From Phycisphaeraceae bacterium (GTDB taxonomy: Bacteria > Planctomycetota > Phycisphaerae > Phycisphaerales > Phycisphaeraceae): 64,000 nucleotides of DNA. The notes under the pieces are model-generated. The model had not been told where the DNA came from and did no database searches. It saw only the letters and a program-made list of their open reading frames with translations. Location: the NCBI GenBank assembly GCA_028277745.1, contig JANQFR010000014.1, positions 1 through 64,000 on the forward strand, read 5' to 3'. Position 1 is the first letter of the stretch; the number at the start of each line of letters is the position of its first letter. Below are positions 1-64,000 of this stretch, one piece after another. The position numbers and the translations under genes are program-made.

Positions 1-35
1 AGCATCTTCCGACGGGTCTGGACCGGGATCGCCAT
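1..35 (-). CDS. 5' end of a protein leaving the left edge
   Basis: An ATG on the minus strand at 35-33 is preceded at 6 nt by a perfect Shine-Dalgarno (AGGAGGT, complement of 42-48). The frame stays open to the window edge and gives MAIPVQTRRKM before being cut. Only 11 codons are visible, so no family can be named. The ribosome-binding site is the main support. The gene diverges from the plus-strand frame starting at 107, so 36-106 would hold both promoters. Confidence 0.5.
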   Translation of the reverse strand, partial: MAIPVQTRRKM

Positions 36-106
36 GCCGGGACCTCCTTGTCTGGCACACAGCATCCCATAAGCAACAAAATGGCGCAAGGAGCTCTAGA
101 CGAACC

Positions 107-460
107 GTGATCGTCGCCAACGGCATTACCATCTACGACGGCGTTAAATGGCACTTCGCTGAAGCCGAAGGCTTCTGGGAGGGACCATCGTTCTGGACAC
201 CCAAGAGCAGTCTCGCGGATCAGATCAAGTTGCAGGCGCAGGCGTTCGGAGTGTTCGAGGCCGACGCGCGTAGCGCGGCTCTGCGCGCCCAGCAGGCCTA
301 CGAAAGCAGGACGGTGCGGCTGCCAATCATCGGAACGACGGTGCCCGCTGCACCGGCGATGCTCGGGCTAGCCGCGATTGGCCTGATGCTGCTTGTGCTT
401 ATGTCCGCTTCGCTGCGCCAGCTCGCCCAACACACCCAAGATTCATCGAAGTCGATCTGA
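107..460 (+). CDS. hypothetical protein with C-terminal membrane helix
   Basis: A 117-residue frame with a GTG start at 107; AAGGAG at 88-93 lies 13 nt upstream. The frame is open further upstream, so the start is not certain. Residues 1-75 are soluble and Trp/Phe-rich (GFWEGPSFW) with a likely amphipathic helix; residues about 80-103 (PAAPAMLGLAAIGLMLLVLM) form one hydrophobic segment. No family is recognised. The TGA at 458-460 is followed in the same frame by a further 84 coding-like codons with two membrane helices (next entry), so this may be the first part of a larger three-helix membrane protein broken by a nonsense mutation. Confidence 0.5.
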   Translation: MIVANGITIYDGVKWHFAEAEGFWEGPSFWTPKSSLADQIKLQAQAFGVFEADARSAALRAQQAYESRTVRLPIIGTTVPAAPAMLGLAAIGLMLLVLMSASLRQLAQHTQDSSKSI

Positions 461-715
461 CTGCTGCTCGACTCCGCGCCTGTCAAATCGGCCACACTTG
501 TCGACAATCTCAGCTGTGCGATCGAACGCGTATGTGGCTGGGCTTACTACCTGGTTCTGCCGATCTGCCCCGTAGTGATCGCTGTGCTTGCCTGCGTGGT
601 GTACACCGATATGAAACGGTGGACCTACGTGGCAATAGCGGCCGCGTTGGGCGCCATCTCGGCGACCGCCAGCATCAGTGCCTATATCTCGCTGGCTCGC
701 ATTCGCGCCCGGTGA
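461..715 (+). pseudogene. in-frame continuation of the 107-460 membrane protein after a TGA
   Basis: Reading on in the frame of the previous gene past its TGA gives LLLDSAPVK and onward to a TGA at 713-715, 84 codons. It contains two clear hydrophobic segments (AYYLVLPICPVVIAVLACVV and YVAIAAALGAISATASISAY) separated by the short polar turn TDMKR, as in a helical hairpin. No ATG, GTG or TTG lies at its beginning; only CTG codons at 461 and 464 could start it. The simplest reading is one 202-residue protein interrupted by a stop. A separate CTG-started cistron or a sequencing error would look the same. Confidence 0.4.
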
Positions 716-732
716 GCGGGGCTTGGCTCGTA

Positions 733-1233
733 TCAACTCACTATGAATCGCTTCGCGTTCGCGTCCCATACCACGTTCGAGAACCTCTCGCGGGCAGCAA
801 GCGTGTCCCACAGCTCCAACAGATCGACCAGCCCGGCGGCGTTGATGACGCGGTGGGTCTGGAAGCCGTCGAACGCCCGGCGAATCTTCGACGCTTCCGA
901 AACAATGCGCTTGTCGCGGTTGGCAGTGAAGGTCACGGCGACCAAATACGACTTCACTCGTCGGACAACCATCTGCCCTCGCATGTCTGATGCCGACTCC
1001 GCGATCGTGTATCGGCCTTCCTGAAACTCCAAGGTGACTGCGCCACCGTGGGCCGACAGCCCGGTCAATTCGACGGGTTCAATCGCAGTGCCGCCGGCAA
1101 GAAGCCCCGTGGGCACGGTGATCCCCCATGTGCTGACATCGCGACGAACCGCTGAATCGCGCCGGTCGGAGCGCTGCATAGCACAACCCGCAACGCCCGC
1201 CACCGTAGCAACGAGAAACGCGCGACGGCTCAT
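733..1233 (-). CDS. putative Tat-type lipoprotein
   Basis: The start is set at the Met of MSRRAFLVATVAGVAGCA, although the frame is open 20 codons further upstream. That N-terminus combines a twin-arginine motif (SRRAFLV), a hydrophobic stretch and a lipobox (VAGC) with the lipidated Cys at residue 17. The mature part (about 150 residues) is rich in beta-strand-like segments and shows no family motif that I recognise. It is probably exported, lipidated and anchored in a membrane. It is convergent with the broken membrane gene at 107-715, their stops lying 17 nt apart. Function unknown. Confidence 0.55.
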   Translation of the reverse strand: MSRRAFLVATVAGVAGCAMQRSDRRDSAVRRDVSTWGITVPTGLLAGGTAIEPVELTGLSAHGGAVTLEFQEGRYTIAESASDMRGQMVVRRVKSYLVAVTFTANRDKRIVSEASKIRRAFDGFQTHRVINAAGLVDLLELWDTLAARERFSNVVWDANAKRFIVS

Positions 1234-2010
1234 GCACGATCGCTCGACGGAAAGGGAAACGATAGGAAGAGAGGACATTCGATAAGTTCGCATTTCCGCT
1301 GCCCCTGTCAGTGGATCATGATTGAGTGTAAAGGGTCGTTCCTACGGTGACCAGCTGGGTGGGGACAGGCGGCTGTGATCTTGGAATTGCGGCTCGCCGC
1401 TATCGGCAGGGAATTTATAGTAGGACGCATGATTCTATGTGGGCGTGCTTAGGGTGGATCGGAGGTGAAGGTGGAAACTACGCAGTCTGCCCGCCCCTCG
1501 GAAAGTGACGTAAGGTCGCGTTGAGTTTGGCGTAGTCCAACGTGCCGAAGCACCCGGGGTGAACGAATTCCTGACGTTGCAGTTAGCGGCTTCAAGCGCC
1601 CATGTCACCGCTTGCGGCGGACTTGAGTAGCAGGGCGATGGCTTGGCTTACCACGGCGGCAGTTTCTGCCAGTCAAGATGCGGGGAAGTCGGGCGTGCGC
1701 CGTATTATGCGCCCCGGCGATTGGAAACCGTCGTCATTCCCGATGACTTTGCGGGGTGTTCGACTCCCCTTGTGGCATCGGTTGCATCTCGCTGATTCGA
1801 ATGCGGTTGGATTTGACCTAAGACATTAACATGCTGCATAAGGTCGTGAACCGCAAGTGCCTGCGGCGGGCCAGCGCGACCAATTTACTGGGGCACGGTC
1901 TATGTGCCTTCTTCGACGAGTTCGGAGCCCAATGAACTTGAAAGACACAACCCGGGCGCGGGTTACGACGGCCGCCGAACAAGTGTGCAGGCCCAGTCGG
2001 CCGTGCCAGA
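1234..2010. other. no convincing gene; possibly decayed DNA
   Basis: About 780 nt without a frame that looks coding. Short open frames exist (for example plus 1602-1829) but lack a ribosome-binding site and protein-like composition. Position 1751-1770 contains a tRNA T-arm-like string (GTTCGACTCCCC) without the rest of a tRNA. Together with the broken gene at 107-715 this suggests remnants of mobile or degraded DNA. Confidence 0.4.
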
Positions 2011-2232
2011 TCAGCTTGGCTCGGTGAGGAGTGCTTGAAGAGCCCGTCTCATCTCGGGCGGCAGCCTAGCAAGGGCAGCAACGACCTTGGCAAGGTCGGT
2101 GCTCGCCGACTCGTCGGTCGTTACTGCGGTTTCTACTGTTGTTGGGGGCGGGCCGTCCTGTAAGTGACGGTCAGGACAGGTGCTTGGAGGGGAGGGCCCG
2201 TAGCCAGCTGCGCCAACGTCCCTTAACTTCAT
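2011..2232 (-). CDS. small hypothetical protein with amphipathic C-terminal helix
   Basis: The frame is open from 2460, but the region before MKLRDVGAAGYG looks non-coding, so I place the start at the ATG at 2232 (73 aa). The N-terminal half is Pro-rich (GPSPPSTCPDRHLQDGPPPT). The last 30 residues (STDLAKVVAALARLPPEMRR and a few more) form a convincing amphipathic helix-turn-helix. Short proteins with this sort of ending are, as far as I remember, common next to integrase genes in planctomycete genomes, but no integrase is visible here. Function unknown; the reading frame itself is uncertain. Confidence 0.4.
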   Translation of the reverse strand: MKLRDVGAAGYGPSPPSTCPDRHLQDGPPPTTVETAVTTDESASTDLAKVVAALARLPPEMRRALQALLTEPS

Positions 2233-2265
2233 GCCATGAATTAACTTACAGACTTCTATGGCATC

Positions 2266-2289
2266 AACCGGCGTATCTTGACGCCGGTT
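2266..2289. repeat. 9-bp perfect inverted repeat
   Basis: AACCGGCGT (2266-2274), a 6-nt loop and ACGCCGGTT (2281-2289) form a perfect hairpin 33 nt upstream of the proposed minus-strand start at 2232. There is no U tract for a terminator. It could be a protein-binding site or a leader hairpin of the small gene. Confidence 0.5.
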
Positions 2290-2545
2290 ACTGTCGAACG
2301 AAAGAGTATAACGGTCACCAACCACTCTGCAAGCACGCCATCCAGGCGGAGCCGCCCCCTTCATCGAGCCAATCGACGCGATCAAGCGCGGGACGAAGAG
2401 CGGGCGATTCGGACCTTCGGCCGCCTGCGGCGCCCTCAGGACCGGCTTCACGCCTTGCATTTGATTTGCTGGCGCGACCTCGCGATTCGAAGCGGAACGC
2501 CAATAACCTTATCCTTTGGCCTCGGAACCTTATGCGAGAAACTTA

Positions 2546-4042
2546 ATGACGACCCAACTCACGCTTTCCGACGCTGAACTCCGCGACCGCATCATGGGCT
2601 GCTGGCTGGGCAAGGCCGTGGGCGGCACGCTGGGCATGCCTTATGAAGGCGTGCGTCACACGCTGGACCTGACGTTCTACGACCCGGCGCCGACCGAGAT
2701 GCTGCCCAACGACGACCTGGACCTGCAGGTGGTGTATGCGTACCTGTTGGACCGCATGGGTGACGCCGAGGGCGGCCCGCGCGTGGATCGGAACATCCTC
2801 AGCGCCGCCTGGGGACATATCGGCATGTCGCCGGATGAATACGGCGTGGTCAAACGCAACCTCAAACTCGGCCTGCGCCCGCCGGCCACGGGCGCCTATG
2901 ACAACGCGTTCACCCGCGGGATGGGCGCAGCAATCCGCACCGAATTGTGGGCGTGCCTCGCGCCGGGCGACCCGGCCCTTGCGGTGAAGTACGCCTACGA
3001 GGACGCCTGTATGGACCACGCCGGGGAAGGGATCTACGCGGCGCTATTCCTCGCCGCGATCGAAGCGGCGGCGTTCATCGAGCCCGACCGCGACAGGCTT
3101 CTCGAAATCGGCCTGGAGCATATCCCCGCCGATTGCGAACTCGCGCAGGCCGTCCGCGACACGTGCGCGTGGTGGGCCGAGTCGGGCGACTGGAAACAGG
3201 TGCAGCACCGGCTGGCCGACCGGTATCTCAATGACAATTTTACGGACGTGGTGATCAACCTCGCGTACATCGTGCTGGGCTGGCTGGCGGGACGCGATTT
3301 CGGCGAAGCGATCTGCATTGCGGTGAATTGCGGGCAGGACACCGACTGCACGGGCGCGACGCTGGGAGCGTTGCTGGGCATCCTCGACCCGGACGGGATC
3401 GACGATCGCTGGCTCAAACCGATCGGCCGGAACCTCGTGCTCAGCCCCTGCATTACGGGGGTCGAGCACCCGCCGACGCTCGACGGCTTCACCGACCTGG
3501 TGCTGGACCTGCGCCGACGCGTGGCCGGCCGCGGCACGCCCGCCGATGAGCCGCTGCCGAACCTCGACCACCTGGCCATCCCCGCGCACACCGCGGTGTT
3601 GCCGGCCATGCCCGCCGCCGACGGCCCGCCCCCGGACCTCGCCGACGCCCGAAGCATCGTGCTGCCGGGCACGTTTATCGAGCAGGAAGCGCAAGCCGAC
3701 GGGGTGATCGTGCTGGCCTACACCGTTCGTGTCGCCGAGGCCCAACGCGTCCATCTGATGTTCAACACGCCCCAGCCGGTCCGGGTGTGGTGGGATCAGC
3801 AAGGGATGATCGACAGCGAAGGCGGTGCGTTCGTCCCCGCTTTCCACCGCACCGTCCCTAAAGATCAGATCGCCACGATCGACGCCCCGGCGGGCGAGCA
3901 CCGCGTCATCGCGGCGCTGCAATCACCCGGCAAGGGCCAGACGCTGCGCTGGTGCATCGGCCTCTCGGATGATCCGGACCAACCGGTGCTCCGTGACTGG
4001 CTCGACGACGCGTTCGAGCGCGTCGGCCCAGCGTCCGCCTGA
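2546..4042 (+). CDS. ADP-ribosylglycohydrolase-fold protein
   Basis: 498 residues starting at ATG 2546 (MTTQLTLSDAELRDRIMGCW); the preceding ten in-frame codons look like leader. The opening DRIMGCWLGKAVGGTLGMPY, the acidic DDLDLQ block near residue 55 and the late AVNCGQDTDCTGATLGALLG motif are hallmarks of the family, whose members bind two Mg ions and hydrolyse ADP-ribose linkages. The catalytic fold takes up about residues 5-300. The remaining 200 residues form a beta-rich C-terminal extension not needed for the core fold. No signal peptide is seen. In Planctomycetota and Bacteroidota such extended proteins often sit among glycan-degradation genes, so the substrate here may be a sugar derivative rather than ADP-ribosyl protein. 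It is convergent with the GH16 gene of module A. Confidence 0.85.
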   Translation: MTTQLTLSDAELRDRIMGCWLGKAVGGTLGMPYEGVRHTLDLTFYDPAPTEMLPNDDLDLQVVYAYLLDRMGDAEGGPRVDRNILSAAWGHIGMSPDEYGVVKRNLKLGLRPPATGAYDNAFTRGMGAAIRTELWACLAPGDPALAVKYAYEDACMDHAGEGIYAALFLAAIEAAAFIEPDRDRLLEIGLEHIPADCELAQAVRDTCAWWAESGDWKQVQHRLADRYLNDNFTDVVINLAYIVLGWLAGRDFGEAICIAVNCGQDTDCTGATLGALLGILDPDGIDDRWLKPIGRNLVLSPCITGVEHPPTLDGFTDLVLDLRRRVAGRGTPADEPLPNLDHLAIPAHTAVLPAMPAADGPPPDLADARSIVLPGTFIEQEAQADGVIVLAYTVRVAEAQRVHLMFNTPQPVRVWWDQQGMIDSEGGAFVPAFHRTVPKDQIATIDAPAGEHRVIAALQSPGKGQTLRWCIGLSDDPDQPVLRDWLDDAFERVGPASA

Positions 4043-4053
4043 AACACAGACAG

Positions 4054-4085
4054 GTCGAATCGGCCCGATGCCTGGGCCGACCGAC
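4054..4085. terminator. hairpin between convergent genes
   Basis: TCGGCCC (4060-4066) pairs with GGGCCGA (4074-4080) and outer GTCG (4054-4057) pairs with CGAC (4082-4085). It lies between the stop codons of the two convergent genes and could stop transcription in both directions. No U tract follows on either strand, so this is tentative. Confidence 0.35.
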
Positions 4086-4098
4086 CGCGTTTCGTGGC

Positions 4099-6009
4099 TT
4101 ACTGATCGATCAGGTCCTTGCGTTGCCAGACGCGGATGTAGTCGATCACGAAGTCGGCGGGGAGTTGCGAGTCGTCGAGCGCATTGTTGTCCCAGCCGCC
4201 GCTGACCATGTAGAGGATCGGGTAGGACGGCACGCTGCAGACCCGCTCGTGCTCCCAGCGGGCGACCTCGTTGCCGTTGACGTAGTACACGACCTTGCCG
4301 GGCAGCCAAAGCATGCCGGCGGTGATGAAGCCCTCGGCATCGTGCGCGGTGTAAATGGCGGTGGAGCCGGTGGCTTTGTGGTTCTTGTCGTAACCGTCCC
4401 AGTGGAAAGCGATATTGAAGCGGTGAGGCCCCCAGCGGGTGAGGTGCTCCATGATGTCGAATTCCATCCCGCCGAACTCGGTCATGCTGCGTTTCCACCG
4501 CGGCCAGTCTTCGTTGCCGCGGTCGGGCATGGTCCAGAACGCGGGCCAGAGGCCGGGGACTTCGGGCAGCTTCATGCGGGCCTCAAAGTAGCCGTAGGTC
4601 TGGGCGAACTTGTCGTAGGTGTCAAGGTAGCCGACGGCGTAGTCGGTCTGGTTCTTGCCGGTCTTGGGGTGCTTCTGATTGGGGTCGTCGTTGATGTAGC
4701 CGGTCTTCTTTTCGTAGCGTAGGATGGCCTTGCCGTCCTCGAGCAGGACGTTGTCGCGGGAGAAGTGGCTGCGGCGGTCCCAGTAGTTGGCGGTGTGGAT
4801 GTTCCAGCGGTCGAGGTCGATGCTGCCGCTATCAAACTCGTCCTCGAAGGTGACCACCCAATCGCCCTCGACCGGGGGCCGCTTGCCGAGCCAGTCGGGG
4901 GTTTCGGCGGGCGGGGCGGTGGCTTTGATCTGGTCAATGCGGAGTTTGCCGCCGCTTTCTTTCAACTTAAGGTCGACGGCCGAGATCCGGTCGCTCAGGA
5001 CGCGGTTGCCGCTTCCGGGCTGACCCTTCAGATGGCCCTTGCGGAGTTCGGTGGGCCCGATCCACGGCTTGCCGGTGCTGAAGGGGGCGATCAGCGTGGC
5101 CGAGGCGCCCGGGGCGATCGGCTGGTCCGCGGCGCCGGCGGGCGACGAGTCGCGGCCGCTGAACACCCGGGCGACCGGCGTGACCGGGGCGTCGCCGGTG
5201 TTGGTGACCGTGACTTCGACCTGCAACGCGTCGGTGAGTCGCCACTTGCCCACGGCCGGCTTGACCCTGGCGTGCGCGCCCGCCTCACGGAACGCGACCT
5301 CGACGCCGGCCGGGGTCACAGACGCGTCGCTCTGTTTCGTCACAAAGGCGAGGTCTTTCTCGGCATTGACGCTTTCGCCGAGCATGATGCCGTCCTTCGG
5401 CGTGACGCGGACGTTCTCCGGTTTGACCGGCGGCTTTTCACCGGCCGGGCCGCCCGCGGTGATCGCGTTGACCCGGAGCCGGACCGGCTGCTTGGCCTTG
5501 CCGGTGAACAGCAGCACCTGTGAAACCTTGCTCGGGTCGAGCTTGTAGCTGGGCTTGTAGCCGTAGGCATGGCCAAAGATGACCTTGATCCGCCTGGTCT
5601 CGCCGGGCTTGATGGTGCGGGCCTCGGTGTTCCACGGGCTCTTCTTCCAGTCGCCGCGGTTGTCGACGCGGAGTTGGAGGCGGACCGGCTTGTCGCCGGT
5701 GTTGGTGACCTCGGCGATGACGTGCCCGAAGCGGGACAGGTCCCACGCGTCGCCGGAGCCGGGGAGGATCGCGACGCCGGGATAACCGTCACCGCCGGGC
5801 TCGATATTGAAAAACAAAGCCGTGTCGATCCCGCTTTGGCCGGGTTTGGCGGAGACCTGATCCGAACTGGGCTTGAGTTTCACGCCGCCGTCGGAGAGGT
5901 CGAGCAACTGCAACGTCTCGGCCTCGGAATCGTTTGCCTGGGCGTGGGCCAAACCGGCCGGTGTGAGCAAGGCCGCCAGATAAAGGACGGAAATCAAACG
6001 AACGAGCAT
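4099..6009 (-). CDS. secreted GH16 family glycoside hydrolase (module A)
   Basis: The start is at the ATG at 6009, preceded by AGGAG; it opens with signal peptide MLVRLISVLYLAALLTPAGL ending at AHA. The protein has 636 residues. Residues about 30-185 resemble a beta-sandwich carbohydrate-binding domain and about 200-310 a CARDB-like module. The GH16 domain runs from about 385 to the end. The catalytic EFDIME motif gives E516 as nucleophile, D518 as helper and E521 as acid/base. WPAFWTMPD and the final DYIRVWQ strand are typical of the agarase, porphyranase and carrageenase branch. It is the last gene of module A, behind a LacI-prepilin fusion and a PEP-CTERM protein on the same strand. The likely substrate is an algal galactan, but GH16 also includes laminarinases. 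Confidence 0.9.
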   Translation of the reverse strand: MLVRLISVLYLAALLTPAGLAHAQANDSEAETLQLLDLSDGGVKLKPSSDQVSAKPGQSGIDTALFFNIEPGGDGYPGVAILPGSGDAWDLSRFGHVIAEVTNTGDKPVRLQLRVDNRGDWKKSPWNTEARTIKPGETRRIKVIFGHAYGYKPSYKLDPSKVSQVLLFTGKAKQPVRLRVNAITAGGPAGEKPPVKPENVRVTPKDGIMLGESVNAEKDLAFVTKQSDASVTPAGVEVAFREAGAHARVKPAVGKWRLTDALQVEVTVTNTGDAPVTPVARVFSGRDSSPAGAADQPIAPGASATLIAPFSTGKPWIGPTELRKGHLKGQPGSGNRVLSDRISAVDLKLKESGGKLRIDQIKATAPPAETPDWLGKRPPVEGDWVVTFEDEFDSGSIDLDRWNIHTANYWDRRSHFSRDNVLLEDGKAILRYEKKTGYINDDPNQKHPKTGKNQTDYAVGYLDTYDKFAQTYGYFEARMKLPEVPGLWPAFWTMPDRGNEDWPRWKRSMTEFGGMEFDIMEHLTRWGPHRFNIAFHWDGYDKNHKATGSTAIYTAHDAEGFITAGMLWLPGKVVYYVNGNEVARWEHERVCSVPSYPILYMVSGGWDNNALDDSQLPADFVIDYIRVWQRKDLIDQ

Positions 6010-6150
6010 GCGGGAACTCCTATGGCGAATCAGATCTACTGCCTGAATCAATACGTTCGAGAAACGGCCCTTGGTCACGGCAGACCTCGGCGTATCCGGC
6101 GAAACCACGTTCGGCGGCGACCGAAGGCGGCGCCCCTGACCATCAGCCGC

Positions 6151-6981
6151 TCAACGACCCGACGTTGAGGGTCTGCTCGAGTATGAGCGGCGTTGGCGGC
6201 CGATCAGGAACAGGGCGCCCGCTGAGGCGAGGATCAGCGACCCCGGCTCGGGCACGACCGAGATCCGCACGAACTCGCCGTCGATATCGGTGACTTGCAG
6301 CCCCAGGCCGGTGTTATCGATGATCTCGTCGTCGATCTGGTTCTGGGCGTTGGCGACCGTGGTCTTCAGCTCCAGGACGGCGGACTCGTGGTCGAATCGC
6401 ACAAAACCGTCATTATTCGAGCTGAACGCCGTGCTCGCATCGATGCGGACGGTGATGTCGTTGAGCCGGAGCTGAGGCGAGCTGAAACCGTCGATGGCCC
6501 GGTCGATGAGCAGCAGCCCCCCGCCGGAGACGCTCGCGTTGCGGTTCCGGGCGTAATAACTGTTGAAAAGCTCCAGCGTGTTGCCCGACTCGATAACCCA
6601 GTTCCCCGTGTTGCTGTTGTTGCGGAGCTCAAAACGATCGAGGCGATTGACGCCGGCGCCTGTGCTGAAGATGTTGTGCAGGTCGTCGAAGTCACTGCCG
6701 TTGACATCGATGGTCCAGCCCACGGTTTCGAACCGGATGCCGTTGACTTTGCGTCCGTTGGGCACGGTGACCGTGCCAGGCGTCGTTGTTGCGTCGAACA
6801 CGGCGGTGTCGCGGAAATCGTCGTTCGAGGGCGGGGAGCCGCCCACCCAGTTTGCGCCGTCCGTCCACAAGCCGTTGCCCTCCGAACCGTCCCAGACCAC
6901 AAGGGCGGCGTGGCTCGAAAGCGTGAAGAGACCGAGCGCGGCAGTGCTGACGACGGCAGCGGCGATTCGTGTGCGATTCAT
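6151..6981 (-). CDS. PEP-CTERM sorting domain protein (module A)
   Basis: The start at ATG 6981 has GGAGG just upstream; the open frame extends 27 codons further but without coding character. The signal peptide is MNRTRIAAAVVSTAALGLFT with cleavage near SHA. The mature part begins with a motif seen in secreted beta-helix proteins (WDGSEGNGLWTDGANWVGG). The C-terminus VPEPGSLILASAGALFLIGR plus Arg residues is a canonical PEP-CTERM signal, processed by an exosortase that attaches or releases the protein at the cell surface. Total 276 residues. It lies between the LacI-prepilin fusion and the GH16 gene. A perfect 7-bp inverted repeat (6150-6156 with 6163-6169) overlaps its stop codon. Unlike the other three PEP-CTERM proteins in the window it does not share their Y-D-I-Y-like midsection. 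Confidence 0.88.
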   Translation of the reverse strand: MNRTRIAAAVVSTAALGLFTLSSHAALVVWDGSEGNGLWTDGANWVGGSPPSNDDFRDTAVFDATTTPGTVTVPNGRKVNGIRFETVGWTIDVNGSDFDDLHNIFSTGAGVNRLDRFELRNNSNTGNWVIESGNTLELFNSYYARNRNASVSGGGLLLIDRAIDGFSSPQLRLNDITVRIDASTAFSSNNDGFVRFDHESAVLELKTTVANAQNQIDDEIIDNTGLGLQVTDIDGEFVRISVVPEPGSLILASAGALFLIGRQRRSYSSRPSTSGR

Positions 6982-7058
6982 GAGGCTTCCTCCAGGTAAC
7001 AAGGATTCGATCGGATTATTCGGTGATGCGGGCGGCAACCCGCCCGCGGGGTTGAGGA

Positions 7059-8909
7059 TCAATACTGCTTATCCGCATGGATGTGCTTGTTCCGGATCGA
7101 GCCGATCGGCATCGTCTCGGCGTGGCCGTCGGCGAAAACGACGTTGGCTGCGGAGTCGCCGCCCTGCCGGTAGCGGATCGTTGCGGAAGCGGCGTTGATG
7201 TCGTCGTCGTTCTGGATCCTGACCTTGCCGTTGGGATTGGCGATCCCCGCGTACCAGGCGAAAATGCTGTTCGTCGAGCCGTTCACGGAGTGGGCGCGGT
7301 AGGCGACCGAGCCGTAGCCGCTGCCGGTGTTGCCCTGCTGCGCCCCGTCGAAGAGGACGCCCGTCTCGGTCGCGCGAAACACGCGATCAAAACTGCCGGT
7401 CCTGTAAGAGCTGGTCGGGTTGACCCTCGGCATCAACCTCGGGTGGGCCGAGTAATGCAGCCGCCCGCTTTTAATCGTGGCGTTGGGGTCTTTGAACACC
7501 GGGCTGAGGTCCAGGCCGCCGGAATACGTCCCCATGTTTTCCTGCTCGAGATAGCCGTTGACTTTCAGCGACCAGTCTGAGTTGCCGGTGGTGTATTCGC
7601 CCGGGGGGAAGTGCTGCTTGTAATCCGTTGCGTAGCCGCGGATGCCGAACATGATCGAGCGGTGGTTTGCGAGGCCCTGGATCGTGCGGGCGGTGCTGCG
7701 GGCGCCCTGAAGGGCCGGGAGCAACAGCGCGATCAGGAGTGCCACGATGCTGATCACCACCAGCAATTCCACGAGGGTGAAGCCGCCTCGCGTCCGGGTC
7801 TTGGACGCCTCCGCGGTCGACTCCCGGAGGGTCAGCGAGGGCGTGACCAAAGGCTCGGGCGAACGATCGAGGGGCTCGCCCAGACTCCCATCGAGCACGA
7901 TCTCCGCAGCCCGCCGGCCCATGTCCCCGAGCGGCTGGCGGACGGATGTGAGCATCGGGTCGACGTGCAGGCAGATTTCCGTGTCGTCGATGCCGATCAC
8001 GCTGACATCACCCGGCACGCTCAGGCCGAGGCGATTCATCTGGCGGATGACGCGGACCGCGACCTGGTCGTTGTAGCACACCAAGGCCGTGGGTGTGCGG
8101 TGTCTGCTCGGCGCAAACAAGCCCTCGATCGCCACGCCGACAGCCTCGAACCAACCCACGTCCGTCGGCATGTCGCAAGCAGGGTTGTCCAGGTCCCATA
8201 CCCAGGCCGGCTCGATGGGCAGGCCCGCCTCGCGCATCTGAGCTTCATAACCCTGACGACGGAGCGTCGCGCCGGGGCCGGGGTCCAGCTCACCCGCCCC
8301 GATGTAGGCGATGTCGCGATGGCCCGACTCGATGAGGTGTCGGGCGGCCATCGCGGATGCGGCCCGGTCGTCGAAGTTCACCCGGGGCAATTCCTCGACG
8401 GGTCCGTAATAGTTGACGGCGGTCACGTTGGGGTACTGCTCGATGAGCGGCCGCACCCAGTCGGATGCCGCGGGGACATGGAGCAAGACCAGGCCGTCGA
8501 TACGCCGCTCGGTGAATTTGTGCAAACAACTTTCAGGGCTGGACTTACCGCCGAGGTTGATGGCCAGCAAATCGTAGTTGCGGGCTTGACAGGCCCGCTC
8601 GATGCCGCGGAGGATCCGGCCCTCGTAATTGAAGCCCAGGCCGGCCCATTCGCGGGCGGGGACAAACACCCCCAGGGTCTCGGTCGACTTGCGGGCAAGG
8701 CTCCGGCTGGCGAAGTCCGGACGGTATCCCAACTGCTCGGCCGCCCTGAGGACACGCTGCCGCATCTCAGGGCTGACGCCGGTGTTGCCGCCCGCACGGT
8801 TGATCACCGTCGAGGCCACCGCGGTCGAGCACCGCGCAAGCCTGGAGACGTCGGCAAGGGTGATTCGGCGGTTCCTGATGGTCGATCGTGTCGTCAAGGA
8901 TTGATCCAA
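7059..8909 (-). CDS. LacI-family regulator fused to a prepilin-type protein (module A)
   Basis: One uninterrupted 616-codon frame, here given a TTG start at 8909 (the exact start is uncertain). Residues 16-70 are a LacI helix-turn-helix (ITLADVSRLARCSTAVASTV), and about 76-366 a periplasmic-binding-protein-like sensor with the usual GYEAQMREAGL, CYNDQVA and VIGIDDTEI segments, ending LTLREST-A. Where a solitary LacI would stop, the chain continues through a basic linker (KTRTRGG) into [20 protein letters not shown], a perfect type IV prepilin signal with cleavage after G376 and Glu at +5. A 240-residue globular part follows and ends with NVVFADGHAE, the H-X9-DG-type signature of planctomycete prepilin-like proteins (the His is absent). 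There is no good internal start for the prepilin part (nearest TTG at 7850). DNA binding and membrane export in one chain is contradictory unless the chain is processed. Confidence 0.9.
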   Translation of the reverse strand: MDQSLTTRSTIRNRRITLADVSRLARCSTAVASTVINRAGGNTGVSPEMRQRVLRAAEQLGYRPDFASRSLARKSTETLGVFVPAREWAGLGFNYEGRILRGIERACQARNYDLLAINLGGKSSPESCLHKFTERRIDGLVLLHVPAASDWVRPLIEQYPNVTAVNYYGPVEELPRVNFDDRAASAMAARHLIESGHRDIAYIGAGELDPGPGATLRRQGYEAQMREAGLPIEPAWVWDLDNPACDMPTDVGWFEAVGVAIEGLFAPSRHRTPTALVCYNDQVAVRVIRQMNRLGLSVPGDVSVIGIDDTEICLHVDPMLTSVRQPLGDMGRRAAEIVLDGSLGEPLDRSPEPLVTPSLTLRESTAEASKTRTRGGFTLVELLVVISIVALLIALLLPALQGARSTARTIQGLANHRSIMFGIRGYATDYKQHFPPGEYTTGNSDWSLKVNGYLEQENMGTYSGGLDLSPVFKDPNATIKSGRLHYSAHPRLMPRVNPTSSYRTGSFDRVFRATETGVLFDGAQQGNTGSGYGSVAYRAHSVNGSTNSIFAWYAGIANPNGKVRIQNDDDINAASATIRYRQGGDSAANVVFADGHAETMPIGSIRNKHIHADKQY

Positions 8910-8959
8910 AACTGGATACAGGTCGAGCGGACGGAGTATGAAGCATGAATAAATCAGCC

Positions 8960-8980
8960 AACTAAACGCTTAGTTTAGTT
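8960..8980. promoter_or_regulatory. candidate LacI operator upstream of the fusion gene
   Basis: CTAAACGCTTAG (8962-8973) is a CG-centred near-palindrome, the usual form of LacI/GalR operators, set in a longer AT-rich inverted repeat (AACTAAAC with GTTTAGTT, 8960-8980). It lies about 50 nt upstream of the proposed start at 8909, so autoregulation is likely. Its core AAACGCTT recurs at 38695, 45378 and 45454. Confidence 0.55.
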
Positions 8981-9231
8981 CATGTACGCGGAATGTCAAG
9001 CATCTTTCCGGACGTTTACAACCCATCTGTATCGCACTTGGCGCTCGCTCAGGCTTGCGGTCGAAGACGTAACGGTGACGACCGTCTCTCAGGGCCCTCC
9101 GCCATCATCTGAATTGGGTCGCCATCCGCTCCACCGGAGCCGTTCCTGGCCCCGATTACGTGATCCTAAAGCCTGCGATGACAAGAAGAAGCCTATCAGT
9201 GAGAATAATACTTCATTTATACGTCTTTTTA

Positions 9232-9259
9232 TTGACAATACATTAAAACAGTGTATTAT
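9232..9259 (+). promoter_or_regulatory. promoter with inverted repeat in the spacer (module B)
   Basis: TTGACA (9232-9237), a 16-nt spacer and TATTAT (9254-9259) form a strong sigma-70-like promoter, about 200 nt upstream of the PEP-CTERM gene at 9455. Inside it, AATACA (9237-9242) and TGTATT (9252-9257) form an inverted repeat that could be the operator of the GntR-type regulator encoded downstream. The rest of the 545-nt gap between 8909 and 9455 shows no gene. Confidence 0.55.
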
Positions 9260-9454
9260 GATCTGTGGTGTGAAACCCGGTGTCATTTTACCGACTCGCG
9301 AAGTTGCATTGAGAGTTCGATTCTTCCAAGGCCGGTTCTGGATCTATCACGAGGGGTGCAATCGTCACCGGTCCGGCCGCGAGCGTTGCGGGAGCCGTGC
9401 ACGCTGGCATTGGAAATCATTTCGAACGGACGCCGGGACAAGGAGAACATCGCC

Positions 9455-10234
9455 ATGAGAGTCGGGTCGCTGATCATCGCCTCAGTCCTATTCATGTCCG
9501 CCGCGTGGGCTGTGCAAGCGGATCGTATCGGCATCAATTTCTACGATGGCGCCGCCGCGACGCCCGCGACACTGGCGCCGACCGACACGGCCGGCCAGGC
9601 GGATGTCGCCCAAAGCAACTGGAACAACTTCACCATCACCAGCGATGACGCGAACGGTCAACACAACTCGGGCGTCCTGAGCGACCCTGTCGACCACGCC
9701 GGCAACACGGTGACGGGTATGACCATCACCGTGGATGCGGCGCCTGGCACGAAGGTGTGGCCCACCTTGGGCGCGGCCTGGGGTTTCACCGGCGCGGACC
9801 TGACGCTGCGACAGGGCCAATTCCACCCGCAGCCCCGCATCACCATCACGCATATCCCCTACGCCCGGTACGACATTTACATCTATGCAAACGCGGGGAA
9901 CCAGAACGGCGGCGGCAAGGCGACCCTCTCGGTCGCCGAGGGCGGCAGCGGCGTGGTCGATTTAATCGACACGTACTGGTACAACAACAAGTGGCAGAGT
10001 GGCAATTATGTCCAGGCCACGAACACCGATGGCGTCGACATCCCCGGCTCCAACTATATCCGCTGGACCGGCAATACAACCCGCGACATCACCATCGACT
10101 GGGACGGTAAGGTCGGCGGCGGCGGCTGGACGGGCACGACGGGCATCCAGATCGTCGACGTGGTCCCCGAGCCGACGACGGCGCTCGGATGGGTCGCCGC
10201 CGGACTGGTGTTCACAACCTGTCGACGCGGATAA
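9455..10234 (+). CDS. PEP-CTERM sorting domain protein (module B)
   Basis: The start at ATG 9455 has AAGGAG at 9440-9445; 259 residues. Signal peptide MRVGSLIIASVLFMSAAWAV is followed by a beta-sandwich-like secreted domain and the C-terminal sorting signal VVPEPTTALGWVAAGLVFTT plus CRRG. The midsection (YARYDIYIYANAGNQNGGG, with SNWNNFTIT earlier) resembles the PEP-CTERM protein of module C (AYDIYVYWGGGNSSRGG, GHWNN), so the two are probably paralogues. It is the first gene of module B, 24 nt ahead of the GntR-type regulator. The role is likely at the cell surface, perhaps glycan binding; this is inference from context. Confidence 0.88.
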   Translation: MRVGSLIIASVLFMSAAWAVQADRIGINFYDGAAATPATLAPTDTAGQADVAQSNWNNFTITSDDANGQHNSGVLSDPVDHAGNTVTGMTITVDAAPGTKVWPTLGAAWGFTGADLTLRQGQFHPQPRITITHIPYARYDIYIYANAGNQNGGGKATLSVAEGGSGVVDLIDTYWYNNKWQSGNYVQATNTDGVDIPGSNYIRWTGNTTRDITIDWDGKVGGGGWTGTTGIQIVDVVPEPTTALGWVAAGLVFTTCRRG

Positions 10235-10258
10235 TGCGGGAAGGAGCACCAACGCACC

Positions 10259-11314
10259 ATGGCCAAGTACGAAGACATCGCCCGTACCCTCAAGCAACGC
10301 ATCCGTCACGGCGATTATCGGTTGCGCGGTTTCCCGTCGCACGCGGGGCTCGTGGCCGAGTTGGGCGTCAATTCACGCACCGTGACCCGGGCGCTGTCGG
10401 CCCTGGTGAAGCAAGGGATGCTGGTGCGGCGCGAGACCGGCCGGTTCGACCTGCCGGCCGAACGCGCGACGCTGCACGTCGGCATGCTCGCCCCGGCTTA
10501 CCCCTCGCCCGAGATCGCCCGGTGGCACCAGCAGATCGACGAAGGCTGCGCCGGCCGGGGCTGGTCGTTCAAAGCCGTGCCGTACACCCACTGGGACGAC
10601 GCCGCGATCGTCGAAGCGATGCGGGGCCTGGACGGATTGTTCTTCCTGCCGACCGGCGACGACTTCCCCGAGGCGCTCCTGAATCAGATCAAAACCGCTG
10701 AAACGCCGGCCGTCCTGCTGGAAGAGGACGCCTCGTCGTATGGGATCCCGTGCCTGCGCTCCGCGAATCCCGCTTCCATCCAGCTGCTGATCGAACACCT
10801 GCGGGAGCAGGGCCATCGGCGGGTGGCGTGCCTCAACACCCAACCGCTGAACAACATCATCCGGGCCCGTATCGAAGCGTGGCACCTTTGGGCTTCAGCG
10901 CTGGGGATCGAAGGGCCGGTGATCAACGAACCGGTGAACCTTTTCAATTCCGCCACGAGACAGGCCCACACCGTGGTGGCCCGCCGGATCGAACAGGATG
11001 GCGGGCTGGACGCTACGGGCATCGTATGCACGACGGGCGCCGCGGCGGTCGGCGCGATGCGCGCCCTGACGGACGCGGGGCTGACCCCCGGCGAAGACGT
11101 GGCGGTCTGCAGCGCCGAGGACTGGGCCGGCGCGGCGCGCTACCTGACGCCTTCGCTGACCTGCCTCGAGTACGGCAGCATCCGACCGCTCGTGCAGGCG
11201 TGCCTGGACTACATCGAACGCGCCGGCCGCGAATGGCTGGGGCCGCTGCTGGTCGAACCGGCGGCCATGAAGCTTTATATCGGCGAATCCACGACAGGAC
11301 GCCGAGCCGAATGA
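10259..11314 (+). CDS. GntR/LacI-type sugar-responsive transcriptional regulator (module B)
   Basis: 351 residues from ATG 10259 with GGAAGGAG 12 nt upstream. Residues 1-68 are a GntR-type winged helix (YEDIARTLKQRIRHGDYRL; NSRTVTRALSALVKQGMLV). Residues about 72-345 are a LacI-like sensor domain (LHVGMLAPAYPSPEIARWHQ; HLREQGHRRVACLN), the architecture of the arabinose repressor AraR. The stop TGA (11312-11314) overlaps the ATG of the next gene in ATGA, so translation of regulator and prepilin-type protein is coupled. It probably controls the PEP-CTERM, prepilin and GH16 genes of module B through the inverted repeat at 9237-9257. Confidence 0.9.
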   Translation: MAKYEDIARTLKQRIRHGDYRLRGFPSHAGLVAELGVNSRTVTRALSALVKQGMLVRRETGRFDLPAERATLHVGMLAPAYPSPEIARWHQQIDEGCAGRGWSFKAVPYTHWDDAAIVEAMRGLDGLFFLPTGDDFPEALLNQIKTAETPAVLLEEDASSYGIPCLRSANPASIQLLIEHLREQGHRRVACLNTQPLNNIIRARIEAWHLWASALGIEGPVINEPVNLFNSATRQAHTVVARRIEQDGGLDATGIVCTTGAAAVGAMRALTDAGLTPGEDVAVCSAEDWAGAARYLTPSLTCLEYGSIRPLVQACLDYIERAGREWLGPLLVEPAAMKLYIGESTTGRRAE

Positions 11315-12117
11315 TGATCAACTCTCCTCTCCTCATCCTATCGGAGCGATTCAACATGTGCATCAAACGAACACATCACGGTTTCACACTCATTGAATTG
11401 CTTGTGGTCATTTCAATTATTGCTCTATTGATCGCCGTCCTCCTGCCCGCGCTGCAGAGCGCACGGGCGACAGCGCGATCGGCCATGTGCCTGAGCAACC
11501 AGCGGCAGTGGGGGATCTACTTCGCCGGGTATTTCGCCAACACCAGCCAGGCGTATCCGCTCTCGCATAGCCTGAACGCCGCGGGCGACGGCCTGCTCTC
11601 GCCCGACCATCCCGACGCCGATCTGTGGTACGAAGTGGTGTCGGGCGTCGACGACGCGAACCGGATCCCGGTCTGGTGCCCCGATGATCCCGACAAAAGC
11701 AAGGAGGGACAGGCCCGACCCGGCGGCAACATCAGTTACGGTTACAACAGCTCGCTGGCCGGATGGGACCACGGTGACTTTACGGACAATGCGCGGTTCT
11801 CCTGGATGGGTGATCATTACCGGTATGCGGCGACCATCGAAAGCCTGGGCAAGCCGAGCGAAACGCTGGTCGTCACCGATCTCGCGATCAACGCCACCTT
11901 CGACTCGTGGTTCAGCATGAATCGCGCTTACCATGAACCAACAAACGGCCGCATCGCTGCCCGGCACGTCGGCGACGTCAACAACGCCCTGTTCGCGGAT
12001 GGACACGCCGAGGGCAAGGCGGCGCCGGCGTCGGACAATTGGTGGACCCGGCCTTACCCGGAAGGCTACGGCGCCCCCTGGACCTCGGGCCGGCCATCGG
12101 TTTTCGATCGAAGATGA
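11311..12117 (+). CDS. prepilin-type protein with FADGHA signature (module B)
   Basis: The first ATG (11311) overlaps the regulator stop; a second ATG at 11356, preceded by GGAG, gives the more usual short leader MCIKRTHHG. The prepilin signal [20 protein letters not shown] is cleaved after Gly, with Glu at +5 and one membrane helix. The globular part is about 230 residues and ends with RHVGDVNNALFADGHAEG, the H-X9-DG-like motif of planctomycete prepilin-type proteins. Such proteins resemble type II secretion pseudopilins, but no assembly ATPase, platform protein or prepilin peptidase lies nearby. Function unknown; it recurs four times here, always beside a sugar-type regulator. Confidence 0.88.
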   Translation: MMINSPLLILSERFNMCIKRTHHGFTLIELLVVISIIALLIAVLLPALQSARATARSAMCLSNQRQWGIYFAGYFANTSQAYPLSHSLNAAGDGLLSPDHPDADLWYEVVSGVDDANRIPVWCPDDPDKSKEGQARPGGNISYGYNSSLAGWDHGDFTDNARFSWMGDHYRYAATIESLGKPSETLVVTDLAINATFDSWFSMNRAYHEPTNGRIAARHVGDVNNALFADGHAEGKAAPASDNWWTRPYPEGYGAPWTSGRPSVFDRR

Positions 12118-12238
12118 ATGTAGCTGGCTGATGGCATGCGTAACCGACGGGCCCGTCGCCGAACCGCGGCATGGCCGCGATCACCACGGCGTTCTCCGTT
12201 GACGCCAACGCTCAACCCATGAGACCTATCCACACCTC

Positions 12239-13528
12239 ATGAGCCACCCGCTTCATTACCGATCGATCGTGATTTTTTTCATCGCCTCATCCGTCGCCGC
12301 CAGCAGCCGCGCGGCGTCCGACGAGGAATATCTCGACTTTAACTATGGTCAGTCGACCGGCGGTGATGAATGGGTTCAGGCGATTGAGGTGATCAGTCCG
12401 GCTTATCGCTCGACGGTCCGGGGCGAAGTCGCCGTGGCGATCCGGGCCCCGGGCATGAAAATGGCCAAGGCGTTGTGCTGGCGACAGCCCACCGAGGAGC
12501 ACCCCAGCCCATGGGGCCACGACGTCACCCTGGCGCCGGGGGAGATTCAACTCGACCCGAACGGGGAAGGTTCTTTTGTTTTCCCCGCGGACCGGTTCCC
12601 CCACGGCCCGGTCAACATCCGTATCCTGGCGCATGACGGCCAGGGCCGGCGCGACCTCTGTGAACTGCAGCTTTACAACGCGGTCGGCGTGAAGTGGAAC
12701 CAGGGCATCCCCGACAACGACCCGCCGGCGGCCGAGGGCATGAAACTGGTTTTCAGCGATGACTTCGACGGCGCGTTGTCGATTTCCAACGACGGCCGGG
12801 GGGCTCGATACAACGCCCACAAGCCGCGGTTCGGCGATTTCAGCGGCTGGCCTTTCAACGATGTGGACAGCGACCAGCCGCCCTTCGAGCAGGTCGACAC
12901 GTACCTGAGGATCAAGGCGCGTAAGGCTCCGGGCTCTAAAGGCAGCACCGGCCTTCTCGCCACCGTGGACATGGACGGCAACGGCTTCTGGGCCAAAGCG
13001 CCCTGCTACATCGAGGCCCGATTCACCGCCCAGTCCGCACCGGGAACCTGGCCCGCTTTCTGGACGATCACCGCGATCGACCGCGGCGTGCCCGGCGATG
13101 AGCTGGACATCGCCGAGTGTTACGGCGGGGTCGGGGCGGGAAACCCCAACCACCCGGGCTACTCGATCGTCAGCCACTTCTGGGGGCAGACCAACCCGGA
13201 CGGCTCGAAGAAAAAAGCGATCAGCGCCCGCGTCCCGATCATGGAGCTCGGCGGCAAGTCGTACTGGTCGACCACGTTCCACACCTACGCCGTCCGGGTC
13301 GGCATGGACGACACCGTCTACTACTTTGATGACATCGAGGTGCTGCGGCACCCAACCAACGACATCTCCGCCAGCAACCCGCACTGCATCCTGATCAACT
13401 ACGCCATCGGAGGCATCAGCCGCTGGCCGATCGACCTGGAACGTTATGGCGACGGCTCGGATATGTATGTCGACTACATCCGCGTCTACGAAGGCGAACG
13501 CCGTCCCGTCGTTGATACGGAACATTAA
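12239..13528 (+). CDS. secreted GH16 family glycoside hydrolase (module B)
   Basis: 429 residues from ATG 12239. Signal peptide about residues 5-26 (SIVIFFIASSVAASSRAAS). Residues about 45-150 form a beta-sandwich (NIRILAHDGQGRRDL) and about 165-425 the GH16 domain. Catalytic motif DELDIAE gives E288 nucleophile, D290 and E293 acid/base, in the compact form without the extra residue that marks some subfamilies; module A's enzyme has EFDIME with the same spacing. APGTWPAFWTITA and DYIRVYEG are family-typical strands. It stands 121 nt after the prepilin gene and is probably part of module B. The likely substrate is a beta-1,3- or beta-1,4-galactan or glucan; the sequence alone does not decide. 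Confidence 0.88.
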   Translation: MSHPLHYRSIVIFFIASSVAASSRAASDEEYLDFNYGQSTGGDEWVQAIEVISPAYRSTVRGEVAVAIRAPGMKMAKALCWRQPTEEHPSPWGHDVTLAPGEIQLDPNGEGSFVFPADRFPHGPVNIRILAHDGQGRRDLCELQLYNAVGVKWNQGIPDNDPPAAEGMKLVFSDDFDGALSISNDGRGARYNAHKPRFGDFSGWPFNDVDSDQPPFEQVDTYLRIKARKAPGSKGSTGLLATVDMDGNGFWAKAPCYIEARFTAQSAPGTWPAFWTITAIDRGVPGDELDIAECYGGVGAGNPNHPGYSIVSHFWGQTNPDGSKKKAISARVPIMELGGKSYWSTTFHTYAVRVGMDDTVYYFDDIEVLRHPTNDISASNPHCILINYAIGGISRWPIDLERYGDGSDMYVDYIRVYEGERRPVVDTEH

Positions 13529-13630
13529 TCAATGGCGTCGGCGGCAAGGGGCCCAGGCCTGACGCCACGCCACCGCCTCGCAGGATGTGCCGGCCGGGGA
13601 GGCTCGGCGAGGCCGTGATTGGGGCAGGCC

Positions 13631-14692
13631 TTATTGATCGTGCCCGATGCTCTGCGGCAGGGTGTGGCCGGCGTCGCGCAGGGTCTTCTCGCGGCGGGCG
13701 AGCTCGAGGTCATGGTCGACCATCATGTTGGCCAACTCGCCGACGCCGACCTTCGGCTCCCAGCCGAGCTGCTTGCGGGCCTTGCCCGGGTCGCCGATGA
13801 GCAGGTCGACCTCGGCCGGGCGGAAGTAGCGGGGGTCGATCTCGACAAAGTCGTTGTAGTCGAGATCGACGCGGCCGAAGGCTTTTTCGCAGAACTCGCG
13901 GACGGAGATCATCTCGCCGGTGGCGATCACGTAATCATCGGGCTGGTCCTGCTGGAGCATGAGCCACATGGCCTCGACGTAATCGCCGGCGAACCCCCAG
14001 TCGCGTTTGGCGTCGAGGTTGCCCATGTAGAGTTTCTTCTGCAGGCCGAGCTTGATCCGGCCGACGGCGCGGGTGATCTTGCGGGTGACGAACGTCTCGC
14101 CGCGGCGGGGGGACTCGTGGTTGAACAGGATGCCGCAGCTGGCGTGCATGTCGTAGGACTCGCGGTAGTTGACCGTGATCCAGTGGGCGTAGACCTTCGC
14201 GACGCCGTAGGGCGAGCGGGGGTAGAAGGGGGTGGTTTCTTTTTGAGGCGTCTCGATGACCTTGCCGAACATTTCGGAGCTGGACGCCTGGTAATAGCGG
14301 ATCTGGTAGCCGGACTCGTCCTGGAAGTCGCGCACCGCCTCGAGGAGCTTGAGCGATCCGGTGGCGGTGGTGTCGGCGGTGTAGACGGGCTGATCGAATG
14401 AAACGCGGACGTGAGACTGGGCGGCGAGGTTGTAGACCTCGGTGGGCTTGATCTGCCGGATGAGCTTGGACAGGCCGTTGCCGTCATTGAGATCGCCGTA
14501 GTGCAGGCGCATCTTGGGGCCGGTCTCGTGCGGATCGTGGTAGAGATGGTCGATGCGTTCGGTGTTGAAGTTGGACGCACGCCGGATGATGCCGTGGACG
14601 TCGTATCCCTTATCGAGGAGGAGCTCGGTGAGGTATGAGCCGTCCTGACCGGTGATGCCGGTGATCAAGGCGCGTCGGGGGTTGGTGGCCAA
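13631..14692 (-). CDS. gmd: GDP-mannose 4,6-dehydratase
   Basis: 353 residues, the usual family length. It converts GDP-D-mannose to GDP-4-keto-6-deoxy-D-mannose in the cytoplasm, the precursor of GDP-fucose, GDP-rhamnose or GDP-perosamine. Visible features are the NADP-binding [18 protein letters not shown], the [13 protein letters not shown] block, the [10 protein letters not shown] active-site loop and the catalytic Tyr-x3-Lys in YGVAK, followed by [16 protein letters not shown]. It is the last gene of the minus-strand nucleotide-sugar cluster, 79 nt after a small membrane protein. No fucose synthetase is seen in the window, so the final sugar is unknown. Confidence 0.96.
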
Positions 14693-14771
14693 GGGGGCTG
14701 CCTCCTTATCGGGCGTGGTGGGCTAGACAAAATATCAGATCGGCGTTTGGGGTGAAGCCGAGCACGGTTAA

Positions 14772-15347
14772 TCATCGGTTGATCGTCGGCGGGCCCTGAG
14801 CCGGCCGACGGCGGATCGCGGCCCAGACGGCGGCGGCGAGGATCACCAGCGGGCCGATGGGCTCGAGACCGAGGACAATGGCCTGGCTGCCGACGGGTCG
14901 GAGCAGGGGGTCGGCGGCGTGATAGAACGTCGCCGCCCGCAGCAGCACGAAGCCGCCGACCACGCCGGCGCCGGCCGTCGCGAGCCAGAGCCCCCGCCTT
15001 CGGCGGACCCACCACAGCCACCCCAGGCCCCCGACCCCCAGACCCGACGCGATCCCGATCAACGCGGCGGCCTGGATCATCCGGCGGTGCTCATACCATC
15101 CCCACGACCTTGCAAACGAGGCGGCGGTCACCCGCACGATCTGCTGCAGATCCACCTGCTTGTTGATCCCCAGCAACAACAGCACGGCGCCGATCAGCAC
15201 CCAGCCCCACGCGTCGCCGTTCCCGAGCGTCCACGACCGCCGGCCAGCCCGGCCGCAGGCCACGGCGCCGGTCAGGTACAACCCGGTCACGCCCAACCCC
15301 ATCAGGCTCAGATCGCCCCCCGCCAGGTTGACCGCCATCGCATTCAC
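14772..15347 (-). CDS. small multi-pass membrane protein
   Basis: 191 residues with about five hydrophobic segments: residues about 13-31, 48-61 (WVLIGAVLLLLGINKQ), 92-112, 120-137 and 158-176. A conserved-looking LLLLGINKQVDLQQ follows the second helix and SWGWYEHRRMIQ precedes the third. It starts 13 nt after the rfbB stop and is probably co-transcribed with the dTDP-rhamnose genes and gmd. I do not recognise a named family. A role in exopolysaccharide or surface-glycan assembly is inference from position alone. Confidence 0.75.
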   Translation of the reverse strand: MNAMAVNLAGGDLSLMGLGVTGLYLTGAVACGRAGRRSWTLGNGDAWGWVLIGAVLLLLGINKQVDLQQIVRVTAASFARSWGWYEHRRMIQAAALIGIASGLGVGGLGWLWWVRRRRGLWLATAGAGVVGGFVLLRAATFYHAADPLLRPVGSQAIVLGLEPIGPLVILAAAVWAAIRRRPAQGPPTINR

Positions 15348-15360
15348 CGGTGTGAAAGCC

Positions 15361-16386
15361 TTAACGGTTAACGTACTGTTGCTCGTAATAACCCCGGTAC
15401 GCCCCGCTCTTGACCCGCTTCCACCACTCGGCGTGGTCCACGTACCACTTCACGGTCGACTCCAGCGCCGCGGGCCACGCCGACCGCGTCGGCTCCCAAC
15501 CCAGTTGCGTCTTGAGCTTCGTAGCATCGATCGCGTACCGCCGGTCGTGCCCCAGACGGTCCTTCACCGGCTCGATCCAGCTCTCGTCCTTGCCCATCGC
15601 CCCCAGGATCGCGTGGGTCAGCTCCAGGTTCGATCGCTCGTTGTTGCCGCCGATGCAATACGACTCGCCGGGCTCGCCTTTCTCAAGGACGGCCAGCACC
15701 GCTTCGTTGTGGTCCTCCACGTGCAGCCAGTCACGGACGTTGCGTCCGTCGCCATACAGCGGGACCTTCTTGCCTTCGATCAGGTTCGTGACAAACAGCG
15801 GGATGACCTTCTCCGGGAATTGATAAGGCCCAAAATTGTTCGAGCAGTTGGTCACCATCACCTTCATCCCGAAAGTATGGTGGTACGCCCGGGCGATCAT
15901 GTCCGAGCCGGCCTTGCTCGCGGAATAAGGAGACGAGGGGGCGTAGGGCGTCGCCTCGCTGAACTTGAGTTCGGGCCGGTCCAGCGGCAGATCGCCGAAC
16001 ACCTCATCGGTACTGACGTGGACAAAGGTCTTGGCGTTGTCGGGGTCGACCTTGCGCATGGCGTCCAGCAGGGTCTGCGTGCCCAGGACATTGGATTCCA
16101 CGAACGGCCTGGCGTCGATGATCGACCGATCCACGTGCGACTCGGCCGCCATGTGGATCACCGCGTCGCACTCGCCAATCAGCTTCCGGCACAACTCGAT
16201 ATCAAGGATGTTGCCGTGGACAAAGGTGTAGCGCGGATCATTCTCCACGTCGGCCAGGTTCTCAGGATTGCCCGAATAGGTCAGGGCGTCGAGGTTGACG
16301 ACCTCAATGTCGTCACGATCGCGAAGGACGTATCGAACGAAGTTCGACCCGATAAACCCGCTGCCGCCGGTGAGGAGAATCTTCAT
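15361..16386 (-). CDS. rfbB: dTDP-glucose 4,6-dehydratase
   Basis: 341 residues. It converts dTDP-glucose to dTDP-4-keto-6-deoxyglucose, the second step of dTDP-L-rhamnose synthesis. Short-chain dehydrogenase fold with N-terminal GGSGFIGSNFVRYVL (NAD binding), HMAAESHVDRS, the family-specific catalytic triad loop STDEVFGDLP and Tyr-x3-Lys in YSASKAGSD. NCSNNFGPYQFPEKVIPLF and DWLHVEDHNEAV are also diagnostic. It starts 21 nt after rfbD, giving the order rfbA-rfbC-rfbD-rfbB on the minus strand. Confidence 0.97.
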   Translation of the reverse strand: MKILLTGGSGFIGSNFVRYVLRDRDDIEVVNLDALTYSGNPENLADVENDPRYTFVHGNILDIELCRKLIGECDAVIHMAAESHVDRSIIDARPFVESNVLGTQTLLDAMRKVDPDNAKTFVHVSTDEVFGDLPLDRPELKFSEATPYAPSSPYSASKAGSDMIARAYHHTFGMKVMVTNCSNNFGPYQFPEKVIPLFVTNLIEGKKVPLYGDGRNVRDWLHVEDHNEAVLAVLEKGEPGESYCIGGNNERSNLELTHAILGAMGKDESWIEPVKDRLGHDRRYAIDATKLKTQLGWEPTRSAWPAALESTVKWYVDHAEWWKRVKSGAYRGYYEQQYVNR

Positions 16387-16407
16387 GTCAGCGTCTCTGA
16401 TGACTCG

Positions 16408-17280
16408 TCAAGAGCCGGTTGACTCGGCCACACCGCTCATCCGGTTTAAGACCGAGTTCAGGTTTGTTTTCCAATCAGGCATCGGCCCGATCAGCTTCTG
16501 AGTTTGGGACAGGTCCAGCACGCTGTAAGCGGGGCGTTTGGCGGCGCGCGGGTGTTCGGCGCTGCTGCAGGGCTCGACGGTGCAGGCGGGATTGACCGTG
16601 GCGACGATGGCCTGCGCGAAACCGCACCAGGTGCACCGGCCGCCGTCGGTGACATGGTGGACGCCCGAGGCGCCGACCTCGTACAGCGCGAGGGAGGCCG
16701 CGGCGAGGTGCTCGGCGCTGGTCGGCCGGCCGTGCTGATCGTCCACCACGCGGAGGACGTCGCGCTGGCGGGCGGCGTGGGCGATGGTGCGGACGAAGTT
16801 CCGGCCCCACGGGGCGTAGACCCAGCTGGCCCGGACGATCAAGTGCCGGCCGCCTGCGGCGCGGACGCGGGTCTCGCCCTGCGCTTTGCTGCGGCCGTAC
16901 GCGTTGATCGGGTCGTGGGGTTGATCCGTTTGATAAGGCCAGCTCTGTTGGCCGTTGAATACGTAATCGGTTGAGTAATGCAGCAACGCCGCATCGACCG
17001 CCTTGCAGCGGTCCGCCAGCACGCCGACGTTTTGGCCGTTGATGAGCATCGCGGTCGGCTCATCGGCCTCGGCCCCGTCCACGTCGGTGTAGGCGACGCA
17101 ATTGATCACCAGGTCCACCCCATCCGTCACGGCGCTGACAATGGCGTCGGGATCGGCGAAGTCCAGTTCCGGACGCCCGACCGCGCGATAGCTCATCCCG
17201 CGGGCGTCGAGCAACGCCCGCCACGCCCGGCCGAGCATACCGTTGGGGCCGATCAGGAGGATGTTGGCGTCGGGTTCCAT
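16408..17280 (-). CDS. rfbD: dTDP-4-dehydrorhamnose reductase
   Basis: 290 residues from ATG 17280 (MEPDANILLIGPNGMLGRAW); the frame is open upstream but that part overlaps rfbC in reverse context and lacks coding character. It reduces dTDP-4-keto-L-rhamnose to dTDP-L-rhamnose with NAD(P)H. Features: nucleotide-binding GPNGMLG, NCVAYTDVDGAE, STDYVFNG and catalytic YGRSKAQGE. The start lies 7 nt after the rfbC stop, in keeping with an operon. The end of the protein (about 20 residues, SVLNRMSGVAESTGS) is slightly longer than usual. Confidence 0.95.
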   Translation of the reverse strand: MEPDANILLIGPNGMLGRAWRALLDARGMSYRAVGRPELDFADPDAIVSAVTDGVDLVINCVAYTDVDGAEADEPTAMLINGQNVGVLADRCKAVDAALLHYSTDYVFNGQQSWPYQTDQPHDPINAYGRSKAQGETRVRAAGGRHLIVRASWVYAPWGRNFVRTIAHAARQRDVLRVVDDQHGRPTSAEHLAAASLALYEVGASGVHHVTDGGRCTWCGFAQAIVATVNPACTVEPCSSAEHPRAAKRPAYSVLDLSQTQKLIGPMPDWKTNLNSVLNRMSGVAESTGS

Positions 17281-17287
17281 AGAGGGC

Positions 17288-17839
17288 TCAAAACGGATTA
17301 TCGCATGCCGCAAGGGATGGATGATTGCGGTCCTTGTCCGACAGGATCGGCTCTCGCCCGCCAAGGCGCCAGTCCAGATGGAGGTCGGGGTCGTTCCAGA
17401 TCACGCCGCGGTCGTGGTCCGGCGCGTAAACGTTCGTGACCTTGTACAGCACCTCGGTGTCCGGTTCGAGCGTCACGAAACCATGCGCGAATCCGATCGG
17501 GACCAGCATCTGCCGCCAGTTGTCGGCGGACAACTCGGCCGCGACGTGTTGGCCGTAAGTCGGCGAGCTCTTCCGCAGGTCCACCGCGATGTCGAGAACG
17601 ACGCCGCGAACCACGCGGACCAGCTTGTCCTGACTGAACGGCGGGGCTTGGAAATGCAGCCCCCGCAACGTGCCGACCTCCGCGGAGAGCGAGTGATTGT
17701 CCTGTACGAAATTAAGATCCAGGCCGGCATCCTGAAACGCCTGTCGGCTGTAAGTTTCCGAGAAGAAGCCGCGGTGGTCGCCGAACTTCTTCGGCGTGAT
17801 GAGCTTGACGTCGGGGATGGCGGTGGGCGTCACCTGCAT
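17288..17839 (-). CDS. rfbC: dTDP-4-dehydrorhamnose 3,5-epimerase
   Basis: 183 residues, the normal length. A cupin-fold epimerase acting between RfbB and RfbD. Diagnostic segments are HRGFFSETYSRQAFQDAGL, FVQDNHSLSAEVGTLRGLHF (with the catalytic His), VRVVRGVVLDIAVDLRKSS and PIGFAHGFVTLEPDTEVLYK. Its ATG overlaps the rfbA stop in TGATG, so the two genes are translationally coupled. Confidence 0.96.
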   Translation of the reverse strand: MQVTPTAIPDVKLITPKKFGDHRGFFSETYSRQAFQDAGLDLNFVQDNHSLSAEVGTLRGLHFQAPPFSQDKLVRVVRGVVLDIAVDLRKSSPTYGQHVAAELSADNWRQMLVPIGFAHGFVTLEPDTEVLYKVTNVYAPDHDRGVIWNDPDLHLDWRLGGREPILSDKDRNHPSLAACDNPF

Positions 17840-18759
17840 CAGGCGTCTCCTTGCAGGCGCGTCGGGTCAGCCATCGCGTCGTCGCGGAGCAGTTCGAGCA
17901 GGTACTGGCCGTAGCCGTTGTTCTTCATTTCCTGGCCGAGTTTTTCAAGTTGGCCGGCGTCGATGTAACCCATTCGGTAAGCGATCTCTTCGGGGCAGGC
18001 GATCATCGTGCCCTGACGTTCTTCGATCGCCTCCACGAACGTGCCGGCCTGAAGCAGCGACTCGTGCGTGCCGGCGTCGAGCCATGCCGTGCCGCGGGAC
18101 CAGACCTGCACCTGCAGCTTGCCGCGGTCGAGGTAGACGCGGTTGAGGTCGGTGATCTCCAACTCGCCGCGGGCCGAGGGCTTGAGGTCCTCGGCGATCG
18201 ACATCACCTCCTGGTCATAGAAGTAAAGCCCGGGCACGGCGAAATGGCTCTTGGGCCGCTCCGGCTTCTCTTCGAGTGAGACGGCTTTGCCCTGCTCGTC
18301 GAACTCGACCACGCCGTATCGATGCGGGTCTTTCACCGCATACCCGAAGATCATCGCTCCGTCCGTCAGCTTGGCGGCCTCCTGCACCTGCTTCGACAGG
18401 CCGCTGCCGTGGAAGATGTTATCACCAAGGATCAGGCAGGTCGGTTGGCGGTTGATGAACGCACGGTCGAGCAGGAACGCCTGGGCGAGCCCCTTGGGCT
18501 CGGGCTGCTCGACATAGCTGAAGCTCATCCCCCACCGCGAGCCGTCGCCGAGGAAGCGGCGGAACAGCGGCAGGTCGTGCGGCGTGCTGATGATCAACAC
18601 CTCACGGATGCCGGCCATCATGAGGACCGACAGCGGGTACAGGATCATCGGCTTGTTGTAGACAGGCAAAAGCTGCTTGCTGACCGCGCGGGTCAGGGGA
18701 TACAGCCGGGTGCCGCTGCCGCCCGCGAGGATAATGCCTTTCAATGGATCGACCTCCAT
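17839..18759 (-). CDS. rfbA: glucose-1-phosphate thymidylyltransferase
   Basis: 306 residues with the start chosen at 18759 ([20 protein letters not shown]); 22 further upstream codons are open but not family-like. It makes dTDP-glucose from dTTP and glucose-1-phosphate. Features: [11 protein letters not shown] nucleotide-binding loop, [40 protein letters not shown] and [12 protein letters not shown]. It is the first gene of the dTDP-rhamnose operon. The strong hairpin at 18801-18832 upstream isolates it from the next gene. Confidence 0.96.
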
Positions 18760-18798
18760 TACCTGGATCGACAAGCCCCGGCCCTGCCGAGTGTAAAC

Positions 18799-18832
18799 CA
18801 AAAACGGCGCGCCCACGAGGGGCACGCCGTTT
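18799..18832 (-). terminator. intrinsic terminator of the quinone-oxidoreductase-like gene
   Basis: On the minus strand, ACGGCG-GCCC-type arms (18821-18831 with 18804-18814, one mismatch) around a 5-nt loop are followed by a TTTTTGG run at 18804-18799. It lies about 55 nt beyond the stop at 18887 and ahead of rfbA. Confidence 0.75.
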
Positions 18833-18886
18833 GGATCGGTTAGATCGGGGCCGGGCTTTTCCGATTGATGTCCGATAGCCTCAAAA

Positions 18887-19813
18887 TCAGCCCGGCAGGA
18901 CGATCAGTTTGCCCCGCGTCCGGCCGGACCGGCTCTGTTTCAGCGCGGCGTGCGTCTCGGCGAGCGGGAAGGTCTGGGCGATCGTCGGCTTCACGTGCGG
19001 GGCGATCTCGGCGAGTTGTCGCCCGTTGGGGGCCACCATCAATGTCGCCGCCTTCACGCCGTGACGCTCCGCCAGTTCCGCAGAAGGCGGCGTCAAGATG
19101 CTCACCAGAAAACCGCCGGGTTTGAGCACGCCAAACGAACGGGCCTGGGTGTCGCCGCCGATGGTGTCATAAACCACATCGACGTCTCGAACGGCCTCTT
19201 CAAACGCGGTGGTCCGATAATCGATGAATTCATCGGCGCCCAACGACCGGACGAACGCCTCGTTCGCGCCCGACGCGGTCCCGATGACCGTCGCGCCCCG
19301 GGCCTTGGCCAGTTGAACCGCCGCCGACCCGACCCCGCCCGCCGCGGCGTGGATCAGCACAGTCTGGCCGGCGCCCAGACCGGCCGTGTCAAAGAGGGCC
19401 TGCGCGGAAGTCAGGGCGCCGACCGGGATCGCCGCGGCTTCTTCGTGTGACAAATCGCCCGGCTTGGCCGCGATCTCGTCCGGCAACGCGATCACGTAAT
19501 GCGCATAGGCGCCAAACCGCATCAGGCTGAGGTAACCGAACACAGCATCGCCCGTCGCGAAGCCTTCAACCCCTTCGCCGACCTCGGCGATCACGCCCGA
19601 CACCTCGCAGCCGAGCGCCATGGGCAGCGTGTGGTTAAACGCCTCTTTGCTGAAACCCTCGGCGATCTTCCAGTCGACCGGGTTCACCCCGGCGGCCTTC
19701 ATCTCGATCAACACTTCCCCTACGCCAGGCGCGGGCCGGGCGACCTCCTCCACGCGAAGGCCGTCAATCCCCACGTGTTCGTGCATCCGCACCGCTTGCA
19801 TCGTCTGACTCAT
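18887..19813 (-). CDS. zinc-free medium-chain dehydrogenase (quinone-oxidoreductase type)
   Basis: 308 residues. The GroES-like part (residues 1-125) carries [20 protein letters not shown] and [18 protein letters not shown]; the Rossmann part has [20 protein letters not shown] and [16 protein letters not shown]. No structural or catalytic zinc cysteines are seen, so it belongs to the zeta-crystallin-like NADPH-dependent reductases that act on quinones or alpha,beta-unsaturated carbonyls. It follows the SDR gene but a terminator (19857-19879) separates them. Located in the region controlled by the TetR-type regulator, it may detoxify electrophiles; this is inference. Confidence 0.88.
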
Positions 19814-19856
19814 GACCGGGCTCCTTCCTTTCGCGCCGGGATCCTGAATAATCCCG

Positions 19857-19879
19857 AAAACCCCGGGCGGAGCCCGGGG
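19857..19879 (-). terminator. intrinsic terminator after the SDR gene
   Basis: CCCCGGGC (19861-19868), loop GGA and GCCCGGGG (19872-19879) form a perfect 8-bp GC stem; read on the minus strand it is followed by TTTT (19860-19857). It lies about 33 nt beyond the SDR stop. Confidence 0.75.
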
Positions 19880-19911
19880 CTAACGAGACGTCATGGCTGC
19901 ACCGGCATTGA

Positions 19912-20682
19912 TTAGATCGCGGTGAACCCGCCGTCGACGGTGATGCTCTGGCCGGTCACGAACGACGCGTCGTCCGACGCGAGCCACGCGACGGAGTGGG
20001 CGATCTCTTCGGGCTTACCCAGTCGGCCGATCGGGTGCATCGAGATCATCATGTCCAGCATCTCCTTCGCCTGACCCGGGTCCTCGCCGGTGAACCGCTC
20101 GAGCATCTCGGTCTCGATCCCGCCCGGGCTGACGGCGTTGACGCGGACGCCGGCCTTGGCGAACTCGAGGGCCGCGGTCTTGGTCAGGCCCATCACCGCG
20201 TGCTTGGAGGCGACGTACATCCCGTGCTGGGGGAAGCCGATGTGCCCGGCGATGGATGAATTATTGATGATCGACCCGCCCCCCGAATCGAGCATGGCCG
20301 GGATCTGGTGCTTCATCGAGAAGACCACGCCCAGGACGTTGATGTCGAAGATGAAGCGGTAGTTCTCTTCGGTGTCTTGGATCGTCGTGGCGGTCGCGCC
20401 CTCGACGCCGGCGTTGTTGAAGCCGATGTGCAGCCCGCCGTAGGCGTCCACCGCGTGCTTGACCAGGGCCTTGACCTGGTCTTCGTGGGTGACGTCGGTC
20501 TTGAGGAAGGCCGCCTCTCCGCCGGCGTCCTTGATGAGCTGGACCGTCTCCTGGCCGGCGGCCTCGTTGCGGTTGCCGATGACGACCTTGGCGCCGTCGG
20601 CGGCGAGGCGGATCGCGCTGGCCCGGCCGATGCCGGTGCCGCCGCCGGTCACCAGGGCCACTTTGTTGTCAAGTCTTCCCAT
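19912..20682 (-). CDS. short-chain dehydrogenase/reductase
   Basis: 256 residues, classical SDR. The cofactor motif is GGGTGIG (residues 13-19), the structural NNAG is at about 88-91, the catalytic Ser is in IINNSSIAGHIGF and Tyr-x3-Lys is in YVASKHAVMG. The C-terminus SDDASFVTGQSITVDGGFTA is typical of glucose 1-dehydrogenase-like and related NAD(P)-dependent members. It begins 32 nt after the RND pump gene on the same strand and ends at a terminator, so it is likely the last gene of the efflux operon. Substrate unknown. Confidence 0.92.
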   Translation of the reverse strand: MGRLDNKVALVTGGGTGIGRASAIRLAADGAKVVIGNRNEAAGQETVQLIKDAGGEAAFLKTDVTHEDQVKALVKHAVDAYGGLHIGFNNAGVEGATATTIQDTEENYRFIFDINVLGVVFSMKHQIPAMLDSGGGSIINNSSIAGHIGFPQHGMYVASKHAVMGLTKTAALEFAKAGVRVNAVSPGGIETEMLERFTGEDPGQAKEMLDMMISMHPIGRLGKPEEIAHSVAWLASDDASFVTGQSITVDGGFTAI

Positions 20683-20714
20683 GAGTTAGCTCCTTCGGTA
20701 GGGGGTGAAGAACT

Positions 20715-23700
20715 TTAGGCGGTCGTCGCCGCCACGGGGGCGGCCTCGACCTTCGAATCATGTTTTTTCTGTGAACGCGACCGCAGGTCGAACAGCACGC
20801 TCAACACGGTCGGCACAAGCACGAGGGTGAACACCGTCGACACGATCAGCCCGCCGATCACCACCGCGCCCAGGCCGCGGTACAACTCGCTGCCCGAACC
20901 GGGCATCAGCACCAGCGGCATCATCCCGCCCACGCTCGTCATCGTGCTCATCAGGATCGGCCGCACCCGACTGATCACCGACTCGCGGATCGCCTCCCGC
21001 GGCGAGAGCGAGGCGTCCTGCCGCATGAAGTTCAGCGTCTGTTCCACGATCAGGATCGCGTTGTTCACCACCACCCCCGCCAGGATGACAAACCCCAGGA
21101 TCGTCAGGATGTCCAGGTTCTGCACCGGCAGATACCGGTCAGCAACCGACCACTGGTGCACCAGGAAAAGCCCCACGAACCCGCCGAAGGTCGCCAGCGG
21201 CACGCTGACCATGATCACCAGCGGGTACGACCAGCTCTGGAACAGCACAACCATCACCAGGTAAACCACCATCAGGGCCATGAACAGCGAGCTGGTGAAC
21301 GTGCCGAACAGCGAGCCGTCGCCCATCAACGACTGCTGGACCTCCTTGAGCTTGCCCGCCGAGCCGGCGAGCTTGACGTCGACCGTGGGCTGAATGCCGC
21401 CCAGCTCGCGCAGCTCCGCGGTCATGCTGTCCACCTGCTCGATCGCCTCGCCCAGCGGCAGGTCCGCCGGCGGGGTGAACTGCAGGGTCACCGCACGCAG
21501 ACGGTCGACGTGCTTGATCTGGTTGGGCTCGACGATGCGGTGAACCTCGGCGACACTCTGCAGGTCGACGGTCCTCCCATCGGGCGTGGCGATCGGCGCC
21601 TGCATCAGCGCCTCGATCGGCTGGTCGCCCAGCGCCGCGGGCGAGATGATCTTGAGGTCCTTCAACTCGCCGCCGACCTGGAACTGGCGGGGCAGGAAGA
21701 TGCCGTCGCCGTTGGCCTGCACCGCCAGGCCGACGTCGCGCCGCGACATGCCCAGCTCGCGCAGCCGCTCGTCGTTGGGGATGATGCGCAGCTCGGGCGC
21801 GGGCAGCGCGAAGTTGGCCGGCTCGGGCGTCACGCTGTACGGGCCGAACGATTCGATCAGCCGCCCCATCAACGCCGCGGCCGAATCGCTGACCTGACCC
21901 AGGTCGTCGCCGGTCAGGTCGATCTTGATCGCCGAGCCGGTCGTGCCGCCCGTGCGGAAGAGCGGGAACTGAAACGAGAACGCGAACACGTCCGGCGCCG
22001 CGGCGCCGGCGACCGCGTGGTTCATCAGCGGCAACGCATCGACCGTTCGCTTCTTGTCGTCGCTGATCGCCACCTGGAACACCCGCCCGTCCCACGCCAC
22101 GAGGAAGTAGTGATCCAGCTCTGGGGGCAGGACCATGTCCTCGTCGCCGGGGCCGATCGGCAGCGGGACCCGCCGGTCCACGCCGTCGCCCGCGGTTTCC
22201 ACGCCGAACCGCGTGCCCGCGATCTCCCACGACGGCCGGATCCGCTCTTCCATCCGCTCGCCGATCTCCGACAACTGATCGACGTTGTAGTCCGGCGGGG
22301 GGATGAGCACGCTGAAGACGATGTTGCGGTTGCCTCGCGGCAGGTAGTCCATCGGCGGCAGCAGGAGGTAGATGCCCACGAGCGTGACCGCCGCGAACCC
22401 CGCGATGACCGCCAGCCGTCTCGTCCAGCCCCCGGTCAGGCGGTACACCAGGCCGCCGATGAACTGCGGCATGTGCCTGAGGTTGCCCAGCGCCGCGACC
22501 GGCCGGGCCAGCCGGCGCGGCAGCCGCGGGGCGGGCCGCCCGTCCCGGGCCGGCTTCGGCTGAGCCTTGGGGCTGAGGATCAGGCCCGCCGCCGACGGGA
22601 TCACCGTCAGCGACACGATCAGGCTCACCGCCACCGCCGACATGATCGCCAGCGCGATGTCGCGGAACAACTGACCCGCCGACTCCTGGATCAGCAGGAT
22701 CGGGAAGAACACCACCAGTGTTGTCATCGTCGACGCCACCACTGCGCCGCCGACCTCCTTGGTCCCTTCCACCGCCGCCCGCCGCACGGGTTTGCCCATC
22801 TCCAAGTGACGGAAGATGTTCTCGATCACCACGATCGCGTTGTCGACCACCATCCCCGTGGCGAACGCCATCCCCGCGAGCGAGATGATGTTGATCGACC
22901 GGCCCAGCGCCACCAGGATCACCATCGACGCGATCACCGAGATCGGGATCGCCACCGCGATGATGCCGATCGTGCGCAGCGACCGCAGGAACAGCAGCAG
23001 CGTCAGCACCGCCAGCGACCCGCCGACGAGAATATTGCTCTGCACCAGATCGATCGCGTCAATCACGTAGGTCGTCGAGTCGTAGGTCTGCACCAGCTCG
23101 AGCGTGCCGTTGAGGCCCAGCTCCCTGGCGTGCTGGTCGAGCAGCCCGCCCGGCGCGTTGAGGGCGGCGACCTCGGCCTGGATCTCGGCCATGGTCTCGA
23201 GCAGGTTGCCCCCGCTCTCGAGCTGGAAGTTGAAAAACGGCATGCGGTGGCCGCGGGCGCGGACCCACTCGATCATCTCCTTGTGCGTCGGCACGACCTC
23301 TGCCAGGTCGCGCAGGTAAGTCGGCCCGGCCTCGTCACGCCGCACCACCACGTCGCCGACCCGCTCCACGTCGTAAAAACGCCCCACCGCCCGCACGCGG
23401 ATATCGCTCTTACCCTCCGGCAGCCGGCCGGCCGAGTAGTTGTCGTTGCTCAGGTCCAGCGCTTCCACCAGCTCCGCCCAGGTGATCCCCCGCTGGGCCA
23501 ACGCGACCGGGTCCACCCGGATGTGCACCTCGGCCTCACGGGCCCCGCGGATGCCCACCTGCGCCACCCCGGTCGCCCGCTCGAAACGCGGACGCAGCCG
23601 ACGCTCCATGAAGTCGTACAGCACCGACGGGTCGAACTCCGGATCGGTCGACGCCAGCCCGATCCACGCGATGTAGTCCACGCTCTCGGGATCGATGTCC

Positions 23701-24086
23701 TCCACCTGCGGCTCGTCCACGCCCTCGGGGTAGCCCGGCACTTCGCCGAGTTTCTGGTCCACCTCGGCCATCGCCTGCTCGATGTCGGTCCCGGTGCGGA
23801 ACTCCAGCCTCACCTGGCCCTGGCCGGCCTGGCTGATGCTTGTCATCGCCGCCAGGCCGGACAAGTCACCCAGCCGCTTCTCCTGCTCTTCGATCACGTC
23901 GCTCTCGATCTCGGTGGGCGAGGCGTTTTCCCAGGTCGTGGTCACCGAGATGACCACCGAATCGACCTCGGGCGTCATGCGGATCGGCACGGAGGTGATG
24001 GCGATGACGCCGGCGATCAGGGCGAGGATGACGCCGACGGCAACGGTGATGGGTTGCTTCACGGCCAGATCGATCAGGGTGTTCAT
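20715..24086 (-). CDS. RND family multidrug-type efflux transporter (HAE1/AcrB-like)
   Basis: 1123 residues, close to the family length. Starts MNTLIDLAVKQPITVAVGVI, the first of twelve membrane helices. The two periplasmic porter and docking regions lie at about 35-340 and 575-870. The TM4 segment reads GMVVDNAIVVIENIFRHLE with one Asp where AcrB has two adjacent Asp, a variation common in uncharacterised HAE1 members. TM10-12 end with RPILMSTMTSVGGMMPLVLM. It exports small amphipathic compounds using proton entry, together with the adaptor encoded just upstream; no outer-membrane factor gene is present. Expression is probably set by the TetR protein at 25557-26147. Confidence 0.95.
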   Translation of the reverse strand: MNTLIDLAVKQPITVAVGVILALIAGVIAITSVPIRMTPEVDSVVISVTTTWENASPTEIESDVIEEQEKRLGDLSGLAAMTSISQAGQGQVRLEFRTGTDIEQAMAEVDQKLGEVPGYPEGVDEPQVEDIDPESVDYIAWIGLASTDPEFDPSVLYDFMERRLRPRFERATGVAQVGIRGAREAEVHIRVDPVALAQRGITWAELVEALDLSNDNYSAGRLPEGKSDIRVRAVGRFYDVERVGDVVVRRDEAGPTYLRDLAEVVPTHKEMIEWVRARGHRMPFFNFQLESGGNLLETMAEIQAEVAALNAPGGLLDQHARELGLNGTLELVQTYDSTTYVIDAIDLVQSNILVGGSLAVLTLLLFLRSLRTIGIIAVAIPISVIASMVILVALGRSINIISLAGMAFATGMVVDNAIVVIENIFRHLEMGKPVRRAAVEGTKEVGGAVVASTMTTLVVFFPILLIQESAGQLFRDIALAIMSAVAVSLIVSLTVIPSAAGLILSPKAQPKPARDGRPAPRLPRRLARPVAALGNLRHMPQFIGGLVYRLTGGWTRRLAVIAGFAAVTLVGIYLLLPPMDYLPRGNRNIVFSVLIPPPDYNVDQLSEIGERMEERIRPSWEIAGTRFGVETAGDGVDRRVPLPIGPGDEDMVLPPELDHYFLVAWDGRVFQVAISDDKKRTVDALPLMNHAVAGAAAPDVFAFSFQFPLFRTGGTTGSAIKIDLTGDDLGQVSDSAAALMGRLIESFGPYSVTPEPANFALPAPELRIIPNDERLRELGMSRRDVGLAVQANGDGIFLPRQFQVGGELKDLKIISPAALGDQPIEALMQAPIATPDGRTVDLQSVAEVHRIVEPNQIKHVDRLRAVTLQFTPPADLPLGEAIEQVDSMTAELRELGGIQPTVDVKLAGSAGKLKEVQQSLMGDGSLFGTFTSSLFMALMVVYLVMVVLFQSWSYPLVIMVSVPLATFGGFVGLFLVHQWSVADRYLPVQNLDILTILGFVILAGVVVNNAILIVEQTLNFMRQDASLSPREAIRESVISRVRPILMSTMTSVGGMMPLVLMPGSGSELYRGLGAVVIGGLIVSTVFTLVLVPTVLSVLFDLRSRSQKKHDSKVEAAPVAATTA

Positions 24087-24152
24087 CGCGGGTCCCTCTT
24101 TCGCTGGAAGACGCGTGGTTTATGCTTCAACGCAGGCGCAAGGCGGGTAAGG

Positions 24153-24181
24153 CCGCGGGTCGCCGGGCAAGCGACCCGCGG
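24153..24181. repeat. 11-bp GC hairpin between adaptor and pump genes
   Basis: CCGCGGGTCGC (24153-24163), loop of 7 nt and GCGACCCGCGG (24171-24181) are a perfect stem in the 122-nt gap between the adaptor stop and the pump start. No U tract. It could protect an mRNA end or set the ratio of adaptor to pump. Confidence 0.6.
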
Positions 24182-24208
24182 ACAGGAGGAGGAAGGATCG
24201 GAGGAGTT

Positions 24209-25504
24209 TTAGGAGGCCGGCGTGGCCAGGGCGAGCCGGGTGTTGGGACGCAGGCGCTGATTGCCTTCGATGACCACCAGGTCGCCGGGGGCGAGCACGT
24301 CCCCGCCGATCACCACGCGGTCGGCGGTCTCGAAGAGGATGCGGACCGGGGTGTGGACCGCGATGCGCTGGCCCGCCTCGTCGAGCCCGGCGAGGAAGAC
24401 GTGGGCGCCGCGGGCCGTGCGGACCACCGCGTCCTTGGGCACGCTGGTGTACTCATCGCGCTGACCGGCGGGCACCCAGGCCGTCACCGACATGCCCGGC
24501 GAGAAGCGGCCGCCCTGATCATCCATCTCAACCACCACCGCGAACGTCCGGGCCCGCGGGTCCACCTGCGGCACCACGCGGACACGCGTCGACGCCACGT
24601 GCGCCCCGGACGCCTGGACATCCACCGTGATCTCATTGGCGTGCGCGCCCACCGCGTCGGCAAGCCGCTCGGGCGTCTCCAGCCACGCCTCGATCATCCC
24701 GGTCGACACGACCGTCACCACCGGATCGCCGGCCGACAGCCACTCGCCCGGCTCGGCGTGCCGCTGCACCACCCGGCCGTCGAAGGGGGCGCGGATCACC
24801 GCGTCGTCCAGACGGACCTGCAGCAGCTCGACCCGGGCGCCGATCCGCTCCAGCTCGCGCTCGGACGCGTTGAGCCGGGCCTCGGCCACGCCGACCGCGG
24901 TGCGGGCGTCGCGCAGCTCCTTGTCGTGCGCCGCGCTGTTGGCGGCCAGCTGGTTGAGGATCGTCAGGTCCCGCTGGGCCAGGTCGAGCTGGACGCTCAT
25001 CTCGTCGATCCGGGCCCGCGTCACGTCGGCGTCGGCGCGGGCCTCGTCGAGCTGGGCCGCCAGCCGCCGGGCGTCGATCCGCGCCAGGACCTGGCCCTTC
25101 TCGACCCGGTCGGCCTCGTTGACCGCGACCTCCGTGATGCGACCTTCTTCGAGCACCGCGATGTCCGCACGGGACGCCGCCCGCAGGCTGCCGGTGACGC
25201 GCTGGTGAGCCTGGATCGGCCCGACCTCGACCTCGGCGGTGCGCACCGTGGCCTGGCCGAACGCGGGGACGGCGGCGAGCGCCATGACCGCCAGCCCCAT
25301 CAACGCCGGCTGGGCCATCCGCCGGATCCGGTCGGCCCGCTTGGCGTACTCCAGCGAGGCGAGGATCCGCCCCGCCAGCGCGAAATCGAGCTGCCGGCGC
25401 CGGGCCTTGGCCAGCAACGCCTGGGCCCGGCTGCTCATCAGGAATGCTTCGGTGTTTGCCTCGCTGTTCGCCTCACTCGAGCTGTTTTTCGTTTGATGTC
25501 GCAT
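24209..25504 (-). CDS. RND efflux periplasmic adaptor (membrane fusion protein)
   Basis: 431 residues; GAGGAAGG precedes the ATG at 25504. There is an unusually long cytoplasmic-type N-terminus (about 65 residues, Glu/Arg-rich) before the hydrophobic signal or anchor MAQPALMGLAVMALAAVPAF. The lipoyl half-motifs GRITEVAVNEADRVEKGQVL and DDAVIRAPFDGRVVQRHAEP flank a coiled-coil hairpin at about 155-235; beta-barrel and membrane-proximal domains follow. It links the RND pump to the outer membrane. The operator at 25524-25538 sits directly in front of it. The N-terminal extension could indicate that the true start is the internal Met at 87 (MAQPALMG is near residue 63). Confidence 0.92.
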   Translation of the reverse strand: MRHQTKNSSSEANSEANTEAFLMSSRAQALLAKARRRQLDFALAGRILASLEYAKRADRIRRMAQPALMGLAVMALAAVPAFGQATVRTAEVEVGPIQAHQRVTGSLRAASRADIAVLEEGRITEVAVNEADRVEKGQVLARIDARRLAAQLDEARADADVTRARIDEMSVQLDLAQRDLTILNQLAANSAAHDKELRDARTAVGVAEARLNASERELERIGARVELLQVRLDDAVIRAPFDGRVVQRHAEPGEWLSAGDPVVTVVSTGMIEAWLETPERLADAVGAHANEITVDVQASGAHVASTRVRVVPQVDPRARTFAVVVEMDDQGGRFSPGMSVTAWVPAGQRDEYTSVPKDAVVRTARGAHVFLAGLDEAGQRIAVHTPVRILFETADRVVIGGDVLAPGDLVVIEGNQRLRPNTRLALATPAS

Positions 25505-25523
25505 TTTTAACCTTCCTCTAAAA

Positions 25524-25538
25524 TAGACCGGTCGTCTA
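25524..25538. promoter_or_regulatory. TetR-type operator in front of the adaptor gene
   Basis: TAGAC-5nt-GTCTA (TAGACCGGTCGTCTA) matches the site at 26162-26176 except for one spacer base. It is placed 20 nt upstream of the adaptor start, suitable for repression of the pump operon by the TetR protein. Confidence 0.75.
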
Positions 25539-25556
25539 GTTTTCGTCCAAAAAAAA

Positions 25557-26147
25557 TCAGGGTCTCAACAGTTCGCTGAACACGTTCTCGATGAACCGCT
25601 CGATCGGCTCAACGCTCTGGGCCAGCTGCACGTGCAGCGCGGTGCCCTCCCAAGCGTTGAAGATGAACTCGGCCAGGGCGTCGGCGTTGCGGGTCGGGTC
25701 GATCTCGCCCGCCTCCTGGGCTTCGCGGATGCACTGGGCCATCTCGAACCGCCAGCGGTCCATGCCGCGTTTGAGGGCGATCCGCATCGGCTGGCTCAGG
25801 GTCGCCACGTCCATCCCGAGCTTGGCGGCGAGGCAGGTTTGTTCAAAGCCGTTCTCGGCGTACCAATCCCGGCCCTTCTGGAAATAGGCCCGCAGCCGCT
25901 CGATCGGCGTCTTGTCCGGGTCGGTCAGGATCTGGTGCTTCAGGTCCGCGTACTTCTGGGTGAACGACTCGATGATCGCCACGCCGAAGTCTTCCTTGCT
26001 CTTGAAATAGTGGTAGAACGAGCCCTTGGGCACGCCGGCCCGGTCGAGGATCTCTTTCAGGCCGCAGGCGTTGTAGCTCTTGGCCGTCATCGCCTCGATC
26101 CCGCACTCGATCAGCCGCTCTCTCGTGTTGGTTTCAGTCACGATCAT
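25557..26147 (-). CDS. TetR family transcriptional regulator, NemR/AcuR-like
   Basis: 196 residues. Helix-turn-helix at about 27-47 with GLKEILDRAGVPKGSFYHYF and SKEDFGVAIIESF, the strongly conserved TetR signature. The single mid-protein Cys105 (GFEQTCLAAKLG) aligns in position with the redox-sensing Cys106 that I recall for E. coli NemR, which controls reduction of electrophiles. The gene is flanked by two identical-type sites (25524 and 26162), so it probably represses both itself and the downstream adaptor-pump-SDR operon. Electrophile or quinone sensing would fit the two oxidoreductases nearby; this is an inference. Confidence 0.92.
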   Translation of the reverse strand: MIVTETNTRERLIECGIEAMTAKSYNACGLKEILDRAGVPKGSFYHYFKSKEDFGVAIIESFTQKYADLKHQILTDPDKTPIERLRAYFQKGRDWYAENGFEQTCLAAKLGMDVATLSQPMRIALKRGMDRWRFEMAQCIREAQEAGEIDPTRNADALAEFIFNAWEGTALHVQLAQSVEPIERFIENVFSELLRP

Positions 26148-26161
26148 TTCACCTACAGTAT

Positions 26162-26176
26162 TAGACCAGTCGTCTA
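26162..26176. promoter_or_regulatory. TetR-type operator in front of its own gene
   Basis: TAGACCAGTCGTCTA: inverted TAGAC/GTCTA arms with a 5-nt spacer, 15 nt upstream of the TetR start. It matches the site at 25524-25538 at 14 of 15 bases, which is strong evidence for an autoregulatory binding site. Confidence 0.78.
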
Positions 26177-26320
26177 GAATGTCAAGCCGGTTGAATCAAA
26201 AAATGTTCCCGTCCGCCGCCCCGCCGCCTCACTTCAGCTCCAAGCGCAAGCATCACGGGGACTTATGAGCTATCATCCCATCGGATTTTTTACGCTCTGC
26301 CCTTCAGGAACGAGAAAAAA

Positions 26321-27433
26321 ATGCCTCAAACCCAGTTCCCACCCCAGCGCCTGCTGCTCGGCCCGGGCCCCAGCCCCGTGCCCGCGCGGGTGCTCGAGGC
26401 CCTCGGCCGGCCGACCGTCGGGCACCTCGACCCGCATTTCCTGGGCCTGATGGACGAGGTCCGCGCCATGCTCCAGGGCCTGTTTCAGACCGCCAACGAG
26501 ATGACCCTCGCCGTCTCCGGGACGGGCATGGCGGGCGCCGAGTGCCTGATGGTCAACCTGGTCGAGCCCGGCGCCAGGGTGCTGGTCGGGGTCAACGGCG
26601 TCTTCGGGGGCCGGCTGGTCGACATCGCCCAGCGTTGCGGCGGCGAGGTCGTCACCCTCGAAAAGCCCTGGGGGCAGGTCTTCGATCAGGACGCGGTGAT
26701 CGAGCGCGTGAAAGACCTCAAGCCGGACGTGGTCGCGCTGGTGCACGCCGAAACCTCGACCGGCGCCCACCAGCCGCTCGAGCGGATCGGCAAGGCGGTG
26801 CGCAAGGCCGGGGGGCTGTTCGTGGTCGACTGCGTCACCTCCCTCGGCGGCGCGCCGGTCAAGGTCGACGACTGGCACATCGACGCCGCGTACTCGGGCA
26901 CGCAGAAATGCCTCTCCTGCCCGCCGGGCCTCAGCCCGATCACCCTGTCGCCCCGCGCGGTCAAGCACATTGACAACCGCCAGGCCAAAATCCCTTCGTG
27001 GTATCTCGACCTCTCGATGGTCCGCAACTACTGGGGAGCCGAGCGCGCCTACCACCACACCGCGCCGGTTAACATGCTATACGCCCTCCACGAGGCCCTC
27101 GTGCTCGTGCACGAAGAAGGCCTCGACGCCCGATTCCAGCGGCACCGCGACGCGGCGGCCATGCTCTGGGAAGGGCTCGCCGACCTCGGCATGAGCCGGT
27201 GGTCCGACCCCGACCATTCACTGCCGATGCTCAACACCGTCGTCATCCCCGACGGCGTCGACGACGCGGTGGTCCGGTCCCGCCTGCTCCACGACTACGA
27301 CATCGAGATCGGCGGCGGCCTGGGCGCGGGCAAGGGCAAGGTCTGGCGCATCGGCCTGATGGGCCACGGCGCGCGGAAGCCGGTCGTCACCCTCGTCCTC
27401 GCGGCGCTGCGGGAGGTGCTGGCGGGCTCATAG
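26321..27433 (+). CDS. alanine-glyoxylate / serine-pyruvate type aminotransferase
   Basis: 370 residues, PLP-dependent class [21 protein letters not shown] at the start, [13 protein letters not shown] for the cofactor phosphate, the Asp in [12 protein letters not shown] that pairs with the pyridine nitrogen, and the Schiff-base lysine K196 in [12 protein letters not shown]. It transaminates glyoxylate or pyruvate using Ala or Ser, in photorespiration-like or glycine-serine metabolism. The start follows AGGAACGAG. It stands alone, divergent from the TetR gene. Its exact amino donor is not visible from the sequence. Confidence 0.93.
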
Positions 27434-27446
27434 CGGCGCCGATGAG

Positions 27447-27716
27447 TTGAACCGCAGAGGCGCAGAGGACGCAGAGAAAGCCGGGAGATAGTAATTGAGT
27501 GACAAACCTATTGTTTCAGGCGCCCCTGGTTTCTGATATCTGAGAACACGTGTGAGAAGCCGGCCCTGAGCGGAGCGAAGGTCCGGATGGATTTCGCCGA
27601 CGCGATCCGGACCTTCGCTCCGCTCAGGGCCGGCTTGACTACAAGATCAACTAAATCACTTCTCATACACGTTCTGAAGATCTCTTCTCTGCGTCCTCTG
27701 CGCCTCTGTGGTTCAA
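27447..27716. repeat. nested foldback (palindromic) element, about 270 bp
   Basis: Two pairs of arms face each other. The outer arms of 32 nt (27447-27478 and 27685-27716, one mismatch) carry the purine-rich GCAGAGG-type repeat. The inner arms of 32 nt (27557-27588 and 27605-27636) are perfect around a 16-nt loop. A weaker middle pair (near 27545-27557 and 27658-27673) lies between. It fills the 295-nt gap between the convergent aminotransferase and adenine deaminase genes. No transposase is present, so this resembles a miniature or non-autonomous repeat element rather than an insertion sequence. Confidence 0.8.
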
Positions 27717-27728
27717 TCCTGTTTTGAA

Positions 27729-29339
27729 TCAATCCACATTCACCGACGTGAACGCGAACGACTCGGCGTCGAACAGGCCCAGGTCGCTGAGCTTGAGCTT
27801 CGGGATGACCAGCAGCGCCATGAACGACAGGGTCATAAAGGGCGCGCGAAGCTTGCAGCCCAGGCGTTTGGCCATCGCGTCGACCGCGCTGTAGGCGGCG
27901 GCGACCTCGTGCGCCTCGCGGTCGGACATGAGCCCGGCGACCGTGAGCGGCAGGCTCACCACCGCGTCGCCGTCGACCGCCGCCAGCCCGCCGCCGTGTT
28001 GCACCACGGTGTTGATCGCGCGGCGTAACGCCGCGTCGTCCGCGCCGACCGCGACGATGTTGTGCGAGTCGTGAGCGACCGACGACGCGATCGCGCCGCG
28101 CTTCAGGCCGAACCCGCCGATCAGCGCCACCGCCGGCTTCGCGCCGCCGTACCGGTTGTGCACCACCAGCTTCAGCGCCGACGCTCCGACCGACGACGCC
28201 GGCGCGACGCGGCAATCGGTGATCAACTGACCGTCGGCGGGCTGGATCACGCGGACCTGGTCGGACGTGACCGACAGCGCAAGGTCGGCCTCGGTCACCG
28301 GCTCGGCGCCGAAGTGATTGAGCGACGCCGCCGACAGGCGCGGGATCAGCGTCTTGCCGTGCTGCGCGACGCAGCGACCATCGATGAAGGTGCGCAGGAC
28401 GCTCGACGGCTCCGCGTTCTTCACCTCGATAAAGTCGGCCGGGTCGCCGACGCGCAGCAGGCCGACGTTCATGCCGTAGTGCTCCACGGGCAAGACGCAG
28501 GCGGCGTGCAGCACGTTCATCAGGTCATGCCCCGCGTCGAGGGCGCGTTTCACGAGTTGATTGATGTGCCCGTGGATCAGTTCGTCGGGGTGCTTGTCGT
28601 CGCTGCAGAGCATGCACCGGCCGGGATGCTCATCGATCAGCGTGTGCAAGGCGTCGAAGTTGCGGGCGGCCGAGCCCTCGCGGATCGCGATCAGGCAGCC
28701 GGCGGAGAGTTTGTGGAGCGCTTCGTCCCTGGTGAAGCACTCGTGATCGGTGGAGATGCCGGCGGCGAAGTAGCGGGCCGCGTCGTCGCCCCGCAGGTCG
28801 GGCGCATGGCCGTCGATCAGCATCCCCCGCGCTTTGGCGGCGGCGAGCTTGGCCATGACCTGCTCGTCGCCGCGGAGCACGCCGGGGAAGTTCATCACCT
28901 CCGAGAGGTAGTGCACCCGCGGCTCGTCGAGCAGGTCGGCGACCGCGTCGGCGTCGAGCGCGGCGCCGGCGGTCTCGAACGGCGTGGCCGGCACGCACGA
29001 CGGGGCGCCGAACCAGAACTTCAGCGGCACGCGATCCGCATCGTCCAGCATGAAATCCACCCCCGGCCGGCCCATCACGTTGGCGATCTCGTGCGGGTCG
29101 GTCACCACCCCGACCGTGCCGTGCACCGACGCGGCGCGGGCGAACTCCGACGGCACGAGCATCGACGACTCGACGTGGATGTGGCTGTCGATGAACCCCG
29201 GCAGGACCGTCGTCTTCGCCGGCGCATCGGTCGGCGTGATCGACGCGATCCGCCCGTTGTTCACCGCGATCTCGGCGGTGAGCCGGCGGCGTTGCAGCAC
29301 ATCGATCACGTTGGCGTGGAGCGTGAACGGCGGGGTCAT
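27729..29339 (-). CDS. ade: adenine deaminase
   Basis: 536 residues from ATG 29339 (MTPPFTLHANVIDVLQ); a longer open frame upstream overlaps the preceding gene and is not family-like. It is an amidohydrolase that converts adenine to hypoxanthine and ammonia in purine salvage. Metal-binding and family signatures are VLPGFIDSHIHVESSM, CMLCSDDKHPDELIHGHINQ and AHDSHNIVAVGADD. LNPDLIEVKNAEP-like ADFIEVKNAEPSSVL is typical of the C-terminal part. Its ATG overlaps the preceding stop in ATGA, although the preceding gene is an unrelated hydrolase. Confidence 0.93.
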   Translation of the reverse strand: MTPPFTLHANVIDVLQRRRLTAEIAVNNGRIASITPTDAPAKTTVLPGFIDSHIHVESSMLVPSEFARAASVHGTVGVVTDPHEIANVMGRPGVDFMLDDADRVPLKFWFGAPSCVPATPFETAGAALDADAVADLLDEPRVHYLSEVMNFPGVLRGDEQVMAKLAAAKARGMLIDGHAPDLRGDDAARYFAAGISTDHECFTRDEALHKLSAGCLIAIREGSAARNFDALHTLIDEHPGRCMLCSDDKHPDELIHGHINQLVKRALDAGHDLMNVLHAACVLPVEHYGMNVGLLRVGDPADFIEVKNAEPSSVLRTFIDGRCVAQHGKTLIPRLSAASLNHFGAEPVTEADLALSVTSDQVRVIQPADGQLITDCRVAPASSVGASALKLVVHNRYGGAKPAVALIGGFGLKRGAIASSVAHDSHNIVAVGADDAALRRAINTVVQHGGGLAAVDGDAVVSLPLTVAGLMSDREAHEVAAAYSAVDAMAKRLGCKLRAPFMTLSFMALLVIPKLKLSDLGLFDAESFAFTSVNVD

Positions 29340-30409
29340 GGAACGGGCATCGTAAACCAGCGCCGCACGACCTGCTCCGCGGGGCGCTTGCGGAACGAGA
29401 AGCTGGTGTCGTCCAGACGCCGGGCGCCCGCATCGGGGTCGGTGAAGGTTTTCCAGATGTAATAGCCCCGCATCCAGGGCTCGTCCTTGAACGCGCGGAA
29501 CAACGCCTCGTACGCGGCGGCCTGGGCGTCGTCGTCCGCCACACCCCCGCCGTGCCGCCACGGCTCGAGGTGCGTGTCGGCCACGGGGCGATAGCCGACC
29601 TCCATCAGCAGCACCGGTTTATCAAACCGCTCATGGATCTGCCGGATCGCCTCGACGTGCGGCCGCCACGCCTCGACCATCGCGTCCACGTCCGGGTCCG
29701 GCCCGGCGTCGAGGGGGAAATAGGCGTTGACGCCGATGTAGTCCAGCTCGTCCCAGAACGGGATCTGCTCGTACTCCCCGAACCAGTGGGCGGCGTAGGT
29801 GAGTTCACCATCAAACACCTCGCGCACGTCGCGCGCGAGCTGACGCCACTCTTCGGGGTGCTCGCGGGTCATGGTGACCAGCTCGGTGCCGAGGACGAAG
29901 AGGTCGGCGCCGTGGGCTTGGGCGAGTCGGGCGTAGTGGAGGGTCATGGCGCGGTAGGCGCGCCACCACGCGGCGTGGTCCTCGGGGGTGTTCTGCCGGA
30001 CCGTGCCGTGCCACTCGTGGTGGCCGCCCCAGAAGTCGTTGGACCAGATGTGGGGCTTCATGGCGACGCGGAGGCCGGCGGCGTGGGCGTTGTCCATCTC
30101 GGCGGCGAGGTGAGCGTCGGTCATGGTCCGGTCGCGCGGGGTGTAGACGTCGGTTCGGGAGCGATAGCCCGCGAGGGACGCGGCGTCGGCGGAGCGTTGG
30201 TAGCCAAACGGCGTCAGGGCGACATGGGTGACGCCCAGCAAGCGGAGGTGGGCCAGTTCCCCGGCCGAGAGGGGCGACCCGTAGCCGCGGCCGACCCGGT
30301 GGATATGAGCGTGATTGACCCCGTAATGCGGTCCCGGTTCTTCAACCGGGGCGGCGACGAGGGGATACGCCAGGGCGAAAGCGAAAACAGGCGGCAACCA
30401 GCGACGCAA
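29336..30409 (-). CDS. secreted GH113-like beta-mannanase-type hydrolase
   Basis: 357 residues; TTG start at 30409 because an in-frame TAA lies four codons upstream. TATAAT (minus strand, 30423-30418) is only 8 nt before it, so a leaderless transcript is possible. Signal peptide MRRWLPPVFAFALAYPLVAA. TIM-barrel features match GH113-type proteins: PHIWSNDFWGG, acid/base candidate in LFVLGTELVTMTREHPEEW, ELDYIGVNAYFPLDAG and nucleophile candidate in LLMEVGYRP. The stop overlaps the adenine deaminase start. Activity on mannans is known in the family; here it is inferred. Confidence 0.82.
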   Translation of the reverse strand: MRRWLPPVFAFALAYPLVAAPVEEPGPHYGVNHAHIHRVGRGYGSPLSAGELAHLRLLGVTHVALTPFGYQRSADAASLAGYRSRTDVYTPRDRTMTDAHLAAEMDNAHAAGLRVAMKPHIWSNDFWGGHHEWHGTVRQNTPEDHAAWWRAYRAMTLHYARLAQAHGADLFVLGTELVTMTREHPEEWRQLARDVREVFDGELTYAAHWFGEYEQIPFWDELDYIGVNAYFPLDAGPDPDVDAMVEAWRPHVEAIRQIHERFDKPVLLMEVGYRPVADTHLEPWRHGGGVADDDAQAAAYEALFRAFKDEPWMRGYYIWKTFTDPDAGARRLDDTSFSFRKRPAEQVVRRWFTMPVP

Positions 30410-30540
30410 GATAAAAGATTATAGACAAGCGCAGGACGAGCCGCGGTCGTGAGGGAGCAGTGAAGAGGTGAGCCCGAACCGATCCGTGCTTGACGCGCCG
30501 CCGCATGGACCCGCCCCGGCTTTTGCGTCATGATGCCGAC

Positions 30541-31488
30541 ATGAAGCCGACCGTCGTCATCACCGAGACCCTCGCCCCCGCCTGCGCCGACTGGCTCGCT
30601 CAGCACGCCGAGGTGGTGTGGCGCTCCCACGAGGACGCGGGGTTCAACGAAGCGATCGCGGAGGCGGACGCCCTGGTTGTGCGCACGTACACGCAGGTGG
30701 ACGCGGACCTGCTCGACCGGGCGCCGAGGGTGAAGGTCATCGGCCGGGCGGGCGTGGGGTTGGACAACTTCGACCTGCCCGAGTGCGAGCGCCGCGGCGT
30801 GCCGGTCGTCTACACGCCCGACGCCAACACGCAGGCGGTCGTGGAGTACGTGATCGGGCTGATGCTCGACCGGTTCCGCCCGCGCACCGCCCTGTCGGTT
30901 GGCGCGGAGGCGGCGGCGTTTCACGCGATGCGCAAGACCGAGGTGGGCGTCCAGCTCGACCAGATGACGCTGGGGATCGTCGGCCTCGGCCGGATCGGCA
31001 AGCGGCTGGGCAAGGCCGCTCACGCGATCGGGATGAACGTCCTCGCGACCGACCTGCTGCCCGAGGCCGAGCTGCGTAAGGCGGTGGATTACCCCTTCAC
31101 CTTCACCGATCACGCGACGCTCTGCGAGCAGAGCCGGATCGTGACGATCCACGTCGACGGCCGGCCGGAGAACCATCATCTGATCGATGCGGCTTATCTC
31201 TCCCATCTGCGGGAGGACGCCCTGCTGATCAACGCCGCCCGGGGCATGCTGGTCGACCACGCGGCGCTGGCCGAGTGGGTCCGGGGCCATCCCGACGCCC
31301 GCGTCGTGCTCGACGTCCACGACCCCGAACCCCCGTCCGCCGATTACCCGCTGTGGGGGCTGCCCAACGTCACCCTGCTGCCGCACCTGGCCTCGCGCAC
31401 CGACACGGCCCTGGAGAACATGAGCTGGGTCGTGCGCGACGTGGTCCGCGTGCTTCAGGGCCAACCCCCGCAAGAACCCGCGTTTTGA
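30541..31488 (+). CDS. D-isomer-specific 2-hydroxyacid dehydrogenase
   Basis: 315 residues from ATG 30541 (MKPTVVITETLAPACADWLA). The substrate domain contains KVIGRAGVGLDNFDLPECER and the nucleotide domain LGIVGLGRIGKRLGKAAHAI, the classic Gly-x-Gly-x-x-Gly motif. Catalytic residues are likely Arg of NAARGMLVDHAAL, the Glu in DPEPPSADYPL and the His in LLPHLASRTDTALENM. It resembles phosphoglycerate dehydrogenases but lacks the ACT regulatory domain, so it could also be a glyoxylate or hydroxypyruvate reductase, which would suit the aminotransferase at 26321. Substrate not determined. Confidence 0.9.
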   Translation: MKPTVVITETLAPACADWLAQHAEVVWRSHEDAGFNEAIAEADALVVRTYTQVDADLLDRAPRVKVIGRAGVGLDNFDLPECERRGVPVVYTPDANTQAVVEYVIGLMLDRFRPRTALSVGAEAAAFHAMRKTEVGVQLDQMTLGIVGLGRIGKRLGKAAHAIGMNVLATDLLPEAELRKAVDYPFTFTDHATLCEQSRIVTIHVDGRPENHHLIDAAYLSHLREDALLINAARGMLVDHAALAEWVRGHPDARVVLDVHDPEPPSADYPLWGLPNVTLLPHLASRTDTALENMSWVVRDVVRVLQGQPPQEPAF

Positions 31489-31523
31489 CATCGCCTACCC
31501 GCTATATGGACGTCCCTGGGCGG

Positions 31524-31577
31524 ATTTAGCCGCGGGGCTTGCCCCGCGTTCACCCGCCGCAAGCGGCGGGGCTAAAT
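31524..31577. repeat. cloverleaf-like palindromic repeat
   Basis: An outer stem ATTTAGCC (31524-31531) with GGCTAAAT (31570-31577) encloses two adjacent hairpins: CGCGGGGC/GCCCCGCG (31531-31548, 2-nt loop) and CCCGCCGC/GCGGCGGG (31553-31570, 2-nt loop). It resembles a repetitive extragenic palindrome. It is in the 222-nt gap between the 2-hydroxyacid dehydrogenase and the SPFH gene; no U tract. Confidence 0.7.
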
Positions 31578-31710
31578 GAACCCCTAAAACGTCCAACATG
31601 TGGATCTGCGTAAAGCCCGGGGACCGCTGTCCCCGGGCTCTAATTCCCATTTCTGCGACGCCTTGATCGTTTACACTTGTGCCGTCAAACCCTGCGCAGG
31701 AGGTCCGCTC

Positions 31711-32805
31711 ATGGGATTCTGGGACAAACTCACCGCCGAGCTGATCGACATCATCGAGTGGCTCGACGACAGCAACGACACCCTCGTCTACCGCTTCGAG
31801 CGCTACGGCAACGAGATCAAGTACGGCGCCAAGCTCGTGGTCCGCGAGGGCCAACAGGCCATCTTCGTCAACGAGGGCCAGCTCGCCGACGTGTTCGGCC
31901 CCGGCACGTACACCCTCGAGACGCAGAACATCCCGATCCTCACCACGCTCAAGGGGTGGAAATACGGCTTCCAATCGCCGTTCAAGGCCGAGGTGTACTT
32001 CGTCTCCACCCGCCAGTTCACCGACCTCAAGTGGGGCACGCGCAACCCGATCATGATGCGCGACCCCGAGTTCGGCCCGATCCGCCTGCGGGCGTTCGGC
32101 ACCTACGTCATCCGCGCGAGTGACCCGGCCCAGTTGCTGCGCGAGATCGTCGGCACCGACGGCCACTTCACCACCGGCGAGATCACCGAGCAGCTGCGGT
32201 CGATCATCGTCTCCCGCTTCGCCGACAGCGTCGCCGAGGAGAAGACCGCCGCCCTCGACATGGCCGCCAGCTACGACGAGTTCGGCGAGATCATCCGCAA
32301 GAAGATCTCGCCCGAGTTCGAGAGCTACGGCCTGGACCTGTCGAAACTCGTGATCGAGAACATCAGCCTGCCCGAAGCGGTCGAGAAGGCGCTGGACAAG
32401 CGCACGAGCATGGGCGTGATCGGCGACCTGAACCGCTACGGCCAGTTCCAGGCGGCCAACGCGATGGAGAAGGCGGCCGAGAACGAGTCGGGCGGGGCGG
32501 GCGCCGGGATGGGCATGGGGATGGGGATGATCATGGGGACGCAGATGAACCCGGCCGCCCAGGCGCAGGCCCAGCCGGCGATGCAACCGCCGCCGCTGGC
32601 GGTGTACCACGTGGCCCGCAACGGCCAGTCGACCGGGCCGTTTGACATGGGGGCGCTCCAGTCGCAGGCGGTGGGCGGGATGCTGACGCCCGACTCGCTG
32701 GTCTGGAAGCCGGGCATGGCCCAGTGGGCGCGCGCGGGGGACCAGGCCGAGCTGCAACCGGTCTTCGCCGCGACCCCGCCGCCGATCCCGCCCGCGGGGT
32801 CGTGA
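31711..32805 (+). CDS. SPFH domain protein with C-terminal GYF-like domain (YdjI-like)
   Basis: 364 residues; CAGGAGGT lies just before the ATG at 31711. Residues about 1-250 match the virion-core/SPFH-like family (AKLVVREGQQAIFVNEGQLA; FGPGTYTLETQNIPIL; FKAEVYFVSTRQFTDLKWGT). A Met/Gly-rich linker follows (GMGMGMGMIMG), then a GYF_2-type domain at about 290-350 (VARNGQSTGPFDMGALQSQA; LVWKPGMAQWARAGDQ). It is cytosolic or membrane-peripheral. In Bacillus the relative YdjI sits with the zinc-ribbon protein YdjG, and the next gene here matches that pairing. Function is probably scaffolding at the membrane under stress, by analogy. Confidence 0.87.
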   Translation: MGFWDKLTAELIDIIEWLDDSNDTLVYRFERYGNEIKYGAKLVVREGQQAIFVNEGQLADVFGPGTYTLETQNIPILTTLKGWKYGFQSPFKAEVYFVSTRQFTDLKWGTRNPIMMRDPEFGPIRLRAFGTYVIRASDPAQLLREIVGTDGHFTTGEITEQLRSIIVSRFADSVAEEKTAALDMAASYDEFGEIIRKKISPEFESYGLDLSKLVIENISLPEAVEKALDKRTSMGVIGDLNRYGQFQAANAMEKAAENESGGAGAGMGMGMGMIMGTQMNPAAQAQAQPAMQPPPLAVYHVARNGQSTGPFDMGALQSQAVGGMLTPDSLVWKPGMAQWARAGDQAELQPVFAATPPPIPPAGS

Positions 32806-32856
32806 ACACGCCGCCGTGTTGCGCAGCGGTCGGGCTCGCCGCTCAACGTTTGATGG

Positions 32857-33975
32857 ATGGACGCCCTCATGACGGACACCCTTGCGCCCGAAGCCAAGCA
32901 ATTCCCCTGCGGCCAATGCGGGGCGTCGCTGAAATTCGCGCCCGGTACGGCGGTGCTCAAATGCCCCTACTGCGGCCACGACAACCCCATCCCCCAATCC
33001 GACGACGATATCGTCGAGCTCGATTTCCACGCCTACCTCCAGCAGCTCGACCAACAACCCGACACCATCGAGGTGATGACCACGCGCTGCGACGGGTGCG
33101 GCGCCGAGGTCGACCCGCCGCCGGACGCCACCGCGTTCGACTGCCCGTTCTGCGGCCACGCGATCAACACCCAGGCCCGGTCGCGCCGGCTGATCAAGCC
33201 CAGGAGCCTGCTGCCGTTCGCCGTCACCCGCGACCGGGGCCGCGAGCTGTTCAAGAAATGGCTCGCGTCGCTTTGGTTCGCGCCCTCCAAGCTCAAGCAG
33301 TACGCCCGGAAAGAGGGCAAGCTCAACGGCGTGTACGTCCCCTACTGGACCTACGACGCCGACACCACCAGCCACTACACCGGCCAACGCGGCGACCACT
33401 ACTGGGTCACGCAGACCTACACCGTGCGCGTCAACGGCAAGACCCAGACCCGCACCCGCCAGGTCCGCAAGACCCGCTGGACCTACGCCAGCGGCACGGT
33501 GTGGCGGAGCTTCGACGACGTGCTGGTCCTCGCGAGCGGCTCGCTGCCCCGCTCGATGACCGAGAGGCTCGAGCCGTGGGACCTGCACAACCTCACGGCG
33601 TTCGACGAGGCTTACCTCGCCGGTTTCCGCGCCGAGACGTACCAGGTCGACCTCGAAGGCGGCTTCGTCAAGGCCAAGGACATCATGGCCGGCGTGATCC
33701 GCGGAGACGTCCGCAGCGACATCGGCGGCGACGAGCAGCGCATCCACTCGGTCAAAACCCGGCATGACCACATCACCTTCAAGCACCTGCTGCTGCCGAT
33801 CTGGATCAGCGCGTACCGATGGAAAGACAAGGTGTACCGCTTCGTGATCAACGGCCGGACGGGCGAGGTGCAGGGCCAGCGGCCGTGGAGCTTCTGGAAG
33901 ATCACCGCGGCAGTGCTGGCCGTGCTGGCCGCCGTCGGGGGCGCCGCGGCGGTCGTGATGGCGGTCAACGCGTAG
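32857..33975 (+). CDS. double zinc-ribbon membrane-anchored protein (YdjG-like)
   Basis: 372 residues; start at 32857 or at the Met four codons later. Two zinc ribbons: FPCGQCGASLKFAPGTAVLK with CPYCG, and RCDGCGAEVDPPPDATAFDC with CPFCG (residues about 15-105). A beta-rich domain follows (LLPFAVTRDRGRELFKKWLA; YVPYWTYDADTTSHYTGQRG). The C-terminal membrane helix is at about 345-370 (ITAAVLAVLAAVGGAAAVVM), leaving most of the protein in the cytoplasm. It lies 51 nt after the SPFH gene and is probably co-transcribed. Exact function unknown. Confidence 0.85.
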   Translation: MDALMTDTLAPEAKQFPCGQCGASLKFAPGTAVLKCPYCGHDNPIPQSDDDIVELDFHAYLQQLDQQPDTIEVMTTRCDGCGAEVDPPPDATAFDCPFCGHAINTQARSRRLIKPRSLLPFAVTRDRGRELFKKWLASLWFAPSKLKQYARKEGKLNGVYVPYWTYDADTTSHYTGQRGDHYWVTQTYTVRVNGKTQTRTRQVRKTRWTYASGTVWRSFDDVLVLASGSLPRSMTERLEPWDLHNLTAFDEAYLAGFRAETYQVDLEGGFVKAKDIMAGVIRGDVRSDIGGDEQRIHSVKTRHDHITFKHLLLPIWISAYRWKDKVYRFVINGRTGEVQGQRPWSFWKITAAVLAVLAAVGGAAAVVMAVNA

Positions 33976-34000
33976 GCGCCGCGGGGTATCATGCGCCATC

Positions 34001-34615
34001 ATGAACCAGCCGGACGACGCGTTACAGGTTGAACCGATGTCGGGCGCGGCGATCGCCGAGGCGATCCCGGCGCTGGCCGAACTGCGGATCCAGGTCTTCC
34101 GGGAGTGGCCGTACATCTACGACGGCGACCTCGATTACGAGCATTGGTATCTCGGCAAGTTCGCCGCCACGCCCGGCGCGGTGCTGATCGCGGCGCGTGA
34201 CGGCGAGCGGATCGTGGGGGCCTCGACCGGCGAGCCGATGATCCACGCTCACGACGCGTTCAAGCAGCCCTTCATCGACCACGGCTACGACCTCGAAACG
34301 GTGTTCTATTTCGGCGAGTCCGTGCTCCTGCCCGAGTACCGCGGCCGGGGGGTCGGGCATCGGTTCTTCGACCTGCGCGAGGCCCACGCCCGCGCGTGGG
34401 ACGGCATGAAACTCACCACGTTCTGCGCCGTCGACCGCCCGGACGACCACCCGCTCCGCCCCGCGTCGCACCGGCCGCTCGACCCGTTCTGGCAGGGCCG
34501 GGGCTACACGAAACGGCCCGAGCTGACCTGCGTGTTCCCGTGGAAAGACGTGGACCGCGACGAAGAAACCGAAAAACCACTCACCTTCTGGACGCGGCAT
34601 TGGCCGCTGCGCTGA
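34001..34615 (+). CDS. GNAT family N-acetyltransferase
   Basis: 204 residues. N-terminal substrate part QVEPMSGAAIAEAIPALAEL and RIQVFREWPYIYDGDLDYEH, then the acetyl-CoA pyrophosphate-binding loop VLLPEYRGRGVGHRFFDLRE (R/Q-x-x-G-x-G/A motif). FYFGESVL precedes it as beta-4. The gene follows the YdjG-like gene by 25 nt, same strand. Substrate unknown; FREWPYIYDG is a recurring start in uncharacterised members. Confidence 0.85.
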   Translation: MNQPDDALQVEPMSGAAIAEAIPALAELRIQVFREWPYIYDGDLDYEHWYLGKFAATPGAVLIAARDGERIVGASTGEPMIHAHDAFKQPFIDHGYDLETVFYFGESVLLPEYRGRGVGHRFFDLREAHARAWDGMKLTTFCAVDRPDDHPLRPASHRPLDPFWQGRGYTKRPELTCVFPWKDVDRDEETEKPLTFWTRHWPLR

Positions 34616-34716
34616 TCGTAAGGGGCGTCAGCGGGGCGTGACAAGCGTCCTCACCGTTCATGAACACGAGGCATTTTTATCACCCCTTCCGAAGCGGGAT
34701 CCGGTATAATACCGAT

Positions 34717-37239
34717 ATGTCACGTGTCATAAGCATAAAATCCGTCGTTGCATCTCTGGCGGCCGCCCTCCTCGCTCACGCCGCCGCCGCCCGCGAACCG
34801 ATCACGATCCTCGTTCCCGAGGACCCTCGAGCCGTCCTCGAGAGCGCCGTCGACGATCTCGAGGACACCCTCCAGCGCATGACCGATCGCCCGGTCCGTC
34901 GCGAAACCGAGCTACAGGACGGCTCGGACGCCGCGATCCGGCTGGTTCGCCTCGACGAGCACGAGGCGGACCACACCCCGCTGGCCGGCCGGAACGTCGA
35001 GGCGTTCCACATCCATGGCGAGGCGGGCGTCGGAGTCGTGATCTCGGGCCGTACGGACGCGGCGCTGGCTTACGGGGTCTACGACTATCTGCGCGCCCTG
35101 GGGGTGAGGTGGCTTCTGCCCGGCGATGCGTGGACGATCGTGCCTGAGCGCGACGCGTTCGTGATCGACTTGGACGTGATGCGCGAACCGACGATCCTGA
35201 CGCGCCGCTTCTTCTGCAACGGCGGGTTCGGCGGACGGCTGGGCATCGACCCCGACATGACGGTCCAGACGGCTTGGCAGGACTGGATGCGGCGGCAGAA
35301 CTTCGGCGGTCCGCAGCGCATCGGCGGTCATGCCGGCGAAGGCTTCAACCTCGCCCACAAGGAAACCCTCGAAGCCCATCCCGAGATGCTCGCCGAGATC
35401 GATGGCGAACGACAGCCCTTCGCCCTGACGACCAAACACTGCCTGAGCAACGAGTCGCTGGTCGCCCTGTTTGTCGAGGACCGGCTGAAGAAGATGCAGA
35501 CGCGGGTCGAGCGCGACCCCGACTCGCCCGCCTCGTTTGCCGTGTCGGTCGACCCCGCCGACGGCGGCGGTCATTGCACGTGCGAAAGCTGCCTGGCGAT
35601 GGGATCGGTCTCGGATCGCGTCTTCGGGCTGGCGAACCGGGTGGCCCGCGCCGTGGCGGAGGCGTTCCCCGGCCGATACGTGAGCCTCCTGGCGTACAAC
35701 CGCCACGCGGAAGTGCCCACCTTCCAGCTCGAGCCGAACGTCTACGTCATGTTAATCCCGTACGCCTTCCAGCAGACGGGCATGGACAACGAAACCTTCA
35801 TCGCGGAGTGGTCCAAGAAGGTCAAAGATCGAGCGATTTATGACTACTGGTCGAACACCGACTGGTCCTACGACCAGCCGACCACGAGCCTGCTGCAGAA
35901 AGTCGGCCCACGGATCCGCGACTGGCAGGCGGCCGGGATTCAGAACGTGACGCTTGAAAGCACCGCGAGCGCCGGTTCGATCGGGGCTCCGATGTGGGTG
36001 GCGTCTCGGATGATGTGGGGCGACCCACGCGGTCCCGACGAGTTGCTCGCCGAGTTCTGCGTCACGGCTTTCGGCGACGCGGCCGAACCGATGCAGCGCA
36101 TGCTGCTGCGCTGGCATAGCAAGGGGTACATGGCCAGCCCGCAGGAACTCGCGCTGTCATTTCGGGACCTCGAAGAAGCGTACGCCCTCACCGACGCCCC
36201 GGACGTGCTCGCCCGCCTGGACGACATGACCCGCTACGTCCAATACCTCAGACTTTGGTACGAGTACCGCAACGTCCACCGCAAGACCGACGGCCAACTC
36301 AAAGCCGCCTTCGACCTGTGCGATTACCTCTGGCGGATCCACCACACGAAGATGGTCCACAGCTACCGGCTGGTTCACTTGATGGGATGGGTGCAAGAGC
36401 GTCCGAATCACGAGAAGATTTTCGGGGCCTACCCCCTGCGGGACCGCCACCACGAGAACTGGTCACGGTTCAAGCCTGTCCCGCCGCACGAGGTCCGGGG
36501 CTATGTGGCCCAGGGTGTGGCGGACTACCGGCCGGTCACCTACCAGCACCGCGAATTTTCAGACGACCTCGTGCCGATCGTCGACGTCGCGCCGACGCCG
36601 GCCGACGTCGAGGAGGCCACCGCCCTCGTCAGCATGACCGGCATGCGAGGGCGCCACGAGTTTGTCTTTCATGCGCCGCCGGGCATGTCCCGGCTGCAGA
36701 TGGCCATCACCGCGCCACGGGCGGCTCCCGAATACCCGGGCACGCTCATGCAGCTCTTTGATGAGCACGGGGAGCTGATCCATGAACGCCGGCTCCCCAA
36801 CGACGTCAAGCTGCACCGTTTCGCGATCGAGCTCCCGTCGCCCGGCCGGTATCGGTTGAGTTGTTACGCCCAGACCATCGTTCGCTTGCACGTGCCCGTC
36901 GCCCTGTCGATCGCGCAGACCTCGCCGTTGGTCTCGTCGTCTCCTTCAAACCGCTTGTTCTTCTACGTCCCCGAAGGCCAACAGAACGTGGCGATGTTCG
37001 TCCCGAGCAGCCTGGACGTCATCCTGGAAGACAGCGATCGACAGCGCATCGACCTTGGCGGCCATCAGAAAGACTTCATCGTGGCCGAGGTGCCCGAGGG
37101 TCGGGACGGGGAAGTGTGGTCGATCCGCAACGTGGCCGGGCACCGACCCCTGCGGATGCTGAACCTCCCGCAAGCCCTCTCTCGGACGCCGCACGGCGTG
37201 CTGGCCCCATCCGAAACGCTCGGGCCGCGGAACGACTGA
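34717..37239 (+). CDS. secreted DUF4838-type glycan-associated protein
   Basis: 840 residues from ATG 34717; an ATG at 34660 in frame gives 19 extra residues but spoils the signal peptide (IKSVVASLAAALLAHAAAAR). TATAAT at 34705-34710 lies only 6 nt before the chosen start, so the mRNA may be leaderless. Residues about 20-125 resemble the N-terminal domain of alpha-glucuronidases and GH20-like enzymes (AYGVYDYLRALGVRWLLPGD). Residues about 220-560 form the DUF4838 barrel (DPADGGGHCTCESCLAMGS; YDYWSNTDWSYDQPTTS). The last 250 residues are beta-sandwich. Family function is not established; a glycoside hydrolase role is likely. Confidence 0.8.
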   Translation: MSRVISIKSVVASLAAALLAHAAAAREPITILVPEDPRAVLESAVDDLEDTLQRMTDRPVRRETELQDGSDAAIRLVRLDEHEADHTPLAGRNVEAFHIHGEAGVGVVISGRTDAALAYGVYDYLRALGVRWLLPGDAWTIVPERDAFVIDLDVMREPTILTRRFFCNGGFGGRLGIDPDMTVQTAWQDWMRRQNFGGPQRIGGHAGEGFNLAHKETLEAHPEMLAEIDGERQPFALTTKHCLSNESLVALFVEDRLKKMQTRVERDPDSPASFAVSVDPADGGGHCTCESCLAMGSVSDRVFGLANRVARAVAEAFPGRYVSLLAYNRHAEVPTFQLEPNVYVMLIPYAFQQTGMDNETFIAEWSKKVKDRAIYDYWSNTDWSYDQPTTSLLQKVGPRIRDWQAAGIQNVTLESTASAGSIGAPMWVASRMMWGDPRGPDELLAEFCVTAFGDAAEPMQRMLLRWHSKGYMASPQELALSFRDLEEAYALTDAPDVLARLDDMTRYVQYLRLWYEYRNVHRKTDGQLKAAFDLCDYLWRIHHTKMVHSYRLVHLMGWVQERPNHEKIFGAYPLRDRHHENWSRFKPVPPHEVRGYVAQGVADYRPVTYQHREFSDDLVPIVDVAPTPADVEEATALVSMTGMRGRHEFVFHAPPGMSRLQMAITAPRAAPEYPGTLMQLFDEHGELIHERRLPNDVKLHRFAIELPSPGRYRLSCYAQTIVRLHVPVALSIAQTSPLVSSSPSNRLFFYVPEGQQNVAMFVPSSLDVILEDSDRQRIDLGGHQKDFIVAEVPEGRDGEVWSIRNVAGHRPLRMLNLPQALSRTPHGVLAPSETLGPRND

Positions 37240-37251
37240 CCGCCGCCCGGA

Positions 37252-38475
37252 TCAATCGGCGTCCACGGCAACGCCCGTGATGCCGAACGCCAGGTCCCAC
37301 GAGCCGTCGCCGGACAACACGTGGTCCGCCCAGTCGCCCGTTGTCTGAAGCAGGTAGGCGCGGTCTAACCCGCCATAGCCCGACAGGGCGCCTTGAGGGA
37401 CGCCGCTGGGAGGAAGCGTCACCACCAGCATGGCCCGGCCTTCCACCGCGTTGACGTCGCCCGGCTCAAGCGAAGGATCGGCCTCCAAAGCCCAGGCAAT
37501 CGTCAGGGCGTAGGCTTTACCGGATTCGATACGAACCTGTGGATGTAACGCGAGTTCGTAGGACGCGGCGGCGAGATCCGCCTGTTGCGGCGTGAGCTCG
37601 GCCGAGGCGAGCGGTTTCGCTTCAGGCGAGGTCAACAACGCGGCGTCCCACAACTGGACGATCAGGCTGCCGCGCGGTTGATGCGTCACCCGCAGCGGCA
37701 GCATGATACGGTCGGCGAGCAGCGCCTTGCCGGCGGGGACTTCGCCGTCCTGCACCCTGAACACCTGCGCGAAACGCCGTTTGAGGTGCGCTTCGCTCTC
37801 GCTCATCGCCAACGCCGGAACCCGCTGGGCCAAGGGCTGCCCGACGCCCTGCACGCCAACGCCGCGATGCGTGAGGATGAAGAAAGGCGTCTTCTCCACC
37901 ACCTCGACCCGGCCGTCGAGCCAACGGAGCATCGCCAACGACGCATCGGGTCGGCCGGCGTAAGGTGTGCGGTCGATGAGTGGCCCGCCGCCGGCAAAGA
38001 GGCCGAACCGTATCGGGTCTCGCCCCGGGCTGGAAACACGAACACGGTAGACCTTGCCGGGATCGAGCGTCGCCATCCCGGGAAAGCGAATATGAGCAAA
38101 GGAGGTGTTGCGCTTTTGGTTTTGGGGGGTGTGAAGCGCCGACAGAAGCACCCGGTCGTGCGGGTCCATCAACTCAAAGAGGAGAGCGGCGTTTTCCAGG
38201 GCCTCCGGTTGATCCTTGTAAAGATGCAAACAGATGATCAGACCGTCGACGGGCGTGCGTTCGAATGAGGTAAACCGGAAGCCCACCGAGTCCGCCGAAG
38301 GGGGGCCGGCGATCAGGGCGCTGGTGGCGCGTAAAGCGTGGTTGCCAATCACGACCCGCTCTTCTTCACGGGGAGTTGAAGGATCTGCCGACGCAGGGAT
38401 CGCCAGAAAACCCGTCGCGCCGAGGCAAACGACGACCCGCGACACCATTTTGATCAAGCCACGCTTTAGCCTCAT
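37252..38475 (-). CDS. secreted beta-rich protein of unknown function
   Basis: 407 residues; GGAGG precedes the ATG at 38475. Signal peptide GLIKMVSRVVVCLGATGFLA ending at ASA. The rest has repeated strand-like segments (MATLDPGKVYRVRVSSPGRD; VRIESGKAYALTIAWALEAD) and no catalytic motif that I recognise, suggesting two or three beta-sandwich domains. It is convergent with the DUF4838 gene (12-nt gap) and divergent from the large lyase. It could be a carbohydrate-binding or envelope protein. Confidence 0.7.
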   Translation of the reverse strand: MRLKRGLIKMVSRVVVCLGATGFLAIPASADPSTPREEERVVIGNHALRATSALIAGPPSADSVGFRFTSFERTPVDGLIICLHLYKDQPEALENAALLFELMDPHDRVLLSALHTPQNQKRNTSFAHIRFPGMATLDPGKVYRVRVSSPGRDPIRFGLFAGGGPLIDRTPYAGRPDASLAMLRWLDGRVEVVEKTPFFILTHRGVGVQGVGQPLAQRVPALAMSESEAHLKRRFAQVFRVQDGEVPAGKALLADRIMLPLRVTHQPRGSLIVQLWDAALLTSPEAKPLASAELTPQQADLAAASYELALHPQVRIESGKAYALTIAWALEADPSLEPGDVNAVEGRAMLVVTLPPSGVPQGALSGYGGLDRAYLLQTTGDWADHVLSGDGSWDLAFGITGVAVDAD

Positions 38476-38694
38476 GGATACCTCCAGAACGTGACGCCAG
38501 CCGCGATGACCCGTAAGCCGCGCCCGGCAGCAACGTGTCGCTGCAGACCAGGCCAGGATCTGAATATGAATCGTGTCATATCAACTGCAGATGATAAGGC
38601 GACCCGTCGAGCCTGTCGAGCGCCAGCGCTGTCGCGGGCTAAAGGGACCCGAACTCAAGAGTTTCCCGGGCAATGAAGCGTGCGCCGTTTTTAT

Positions 38695-38704
38695 CAAACG
38701 CTTG
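38695..38704. promoter_or_regulatory. candidate LacI operator upstream of the large lyase
   Basis: CAAACGCTTG with flanks TTATCAAACGCTTGTTTA is the reverse complement of the module C site at 45454 over 16 bases (AACAAGCGTTTGATAA). A weak TTGTTT/TAAAAT promoter pair (38703-38729) overlaps and follows it, about 65-90 nt before the lyase start. The rest of the 319-nt gap (38476-38794) has no gene. Confidence 0.55.
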
Positions 38705-38794
38705 TTTAAAGAAAAATATAGGTTAAAATGCGTTTTTCCTCGAAAAACCCTATCACAGACCTTGCGATGACGTGAGGGTCGGCGGGAGCCCGGC

Positions 38795-41700
38795 ATGCTG
38801 AAACAAACCATTGTTCTGAACTGTTGCGGCCTGGTACTGTCCGCCGCCACCGCGATCGCCGCGGACGAACCGCCGGGCAACAACGCCGCCCTGATCACGC
38901 TGGGCGCCCGGGTGCAGGTCCACTCCGGCGGGGCCGGCGGGCTCAACCAGCGTTGGGCCAAACCCAGCGACCTGATCGCAAACCACCGGCGGCCCAAAGG
39001 CCCAATCATTAACAACCTGCAAGACGCCACCGTCACCGTGTATCTGCCGACGCCGCTGGACGTGACCCGTGTGGGCGTCCGCCAGGGAGATTACCGCAAC
39101 GGCTTTGCGATCGCCAAAGATGTCGAACTGACCAGCCCCGACGGCCCGACACGCCGGGCGACGCTTGAACGCGAACCGGGCAAACTCCAGTGGGTCGACT
39201 ACCCGGCCACCACCCAACAGATCACGCTCCGCATCGTCTCGGCGTACCCGGCGGGCAACGGCAAGGACGTGGGTTACGGCTCACTGACCCAGGTGCAGGT
39301 CGATGTCCGTGATGACCTGGCCCAGCGTTACGCGACGCCCGACGACTACACCGACGGCCCGGTGTTGATCATGCCCACGCCCAACCAAGCCAGCGGCAAC
39401 GCGCAGGTGATCGGCAAGCCCCGCAAGGCGACGCAGCACCCGCTCTCGATCTGGGATCAACAAGATATCGAAGACCTGCGCCGCCAGACGCGCGAGCACG
39501 GAGCCGGGCGGCGTGCGTTGCAGGGCATCATCGAATTCTGCGAACAGGCCATCGCCCGCCCCATCCCCGTGCCCGAGAAGAAAGACGACGGCCTGGACCG
39601 CAGCCTGTGGGCTCAGCACAACGCCGTCGCCACCGGCATCGCCAACCTCGGCATCGGTTACGCGCTCACCGGCAACACCGCCTACGCCCACGAGGCCCGG
39701 CGCCTGCTGCTCCGCCTCGCGGAGCTGTACCCCGATTGGCCGATCACCGGTCATCCCAAGATGCGGCACGACAAGTCCAAGTGGTCCTGGCAGCGGCTCA
39801 ACGACGCGATCTGGCTCATCCCCGCCGCCTGGGGGTACGACCTGATCCGCAACGCACCGTTCATGACGGACGCGGACCGCGAGAAGATCGAACAGCGGTT
39901 TCTGTTGCCGTGCACCCGATTCATCATCCGCAGCGGCGGGTCCATCGACTCGGCGACCAACTGGTCGGTCATCTTGAACGCGGCCGCCCTGCTCACCGCC
40001 CGGGTGTGCGGCGACGAACAGCTCTATCAGACCACGCTGTATGGCAAAAACAGCGACCAAGAAGGCGGCGTTTATTTCCACCTCGACCACGGCATCGATG
40101 AGGACGGCCTGTGGGCCGAGGGCGCGATCGGCTATCAGTTCATGGCGATGCGGGGGCTCTTGGTGATCGCCGAGACGCTGTGGCGCGACGGCATCGACAT
40201 CTACAGCTATCGTGACAACCGGCTCAAGAAGCTGTTCGATTCGCCGATCTGGTACGCCTACCCAGGCGGCCGGGCGACGCCCGCCATTGAGGACACCAAC
40301 AGCGTCTCGCTGTTCGGGCGTGACGCCCATCTCTACCAGTACGCCCTGCGTCGCTACGGCGACCCGACCTACCACGCCATCCTCGGCCGCGTGACGCCTT
40401 CGCTGACGTCAGCGTACAACCTGTTCCTTCCCGCCCGTGAGTTCGTCGATGTCGAGGCCGTCGACCTGCCGCGCGTGCCGTCGATCCGCTTCCCCGGCTC
40501 CGGCTTCGCCATCACGCGCACCGGCGACGGCGATGACGCGAAGTACCTCATCCTCGACCACGGCCCGTTCCGCAGCCACGGCCACCTGGACAAGCTCGGC
40601 TTCAACCTCTTCGCGCTGGGGCGGGAACTGTTCGCCGAGGGCGGCATCGCCTGGTACACGCAGGACATCTACCGCCGGTACTACAGCACCACCCTGGCCC
40701 ACAATACGCTGAGCTACGACGGGCAGAACCAGATCCCGCAGGCCGGCCGGCTGGAACACTTCGCTCAACGCGGCGATCTGGCGTTGATCCGCGCCTCGGT
40801 GAGAGACGCCATCCCCGCCGCCATCCTCGACCGCACGATGATCCTCTCCGGCACACGGCTCTACGACCTGTTCCACGTCCGCGGCGGGATCGCCTTCACA
40901 CTGGACCTGCCCTATCACGCTCACGGCGAGTTGGCCGTCGATCTGCCGATGAGCCCCTGGGCCGAGCATCCCGCCGATCAACCGGGTTTCGCTTATTTCG
41001 CCGAACCCACCCATGCCGCGACCGACGGCGAATGGACCGCGGCCTGGACCGTTGATAACGGTCGAGCCGTCGCGCACTTCGTCGGCGAGCCGGGGACCGC
41101 CGTGGTGCAAGCCGTCACGCCTAAGGGGTCTGCCGACATGGGAACCGCCATGCTGCGCCGCGAAACCGATCGCACCACGTTCGCCGGCGCCATCGACCTG
41201 ATCGCCGCCGACCGCGAGCCGACCATCGCGTCGGTCCGCAAGATCACACCGGACGCCCAGTCCTACGCCATGCGCGCGGAGCTGACCGACGGCGGCTATG
41301 AAATGGTCATGACCTGCTACGACGCCGGCGCGCCACGCCGGTTTGGCGACTGGACCACCGACGCCCGCACCGCGGTGGTAGGCGTGCACGGCGGCGAATG
41401 GCGGTCGGCGATCATCGCCGGCGGCACACGCCTCACCGGCCCGGCCGGCTCGCTCACGCTGGCCGAGCCCGGGTTGGTGACCTATCGACAGGTGGCGCCA
41501 CGCCTGGTGGAAATCGCCAATGCCGGCCCGTCCCCGACCACCGTCACACTGACCGCGCCGCCGTGGGTCGACACGGCGGAGATGGTCTCCGTGCAAGGCG
41601 ATCGCCGACCGCTGGCGGTCCGCCAAGGCCAAATCACGGCGACCCTACCGGCGAGGGCCGGCCTAGAGATGCGCGGGGCGGGGCAACCGTCTGTCGCGGA

Positions 41701-42304
41701 GCACGAGGACCGGATCCGCCAAGCCGCGCTACAGGCAGCGCACGCCCGGGAACAGGCTGAGCTAAAACGTGTGCAAGCCCTCGCGGATCAGCAGCAGCGC
41801 GAAGCCGCCGAGCAGGCGATGCCCGACGGCCACTTCGTGCTCATCCAGGCCGAAGACTTCATCAGGCAAGGCGGCGGCAAAGTGTCTATCGCCAAAAAGA
41901 AAACCGCGATGTTCGGCGATTCCATCTCCGGGTGGGATAACCGAGGGCACTGGTTGGAGTACGCCTTCGACATCGAACACCCCGGGCTGTACCAGGTCGT
42001 GTTCAAGTATTGCCGGGAAGGCGACGCCATCGAGCGGACGATGACCCTCAACGGCGAGGCCCCCGTGGAGCCAGCGCAACGCATGATGTTTGACGGCACA
42101 GGGGGCTGGGCCAACGGCTCGGACGACTGGCGGCTGCACACGCTGCGCTGGCCCGGGCTCGACACGCCTGCCCTGATCCGCCTGGATCGCGGCACACATA
42201 CGCTGCGTTTGACGAACCCCGTCGGCGGGGGGCTGAACCTCGACTATATCGTGTTGGCCAGCCCCACCATGAATGTGCAACGCGAAGCGGTGGAGCAGCC
42301 GTGA
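38795..42304 (+). CDS. large secreted heparinase II/III-like polysaccharide lyase with CBM
   Basis: 1169 residues from ATG 38795 with signal peptide KQTIVLNCCGLVLSAATAIA. Residues about 30-170 form a discoidin-like beta-sandwich (YLPTPLDVTRVGVRQGDYRN). Residues about 215-600 form an alpha/alpha toroid with WSWQRLNDAIWLIPAAWGYD and the lyase-type core RSGGSIDSATNWSVILNAAA. Residues about 570-960 are the heparinase II/III beta-sheet part (LDHGPFRSHGHLDKLGFNLF, with His residues placed as in the family). A charged helix follows at about 968-1010 (HAREQAELKRVQALADQQQR), then a C-terminal CBM35-like domain (FVLIQAEDFIRQGGGKVSIA). Substrate probably alginate or another uronic-acid glycan. The LacI-like operator upstream suggests it belongs to the module C regulon. 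Confidence 0.85.
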   Translation: MLKQTIVLNCCGLVLSAATAIAADEPPGNNAALITLGARVQVHSGGAGGLNQRWAKPSDLIANHRRPKGPIINNLQDATVTVYLPTPLDVTRVGVRQGDYRNGFAIAKDVELTSPDGPTRRATLEREPGKLQWVDYPATTQQITLRIVSAYPAGNGKDVGYGSLTQVQVDVRDDLAQRYATPDDYTDGPVLIMPTPNQASGNAQVIGKPRKATQHPLSIWDQQDIEDLRRQTREHGAGRRALQGIIEFCEQAIARPIPVPEKKDDGLDRSLWAQHNAVATGIANLGIGYALTGNTAYAHEARRLLLRLAELYPDWPITGHPKMRHDKSKWSWQRLNDAIWLIPAAWGYDLIRNAPFMTDADREKIEQRFLLPCTRFIIRSGGSIDSATNWSVILNAAALLTARVCGDEQLYQTTLYGKNSDQEGGVYFHLDHGIDEDGLWAEGAIGYQFMAMRGLLVIAETLWRDGIDIYSYRDNRLKKLFDSPIWYAYPGGRATPAIEDTNSVSLFGRDAHLYQYALRRYGDPTYHAILGRVTPSLTSAYNLFLPAREFVDVEAVDLPRVPSIRFPGSGFAITRTGDGDDAKYLILDHGPFRSHGHLDKLGFNLFALGRELFAEGGIAWYTQDIYRRYYSTTLAHNTLSYDGQNQIPQAGRLEHFAQRGDLALIRASVRDAIPAAILDRTMILSGTRLYDLFHVRGGIAFTLDLPYHAHGELAVDLPMSPWAEHPADQPGFAYFAEPTHAATDGEWTAAWTVDNGRAVAHFVGEPGTAVVQAVTPKGSADMGTAMLRRETDRTTFAGAIDLIAADREPTIASVRKITPDAQSYAMRAELTDGGYEMVMTCYDAGAPRRFGDWTTDARTAVVGVHGGEWRSAIIAGGTRLTGPAGSLTLAEPGLVTYRQVAPRLVEIANAGPSPTTVTLTAPPWVDTAEMVSVQGDRRPLAVRQGQITATLPARAGLEMRGAGQPSVAEHEDRIRQAALQAAHAREQAELKRVQALADQQQREAAEQAMPDGHFVLIQAEDFIRQGGGKVSIAKKKTAMFGDSISGWDNRGHWLEYAFDIEHPGLYQVVFKYCREGDAIERTMTLNGEAPVEPAQRMMFDGTGGWANGSDDWRLHTLRWPGLDTPALIRLDRGTHTLRLTNPVGGGLNLDYIVLASPTMNVQREAVEQP

Positions 42305-42307
42305 GGG

Positions 42308-44377
42308 TCACGGCTGCAAGGTGACCTCAACCGACGCCACGTCCGTGCGATGGCTGCCGTTGGCCGATTCGGTGAACACACCGATGCGGCCTTGTTTGAA
42401 ATGCCGCTTGTCGTCCAGCGCCCGGAGTTCAACGGAGCCATCGTTATTCTGGTCTACCGCGATGACCACGCCGCGCGACGTATCGCGGATGGTCACCGCC
42501 ACCTGCGCCTCCTGCGTCCGGCCGAGCAGCGGCGACGTGGAGGCGAGTGGCGTGAGGCGTTCTTCACCGTCCGCCCCGATCTGCCGTACCGCGATCGTGC
42601 CGGCAACGAGATCGACCATATAACCTTCACCGCGCCCGTTCGCACGCAGCAGCAGGCCGCCGCCGGCGTTGTTGTAGCGATTGAGAAAACGGACGGTGAC
42701 CGCCAGATCGGTCCAGTCTTCACCCTGCTCGGTCAGCGTCATTTTCATGCCCTTGCCGCGCGGCATGCTCAGGCCGGGCTGATGATCGCCAGTGACCAAC
42801 GAAACATTCCACGGGGCAAAACCTTCCGCGGGCCGCCAGGCCAACCCCATCGTGTTCGTGCCGGTGAGTGTGGGGTCGACGCTGAGATCGCCATCGCTGA
42901 AGTCATCCACAAAGGTCGTGACCGGACCGGAAGCAACGGCGAACGGCGGTTCGGGTTGCGGCGATCGGCCCGCGATCTCCATGGCGCCGGCGTCGGGCCG
43001 AGCATCACGCGAGGCTCCCGCGCGGTCGGTTTCCAAAGGCTCGATGCTGGGGGCCTGCCGAGTGCCTGCGTCGACCGCGAGACTGTCCGGTTTCAGGCGA
43101 CCGTCCAGGGCGTGGGGGTCGACAAACGGGGTTTCCGCCGCAAGCCGATCCGTCCTGCGAAGAAACTGGTTTTTCCTGATGGCGGTCAACACGTTGTGTC
43201 CGACGTACCAATCTTGCAAACCGGCCGCGGACCCGAGTTGCTGGGTAAGAATATTGTTGTAGATCCGCACATTTCTGCACTTCGGGGTAACGCGCACGCT
43301 GGTGTTGTCGCCATGCAGTTCACGAAAACGGGTCTGGAAGGTCAGACCGTCGGGCAGGTTGACGAAGCTGTTATGCCGGATAGTCAGGCCGTCGACGCCA
43401 CCGGGCACGTTGATCGCCCAGCCGCTCGATGGGCCGAAGATGTTGTTTTCAATGACGATGTCGCGGCTGAACAGTTCCGGGCGACGCAGGTACGGGCTGA
43501 TGATCAACCCCTGCGATTCACAAGCGAAAATGCGGTTGCCGCGGACAACGATGTCGACGCACTCGCTGCCGTCTCGGCCGGGGCCGGGGATGAAGATGTG
43601 GATGCCGTCACAATGCTTATTCCAACCTTTGCCGGCCTCGTCACCATCGTTGACGCCGTCGTCAAGATGATAGATGTCGTTGCCTTCAATCAGGATGTGT
43701 CGGCCGGAGACGACGCGGATGCCGTCGTGGGTGATATCGTGGATGCGGCAACCGATCACCTGCTGATGCCGACCCGATAGTGAGACGCCGATGCCGGTGT
43801 TGGTGATGTCGCAACCCTGCACGCGGTGATATGAACCGCCGCCCAGTTGAACCGCCGTTTTATGGATCGCCTCGTTGTCACCGGCCCAGAGACCGATGCG
43901 CTCGATGCGGCAGTCGACCACTTCGAGGTGACGCGCACCGAACGCGTAGACGCCATCGGTCAGCGTGACGTTCTGCAATCGCAGATAAGCGTCAAAGACG
44001 CCCATGCCGTCGGGGCCGGCGAAGTTCGAGCCGCGCACACCGAGTTGGATGCGCCCGATTTTCACGTTATCCCGGGCCGCTTCACCGTCCCCCTCAGCCG
44101 GACGGATGGTGACGTAGTCGTTTTCAAACAGATGCTTACCTGGGTTCATCCGTTCGATGATGCCGTCGTACACACCGGGCATGAGCAGGATGGTGTCGCC
44201 GCCCTGGGCCTTGCGGACAGCCTGGGAAAGCGTCTGGAACGGCGCGGTGCGCGTGCCGGCGTTGGCGTCGCGCCCCTCATGGGCATCGACGTGCCAGTCG
44301 TTGGCGGCCACGGGCGCGGCCAAGACCGCCGATATGAAAAAAAACATCGTCCATTGCCGGGCGGCATCGACACGCAT
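42308..44377 (-). CDS. secreted parallel beta-helix lyase-like protein with C-terminal beta-sandwich
   Basis: 689 residues; AGGAGA lies 9 nt before the ATG at 44377. Signal peptide MFFFISAVLAAPVAAN. The N-terminal block NDWHVDAHEGRDANAGTRTA is the DUF1565-type cap of right-handed beta-helices. Many helix turns follow at about 95-400 (VVRGNRIFACESQGLIISPY; DIVIENNIFGPSSGWAINVP). Residues about 490-680 form a concanavalin-like domain (TFVDDFSDGDLSVDPTL). The layout resembles chondroitinase B/alginate lyase (PL6) proteins, but catalytic Lys and Arg cannot be placed with certainty. Its stop is 3 nt from that of the large lyase, and it follows the module C PEP-CTERM gene by 94 nt. Confidence 0.78.
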   Translation of the reverse strand: MRVDAARQWTMFFFISAVLAAPVAANDWHVDAHEGRDANAGTRTAPFQTLSQAVRKAQGGDTILLMPGVYDGIIERMNPGKHLFENDYVTIRPAEGDGEAARDNVKIGRIQLGVRGSNFAGPDGMGVFDAYLRLQNVTLTDGVYAFGARHLEVVDCRIERIGLWAGDNEAIHKTAVQLGGGSYHRVQGCDITNTGIGVSLSGRHQQVIGCRIHDITHDGIRVVSGRHILIEGNDIYHLDDGVNDGDEAGKGWNKHCDGIHIFIPGPGRDGSECVDIVVRGNRIFACESQGLIISPYLRRPELFSRDIVIENNIFGPSSGWAINVPGGVDGLTIRHNSFVNLPDGLTFQTRFRELHGDNTSVRVTPKCRNVRIYNNILTQQLGSAAGLQDWYVGHNVLTAIRKNQFLRRTDRLAAETPFVDPHALDGRLKPDSLAVDAGTRQAPSIEPLETDRAGASRDARPDAGAMEIAGRSPQPEPPFAVASGPVTTFVDDFSDGDLSVDPTLTGTNTMGLAWRPAEGFAPWNVSLVTGDHQPGLSMPRGKGMKMTLTEQGEDWTDLAVTVRFLNRYNNAGGGLLLRANGRGEGYMVDLVAGTIAVRQIGADGEERLTPLASTSPLLGRTQEAQVAVTIRDTSRGVVIAVDQNNDGSVELRALDDKRHFKQGRIGVFTESANGSHRTDVASVEVTLQP

Positions 44378-44471
44378 TCATTCAGTCTCCTGGGGTAGGT
44401 GCGTCTTCAACGATCGCGTGGAGGGCCGCCTCGTTTGTCGTCAGGATGCGTGGCCGATTGCAGTGGTTCGC

Positions 44472-45284
44472 TTACGTTGGGGCACGGCGTCCGCGGGCCA
44501 GGCACAACGCGCTGCCGGCGATGAGCAGGATCACCGAGGAAGGCTCGGGAACCTCCACGATCTGAAAGCCGTAGAGCCGGTGCCGCCAGTTTGAATTACC
44601 CATATCCAGAGCCTGCAGCGAGAAGCTCAATTCGGATCCGGTAAGCCCTTTGGCGACCGTGTAGTTGCCTTCCGTGCTGGGAACCGTGCCGCCGATATCG
44701 CCGGCGTCGTAATCGGTGTTGGTGATCTGTGCATAGCCGTTGCCCAGATCATCGACCGGCGCGGTGCCGCGGGCATAAAAGGTGGCGCCGTCAAGGGTCA
44801 GCGAACCGCCTCTCGAACTGTTGCCGCCGCCCCAATACACATAAATGTCATACGCGGCGTACGCGATGCCGGTGATGTTGACCGTGAGAGTCTGCCCGCC
44901 GCCGGCCTCCCACATCTCCGAGAAACCGCTGTAGAGCCGCTGGTCATTCGTGGCGGCGTTGCCTGCCAGAGCGTTGGCCCGCGGATGAATCACTTCCACC
45001 TGAATGGACCCGCCGACCAGATTACCGAGCTGATCGGTCAGTTCCGTGCCGTCTCGCACCATACTGCCGCTGTCCGCTTCGATATTGTTCCAGTGCCCCA
45101 CACGGATATCCGCGTTCGCGCCGGCAAGATCGGTCGACGCCATGGTGAGCCGGCCTTGCGACTCATCCATATTGATGCTGATGATCTCGCCGACGACGGC
45201 GGCCTGCGACACGGATGCGCCCCATGCCAAGACCAGCCCCAGCGTCAGGCTCAGGAAACCAACACGGGTCGATTGGGAAGACAT
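44472..45284 (-). CDS. PEP-CTERM sorting domain protein (module C)
   Basis: 270 residues. Signal peptide VGFLSLTLGLVLAWGASVSQ with cleavage after AA. The middle has GHWNNIEADSG and AYAAYDIYVYWGGGNSSRGG, matching the module B PEP-CTERM protein in order and spacing. The C-terminus VPEPSSVILLIAGSALCLAR plus GRR is the sorting signal. It is the first gene of a minus-strand pair with the beta-helix lyase-like protein and shares a divergent control region with the module C prepilin gene. Likely an exosortase-processed surface protein. Confidence 0.88.
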   Translation of the reverse strand: MSSQSTRVGFLSLTLGLVLAWGASVSQAAVVGEIISINMDESQGRLTMASTDLAGANADIRVGHWNNIEADSGSMVRDGTELTDQLGNLVGGSIQVEVIHPRANALAGNAATNDQRLYSGFSEMWEAGGGQTLTVNITGIAYAAYDIYVYWGGGNSSRGGSLTLDGATFYARGTAPVDDLGNGYAQITNTDYDAGDIGGTVPSTEGNYTVAKGLTGSELSFSLQALDMGNSNWRHRLYGFQIVEVPEPSSVILLIAGSALCLARGRRAPT

Positions 45285-45374
45285 AAAACCTCCTGTTCCT
45301 ATTTGAAACGCTCGCGGACAAGATGACCCCGCATGAAACCAGATGGATATGAAGAATAACCCGATTATTTATTT

Positions 45375-45390
45375 TGTCAAGCGTTTGTTA
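45375..45390. promoter_or_regulatory. LacI-like operator over the -35 box of the PEP-CTERM promoter
   Basis: CAAGCGTTTG (45378-45387); read on the minus strand CAAACGCTTG overlaps TTGACA (45380-45375), which is followed after 16 nt by TATTCT, a usable promoter for the PEP-CTERM gene. The overlap fits repression by a LacI protein. Confidence 0.6.
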
Positions 45391-45450
45391 TTTTAAATAT
45401 CAGGCTATTCTTACTTCTTTACAGCAGATCCCCCAAACCGTAACATGCAA

Positions 45451-45467
45451 TAACAAGCGTTTGATAA
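45451..45467. promoter_or_regulatory. LacI-like operator upstream of the module C prepilin gene
   Basis: TAACAAGCGTTTGATAA with CG-centred core CAAGCGTTTG (45454-45463), 125 nt before the prepilin start, in an AT-rich 303-nt divergent control region (45285-45587) that holds no gene. Identical over 16 bases to the complement of the site at 38695. Confidence 0.6.
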
Positions 45468-45587
45468 TATTGCTAATATTCACCTAACTTATCTGCACTC
45501 ACAGCAGGCGCCGGGTCCGGGCGTCAGACGAAGCCATCACCGGAATCGACTCACATCCTGTTTCCTTCACGCCGGAGGCTCGCACCA

Positions 45588-46466
45588 ATGGTCGTCATGC
45601 CGCCCAACGCCAGGGCAATCGCACGCAACGGCTTTACGCTCATCGAGTTGTTGGTCGTGATCAGCATCATTGCGCTGCTGGCGGCCCTGCTGCTGCCGGC
45701 GTTGCAGAGCGCCCGAGCCGTGGCGAGGAACGTGCAGTGCCTGTCCAACATGCGGGGGATGGGCCTGGGTTTTTTTGCTTACGCGTCAGACAACCGGGGG
45801 TATGTCACGCCCGCCCGCATCGGCCCGGTCGCGGGGCTGCATCCCAAGTTCAACTTCCCGATATCGTGGGCCATCGAAGCGCCCGACGCACCGCTGCTCG
45901 GGCGATACACCGGCCGAGCAAGCGAACCCGGCGCCCCCTGGGGCAATGCGCAAGACACGATCTGGCGATGCCCGGAGGATGAGTTGTCCAGCGGTTCCCG
46001 CATCACCAGCTACAGCATGGTCCGCCGCAGCAACGGGAATAGCAGCGGCGCCTTCTTTACCGCGATCGAAACCATCAACCCGCAGCAACGCTGGGCCCAA
46101 CTGCCAAAGCTCGAAGACATCACCAACCCCAGCAAGCTGATGACCTTCGCTGAAAAAAACGGCCCGACGGTGTTCGTCTTTGGCGGCAACTGGCCCACAC
46201 GCTCCAGTCCGACCGCGCCGCTGTACGGAAACCCCGGCAACAGCCCGCAAACCGCCGGCTGGGCACATAACACGGCGCGAAGCAACTACAACTATCGTAT
46301 GTGGCATCCGCCAACTTCCGGCGGCAGTCCGTTGGGCGTCAACATGTGCTTTGCCGACGGCCATGCCAAAACCATCGTCAGCACGCCCGCGGACATCGAC
46401 GGCGAATACTGGCTGCGAGACATCTACGGCGAAGCATTTGTCTTCCGCCCGCAGGATGATCAATGA
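45588..46466 (+). CDS. prepilin-type protein with FADGHA signature (module C)
   Basis: 292 residues. Leader [15 protein letters not shown] then [20 protein letters not shown], the prepilin peptidase site being after Gly15 with Glu20 at +5. [20 protein letters not shown] is the conserved helix after the membrane segment. The globular part ends with [11 protein letters not shown]. It is transcribed divergently from the PEP-CTERM gene and precedes the LacI gene by 148 nt. As with the other three copies there is no pilus assembly gene nearby. Role unknown. Confidence 0.88.
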
Positions 46467-46614
46467 AACCCGAAAGCCATCGCCGCCATGACGCCACGCC
46501 TGACCCCGCTGTTGCATATCGGCCTGCCGCTGCCCGGGCAAGCGGGGGCGGTGATGCGCGGCGCATCAGCGGGTATAAACATGGATCAAAACCGGCGTAA
46601 AGGAGCAACAGGCT

Positions 46615-47643
46615 GTGGCGTCGCTGCGTGACATTGCTGATGAAGTGGGCGTTTCGATTTCACTCGTATCGCGGGTGCTGAACAATCGCATGGGCTCGAC
46701 GGGCGTCCGTCCGGAATTGGCCGAACGCATCCGCGCCTCCGCGGCCGCGATGAACTACCTGCCCAACCCCGCAGCGGTCGCGCTCAGCGGCGGCCGGCAG
46801 AATGTCCTGGGCATCTTCATCCATCGCATAGGCATCGACGGCAGCGGCACGATTGAACGCACCATCGAAGGCGTCAGCCTCGCCGCCCGCGCCAACCATC
46901 AGCGCTTGCTCACCAGTTTTTATACGGACGACGATGACTTTCAGCAGCACGACCCCATCATCCGCAAGACATTTATGGACGGCCTGCTGCTGGTAGGCAT
47001 CCGGCACCCCGAACTGGTCAGCAAGCTGCTGAGCTACCGTGAGCGCGGACTGCCGATCGCCACCCTGCACGACGAGCCGATCCACGACGATCTGCCCAAC
47101 GCCGGGCTGGACCAGATCGCCATCGGCCGGCTGACCACGGAACACCTGATCGAGCGCGGCTGCCGACGCATCGTCTTCGCGTGCGTCCGAGGCATCGTCA
47201 TGGAACAACGCATCACCGGATACCGCAAGGCGCTCCGCCATGCCGGACTCGTGGACGACCCCGAACTGCTGCCCAAGGTGCGCGAACAAACAGACCAACT
47301 GCACGAGGAATACGGCCCTGAGTCCGGCCGGGCGTTGGTGGCCGGATTACTGGAGCGCGGCGTCACTTTCGACGGGGTGATCGCGCAGTCGGACGCGCAG
47401 GCCATCGGCGTCATCAACGAACTGGCCGCCCGCCGGATCGACGTGCCCGGCCAGGTCCGCGTGATCGGCATGGACAATTCCCCCCATTGCCTGCTCGCGC
47501 GTGTTCCGCTCAGTTCCATCTCCGGCCAACTCCGCGAACGCGCTTCCACGGCGATACACATGCTGCTCCAACTGATCCGCGGCGAAGCAGCGGCTTCGGT
47601 CAACCTTCAACCGCGTCTGATTGCCCGGGAATCCACCGCCTGA
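46615..47643 (+). CDS. LacI family transcriptional regulator (module C)
   Basis: 342 residues with a GTG start at 46615 and AAGGAG 9 nt before it. Helix-turn-helix SLRDIADEVGVSISLVSRVL at residues 3-22, hinge-like VRPELAERIRASAAAMNYLP, then a sugar-binding sensor (IERGCRRIVFACVRGIVMEQ; DGVIAQSDAQAIGVINELAA; VRVIGMDNSPHCLLARVPLS). It ends RLIARESTA, exactly the point after which the module A regulator runs on into a prepilin. It probably binds the CAAGCGTTTG sites at 45378, 45454 and 38695 and is relieved by a sugar from the lyase substrate. Confidence 0.93.
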   Translation: MASLRDIADEVGVSISLVSRVLNNRMGSTGVRPELAERIRASAAAMNYLPNPAAVALSGGRQNVLGIFIHRIGIDGSGTIERTIEGVSLAARANHQRLLTSFYTDDDDFQQHDPIIRKTFMDGLLLVGIRHPELVSKLLSYRERGLPIATLHDEPIHDDLPNAGLDQIAIGRLTTEHLIERGCRRIVFACVRGIVMEQRITGYRKALRHAGLVDDPELLPKVREQTDQLHEEYGPESGRALVAGLLERGVTFDGVIAQSDAQAIGVINELAARRIDVPGQVRVIGMDNSPHCLLARVPLSSISGQLRERASTAIHMLLQLIRGEAAASVNLQPRLIARESTA

Positions 47644-47660
47644 AACCCATCGGAACCGCC

Positions 47661-48830
47661 ATGTCTGAACAACGCTCCGGTCGCACGGCACGCATCCTGT
47701 TAATTACGGCCGTCTGCCTGATCGCCACCCATTCCCTCGGGAGTTCACCCTCAGAAGTGTTGCCGGCGCGGGCCGCGGGGCAGCCGGACTCCGCTCCTTC
47801 TGAGCGCGAGGACCGGATGGTTTTTCCTGGTGAAGCTTGGGCGGTCGCAACACCCGAGTCGCAAGGTATTGCTTCGGATCGTCTCGATAAAGCGTTGGCG
47901 CATCTACGAGAGGTCTGCGGCGAGCACGGCACGGATAAGGTGGTTATCGTTCGTAACGGCTACGTGCTCTGGCAGGGACCCAAGGCCGACGAGCCGTTCC
48001 TCGTGTGGTCCTGCACGAAGTCGTTTCTCAGCACCGCATTGGGATTGTTGTGGGACGACGGCGTGGTCACGCCTGAATCGCGTGCAGCACTGTGGCTTCC
48101 CCAGATTGCCGAGCATTACCCCGATGTGACGCTGGAGCACCTGGCCACATTCACCAGCGGATACGCCCACGAGAACGATCCGCTCAAGCCCGCGCCGCCG
48201 CGGTACGCGCCCGGCGAGGCGTTTCACTATTCCAAGGAGTCCGACCTGCTCGCCGCCGCGCTCACCCGCGCCGCGGATCAGTCGTTGGAGGCCCTATTCT
48301 TTGAACGCATCGGCGAGCCGATCGGCATCACCCGCAAGGATATGGACTGGGGCGAACACACCCACCGCGATGGCCTGGCGTTCAACGGCGGATCCGGCCA
48401 CCCCGGCGGCGGCGTCGCCATCAACGCGCTGGCCATGGCCCGCTTCGGTTGGCTGATGGCCGCCGACGGCCGATGGAAAGACAAGCAGTTGATCAGTCAA
48501 CGCTATCTCGACTACGCCACCGCCCCCCGCACCGCGACGGATCTGCCGCCCTTCAAGCCTGACGCCTGGTATGTCAGTCTGCCCGGCAACTACGGCCTGA
48601 ACTGGTGGACCAACGGCCCGATGCCTGACGGCCGACGCCGCTGGCCCCACGCCCCGAATCACACCTTCGCCGCCCAGGGCAACCGCAATAACGTCTGCTT
48701 CGTCATTCCGGAGTGGAACATGGTCATCGTCCGGCTCGGACACGACCGCATTATCGACATGGCCGAGTACGACGAAGTCTTCCGTCTGCTCGACCCCACC
48801 AACCCGTTCCAGCCGCGTCGTCAGGAGTAG
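47661..48830 (+). CDS. beta-lactamase-family serine hydrolase
   Basis: 389 residues, starting 17 nt after the LacI stop. N-terminal signal-type helix RTARILLITAVCLIATHSLG. Catalytic Ser-x-x-Lys is S117-C-T-K120 in VWSCTKSF; YSKE supplies the Tyr-x-Ser/Asn-like motif and HTFAAQG the third motif. Belongs to the class C beta-lactamase/esterase fold, which includes carbohydrate esterases, peptidases and many unassigned enzymes. Its place behind LacI in module C suggests action on glycan ester groups rather than antibiotics; this is inference. Confidence 0.85.
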   Translation: MSEQRSGRTARILLITAVCLIATHSLGSSPSEVLPARAAGQPDSAPSEREDRMVFPGEAWAVATPESQGIASDRLDKALAHLREVCGEHGTDKVVIVRNGYVLWQGPKADEPFLVWSCTKSFLSTALGLLWDDGVVTPESRAALWLPQIAEHYPDVTLEHLATFTSGYAHENDPLKPAPPRYAPGEAFHYSKESDLLAAALTRAADQSLEALFFERIGEPIGITRKDMDWGEHTHRDGLAFNGGSGHPGGGVAINALAMARFGWLMAADGRWKDKQLISQRYLDYATAPRTATDLPPFKPDAWYVSLPGNYGLNWWTNGPMPDGRRRWPHAPNHTFAAQGNRNNVCFVIPEWNMVIVRLGHDRIIDMAEYDEVFRLLDPTNPFQPRRQE

Positions 48831-49218
48831 ATCGCCAACAAAGCCGGCTCCCCTCTCCGCGACGCGGAGTACACAATCTTTCGTGTGGAAACGTCTGATC
48901 GAAGCAATGATGACGCCGCTGAAATCTTCCTTGGGCACGCCGACAGGATGAATGAGGCCACCGGAGCCGTGATACGCGACTCAGGAGCGGGCGTCGACAT
49001 TGAAGTGATATGCCCCTACTTCTGGCCAACGCGGGATGCGGTGTTGCCGGGGTTACAGTCCGTGGGGCAGGGACAACCCGAGGGCTTGATGGAAGCTTGT
49101 GAAGGGCCCATCAAGCCCTTTCAGCGGAATCAACCGCGGCCTCTTAATAAGATTAAGTATATTTAAATTATAAATTTATATCAAATTTAGCCTTCTGAAA
49201 GTTTTTTCATGCATCGGC
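48831..49218. other. gene-poor interval with a 12-bp hairpin
   Basis: No convincing gene between the serine hydrolase and the promoter at 49219. AGGGCTTGATGG (49081-49092) and CCATCAAGCCCT (49108-49119) form a perfect 12-bp stem with a 15-nt loop, no U tract. From 49150 the DNA becomes AT-rich. A frame at 48885-49166 exists but lacks coding character. Confidence 0.5.
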
Positions 49219-49256
49219 TTGACATGCGGCAGGGGCGGAATATATTAAACGTTAAA
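49219..49256 (+). promoter_or_regulatory. promoter and LacI-like operator of module D
   Basis: TTGACA (49219-49224), 16-nt spacer and TATATT (49241-49246) form a near-consensus promoter. Directly over and after the -10 box lies TTAAACGTTAAA (49245-49256), a CG-centred near-palindrome in the style of a LacI operator. It lies 64 nt before the LacI gene, suggesting repression of the whole downstream array by its first gene product. Confidence 0.65.
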
Positions 49257-49319
49257 GATTTGAGACGGAGACGGCTTCTCTGGTCACATTTCCTTATTTA
49301 ATCTGGACGTCATTCCCTC

Positions 49320-50390
49320 ATGTCAACCATTGCCCAGATCGCGAAAGCCGCCGGCGTTTCAAGCGTGACCGTTTCCAATGTTCTTAACGGTCGGAATCAG
49401 GAGAGATGGTCCAGTTCCAAGGCCCGCGCTGACCGGATCCGCAAGATCGCCGCTGAAATGGGCTACCGCCCCAACGCCGCCGCTCGCGCCATCCGCAAAG
49501 GAAAGTTCGACTCTGTGGCCCTCATCACGGCTTCGGAGGGCAACACCCGATCGGTGATCTCGCAGAAGGTCCTCAATGCCATTCACGAGAGATTGAGCGA
49601 ACACGATTATGCGATGACCCTCAGCCGCATGGCTGATAAGGACTTGCTTGATGAGCTGAGCTTTCCCAAATTGCTCCGTGAGTCACACAGTGACGGGTTG
49701 CTGGTCAACTACAACAAAACGGTGCCCGAAGAGCTGTACAAATTGCTGCAGCGGTTCCAGATTCCCAGTGTCTGGATCAACGCGAAGATGGCGGCCGACT
49801 GCGTCTATCTCGACGACTTTGCCGCGGGTCGTCTCGCCGCCGAGCAACTGCTCCGGGCCGGCCATCGCCGCATCGGGTATTTCACCGCGACTTACCCCGA
49901 GCCCGATGTCGGCGAATCAGCCCACTACAGCGAGCCGGATCGGCGCGACGGGGCTGTCTCCGCGGTCGTCTCCGCCGGCCAATCGATCGACGTTCTCGAC
50001 CGCTCCAAGCTTGGCGGCGCCGATTTCGATAACCAGCACATGCGGCTTCTGCGAGACTACCTGGCCCGTGACGATCGCCCCACCGCCATGGTTTGCTACA
50101 GTTCCGCCGCCGCCACCCTGCTGGCGTTGGCCGGTCTTCAGCTCGGCCTGGATTTTCCCCGGCAACTCTCGGTCGTGGTGATTGATCAACTCGCCCGGAA
50201 GCACGGCTTCTCCTTCTCCACTGTGGTTGTCAACGAGCCGGAGCTGGGCCGCACCGCGGTGACTCTGCTCTTCGACAAGATTCAGGACCCCGGCAGGACC
50301 CTGCCCCCGGTTGCGATCCCGCCGGTGGGCTTCGTCTCTGGGCAGACCTGTTTTCCGCCTCATGATTCAAGTTCGGACGTATCCGCGTAG
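49320..50390 (+). CDS. LacI family transcriptional regulator (module D)
   Basis: 356 residues. Helix-turn-helix [20 protein letters not shown] at residues 2-21, hinge [20 protein letters not shown], sensor domain with [20 protein letters not shown] and a C-terminal [20 protein letters not shown]. First gene of the long module D array and probably its repressor through the site at 49245-49256. It is unlike the module C LacI in the second half, so ligands probably differ. Confidence 0.93.
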
Positions 50391-50455
50391 GTCGCACCCG
50401 GTTCCGTTCCGCCGGCTTAGCCGATGGCCCGATACTTCTTTTCTGGGAGCCCGTT

Positions 50456-51277
50456 ATGCCTCACTATCCGTATTTGGCAACAACCCCCGCCGCGTCACGT
50501 CGAACCGCCTTTACGCTTGTTGAGTTGCTTGTGGTCATTAGCATCATTGCATTATTAATTGCCTTGCTGCTGCCGGCGCTGAGCGCAGCTCGTAAAACCG
50601 CCTCCGCCGTCAAGTGCAAGTCCAACCTCCGCCAACTCGCCGTCGCCTCCCACACTTACGCGTCGGACGAAAAAGGCTGGCTCACCCCGGCCGTCGATGT
50701 CTATAACAATACGGGCGTCATGGGCGGCTCATCCTGGGGGCACCGTTTCATGACGGGCGGTTATCTCCAACAAAGCAAGACCAGCAACAACCCCGCCTTC
50801 CCATACGACGCGACCGCTGAGGTCTATTACTGCCCAGACGAGTTGGACAGTGTCCGCGGTGGAGCCCAGTGGGACTACAACCTGCCCTGGTTCATTCACG
50901 GAGTGCTGCCCGCGTCCAACCGCTGGCGGATGACCCGACTCAGCGAAATCCTTAAGCCCAGCATCACCGCCAGTTTCGCCGACACTTTCCTTGGTTCGCC
51001 CAACGTCTACGCTGGGTACTCCGTCCCCGACGGCAACCCCAACCCCCGCGGCTCGACAGGCGTCGGCAACAGCGTCCGACGCTGGGGCTGGTCCCCCCGT
51101 CATTTCGAGGGCAGTTCCCAGAACCTCGCCTTCAACGACGCCAGCGTCCGTGATCTGCCCTATTCGGGGCCGTCCCCGGTCGAGAACGTCATCGATGAAA
51201 ACGGATTCAACGTGGATTTTAAGACCGAGGTCATTATGAGCCGCGTCGACATGGGCCTCGACACCAAATGGCCCTGA
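50456..51277 (+). CDS. prepilin-type protein (module D)
   Basis: 273 residues. Leader [18 protein letters not shown] then [20 protein letters not shown]; the residue before the cleavage site is Ala instead of the usual Gly, which prepilin peptidases sometimes tolerate. [20 protein letters not shown] follows the helix. The end reads [20 protein letters not shown], a divergent H-X9-DG motif (ND for DG). It is 65 nt after the LacI stop and 93 nt before the PEP-CTERM gene, all on one strand. Confidence 0.87.
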
Positions 51278-51370
51278 TACGTCATCCAGGAAAAACAACC
51301 GCCCCAACGTCATCTATTCCCAAACTTTATCCCGCACTGTCTTGACGTTTCCAATCAAGAGGAGTTCTCG

Positions 51371-52153
51371 ATGAAAGCACTACTTGCCCGGACGTTCACC
51401 GCCGCCCTCGTTGCCGCCGTGACCATAGGTCCCGCCTCGGCCGCACTCATCAATGTCGACGTGAATGATGTCGACGCCCCCGCCAAAGCCGGCGACTTTT
51501 TGACGACCGGGGCGGTCCCGCTAGGCGCCGCAGGCGATTTCTGGAACATCGTCACGAAATCCGGATCGACCATAACCGCCACGGATCTCAAGGCGTCAGA
51601 CGGCACAACCACAACCAACGTCGACCTCACCGTCACCGGCTTCAACAACGACTTCGACTACAACGAGGGAACCGCCGTCCGTGCCCCCTCCATCGACGAT
51701 GGCAACGGCGGCCGCGACTATATCTACCACGATCTGATGGGCGACTATGTCTTCACGACCACAACGATGACGGTCACGCTCTCGGGCCTGGACGATAACA
51801 CGGCCTATGAACTGGTCGTTTACTCCCACGGCAACGACATCGATCAGGAAGGTTCGATCAACATTATCACGGGCACGCTCAACAGCGGTGCGGCCAGCCC
51901 GAAGCAGACCGCGTTCTGGACCAACGCCCTCAATCCTCACGACCTGACTGAAGACGTGGATTATGTGCGGTTCAGCAACATCACCCCGGTCGGCGACGAG
52001 ATCGCATTCACCATCACCGGGGTCGGGTCTGATGACGCCGCCGCGTTCAATGGTCTTCAGCTTTTCATCCCCGAGCCTTCGTCGCTATTACTGCTTGGCC
52101 TTGGCAGCCTCTTTGTTGGCGCCCGCGTCCACCGTCCCCAACCCGGAGTGTGA
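51371..52153 (+). CDS. PEP-CTERM sorting domain protein (module D)
   Basis: 260 residues; GAGGAG precedes ATG 51371. Signal peptide ARTFTAALVAAVTIGPASAA. The secreted part includes DFWNIVT near residue 56 and the segment NTAYELVVYSHGNDIDQEGS, positioned like the YDIY segment of modules B and C. Ends IPEPSSLLLLGLGSLFVGAR plus His/Arg residues. The next gene starts 4 nt after its stop, so this surface protein is co-translated with a glycan-active enzyme. Confidence 0.88.
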   Translation: MKALLARTFTAALVAAVTIGPASAALINVDVNDVDAPAKAGDFLTTGAVPLGAAGDFWNIVTKSGSTITATDLKASDGTTTTNVDLTVTGFNNDFDYNEGTAVRAPSIDDGNGGRDYIYHDLMGDYVFTTTTMTVTLSGLDDNTAYELVVYSHGNDIDQEGSINIITGTLNSGAASPKQTAFWTNALNPHDLTEDVDYVRFSNITPVGDEIAFTITGVGSDDAAAFNGLQLFIPEPSSLLLLGLGSLFVGARVHRPQPGV

Positions 52154-52157
52154 GCCA

Positions 52158-54566
52158 ATGCCACGACCCCACCGCCCCAGTCTGTTTTTAATTATTGCCT
52201 TGGCCGGGATCGTGCCGGGCGTCGGGGCCGCCTCGTCATCCGCCCAGCCCGCCGCCGACCTGCCGTCGGTTGAGCAATACGTCGTGGCCCGCGACGGCGA
52301 ATTGTTCATCGGCGATCGACAGGTCCGCTTCTGGGGAGGCATCGGCGGGTTCTCGCCGCGTCCTCCCAAGGACGGCGATCCGTACCGGTTCAATCGACGC
52401 ATGCTTGACCGGATGGACGCTTACGGTTTCAACCTTTGGCGAATTTTCGCGTATCAACGCTTCCTCGCCAAGCAGCCCGGGGGGTACACCAGGGGCGACG
52501 GCAGCAGGCTCGATGTTTATGACCATATGATCTCGCTGGCCAAGCAGAACGGCATACGTTTGTGGGTGGGAGGCGCGAAAGCGAGCTATCACTTCACCGT
52601 CGAAGACGTCGACATCATCGACGACCCTGAGACCCGGGAAGCGTGGATCGAAGCGGTGGGTGAAGCAACCGCCGTGGCCCGCTCCACCGAAGACGTCAAG
52701 CAGTTGACGCGTGAACACAAGCAGATGCGGGCCCGGCTCAATATCGCGTCGGTGTGGGACCCCCGGCTCGAGGCGATCCTGATCCGTAACCACGCTGCGT
52801 TCCTCGATCACGTCAACCAGCACACCGGGCTCCGCGTCGGCGACGACCCCGTGTTCGGGATCTGGGAGTTGACCAACGAGCAGTGGTGGGTCGTCCGGAT
52901 GGTTTCAGGCCACTGGCAGAAGCTGCCGTCCTACTTCAAGCAGACATTGATCGATCGGTGGCACGGCTTTCTCAAAGAGAAATACGGCTCGCAGGAGGCG
53001 TTGTCGGAGGCCTGGCTGGGATTGCTCGAAGGCGAAGAACTGGATCGAGACACGATCCTGCTGGCGCCGATGCGCGGACCCGCCCCCGCCGCGGTGCTCA
53101 ACGACGCCAACCCGCTCGCCGACGCCAAGTTCGAGGACGAGCCCGTCGAGTACGGCCGCGATGATTTTCACCATCAGCGCGGCGCCGATGTCAACGAGTT
53201 CCTCGCCGGCCTCATCTTGAGCCACAAGGCCCGGGTCGCCGAAGCGTTTAAGAAGGGCGGGAGGTCCGCCCGGCTCAGCCCCCTGCTGTGGGACACCGGC
53301 ATCGGCTACAACGGCATCAGCCAACTCCTGCACCAGAACGCCGACGCGGTCAGCCACTGCACGTATATCGGCGGCTGGACGCACGACGAAAGCCACCGCC
53401 GACACCCCTGGTACAGCGGCCTGGAAGAGTCGCCGCGTTTGTCTCACGGCACCCCGTGGCTTGAGCACAACACGGTCGAAGGCAAGCCCTACTTCATTTA
53501 TGAAACGCAGATCGGCTCACCGTCCAAGTACCGGGTCGAGTACCCCTACCGCATCCTCTTCCTCGCCGCGATCCAAGGCTGGGACGCCGTCTGCTGGCAC
53601 ACGTTCAGCGGCGGTTATCGCTGGGACAAAGACGAGTCTGACCAGGCCCTGGTCGGCCGGCTCTCTCAACCCGGGCATGCGGCGGCGCAGTTCACTTACA
53701 AACACGACGAGACGCAGCTTTCGGCCATGCGGGCTGCTGGCGAGATCTTCAAGGGCCTCTATCTCGACCCGGCGCCCAACCCGACCACGTTCATCTACGG
53801 TCGTAAAACCCTCTACCATCCCGACAGCATGTCCTACGGCGGCAGCTACGGCCGGATGGGTGATGACATGCTCAACACGGCGTATCGCTACGGGTCGCGG
53901 ATCCTGATCGATCCGAGCCGAGAAGACGATGAGATCATCGGGCCCATCGTGCCGCAGCGCGGCTACGCCCTGCCCAGCCCGCTCAAACCGACCGATCAGA
54001 TGAGCTACGACTGGAACCGGGGCTACCTCACCTTCGACACGCCCGCCGCCACGGCGTTCGTCGGTTTCCTCTCGGGTTACGGGAAAGACACCGTCACGTT
54101 CGATCAAGACGTGACCTTCTCGCAGTTCCGGTTCGAGTCTCCCCAAGACATGAATTTCCCGGTCACCCCGGAAGAAGGCTACGTCGCGGTCGCCCTGGTC
54201 AGCACCGACGGCCAACCGTTGGCGACGACGCAAAACGCCATCGTGTCGGTCGTGAGTACCAGCCACAACACCGGCCTCGAGGTCGGCCCGCATACCAAGG
54301 GATTCGTGCGGCCGAAGCACACGTGGCAGCAACTCCAAGTTAAAAACAACGGCCAACTGCCGATCCAGTTCACCCGCGTGGGCTGTGAAGTCGTCAGCCC
54401 CTACCTTGCCGGCATGCGTTACACCGCCCGCGACTGGCTCTGGCGGATCATCGATCAGGGCATCGTCGGCGACGATGGTGTGCTCACGGTCGACGCCGAG
54501 CGGGACGTGTTCCTCATCGAACTCGATCGTCCATTCCCCACAGCCGATTCCCGGAGCGCCCCATGA
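52158..54566 (+). CDS. secreted clan GH-A-like glycoside hydrolase
   Basis: 802 residues from ATG 52158, with signal peptide PSLFLIIALAGIVPGVGAAS. RFWGGIGGFSPRPPKDGDPY and MDAYGFNLWRIFAYQRFLAK open a TIM barrel. The catalytic pair is probably E241 (VFGIWELTNEQWW, the Asn-Glu of clan GH-A acid/base residues) and E450 (KPYFIYETQIGSP). The last 250 residues are beta-rich (TPAATAFVGFLSGYGKDTVT). I cannot place it in a numbered family with confidence. It overlaps the next gene by ATGA, so both are produced together. Confidence 0.8.
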   Translation: MPRPHRPSLFLIIALAGIVPGVGAASSSAQPAADLPSVEQYVVARDGELFIGDRQVRFWGGIGGFSPRPPKDGDPYRFNRRMLDRMDAYGFNLWRIFAYQRFLAKQPGGYTRGDGSRLDVYDHMISLAKQNGIRLWVGGAKASYHFTVEDVDIIDDPETREAWIEAVGEATAVARSTEDVKQLTREHKQMRARLNIASVWDPRLEAILIRNHAAFLDHVNQHTGLRVGDDPVFGIWELTNEQWWVVRMVSGHWQKLPSYFKQTLIDRWHGFLKEKYGSQEALSEAWLGLLEGEELDRDTILLAPMRGPAPAAVLNDANPLADAKFEDEPVEYGRDDFHHQRGADVNEFLAGLILSHKARVAEAFKKGGRSARLSPLLWDTGIGYNGISQLLHQNADAVSHCTYIGGWTHDESHRRHPWYSGLEESPRLSHGTPWLEHNTVEGKPYFIYETQIGSPSKYRVEYPYRILFLAAIQGWDAVCWHTFSGGYRWDKDESDQALVGRLSQPGHAAAQFTYKHDETQLSAMRAAGEIFKGLYLDPAPNPTTFIYGRKTLYHPDSMSYGGSYGRMGDDMLNTAYRYGSRILIDPSREDDEIIGPIVPQRGYALPSPLKPTDQMSYDWNRGYLTFDTPAATAFVGFLSGYGKDTVTFDQDVTFSQFRFESPQDMNFPVTPEEGYVAVALVSTDGQPLATTQNAIVSVVSTSHNTGLEVGPHTKGFVRPKHTWQQLQVKNNGQLPIQFTRVGCEVVSPYLAGMRYTARDWLWRIIDQGIVGDDGVLTVDAERDVFLIELDRPFPTADSRSAP

Positions 54567-56566
54567 TCCGCTCAGTGCTCACCTTCGCGTTGCTGGCGCT
54601 CTTGACCCCGGCTCTTGCTCGTGCGGAGATGCCGGCAGAGCTCCGCTTCCCCGACGACGCGGGCATCATCAACGTAAAGCGTGACTTCGGGGCCAGAGGC
54701 GACGGGGTGACCGACGACACCGCGGCGATCCAGGCCGCGATCCTCCACTCGTTGTCGGAGGACCGGTACGTGCCCGAGTTCATCTACTTTCCTAAAGGAA
54801 CTTACCTGGTCAGCGACACCCTGTGGAACCGCACGGCCGGCCGGGTCGAGCCTTGGGAGGAAGGGAGCTGGGGCGACGGCTGGCGGGTGGGCGTCTGTCT
54901 CATCGGTGAGAGCCGGACCGAGACGGTCATTCGCCTTAAGGACCACGCCCCGGGATTTCAGAACCCCGACACGCCCAAGCCGGTCATCCACCTCGGCTCG
55001 GAAATGCACGGGCCCAAAGGGAAACAGGCTCGGCCTTTCGGCCACGGCAACTCGGGCTTTCGCAATCAGGTCCACCACCTGACGATTGACACCGGCGTCG
55101 GCAATCCCGGGGCGATGGGCATGACCTACATCGGCAGCAATCGTGCCGCCGTCACGGACGTCATCATCCGCACGTCGGACCCCGGCCGTGTCGGCGTTCG
55201 CGGCTTGGACCTTACCGTCCCCTGGCCCGGCCCGGCCCTGATTAAGAACGTCACCGTTGAGGGCTTTGACGTCGGCATCGAGCAAGACCGTATCGACGCC
55301 AGCATGACGTACGAGCACATCACCCTGCGGGGTCAACGGGTCGCCGGCTTCCGGGGCAAGAACCCGTTTGCAAGCCTGCGCGGCATCGTCAGCCATAACG
55401 CGGTTCCGGCGATCGTGATTCGAGGCAACGAAGACCCGAAGCACCCCTTCTCCCGAGCAATGGTGACCGTGCAAGACAGCCGCTTCATCTTTTCAGGCTC
55501 GGGCGACGCCCCGCCCGCCATCGTGAACGCCGGCGGATTGATGCTCAACAACGTCGCCGTCGAAGGCTACAAGCAGGTGGTGGACAATCGCGCTCAGGCC
55601 CACCCCAAGCACGAAGGAACCGCGCCACGCCCAGGGCCATCTTTCAAGGATGGACGCGGGGCCGTTGATCTCTACCTCAGCCGAGCCAGCGATCGGCTCT
55701 TCGACGGGCCTGAGAGTATCCCCGACCTGCCTGTCAGAGAAACGCCCCGCTTCCATACCAACGACTTCTCGAAGTGGGCGAATGTGAAAGACTTCGCGGA
55801 AGGCTCCTCGACCGGAGGCATCCAGGAGGCGATTGACTCCGGTGCGGAGATCGTCTACTTACCCAATGGTCCATACTACCTTCCTCACCACGCCGAGATT
55901 ATCATCCGCGGTAACGTCCGCAAGATCATGGGCTTTGAAGCCCGTTTCGTGGTCCGCGAGAAAGAGCACAAAAAAGCCGTGCCAATCTTTCGCTTCGACG
56001 GCACGGAGCACCCCGACCAGACCGTCAACCTGGAACACCTGATCAAAGCCCGGGTGGTGCACAACTCCGACCAGACACTGGTGCTCCGGCACAACGAGAT
56101 CTCCGTGGATTCCACCGCCAACGCAACGGGTGATCTGATCATCGAGGACTGCGGCGGGACTAAGGTCGACCTCTCGCCCGGGATGCGATTCTGGGCACGT
56201 CAACTCAATTCGGAGTTCGGTCCCGAGGCGCAGTTCATCAACCGCGGCGCGCAAGCCTGGATCCTGGGGATGAAGACCGAGGGGCATTCGGGACAGATCC
56301 GTAACCTCGACGGCGCGATCACTGAATGCTACGGCCTTTATTCAATGACGGCAAAACACTCGGTGAAGGACGTTCCTTACATCGAGAATGTCGACAGCTG
56401 CATCGCCATTACGTTCCGCGATGGCGGGCAACGCAGTTACTGGATCAAAGTCAGAGAAACGCAGGGCGGCGAAACACGCACCGAGGAGACTTGGTTCAGA
56501 GAGTTTTTGCTGTATCTGGGCGGTCCCGGTCAGGTCCAGAGCGTCAGCGCGGCGCCGGCTGAATGA
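54563..56566 (+). CDS. secreted pectate-lyase-3-like parallel beta-helix protein
   Basis: 667 residues; its ATG overlaps the stop of the preceding gene. Signal peptide RSVLTFALLALLTPALARAE. The entry NVKRDFGARGDGVTDDTAAI is the diagnostic start of Pectate_lyase_3/GH55-type beta-helices. A second, weaker helix begins near residue 405 (VKDFAEGSSTGGIQEAIDSG; IVYLPNGPYYLPHHAEIIIR), so the protein probably has two helices as in GH55 exo-beta-1,3-glucanases. Catalytic residues are not certain. Acts outside the cell on the module D polysaccharide. Confidence 0.82.
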   Translation: MIRSVLTFALLALLTPALARAEMPAELRFPDDAGIINVKRDFGARGDGVTDDTAAIQAAILHSLSEDRYVPEFIYFPKGTYLVSDTLWNRTAGRVEPWEEGSWGDGWRVGVCLIGESRTETVIRLKDHAPGFQNPDTPKPVIHLGSEMHGPKGKQARPFGHGNSGFRNQVHHLTIDTGVGNPGAMGMTYIGSNRAAVTDVIIRTSDPGRVGVRGLDLTVPWPGPALIKNVTVEGFDVGIEQDRIDASMTYEHITLRGQRVAGFRGKNPFASLRGIVSHNAVPAIVIRGNEDPKHPFSRAMVTVQDSRFIFSGSGDAPPAIVNAGGLMLNNVAVEGYKQVVDNRAQAHPKHEGTAPRPGPSFKDGRGAVDLYLSRASDRLFDGPESIPDLPVRETPRFHTNDFSKWANVKDFAEGSSTGGIQEAIDSGAEIVYLPNGPYYLPHHAEIIIRGNVRKIMGFEARFVVREKEHKKAVPIFRFDGTEHPDQTVNLEHLIKARVVHNSDQTLVLRHNEISVDSTANATGDLIIEDCGGTKVDLSPGMRFWARQLNSEFGPEAQFINRGAQAWILGMKTEGHSGQIRNLDGAITECYGLYSMTAKHSVKDVPYIENVDSCIAITFRDGGQRSYWIKVRETQGGETRTEETWFREFLLYLGGPGQVQSVSAAPAE

Positions 56567-56677
56567 CGACCACCTTATTTTGTGATTTGTATTTTTGAAT
56601 TTATCAATCGGCTTGATGGACGCTTGACACGGGCTAAAGATTATGAATCCCTCAGATTCCAAAGGCAGGAGTGTGCG

Positions 56678-58471
56678 GTGAAGATAGGCGCGTCGTACTA
56701 CCCCGAGTTTTGCCCCCCCGAAGAATGGGACGCCGACCTTGCGCGGATGCGAGATGCGGGGATCGCGGCCGTCCGTGTTCTCGATTTCGCGTGGAGCGTG
56801 ATGGAGCCCAGGGAAGGCGAGTATGACTGGGGCTGGCTCGATCGTTTCGTGGACCTGGCGGACCGACGCGAGATGGACCTGGTCTTCTGCACCCCGACGG
56901 CCACGCCCCCGGCGTGGCTCGCGACGCAGTATCCGCAGATCATGATCGAAATGCGTCGCGGCGACCGTCGCCCCTTTGGAGCGCGTCGCGATGTCGACGT
57001 TTGTTCGCCGATCTATCGCGAATATGCTTGTGAAATCGCCGATCGAATGGGCGAACGTTACGGTCGGCACCCTCGGCTGGTCGGCTGGCAGATCGACAAC
57101 GAGCTCTGCGGGTCCGAGCACGAGTTCCCCGAATCGCATACGCCGGAGACCACCTGGCGGTTTCGGAGATGGCTCCGTGACCGCTACGGCACGGTGGATC
57201 GGGTCAACGACGCGTGGTATCTCACCTTCTGGAACCAACGGTGGAGTGATTGGGGCGAAGTGACCACCCCCCGACCCGACCGGGTGACTCACGGCTGGGC
57301 CATCGACTACGCCCGTTTCTTCAGCGATATGCAGGTCGAGTTCGCCCGGCTGCAATACGACGTGTTGCGGCCCCTGATCGACGGCCGCCAATGGATCACC
57401 CACAACTCAACGGCGATGTTTGACCGGGGTCTCGACCATGCCGATATGGCCCGCGCCTTGGACGTGGCCGGCTGGGACGCCTATTACGGCGCAGCTTCCG
57501 CGGGTCACGGATACCGAGGAGAGTTCGTCGCACTGGCTTGCGATTGGCTCCGCACGGCGACGCGCAAGCCGATCAAAATCATGGAGACATCCTTCGAGAA
57601 ATTCACACCCGAGGGGCTCGACCAATATCTCGGCCTCCTGGCGAGGCACGGCGCGGACTTGGTCATGCTCTATCACTGGCGAGCGAAGCGGGGTAACGTC
57701 GAGCAAGGCGGAGGCGTCTGCGGCTTTGACGGCCGCCCACGACCCGAGCGGCTCGCGCGCGTACACCAAGCGGTCGCCACGGCTCGAGAGACCGCCCCGG
57801 CGGAACCGACGAAGCGTTCCTGCGCGTTCATTTTCAGCGTAGACAATTACCGCGTAAATCTGCACCGCCCGTCGTGGGTTCATAAGCCGGCCCGTCCTGA
57901 TTATCTCGACGCGATGATCCCGACCTACGCCGCGGCATTGGAACACCTCGGGCCCATGGACGTGGTGGCGCCGGGCGAGCCGTTGACGGATTACCGGATC
58001 GTCTTCGCCCCGGCGCTGCGCCTGCTCGACGAGGAAGACGCCGCCGTCATCCGGGATTATGTCGCTGTCGGCGGCGTGCTTGTGGCGGCGGGGCAGATGG
58101 CCCACCAATCGACCACGGGCGTCTTCCACCGCACGCTCGGGCAGCCCCTGCAGCCGATGCTCGGCGTCGAGGTGCGGTTTGAGCCCTCCGAGCCCGATGG
58201 TGTCGAGATCGTATGGCCCGGCGGGGACGTTCACCCCGCGGAGGGGTGGTTTGAACGCTGGGACGCCTGCGACGGCGAGGTGCTGGCAAGCTTCCAGGGC
58301 GGAGCGCATGATGGTGTCCCCGCGATGCTCCATCGCCGGTACGGCAAGGGGGCGGTCTTCTTCAGCGCCGCGACCGGCCTCGACGCGGTTCGACGGCTGT
58401 TACCGATCGCCCTCGAAGCCGCCGGACTTGCCGAAAAAGTGACGCCGCCGGCTAACAGCACTGCTCGTTAG
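56678..58471 (+). CDS. GH42 family beta-galactosidase
   Basis: 597 residues with a GTG start at 56678 and AGGAG at 56667-56671; 32 upstream codons in the same frame are AT-rich leader. VKIGASYYPEFCPPEEWDAD and the (DLARMRDAGI)AAVRVLDFAWS opening are typical. N141-E142 in WQIDNELCG is the acid/base and E303 in IKIMETSFEKF the nucleophile. Residues about 395-580 contain the trimerisation-like domain. No signal peptide, so it works in the cytoplasm, releasing galactose or a derivative from imported oligosaccharides. It suits a galactan pathway with GH16 and sulfatase. Confidence 0.93.
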   Translation: MKIGASYYPEFCPPEEWDADLARMRDAGIAAVRVLDFAWSVMEPREGEYDWGWLDRFVDLADRREMDLVFCTPTATPPAWLATQYPQIMIEMRRGDRRPFGARRDVDVCSPIYREYACEIADRMGERYGRHPRLVGWQIDNELCGSEHEFPESHTPETTWRFRRWLRDRYGTVDRVNDAWYLTFWNQRWSDWGEVTTPRPDRVTHGWAIDYARFFSDMQVEFARLQYDVLRPLIDGRQWITHNSTAMFDRGLDHADMARALDVAGWDAYYGAASAGHGYRGEFVALACDWLRTATRKPIKIMETSFEKFTPEGLDQYLGLLARHGADLVMLYHWRAKRGNVEQGGGVCGFDGRPRPERLARVHQAVATARETAPAEPTKRSCAFIFSVDNYRVNLHRPSWVHKPARPDYLDAMIPTYAAALEHLGPMDVVAPGEPLTDYRIVFAPALRLLDEEDAAVIRDYVAVGGVLVAAGQMAHQSTTGVFHRTLGQPLQPMLGVEVRFEPSEPDGVEIVWPGGDVHPAEGWFERWDACDGEVLASFQGGAHDGVPAMLHRRYGKGAVFFSAATGLDAVRRLLPIALEAAGLAEKVTPPANSTAR

Positions 58472-58623
58472 CCAGTCACGCCCTTCGCGTCGTGCCGATC
58501 GTCGGCGCCGCCGCTATTGGCGAAACTTTTTGAACCTGCTCGGACAGGACAGTCATTAATGACGATCGGCGGTGTGTGGCCGCCAATATCTTAAAGGTCG
58601 AAGTATTAGAAAGGCCCGGAACG

Positions 58624-61212
58624 ATGAGAACGATCGCCTCGGCTCCCACAACGTCAAGAAGTTGCGCTATCGAGCCCCTCGAATCTCGTGTACTGCTCTC
58701 GGCCACCACCGTCACCGACATCGTCGGGCTTACCGCGGCCCTCGCCAACAGCTCGATCACCACCATCAATGTCGCTGCCGGCACCTACGAACTCACCACC
58801 GCCCTGAAACCACAAGCCGGCCAATCCATCATCGGCGCCGGCCAAGGGCAAACGATCATCACCGGTGATTCGTCCTGGGACCCCGGCATCGCGAACTTCA
58901 AGGACCCCGGCGTCAAGCTCACGGACAAAGACGGCAACATCGTCTTCAACCGTGATGCCTACCTCTTCAGTTTCGACGACCACACCGACGATGTCACGAT
59001 CTCCAACCTGACGCTGACTGGCCCGCAGCTTCATGGCGCGCTCTATGCGTGGAACGCCGACAACCTCACGATCTCCGACGTCACCTTTGACGACTTCCTC
59101 TGGAGCGGCGTCCGCACCTTCCAGGCAGACAACGCCGCGATCCACGACAACACGTTCGTCGACGCCGGCGGCACCATCGCGGGCGTCGGCACCGGCGGCG
59201 CGGTCTACATGTCGTTCACCCGCGACTCGGTATTCCACGACAACCACATCTACAAGACCGAGAGCCGCACCAACAACTTCATGGGTTTCAAGGGTCGTAA
59301 GGCCGAGAACACCCGCATCCATCACAACACCATCGAGGTGAACTTCTCGATCGAGCTGCCTTTTGAAAACGATAAATTCGTCGAGATCGACCACAACTAC
59401 CTGGGCGGCACGGTTTCACTGCCCAAGGGCGGCGGCGGCGGCGATCCCATTGACGGGGATTCGTTCCACATCCACCACAACTACTTCAACACCTCCTACG
59501 CGATCGAGTACGCCCGCAACGGCGTTCAGATCAACAACAACCTCTTCGACTTCGAAGGCACTGACCAGGGCGGCAACCTCATCACCAGCTTCGGCTACGT
59601 CGGCCAAGGGGCCACGGACTTCCACAACAACCTGATCAAGAACCCGGGCCGTGGGATCATCCAGCTCGCCGCATACGACGACTTTGTCTTCCGCAACAAC
59701 CACATCATCGCCGACGCCAGCGAGGGAGAGTTCGGCGGCAGGTCGCTTGGGCTGTTCGGCATCTCCGCGCAGACCTCCGACAACTTCACCATTGGGAACG
59801 GGAGCTCATACAACATCACCGTCGGCGACGAACAGATCGAGGTCGATTACCTGGCCAACGTCACGATCACCGGCCCGAGCGGGAACATCTCCGTCGCCCA
59901 GAGCCAGTACGTCACCGTTGATTCCAACGGTGTCGTCTCCATCGTCAACGGCCTCGACCTCATCGAGATCGAGGCCGTCCAGGTCCTGATCGACGACGTT
60001 CTTGTCGATCAAGGCGCGGGCATATACACCCACGTCACCGATTTCAACACCATCTCGATCAAGGACAACATCTTCGAGCTCAACGCCGGCGACCGCCCTC
60101 TGAGCAAGAACACCGAGACCTACAACGCCGTCGTTGAGAACAACACCTTCAGCGGGGTGAACGACGCCGGTTCGTTCACGAACACCGACACCGGTGCGGC
60201 TCGCGGCGTGACGTCCAGCTTCGACTTCAAGGTCGGGGCCAACGAGTCCTTCCAGATCGAAGACTGGACGATCTACGAGGTGAACGGCGGCCAGGGCACG
60301 TTCGCGGTGTCCAACCCCGTCGTCGACCGCACCGGGCCGATCCTCATCCAGGCCGAGGGCTTTGACCGCGGCGCCAACGGCGACGCGTACTTCGACAACA
60401 CGGCCGGCAACATCGGCAGCGATTACCGTACGAGCGCGGGCGACGACGTGGACATCAACCTGATACCCGGCGCCACCGACGAATACAACGTCGGTTGGAC
60501 GAGGGCGGGTGAGTATCTCGAGTACACCATCGACACCAAGGCCGGCGCGTTCAATATTGATCTGTCCCTGGCCACGGACCCCTCGAAGACGAACAACACG
60601 ATTCGCGTGCTGCTGGATGGCGTTGAATTGGGCTCGGTAACCACCCCCAACCAAGGGTGGAACAACTACCAGGTCGCCACGATTAGCAACGTCAACCTCA
60701 CCGAAGGTCAAGACCGTGTGCTGCAGATCGCGTTCGACAACAACGGCAACAACTTCGACTGGATCCGCATCACGCCCGTGCTTGAGACGATCACCGTCCA
60801 AGCCGAGGACTTCGCCACGAAGTCCAACGGCTCCTCCACGCTTGCCCAAGTGACCGAAGAAGGCTTCCTCCAAGGGAACATCGGCTTCGTTAAGAAGAAC
60901 ACCTGGACGCAGTACAGCGGCATCGACCTTGGCGCGAACGTCTACGACAAACTTACCATCCGCTGGTCGTCGGACTTCGAGCCCCCCACGCCGGGCAACT
61001 TCGGCTACGTCGAGATCCGCACCGGCAGCCCGACCGGCTCCCTCCTCGGCACGGCCGACCTTGATTTCACCGGCGGCTGGAAGAGCTACCAGGAGCAGAC
61101 CATCTCCCTCAATCAGACCGCCACCGGAACCCAGGACATCTACCTCGTCTTCAACAAGTACGGCGGCGGCAACCCGGACCTGTTCAATATCGACTGGTTT
61201 GAATTTGGCTGA
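58624..61212 (+). CDS. secreted beta-helix protein with two C-terminal carbohydrate-binding domains
   Basis: 862 residues; GAAAGG lies 9 nt before the ATG at 58624. The N-terminus has the planctomycete-specific exported-protein motif IEPLESRVLLSAT (LEPR-XLL type). Residues about 30-390 are a right-handed parallel beta-helix with a pectate-lyase-like repeat pattern (HDNTFVDAGG; IHHNTIEVNF; FHIHHNYFNTSYAIEYARNG). Two CBM-like modules follow: about 575-720 (ILIQAEGFDRGANGDAYFDN, CBM6/35-like) and about 722-862 (ITVQAEDFATKSNGSSTLAQ). No catalytic residues can be named. Probably a surface-attached lyase or binding protein of module D. Confidence 0.82.
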   Translation: MRTIASAPTTSRSCAIEPLESRVLLSATTVTDIVGLTAALANSSITTINVAAGTYELTTALKPQAGQSIIGAGQGQTIITGDSSWDPGIANFKDPGVKLTDKDGNIVFNRDAYLFSFDDHTDDVTISNLTLTGPQLHGALYAWNADNLTISDVTFDDFLWSGVRTFQADNAAIHDNTFVDAGGTIAGVGTGGAVYMSFTRDSVFHDNHIYKTESRTNNFMGFKGRKAENTRIHHNTIEVNFSIELPFENDKFVEIDHNYLGGTVSLPKGGGGGDPIDGDSFHIHHNYFNTSYAIEYARNGVQINNNLFDFEGTDQGGNLITSFGYVGQGATDFHNNLIKNPGRGIIQLAAYDDFVFRNNHIIADASEGEFGGRSLGLFGISAQTSDNFTIGNGSSYNITVGDEQIEVDYLANVTITGPSGNISVAQSQYVTVDSNGVVSIVNGLDLIEIEAVQVLIDDVLVDQGAGIYTHVTDFNTISIKDNIFELNAGDRPLSKNTETYNAVVENNTFSGVNDAGSFTNTDTGAARGVTSSFDFKVGANESFQIEDWTIYEVNGGQGTFAVSNPVVDRTGPILIQAEGFDRGANGDAYFDNTAGNIGSDYRTSAGDDVDINLIPGATDEYNVGWTRAGEYLEYTIDTKAGAFNIDLSLATDPSKTNNTIRVLLDGVELGSVTTPNQGWNNYQVATISNVNLTEGQDRVLQIAFDNNGNNFDWIRITPVLETITVQAEDFATKSNGSSTLAQVTEEGFLQGNIGFVKKNTWTQYSGIDLGANVYDKLTIRWSSDFEPPTPGNFGYVEIRTGSPTGSLLGTADLDFTGGWKSYQEQTISLNQTATGTQDIYLVFNKYGGGNPDLFNIDWFEFG

Positions 61213-61269
61213 CCGCGGCAGCATGCCGGTAGGCAAGACCCCTTCGATCACCCATCAGACGAATCTGTT

Positions 61270-61482
61270 ATGCACAGCCACGCTATCTCAAACCCCTTCG
61301 TTCGGGACGTCCCGCTGGAGCCATGCCAGCGGGACGTCGGCATCTTTGGCGGCGGCCGGGTTGATGATGCCGTGACCGCCGCGCCCTGCCCCGCTAAAAC
61401 GTCGGTTTACCTCAATTTGCATGAAATCGATCCAGCGGAACTGCGTCAACTTCTTCAAACCCGAGGAGCCTACCGGCCATGA
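61270..61482 (+). CDS. possible 70-residue protein overlapping the next gene
   Basis: ATG 61270 to a TGA that overlaps the ATG at 61479 by ATGA, which is how neighbours are arranged elsewhere in this window. The second half (YLNLHEIDPAELRQLLQTRG) looks protein-like, but the first half contains the palindrome at 61306-61338, there is no ribosome-binding site, and codon use is poor. A real small protein and a transcribed leader are about equally plausible. Confidence 0.3.
   Translation: MHSHAISNPFVRDVPLEPCQRDVGIFGGGRVDDAVTAAPCPAKTSVYLNLHEIDPAELRQLLQTRGAYRP
61306..61338. repeat. 13-bp perfect inverted repeat
   Basis: GACGTCCCGCTGG (61306-61318), 7-nt loop and CCAGCGGGACGTC (61326-61338). It sits about 95 nt after the beta-helix gene stop and about 140 nt before the dehydrogenase start. 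No U tract. May be an mRNA-stabilising or partly terminating hairpin that separates exported from cytoplasmic genes of the array. Confidence 0.7.
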
Positions 61483-62504
61483 CAACAACCACCGCCACGC
61501 AGGAAACCTGCATGCGCATCCTCTTCACGGGCAAGAATCAACTTAAACTTGACCGTACTCCGTTACACGAACCCGGCCCCAACGAAGTCCTGGTTAACAC
61601 GGCTTGGTCGCTGATATCGACCGGCACCGAATTGACCTGTCTGCACCGGCGTTTCGCGCCCGGCACCCACTGGGACGGTTGGGTCCGCTACCCCTTCCAG
61701 GCCGGCTATAGCTGTGCCGGCACGATCACGGCGATCGGTTCCGGCGTCACCGACTGGGCTGTCGGAGATCGTGTGGCCTGCAACGCTCACCACGCCTCCG
61801 TCAATCTCGTGACCGCCCGGGAACTCCGCCATGTGCCCGGCACGGTCCCGCTCCGCGATGCCGCCTGGCTCGCCCTGCTCAAGATCGTACAGATCGGCTT
61901 CCGCACCGCTGAGCACCGCCTGGGAGACCGTGTCGTGGTTGTCGGGTGCGGCATCCTCGGCCAGCTGTTGGTGCAATACCTCCGCCTCGCCGGCTGCCAA
62001 CGCATCGTCGCGGTGGATCGCGAGCCCACCCGGCTTGATCACGCCAGGACTCACGGCGCCACCCACGTCGTTGCGGGGAACGCCGATGCCCACCGGCAAG
62101 CCATCCTCGACGCGGCGGCCGGCCCGCCCGACGTGGTTTACGATGTCACCGGCGCGCCGTCTGTCCTGCCCGCCTGTCTCGCCCTGCCCCGCGACTTCGG
62201 CGCCGTCGTGCTTCTGGGAGACGTCGGGGAGCCGCACCTCCAGCACCTCACGCCCGATGTGGTGATCCGCGGCGTCCGCCTCAAAGGGGCCCATGTCACC
62301 CACCCCACCCGTGAAGGCCTGCCCATGCATCCCTGGGGCATCCCCGAGATCGAGAACTACGCCATGACCCTTCTCGCCTCCGGCGAGCTTCAGGTCGGCG
62401 ACCTGATCTCTCACACCTTCACTCCCGATCAGGCCCGCGCGGCCTATGACCTCGCCGCCGATCCTGAGCGACCTAACATGGGTATCCTTTTTCAATGGAC
62501 CTAA
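61479..62504 (+). CDS. medium-chain zinc-type alcohol dehydrogenase
   Basis: 341 residues; GAGGAG is 10 nt before the ATG at 61479. An internal Met (MRILFTGKNQLKLDR) could be the real start. GroES-like part: STGTELTCLHRRFAPGTHWD and AGYSCAGTITAIGSGVTDWA. Rossmann part: VVVVGCGILGQLLVQYLRLA and GDVGEPHLQHL. Resembles sorbitol or galactitol dehydrogenase-like members that lack the full structural zinc set. In this array it may oxidise a sugar released by the GH42 or sulfatase steps. Substrate unknown. Confidence 0.85.
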   Translation: MTTTTATQETCMRILFTGKNQLKLDRTPLHEPGPNEVLVNTAWSLISTGTELTCLHRRFAPGTHWDGWVRYPFQAGYSCAGTITAIGSGVTDWAVGDRVACNAHHASVNLVTARELRHVPGTVPLRDAAWLALLKIVQIGFRTAEHRLGDRVVVVGCGILGQLLVQYLRLAGCQRIVAVDREPTRLDHARTHGATHVVAGNADAHRQAILDAAAGPPDVVYDVTGAPSVLPACLALPRDFGAVVLLGDVGEPHLQHLTPDVVIRGVRLKGAHVTHPTREGLPMHPWGIPEIENYAMTLLASGELQVGDLISHTFTPDQARAAYDLAADPERPNMGILFQWT

Positions 62505-62527
62505 CCCCGGCGCCCAATGACTGATCG

Positions 62528-63364
62528 ATGAGACACATGACCGACCCTGACCAACCCACTCATCGCATACCGGCCAGTGCGCCGTTATGGTGTTTCGCCA
62601 AGACCGACGCTCAAGTCCAGGCTCTCTGCCGCTATGCCGCCGAGTCCGGCCTCGCGCTCGAGATGCCCGGCCGACAAGCCTGGCCATTCGTCGAACAACA
62701 CCGGCTGTCTGTGATCAATCTCACCGCTCCAGGCATGTCCGGCAGGCGGCAGCTCAATCGAGAAGCCGACCACAACGATCTGCTGCCGCAAATCGAAGCG
62801 GTGATCGCCGAAGCCGCGGCCCGCCATATCCCGCAGGTCATTGTGTTCTCCGGTAATCGGCAAGGCATCTCCGATCGTGAAGCCAAACGCGCGATGGCCA
62901 ATGGCCTGGCCCATCTCGCCCCGATCGCGGCAGCCGCTGGCGTCACCCTGACACTCGAGGTGCTCAACGCGTTCGATCACCCCGACTACCATGCCGACCG
63001 CACTCGATTTGCGATCGATGTTCTCGAACAGGTTGACGCGATCTCCGTCCGTCTGCTTTACGACATCTATCACATGCACCGGATGGACGAAGATGTTAAG
63101 CAACAGGTGACCGCCCACTTGCCGCTTATCGCTCACCTCCACCTGGCCGGGAGTCCGAACCGGGATTTCCCCGGAGAAGGCCAGGCGATTGATTACCGTG
63201 GTCTTGTCGAGTCGGTGCTTGAAGCCGGATACGTTGGCCGGTGGGGCTTCGAGTTTCTCCCCGGCAAGACCGACCCGCTGGAAACACTCGACGCCGCCCG
63301 ACGCCGCTTCGATGCTTGGGCCCTTCCCCCGACCAACACCTCCGGAAACGTCGAGCATGACTAA
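62528..63364 (+). CDS. sugar-phosphate isomerase/epimerase-like TIM-barrel protein
   Basis: 278 residues from ATG 62528 (another Met lies three codons later). Features of the AP_endonuc_2/hydroxypyruvate isomerase superfamily: VINLTAPGMSG, TLEVLNAFDHPDYHADRTRF and LLYDIYHMHRMDEDVKQQVT, with Glu, Asp and His residues placed as metal ligands, then HLHLAGSPNRDFPGEGQAID and WGFEFLPGKTDPLET. It resembles hydroxypyruvate isomerase more than xylose isomerase. Its last codons overlap the sulfatase start by 8 nt. Probably converts a keto or aldose intermediate from the degraded polysaccharide. Confidence 0.85.
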   Translation: MRHMTDPDQPTHRIPASAPLWCFAKTDAQVQALCRYAAESGLALEMPGRQAWPFVEQHRLSVINLTAPGMSGRRQLNREADHNDLLPQIEAVIAEAAARHIPQVIVFSGNRQGISDREAKRAMANGLAHLAPIAAAAGVTLTLEVLNAFDHPDYHADRTRFAIDVLEQVDAISVRLLYDIYHMHRMDEDVKQQVTAHLPLIAHLHLAGSPNRDFPGEGQAIDYRGLVESVLEAGYVGRWGFEFLPGKTDPLETLDAARRRFDAWALPPTNTSGNVEHD

Positions 63365-64000
63365 GCCTCGAAACGTGCTGCTGACCCTGACCGATCAGCA
63401 GCGTTATGACACCCTTGGCTGCACCGGTTGCGGTATCGCCCAAACCCCACGGATTGATGAGTTAGCTGGCCGCGGCCTCAACTTTTCCCGCCACTTCGTC
63501 ACCAGCCCCGTCTGCTCGCCTTCACGCGCCAGCATTTTCACCGGACTGCAACTCAGCCGGCACGGCCTGTGGCGTAACGGCTGCACGCTTCCACACCACA
63601 TTCCCACGTTCGCTGACCGCGCCGCTCGTCATGGCGTTCAGGCGGCCGCTTTCGGCAAACACCACCTCGCACCAATCATACGGCGCGCTACTCGCCCCCA
63701 TCACCATGGTTTCGATCCCTGGCTCATCGGTGAAGGCGATCAACAGCTCATCGACGACGACTACTTCCGTTGGCTCCGCTCCGAACACCCCGACGCCTTC
63801 GTGAGCTATCTCACTGAATTATTCACACAAGGCCATGATAAGGGTTACGCGTCTCAACTACCTGAAAAACTCCACCTGTCCAACTGGTGCACCCGTCACG
63901 CCATTCACTGGCTCGAACATCAGCGCGACCCCGACCGACCCTTCATTCTTTACGCCGGTTTCTTCGACCCTCACCACGCATTCAATCCCGTCGAACCTTA
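63357..64000 (+). CDS. type I sulfatase, 3' end cut by the window edge
   Basis: ATG 63357 overlaps the preceding stop; the frame is open to 64000, giving 214 residues. NVLLTLTDQQRYDTLGCTGC and TPRIDELAGRGLNFSRHFVT open the S1 sulfatase fold. The modification motif CSPSR (SPVCSPSRASIFTG, Cys near residue 55) is the C-x-P-x-R site changed to formylglycine by the maturation enzyme. No signal peptide is visible in the first 20 residues. It removes sulfate from the glycan, the step that distinguishes marine galactans from plain galactans. The C-terminal half and any neighbouring maturation enzyme lie outside the window. Confidence 0.9.
   Translation, partial: MTKPRNVLLTLTDQQRYDTLGCTGCGIAQTPRIDELAGRGLNFSRHFVTSPVCSPSRASIFTGLQLSRHGLWRNGCTLPHHIPTFADRAARHGVQAAAFGKHHLAPIIRRATRPHHHGFDPWLIGEGDQQLIDDDYFRWLRSEHPDAFVSYLTELFTQGHDKGYASQLPEKLHLSNWCTRHAIHWLEHQRDPDRPFILYAGFFDPHHAFNPVEP

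Follow-up and report, generated by a model that had tools for sequence, protein, structure and literature searches.

A gene of a Phycisphaeraceae bacterium encodes a LacI repressor and a type IV-type prepilin in a single polypeptide, and this fusion gene is genuine. It occupies positions 7059-8909 of the window (the whole stretch of DNA analysed, 64,000 nucleotides), as an earlier note had it; those coordinates stand, with the ORF to be placed on the minus strand, the plus strand of the same interval being interrupted by a stop. From a TTG start at 8909 (a TTG at 8897 is also possible) to the stop at 7059-7061, the frame runs through 616 codons without an internal stop, and each half of the product has Pfam matches; the claim of that note, regulator and prepilin in one chain, is borne out. 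The frame is more than a chance opening, because each half shows homology to known families and because codon position 2 is the least divergent position in both when relatives are compared.

The N-terminal half has the two parts that define a LacI/GalR repressor. A LacI helix-turn-helix (PF00356; residues 17-65, 8715-8861 on the minus strand) scores 32.7 bits in Pfam, where the cut-off is 27, and a LacI-type sugar-sensor domain (PF13377, Peripla_BP_3; residues 189-365, 7815-8345 on the minus strand) scores 124.7 bits and is modelled with high pLDDT; the LacI core as a whole covers about residues 17-366. This half is complete: the alignment of solved full-length CcpA and PurR covers residues 10-366, where both of those proteins stop. 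The C-terminal half opens with a class III signal, G|FxxxE followed by a hydrophobic helix, and both PF07963 and TIGR02532 are above cut-off; the N_methyl match covers residues 372-397 with 25.6 bits (Pfam cut-off 21.2). From these matches prepilin peptidase is predicted to cut between G376 and F377 (7781-7784, minus strand). The pilin part that follows (residues 377-616; 7062-7781, minus strand) consists of an N-terminal transmembrane helix, a head and a C-terminal ANVVFADGHA motif. Its score for DUF1559 (PF07596) is 18.4 bits against a Pfam cut-off of 23.3, and it is filed as a prepilin, not as a member of PF07596.

Structure prediction agrees with this division. When the whole chain is modelled by AlphaFold (pLDDT 80, pTM 0.57), the LacI part is confident, a helix spans residues 379-429, and pLDDT falls below 50 at residues 373-377. 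The pilin half modelled alone (pLDDT 83, pTM 0.82) forms a long N-terminal helix and a head, the form expected of a type IV-type prepilin. All 11 PDB entries that VIA-align listed for it are type IV pilins, with PilA4 of Thermus the best (Z 5.8), followed by PAK pilin (4.0) and gonococcal pilin (3.8); Foldseek is weak here, with a best E of 0.23. The Z values are modest, and the model supports a pilin fold, backing it but not proving it. Sequence and model together give a DNA-binding part and an outer domain in one chain, set around a single transmembrane helix whose topology is predicted.

The junction itself suggests how the two parts came to be joined. Separate tandem pairs in these genomes have a LacI ending in RxST (plus some residues), a stop, and a prepilin ATG that usually lies 5-21 codons before the glycine or alanine of the cleavage site. 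Here the chain reads through, as LREST-AEAS-KTRTRGG-FTLVE; the linker of 11 residues (366-376; 7782-7814, minus strand) is basic, has low pLDDT, and contains no in-frame stop and no ATG, GTG or TTG. At its upstream end lies a GGAGG (7808-7812, minus strand), which the earlier note suggested may be the old ribosome-binding site of the prepilin, and probably rightly: its pairing with the anti-Shine-Dalgarno sequence, -9.5 kcal/mol, is the strongest, tied with one other, when some 28 prepilin starts of this genome are compared, and pairing as good is found at 1.2% of window positions. Five nucleotides after it comes AAG (K370; 7800-7802, minus strand), one base from ATG. From the spacing and the leader length we infer that this codon was once the ATG of the prepilin; the putative old leader, MTRTRGG|F, would have had 7 residues, a normal length. 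With GGAGG-N5-AAG standing where separate pairs have their start, the proposed origin by loss of both the LacI stop and the prepilin start is well supported. A second LacI of the window (46615-47643, 'module C' in the earlier note) ends IARESTA*, so it was correctly described as stopping at the RESTA point; the closest LacI paralog is another one, on contig C87 of the same genome (53%), which ends VIRESTGPAPA*.

The partners of this fusion are commonly found side by side. The genome has matches to 66 LacI and 133 prepilin genes, and this is the only LacI-prepilin fusion seen among them; 11 LacIs have a prepilin directly downstream on the same strand, against 0.5 expected, and 32 have one no more than 2.6 kb away on that side and strand, against 1.5 expected. 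Equal distances upstream or on the other strand hold 5, 1 and 6 such neighbours. A profile of the junction was run over 400 genomes from the order and 392 from the phylum, with a deeper search of 51 genomes from the family. Among the matches listed for those 51 there are about 100 in-frame LacI-to-prepilin joins, nearly all with at least one stop, and in many a single in-frame stop separates the two; 4 complete joins (5 counting a broken one), or about 4-5%, are stop-free. Numerous long frames that had looked like fusions were rejected, being LacI, stop and prepilin in one frame, as were the extended N-terminal frames that precede prepilins in G003 and on C87 of this genome, which resemble GC-rich read-through and not domains.

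The same kind of fusion, for which the earlier note suggested looking in other Planctomycetota, does occur, in genomes G072, G011, G025 and G721. G072:C26 encodes 619 residues and keeps an ATG 12 codons before the glycine; G011:C42 encodes 616, with a linker that has TTG only and no ATG, and like the present gene leads into a PEP-CTERM gene; G011:C148 runs off the end of its contig and has an in-frame ATG 28 codons before the glycine; G025:C352 joins the prepilin without a stop, its LacI half being broken in the N-terminal half, as in a decaying fusion. In another family of the phylum, G721:C462 joins a GntR helix-turn-helix, a LacI-type sensor and a prepilin in 579 residues, with no start in the linker; a second prepilin gene comes after it. 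No fusion of this GntR type was listed in the 15 other genomes of that family, no orthologous fusion was found in a sister species of any, and a contig search with the whole fusion as query returned no relative. G011:C42 also has, after a GGGA string (-4.1 kcal/mol), an AAG 7 codons upstream of the glycine; it may be another case of ATG lost to AAG, though this could be chance.

The trees bear on whether these joins have one origin. In the LacI tree a clade with support 100/99 holds the present gene (contig C85), its C87 paralog, the fused G072:C26, the separate pair G122:C202, and G067:C500; placing the four fused LacIs takes four changes, of which the starred branches make at least three unavoidable. 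Three fused pilins had enough sequence for the pilin tree; they lie scattered over it, and here too three changes are forced. Taken singly, a tree with three changes might in theory be read as one gain and two losses; the two trees disagree, however, since C85 and G072:C26 have LacIs that share a clade and pilins that do not. This disagreement argues that the family's stop-free joins arose by independent fusion, at least three times. Together they look like a series, from separate genes, through loss of the stop with the ATG kept, to loss of both stop and start. As for long-term selection on the fusion itself, a stop-free rate of about 4-5% is one that drift could give.

The promoter region points to what the LacI half may control. 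An operator-like palindrome, AACTAAGCGTTTAGTT, lies at 8960-8975 on the minus strand, 51-66 bp upstream of the start codon, and there AACTAAACGCTTAGTT overlaps the -10 of a TTGACA-16-TAAACT sequence (8972-8999, minus strand), the only promoter-like match in 7000-9150. With up to two mismatches, the candidate operator has only three occurrences in the genome of 5.1 Mb: the present one, one (G000:C87:8671-8686) at the promoter of the C87 LacI paralog, which heads a LacI-GH16 operon, and one (G000:C76:6457-6472) 77 bp upstream of a third GH16 gene. A control pattern read backward also has 5 matches in the genome, so the weight of these sites is on their position, not on their count. Sites like it, read by eye, stand at the same place in G072:C26 and G122:C202, behind TTGACC-16-TATGAT/TATAAT; the predicted site is thus a promoter palindrome conserved at three loci of this genome and in relatives. 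The helix-turn-helix stretch CSTAVASTV is identical in the fused and the C87 LacI. Downstream in the apparent operon are a gene for a PEP-CTERM protein (6151-6981, minus strand; start chosen at the ATG of MNRTRIAAAV) and one for a GH16 glycoside hydrolase (4099-6108, minus strand), and at both C85 and C87 the downstream genes include one for GH16 and one for a protein of PEP-CTERM or similar exported type. Since the candidate operator lies at its own promoter and recurs before GH16 loci, the LacI half seems functional, and it would appear to be an active repressor of GH16 genes for polysaccharide degradation.

The promoter-overlapping palindrome appears to mark a small GH16 regulon, in which a lone GH16 gene stands beside two LacI operons. 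In a neighbouring module on the other strand (9251-13528, plus strand), the same kinds of parts occur as separate genes: a PEP-CTERM-like protein, a regulator with GntR and LacI-type sensor parts (10259-11314), a prepilin and a GH16 enzyme.

The reading we favour is that the repressor probably serves as the leader of the pilin. Prepilin helices insert with the N-terminus in and the C-terminus out; the LacI part is accordingly predicted to lie in the cytoplasm, next to the basic linker KTRTR, with the helix spanning the inner membrane and the pilin head on its outer side, which fits the topology that the earlier note implied. The gene would derive from a tandem LacI-to-prepilin pair. By binding the operator AACTAAACGNTTAGTT, its LacI would repress two other GH16 loci as well as the operon that encodes it (pilin, PEP-CTERM, GH16), and a sugar freed by the GH16 enzymes would lift that repression. 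The genome has one match to an A24 prepilin peptidase (contig C21:26510) against 133 to prepilins; this single peptidase would most likely cut G376|F377, with LacI as a giant leader peptide, and would free one soluble repressor per pilin, the equal amounts that the earlier note expected of such a cut, the repressor being held at the membrane until then. The sequences show the fusion, its intact domains, the conserved operator-like sites and the recurrence of such joins, whereas topology, repression, ligand, cleavage and benefit are what we infer; for the scheme from tandem pair to tethered insertion, repression of the GH16 loci and a cut that releases repressor and pilin, we see about an even chance. 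The bolder statement, that the repressor is a folded leader peptide, that peptidase activity releases one LacI per pilin, and that several lineages fused LacI- or GntR-type regulators to prepilins independently, is made tentatively. We know of no report of a prepilin peptidase removing a folded domain of about 376 residues.

The same chain might instead stay uncut, as a membrane-tethered repressor whose repression is tuned from outside by the pilin head or its state of assembly. Its order of parts is that of ToxR and CadC (PMC9214523), the model has a flexible basic linker joining two folded modules, and a bulky LacI dimer may hide the cut site; against this, the G-1/F+1/E+5 motif is fully kept and the peptidase is encoded, and a LacI dimer held in the membrane must reach three loci on different contigs. 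Cutting is rated above a lasting tether because G|FTLVE is fully kept though the leader around it has changed completely, and the uncut form seems unlikely to us. Drift offers a different account, in which one of many tandem pairs lost its stop neutrally, one half being used and the other decaying: a single stop is all that parts many in-frame pairs, the LacI half of G025:C352 is already broken, and vertical conservation of any one fusion was not found among the genomes searched. Yet in the present gene both halves are intact, the second half is predicted to fold as a pilin and the operator-like site is conserved, and the linker has no start codon here or in G721:C462 (TTG only in G011:C42). 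Because of that missing start, the pilin in these two genes depends on the fusion, and a neutral origin is improbable on balance.

Two further explanations would remove the fusion protein altogether. A separate prepilin could be made from an internal start, at TTG 7850, GTG 7898 or AAG 7802. A perfect GGAGG does precede the AAG by 5 nt, and relatives G072:C26 and G011:C148 keep an ATG; AAG, however, does not normally serve as a start codon, TTG 7850 has hardly any Shine-Dalgarno pairing (-1.8 kcal/mol), and GTG 7898 (-5.5 kcal/mol), inside LacI, would leave the prepilin with some 39 residues of LacI tail as its leader. Nothing in the sequence bears out the strong internal start that the earlier note named as a danger to its reading, and separate synthesis is very unlikely. 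Nor is there an in-frame stop in the linker for the other danger, a hidden stop. The genome is a draft in 99 contigs, where an error of sequencing or assembly might conceal one; but the 48-nt junction has no in-frame start codon, the +1 frame meets a TGA before the end of LREST, and the +2 frame has no stop, so that no single indel could turn the sequence back into two normal genes. Joins of this kind are moreover present in other genomes, and we give an error almost no credence.

By the classic 'Rosetta Stone' logic, two proteins that become joined again and again, independently, are likely to work together. Here the fusions connect sugar-responsive repressors to prepilin families that are very large and poorly understood in these bacteria, and they suggest that pilins take part in sensing or using polysaccharides. 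If the repressor is indeed a folded leader, control of polysaccharide-breakdown genes would be coupled to pilin processing. A cut chain would be a new way to make or release a transcription factor; an uncut one would be a LacI-type repressor tethered in the membrane. No model in the Pfam or NCBIfam scans matches the joint architecture, and no open-licence paper found on LacI with prepilins, DUF1559 with regulators or long prepilin leaders reports such a fusion.

Among known systems, the LacI/GalR repressors PurR, CcpA and RbsR share the helix-turn-helix and Peripla_BP_3 sensor of residues 10-366 and an operator like the 16-bp palindrome with central CG over the promoter; the fusion differs from them in its added C-terminal pilin of 240 residues with a transmembrane helix. 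The DUF1559-group type IV-type prepilins of the same genomes share the GFTLVELL N-terminus, the long helix, the pilin head and an ADGH-type C-terminus, but have leaders of about 6-22 residues, whereas here the leader is a 376-residue repressor. ToxR, CadC and other membrane-tethered one-component regulators with an N-terminal cytoplasmic DNA-binding part, one transmembrane helix and a C-terminal outer domain (PMC9214523), have the same layout; unlike them, the fusion has a LacI helix-turn-helix and a cytoplasmic sugar sensor in place of the CadC-type helix-turn-helix, a pilin as its outer part, and a protease site between the parts, neither half belonging to those families. The tandem LacI-to-prepilin and GntR-to-prepilin pairs of the same genomes have the same partners in the same order, often with PEP-CTERM and enzyme genes downstream, but make two chains, with stop and start codons between. 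Compared with all of these, the fusion is best described as a LacI repressor in membrane-tethered, possibly self-releasing form.

What the first reader, a model, noticed from the sequence alone, without database searches (positions are those of the whole stretch)
24209..26176. Two near-identical TetR operators define an electrophile-type efflux regulon
TAGAC-5nt-GTCTA sites flank the TetR gene, in front of itself and of the adaptor gene. The regulator carries a Cys at position 105, like the sensor Cys106 I recall for NemR. Pump, SDR and quinone-oxidoreductase-like genes downstream suggest a response to reactive electrophiles or quinones rather than classic antibiotics.
Basis: partly seen in the sequence, partly recalled or inferred. 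Interest (0 to 1): 0.5.

Follow-up and report, generated by a model that had tools for sequence, protein, structure and literature searches.

The report
NemR-like repressor controlling an efflux pump
A bacterial gene switch related to E. coli's bleach and toxin sensor NemR sits next to a drug-pump operon, with one conserved DNA-binding site in front of itself and one in front of the pump; the layout is real and conserved in relatives, but what the switch senses is still a prediction.

Summary
Two 15-bp boxes (14 of 15 bases identical) lie in front of the tetR gene and in front of the adaptor gene, and they are the only exact copies in the 5.12-Mb genome. Their number is what chance gives; their placement and conservation are not. 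Across 111 related loci the same box recurs before tetR (41) and before the next gene (50), against 4 elsewhere. A search of 397 class genomes gives 8 exact matches, 7 of them beside this regulator. The box is the NemR/AcuR-type box (TAGAC...GTCTA) with a 5-bp spacer instead of 6. Family gene context favours electrophile detoxification, but Cys105 is not diagnostic: it is present in 111 of 111 relatives. NemR's electrophile cysteines (21, 116) and Lys175 are missing. The SDR and quinone-reductase-like genes are not a conserved part; adaptor plus RND pump are. New here: regulators linked to RND pumps carry a second cysteine, Cys28, at the helix-turn-helix (14 of 14, against 0 of 97 others), and a T-tract at a near-fixed distance precedes the pump-side box. 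Most likely this is an autoregulated NemR-type repressor rewired to an RND pump.

The parts
26162..26176 (-). operator 1: TAGACGACTGGTCTA on the coding strand, in front of tetR
26157..26185 (-). promoter-like site for tetR: TTGACA, 17 nt (filled by operator 1), AATACT; predicted start of transcription within a few bases of the ATG, so tetR is probably leaderless or nearly so (inference)
   Evidence: 10 of 12 matches; 0.2 expected; layout
25557..26147 (-). TetR-family repressor, 196 aa, NemR/AcuR/CurR group; Cys15, 28, 105, 139
25549..25556 (-). T8 tract (coding strand) directly after the tetR stop codon; same place in relatives, 17-20 nt before operator 2 in most; UP-element-like, terminator tail, or both (inference)
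25524..25538 (-). operator 2: TAGACGACCGGTCTA on the coding strand, in front of the adaptor gene
24209..25504 (-). RND periplasmic adaptor (membrane fusion protein), 431 aa, with an N-terminal extension of about 64 aa before the signal-like segment
   Evidence: (TIGR01730 197 bits, cut-off 94.9)
20715..24086 (-). RND efflux permease, 1123 aa (AcrB/AcrD/AcrF family; nearest solved chain MdtB)
   Evidence: 57-71% identical in 10 relatives of the cassette
19912..20682 (-). SDR oxidoreductase, 32 bp after the pump gene; probably co-transcribed (inference); not a constant member of the cassette
18887..19813 (-). zinc-type MDR oxidoreductase, quinone-reductase-like by best (sub-threshold) NCBIfam hit; co-transcription unsure (98-bp gap)

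Best explanation
A NemR/AcuR-group TetR dimer represses two promoters: its own, through operator 1 between -35 and -10, and that of the adaptor-RND pump operon, through operator 2. A reactive, probably thiol-reactive or Michael-acceptor-type compound (unsaturated carbonyl, quinone or similar) inactivates the repressor, so that repressor and pump are made together and the pump exports the compound or its conjugates. Steps and odds: both boxes are operators of this TetR (0.95; inferred from conservation, no binding shown); it represses tetR and the pump (0.85); the inducer is an electrophile or close kin (0.6); sensing is by cysteine modification (0.45), in which case Cys28 at the helix-turn-helix is as good a candidate as Cys105, alone or as a pair.
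For: Box before tetR and before the next gene in many relatives, almost none elsewhere, in a fixed polarity (50 of 50 downstream; 34 of 41 upstream, 6 unclear, 1 reversed). 7 of 8 exact matches in 397 class genomes lie beside this regulator, control 0 (checked). Site 1 fills a promoter spacer. Box type shared with AcuR, where base changes gave constitutive expression (PMC3017554 passages), and with E. coli nemR. Adaptor plus pump conserved in 10 relatives. Relatives' first downstream genes are mainly enone, aldehyde, nitro or flavin reductases: 27 of 29 in the NemR clade. The nearest relative carries a glyoxalase-superfamily gene and an SDR inside the cassette. Cys28 in 14 of 14 RND-linked rows and 0 of 97 others.
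Against: No binding or induction data. Cys105 is invariant in the group, hence uninformative. NemR's electrophile cysteines and Lys175 are absent, though Lys175 was dispensable in the Hypocrates sensor (PMC8748444 passages). No OYE or glyoxalase gene in this operon. Cys28 marks one lineage (1 change on the tree), so its tie to the pump may be shared descent. 43 of 111 loci lack an exact box in the zones searched, mostly distant relatives, plus two rows that lie at a contig end.
Confidence: 0.6

Rival explanations
1. A reversible ligand, not cysteine chemistry, releases the repressor (as acrylate does for AcuR); Cys105 is structural and kept in the whole group.
For: Best, sub-threshold NCBIfam hit is AcuR and best solved relative is 3bru; Cys105 invariant in 111 of 111; NemR's other cysteines missing.
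Against: Cys28 is added exactly in the pump-linked group; AltR and NemR need the equivalent cysteine (passages).
Confidence: 0.35
2. Classic multidrug regulator (AcrR/TtgR-like) for antibiotics or bile-like compounds.
For: The targets are an RND adaptor and pump; TetR regulators of RND pumps are common.
Against: Scores for AcrR and MtrR models are far below cut-off; the nearest kin outside the pump group have reductases next to them, not pumps.
Confidence: 0.12
3. Operator 2 is not the operator of a second promoter but a roadblock or attenuator: the T-tract after tetR ends most transcripts and bound repressor blocks the rest, so pump mRNA comes by read-through from the tetR promoter.
For: T-tract 17-20 nt before the second box in 37 of 47 downstream sites against 7 of 51 upstream; clear hairpins before it in many NemR-clade loci and in E. 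coli nemR; no promoter-like hit at operator 2 in the window.
Against: Hairpin is weak or absent in most of the RND group (window -4.8 kcal/mol, no better than shuffles) while the T-tract and its spacing stay, which suits a promoter element better.
Confidence: 0.25
4. The two boxes are chance repeats.
For: Count in the genome (2) equals the composition-based expectation (1.8).
Against: Position and conservation.
Confidence: 0.01

Closest known systems
E. coli NemR (nemR-nemA-gloA)
   Same: TetR_N + TetR_C_13-type protein, 31% identical; Cys106 = window Cys105; box TAGACCGACTGGTCTA before nemR; T-tract after nemR followed by a degenerate second box
   Different: Spacer 6 instead of 5; Cys21, 98, 116, 149, 153 and Lys175 not in the window protein; targets are reductase and glyoxalase, not a pump
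Rhodobacter AcuR (acuR-acuI-dddL)
   Same: Best NCBIfam hit; box TAATAGAC-n6-GTCTATTA over the promoter; leaderless repressor gene (PMC3017554 passages)
   Different: Spacer 6; sensed compound acrylate; single promoter for the operon; hit below the equivalog cut-off (168 against 247 bits)
Pseudomonas CurR-type regulator and PDB 3rd3/4l62
   Same: Close by sequence; same invariant Cys
   Different: Below the CurR cut-off (155 against 300 bits); no RND target seen in NemR-clade loci
Pantoea AltR
   Same: NemR homologue, repressor of its own promoter, one essential cysteine (passages)
   Different: Box CAATCTAC-N6-GTAGATTG; specific for thiosulfinates, not NEM or diamide
AcrR/AcrAB-type pump control
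   Same: TetR repressor next to an RND adaptor and permease
   Different: Different TetR branch

Membership tests
NemR (equivalog sense) | TetR_N with TetR_C_13-type C-terminal domain | tested here: met
   PF00440 43.1 bits, PF16925 79.6 bits, both over cut-off
NemR (equivalog sense) | Cys106 equivalent | tested here: met
   window Cys105; but 111 of 111 rows have it, so not diagnostic
NemR (equivalog sense) | Electrophile cysteines Cys21 and Cys116 | tested here: not met
   M and A at these places
NemR (equivalog sense) | Lys175 | tested here: not met
   Gln174
NemR (equivalog sense) | Linked nemA (OYE) and gloA | tested here: not met
   RND pump instead
NemR (equivalog sense) | Placement inside the NemR clade | tested here: inconclusive
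   outside in the best tree (NemR clade 99*); AU p 0.22, inclusion not rejected
NemR/AcuR-type operator | TAGAC and GTCTA half-sites over the promoter | tested here: met
NemR/AcuR-type operator | 6-bp spacer as in nemR and acuR | tested here: not met
   5 bp; N5 is the commoner form in these relatives
AcuR | NCBIfam equivalog cut-off | tested here: not met
   167.6 against 247 bits
CurR | NCBIfam equivalog cut-off | tested here: not met
   155.2 against 300 bits
Electrophile-responsive repressor | DNA release by electrophiles, dependent on cysteine | not testable with these tools
   needs binding and induction assays
Tripartite RND efflux system | adaptor and RND permease | tested here: met
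Tripartite RND efflux system | outer-membrane factor in the operon | tested here: not met
   none among the operon's proteins; OEP (PF02321) stretches on four other contigs
NADPH:quinone reductase (downstream MDR gene) | curated NCBIfam cut-offs (PIG3, QOR) | tested here: not met
   174.9 against 296.8 and 120.2 against 348 bits

The most novel reading that the evidence does not exclude
A lineage of NemR-group repressors was rewired from detoxifying reductases to an RND pump and in the same step gained a thiol (Cys28) at the foot of the DNA-reading helix-turn-helix, so that a reactive compound breaks DNA contact directly, rather than (or together with) acting through the universal Cys105; and the target promoter is a compact module of T-tract, about 10 nt, and a polar 15-bp operator.
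Probability: 0.25. Interest if true: 0.55.

Novelty: new variant of a known kind. Interest (0 to 1): 0.38.

Why it matters
It links the NemR/AcuR group, known for switching on detoxifying enzymes, to export by an RND pump, in Phycisphaerae and in marine gammaproteobacteria. It shows that the 'sensor cysteine' shared with NemR cannot by itself be used to predict electrophile sensing, and points to a different cysteine that tracks with the pump. The conserved box gives a ready tag for finding such regulators and a simple reporter for asking what they sense.

Tried and rejected
Chance repeat: rejected by placement and footprinting, though the bare count is at chance. Wider regulon: with up to 3 mismatches the genome has 28 and 41 matches against 64 and 68 for the reversed pattern, and only one at 1 mismatch and two at 2, so no further sites were claimed; those three were not followed up. 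Cys105 as evidence for electrophile sensing: rejected as non-diagnostic. Lys175 loss as evidence against HOCl sensing: not used, since K-to-A left the Hypocrates sensor responsive. Terminator at the tetR end in the window: the hairpin is weak (-4.8 kcal/mol, z +0.6 against composition shuffles), so not claimed. The exact-word DNA search in papers returned 232 papers, 30 listed, none of the titles on TetR regulators; the other 202 were not seen. Searches for a NemR-type regulator of an RND pump in print listed none that I recognised as such; titles, abstract starts and a few passages were seen, not whole papers. Papers tell only what passages showed: PMC13178969, PMC9342713, PMC3017554, PMC3739934, PMC8748444, PMC7464077, PMC6790063, PMC5297802. 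The ORF-based neighbour list missed genes in GC-rich loci and was replaced by tblastn and by the next-gene pick (longest plus-strand ORF starting within 450 bp of the tetR stop; crude; no pick for L054). The test of one clade found the 14 Cys28 rows already together but with weak support (22). Rows dropped: L045, the same contig end as L009, was left out of the site counts but kept in the 111 rows. Several rows are near-copies (L094/L095, L075/L080), so counts are not independent events. The next-gene scans covered 29 NemR-clade rows, 37 of 38 further K/R-type rows and the 5 pump-less Q-type rows; the 21 most distant rows of the tree and L010, L012, L101 and L102 were not in them.

Full report
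What is there. On the coding strand (minus) they read TAGACGACTGGTCTA before tetR and TAGACGACCGGTCTA before the adaptor gene, 14 of 15 bases alike. In the whole 5.12-Mb genome there are no other exact TAGAC-N5-GTCTA places. The count itself is no more than base composition predicts (about 1.8), so the case rests on placement and conservation.

Placement. Site 1 fills the 17-nt spacer of a TTGACA...AATACT promoter-like site, the only such hit in 851 bases, 0.2 expected. The predicted start would fall within a few bases of the tetR ATG, so tetR is probably leaderless or nearly so (inference), as shown for AcuR (PMC3017554 passages). Site 2 sits in the 52-bp gap between tetR and the adaptor gene, 18 bp after the tetR stop codon, after a T8 tract (25549-25556), and before a good ribosome-binding sequence and the adaptor ATG.

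Conservation. I took 110 TetR rows (30 loci from a search of 397 class genomes, which include the window itself as L003; 80 from genome contigs) and E. coli NemR: 111 loci. An exact N5 box lies within 200 bp upstream of tetR in 41, within 400 bp downstream of it in 50, and only 4 lie elsewhere in roughly 1 Mb; an N6 box lies upstream in 8 (E. coli nemR among them) and downstream in 1; spacer 2 occurs upstream in 1, downstream in 2 and elsewhere twice; spacer 4 only elsewhere (4); spacers 3 and 7-10 give none; 43 of 111 loci have no exact box in the zones, mainly distant relatives, loci at contig ends (L009, L045) and loci with a changed end base (L007, L051). Polarity is fixed: 50 of 50 downstream boxes and 34 of 41 upstream boxes read TAGACGA... 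in the direction of transcription, 6 are unclear, 1 is reversed. An independent test without the protein: TAGACGACYGGTCTA in 397 class genomes gives 8 exact matches in 7 genomes, none for the reversed pattern; 7 of the 8 lie beside this regulator type (window twice, G062, G142, G148, G188, G245), and one (G020) has no TetR gene of this type near it. For G188 the regulator and the box lie at the ends of two different contigs, so its adjacency is inferred.

What the regulator is. It has TetR_N and TetR_C_13 domains. NCBIfam's best hits are AcuR and CurR, both below cut-off; the nearest solved chains are 3bru, 3rd3/4l62 and NemR 4yze. In the tree it pairs with L004 (98*), in a group next to the NemR clade (29 rows, 99*). 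The best tree puts it outside that clade, but forcing it inside is not rejected (AU p 0.22). The AlphaFold model (mean pLDDT 91.5) puts Cys28 just before helix 30-37, the first helix of the helix-turn-helix, and Cys105 just before helix 106-114.

Cysteines. But this Cys is in 111 of 111 rows and in all five solved relatives printed. According to passages of PMC3739934, PMC7464077 and PMC5297802, Cys106 serves the response to reactive chlorine, while Cys21 and Cys116 serve the response to electrophiles; the window has Met and Ala there, and Gln174 instead of Lys175. Lys175 may not matter: its loss left the Hypocrates sensor responsive (PMC8748444 passages). What does mark the pump-linked group is Cys28: 14 of 14 RND-linked rows have it, 0 of 97 others (NemR clade 0 of 29, Q-type rows without pump 0 of 5, the rest 0 of 63). 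Two of the 14 (L009, L045) are the same sequence at a contig end, whose pump link is inferred, and one (L007) neighbours a different RND pump (24% identical). On the tree this is one change, so descent alone could explain it. That Cys28 lies near the DNA backbone is recalled from other TetR-DNA structures, not tested.

Gene context. Adaptor and pump (pump 57-71% identical) follow the TetR in 10 relatives besides the window: L004/L122, L005/L123, L006/L124, L033, L035/L127, L036-L039/L128-L131 and L043/L132, from Phycisphaerae and from Algicola, Pseudoalteromonas and Thalassotalea. An SDR lies inside the cassette in L122 and L033, and L122 also has a glyoxalase-superfamily gene. The window's MDR has no counterpart in the DNA held for these loci. 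First downstream genes in the NemR clade (29 scanned): OYE 10, MDR of the ADH_N_2 type 9, iron alcohol dehydrogenase 6, nitroreductase 2; in 37 other loci: GroES-type MDR 14, SDR 4, OYE 2, flavin reductase 2, nitroreductase 1, other or none in the rest; in the five Q-type rows without pump: FMN reductase 3, DinB-like 1, nothing recognised 1. So the group as a whole sits beside reductive or thiol-linked detoxification genes, and the pump is the odd target. This is support by association for an electrophile-type inducer, no more.

T-tract. Before the second box, 37 of 47 downstream sites (one per locus, within 120 bp of the stop codon) have at least 6 T in 8 bases, starting 17-20 nt ahead of the box in most cases, against 7 of 51 upstream sites (Fisher p 6e-11, but the rows are related). 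Many NemR-clade loci, and E. coli nemR, have a hairpin right before it, as in an intrinsic terminator; most pump-linked loci have not (L007 is an exception), yet keep the tract and its distance. I read it as a promoter element that in some loci doubles as a terminator tail; an attenuator or roadblock is the rival.

Spread. None of the 14 other genomes of the window's family in the sample has the box, and their best TetR matches are weak. The cassette looks sporadic, probably acquired horizontally (inference). The class is taken as Phycisphaerae because G188 contig C46 and the L045 record (Phycisphaerales UBA1845) have the same length and the same TetR sequence; this is an inference.

Verdict. 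Observation confirmed; interpretation partly supported. An autoregulated NemR/AcuR-group repressor with a 5-bp-spacer form of the group's operator most likely controls an RND pump. It is a new variant of a known kind, of moderate interest, mainly for the Cys28 signature and the conserved target-promoter module.

Noticed in passing
L113 2120-2160 (E. coli K-12 nemR-nemA gap): At the nemR stop codon there is a GC-rich hairpin followed by T6 (-11.4 kcal/mol) and then CAGACGACCGGGAG, a degenerate copy of the second box at the place where relatives have it.
   Followed up: partly
L042, L048, L052, L055, L062, L063: Loci with an N6 box upstream of tetR and an N5 box downstream: one repressor apparently reads two spacings.
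   Followed up: partly
window 25310-25504 (minus strand): The adaptor has an N-terminal extension of about 64 aa before its signal-like segment; a similar extension is seen in L122 and L127, while matches in L005 and L006 begin only at residue 66-67.
   Followed up: no
window 20715-24086: By eye, the pump reads VDNA and VVNNA where AcrB (recalled) has the proton-relay Asp-Asp and Lys; not aligned or tested.
   Followed up: no
L125 (G089): Same TetR type with both boxes (one end base changed) next to a different RND pump (24% identical), perhaps a second capture of a pump.
   Followed up: partly
L100 7422-7436 and 7592-7606: Two further boxes, 170 bp apart, away from tetR in a Pseudomonas locus; possible extra target.
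   Followed up: no
L153 1501-1515 (G020): Exact box without a related TetR, inside a short stretch with repeated CTGCG/CGGTCG words; looks like chance.
   Followed up: partly
window 26321-27433: Divergent class-V aminotransferase gene starting about 145 bp from operator 1; no box of its own.
   Followed up: no
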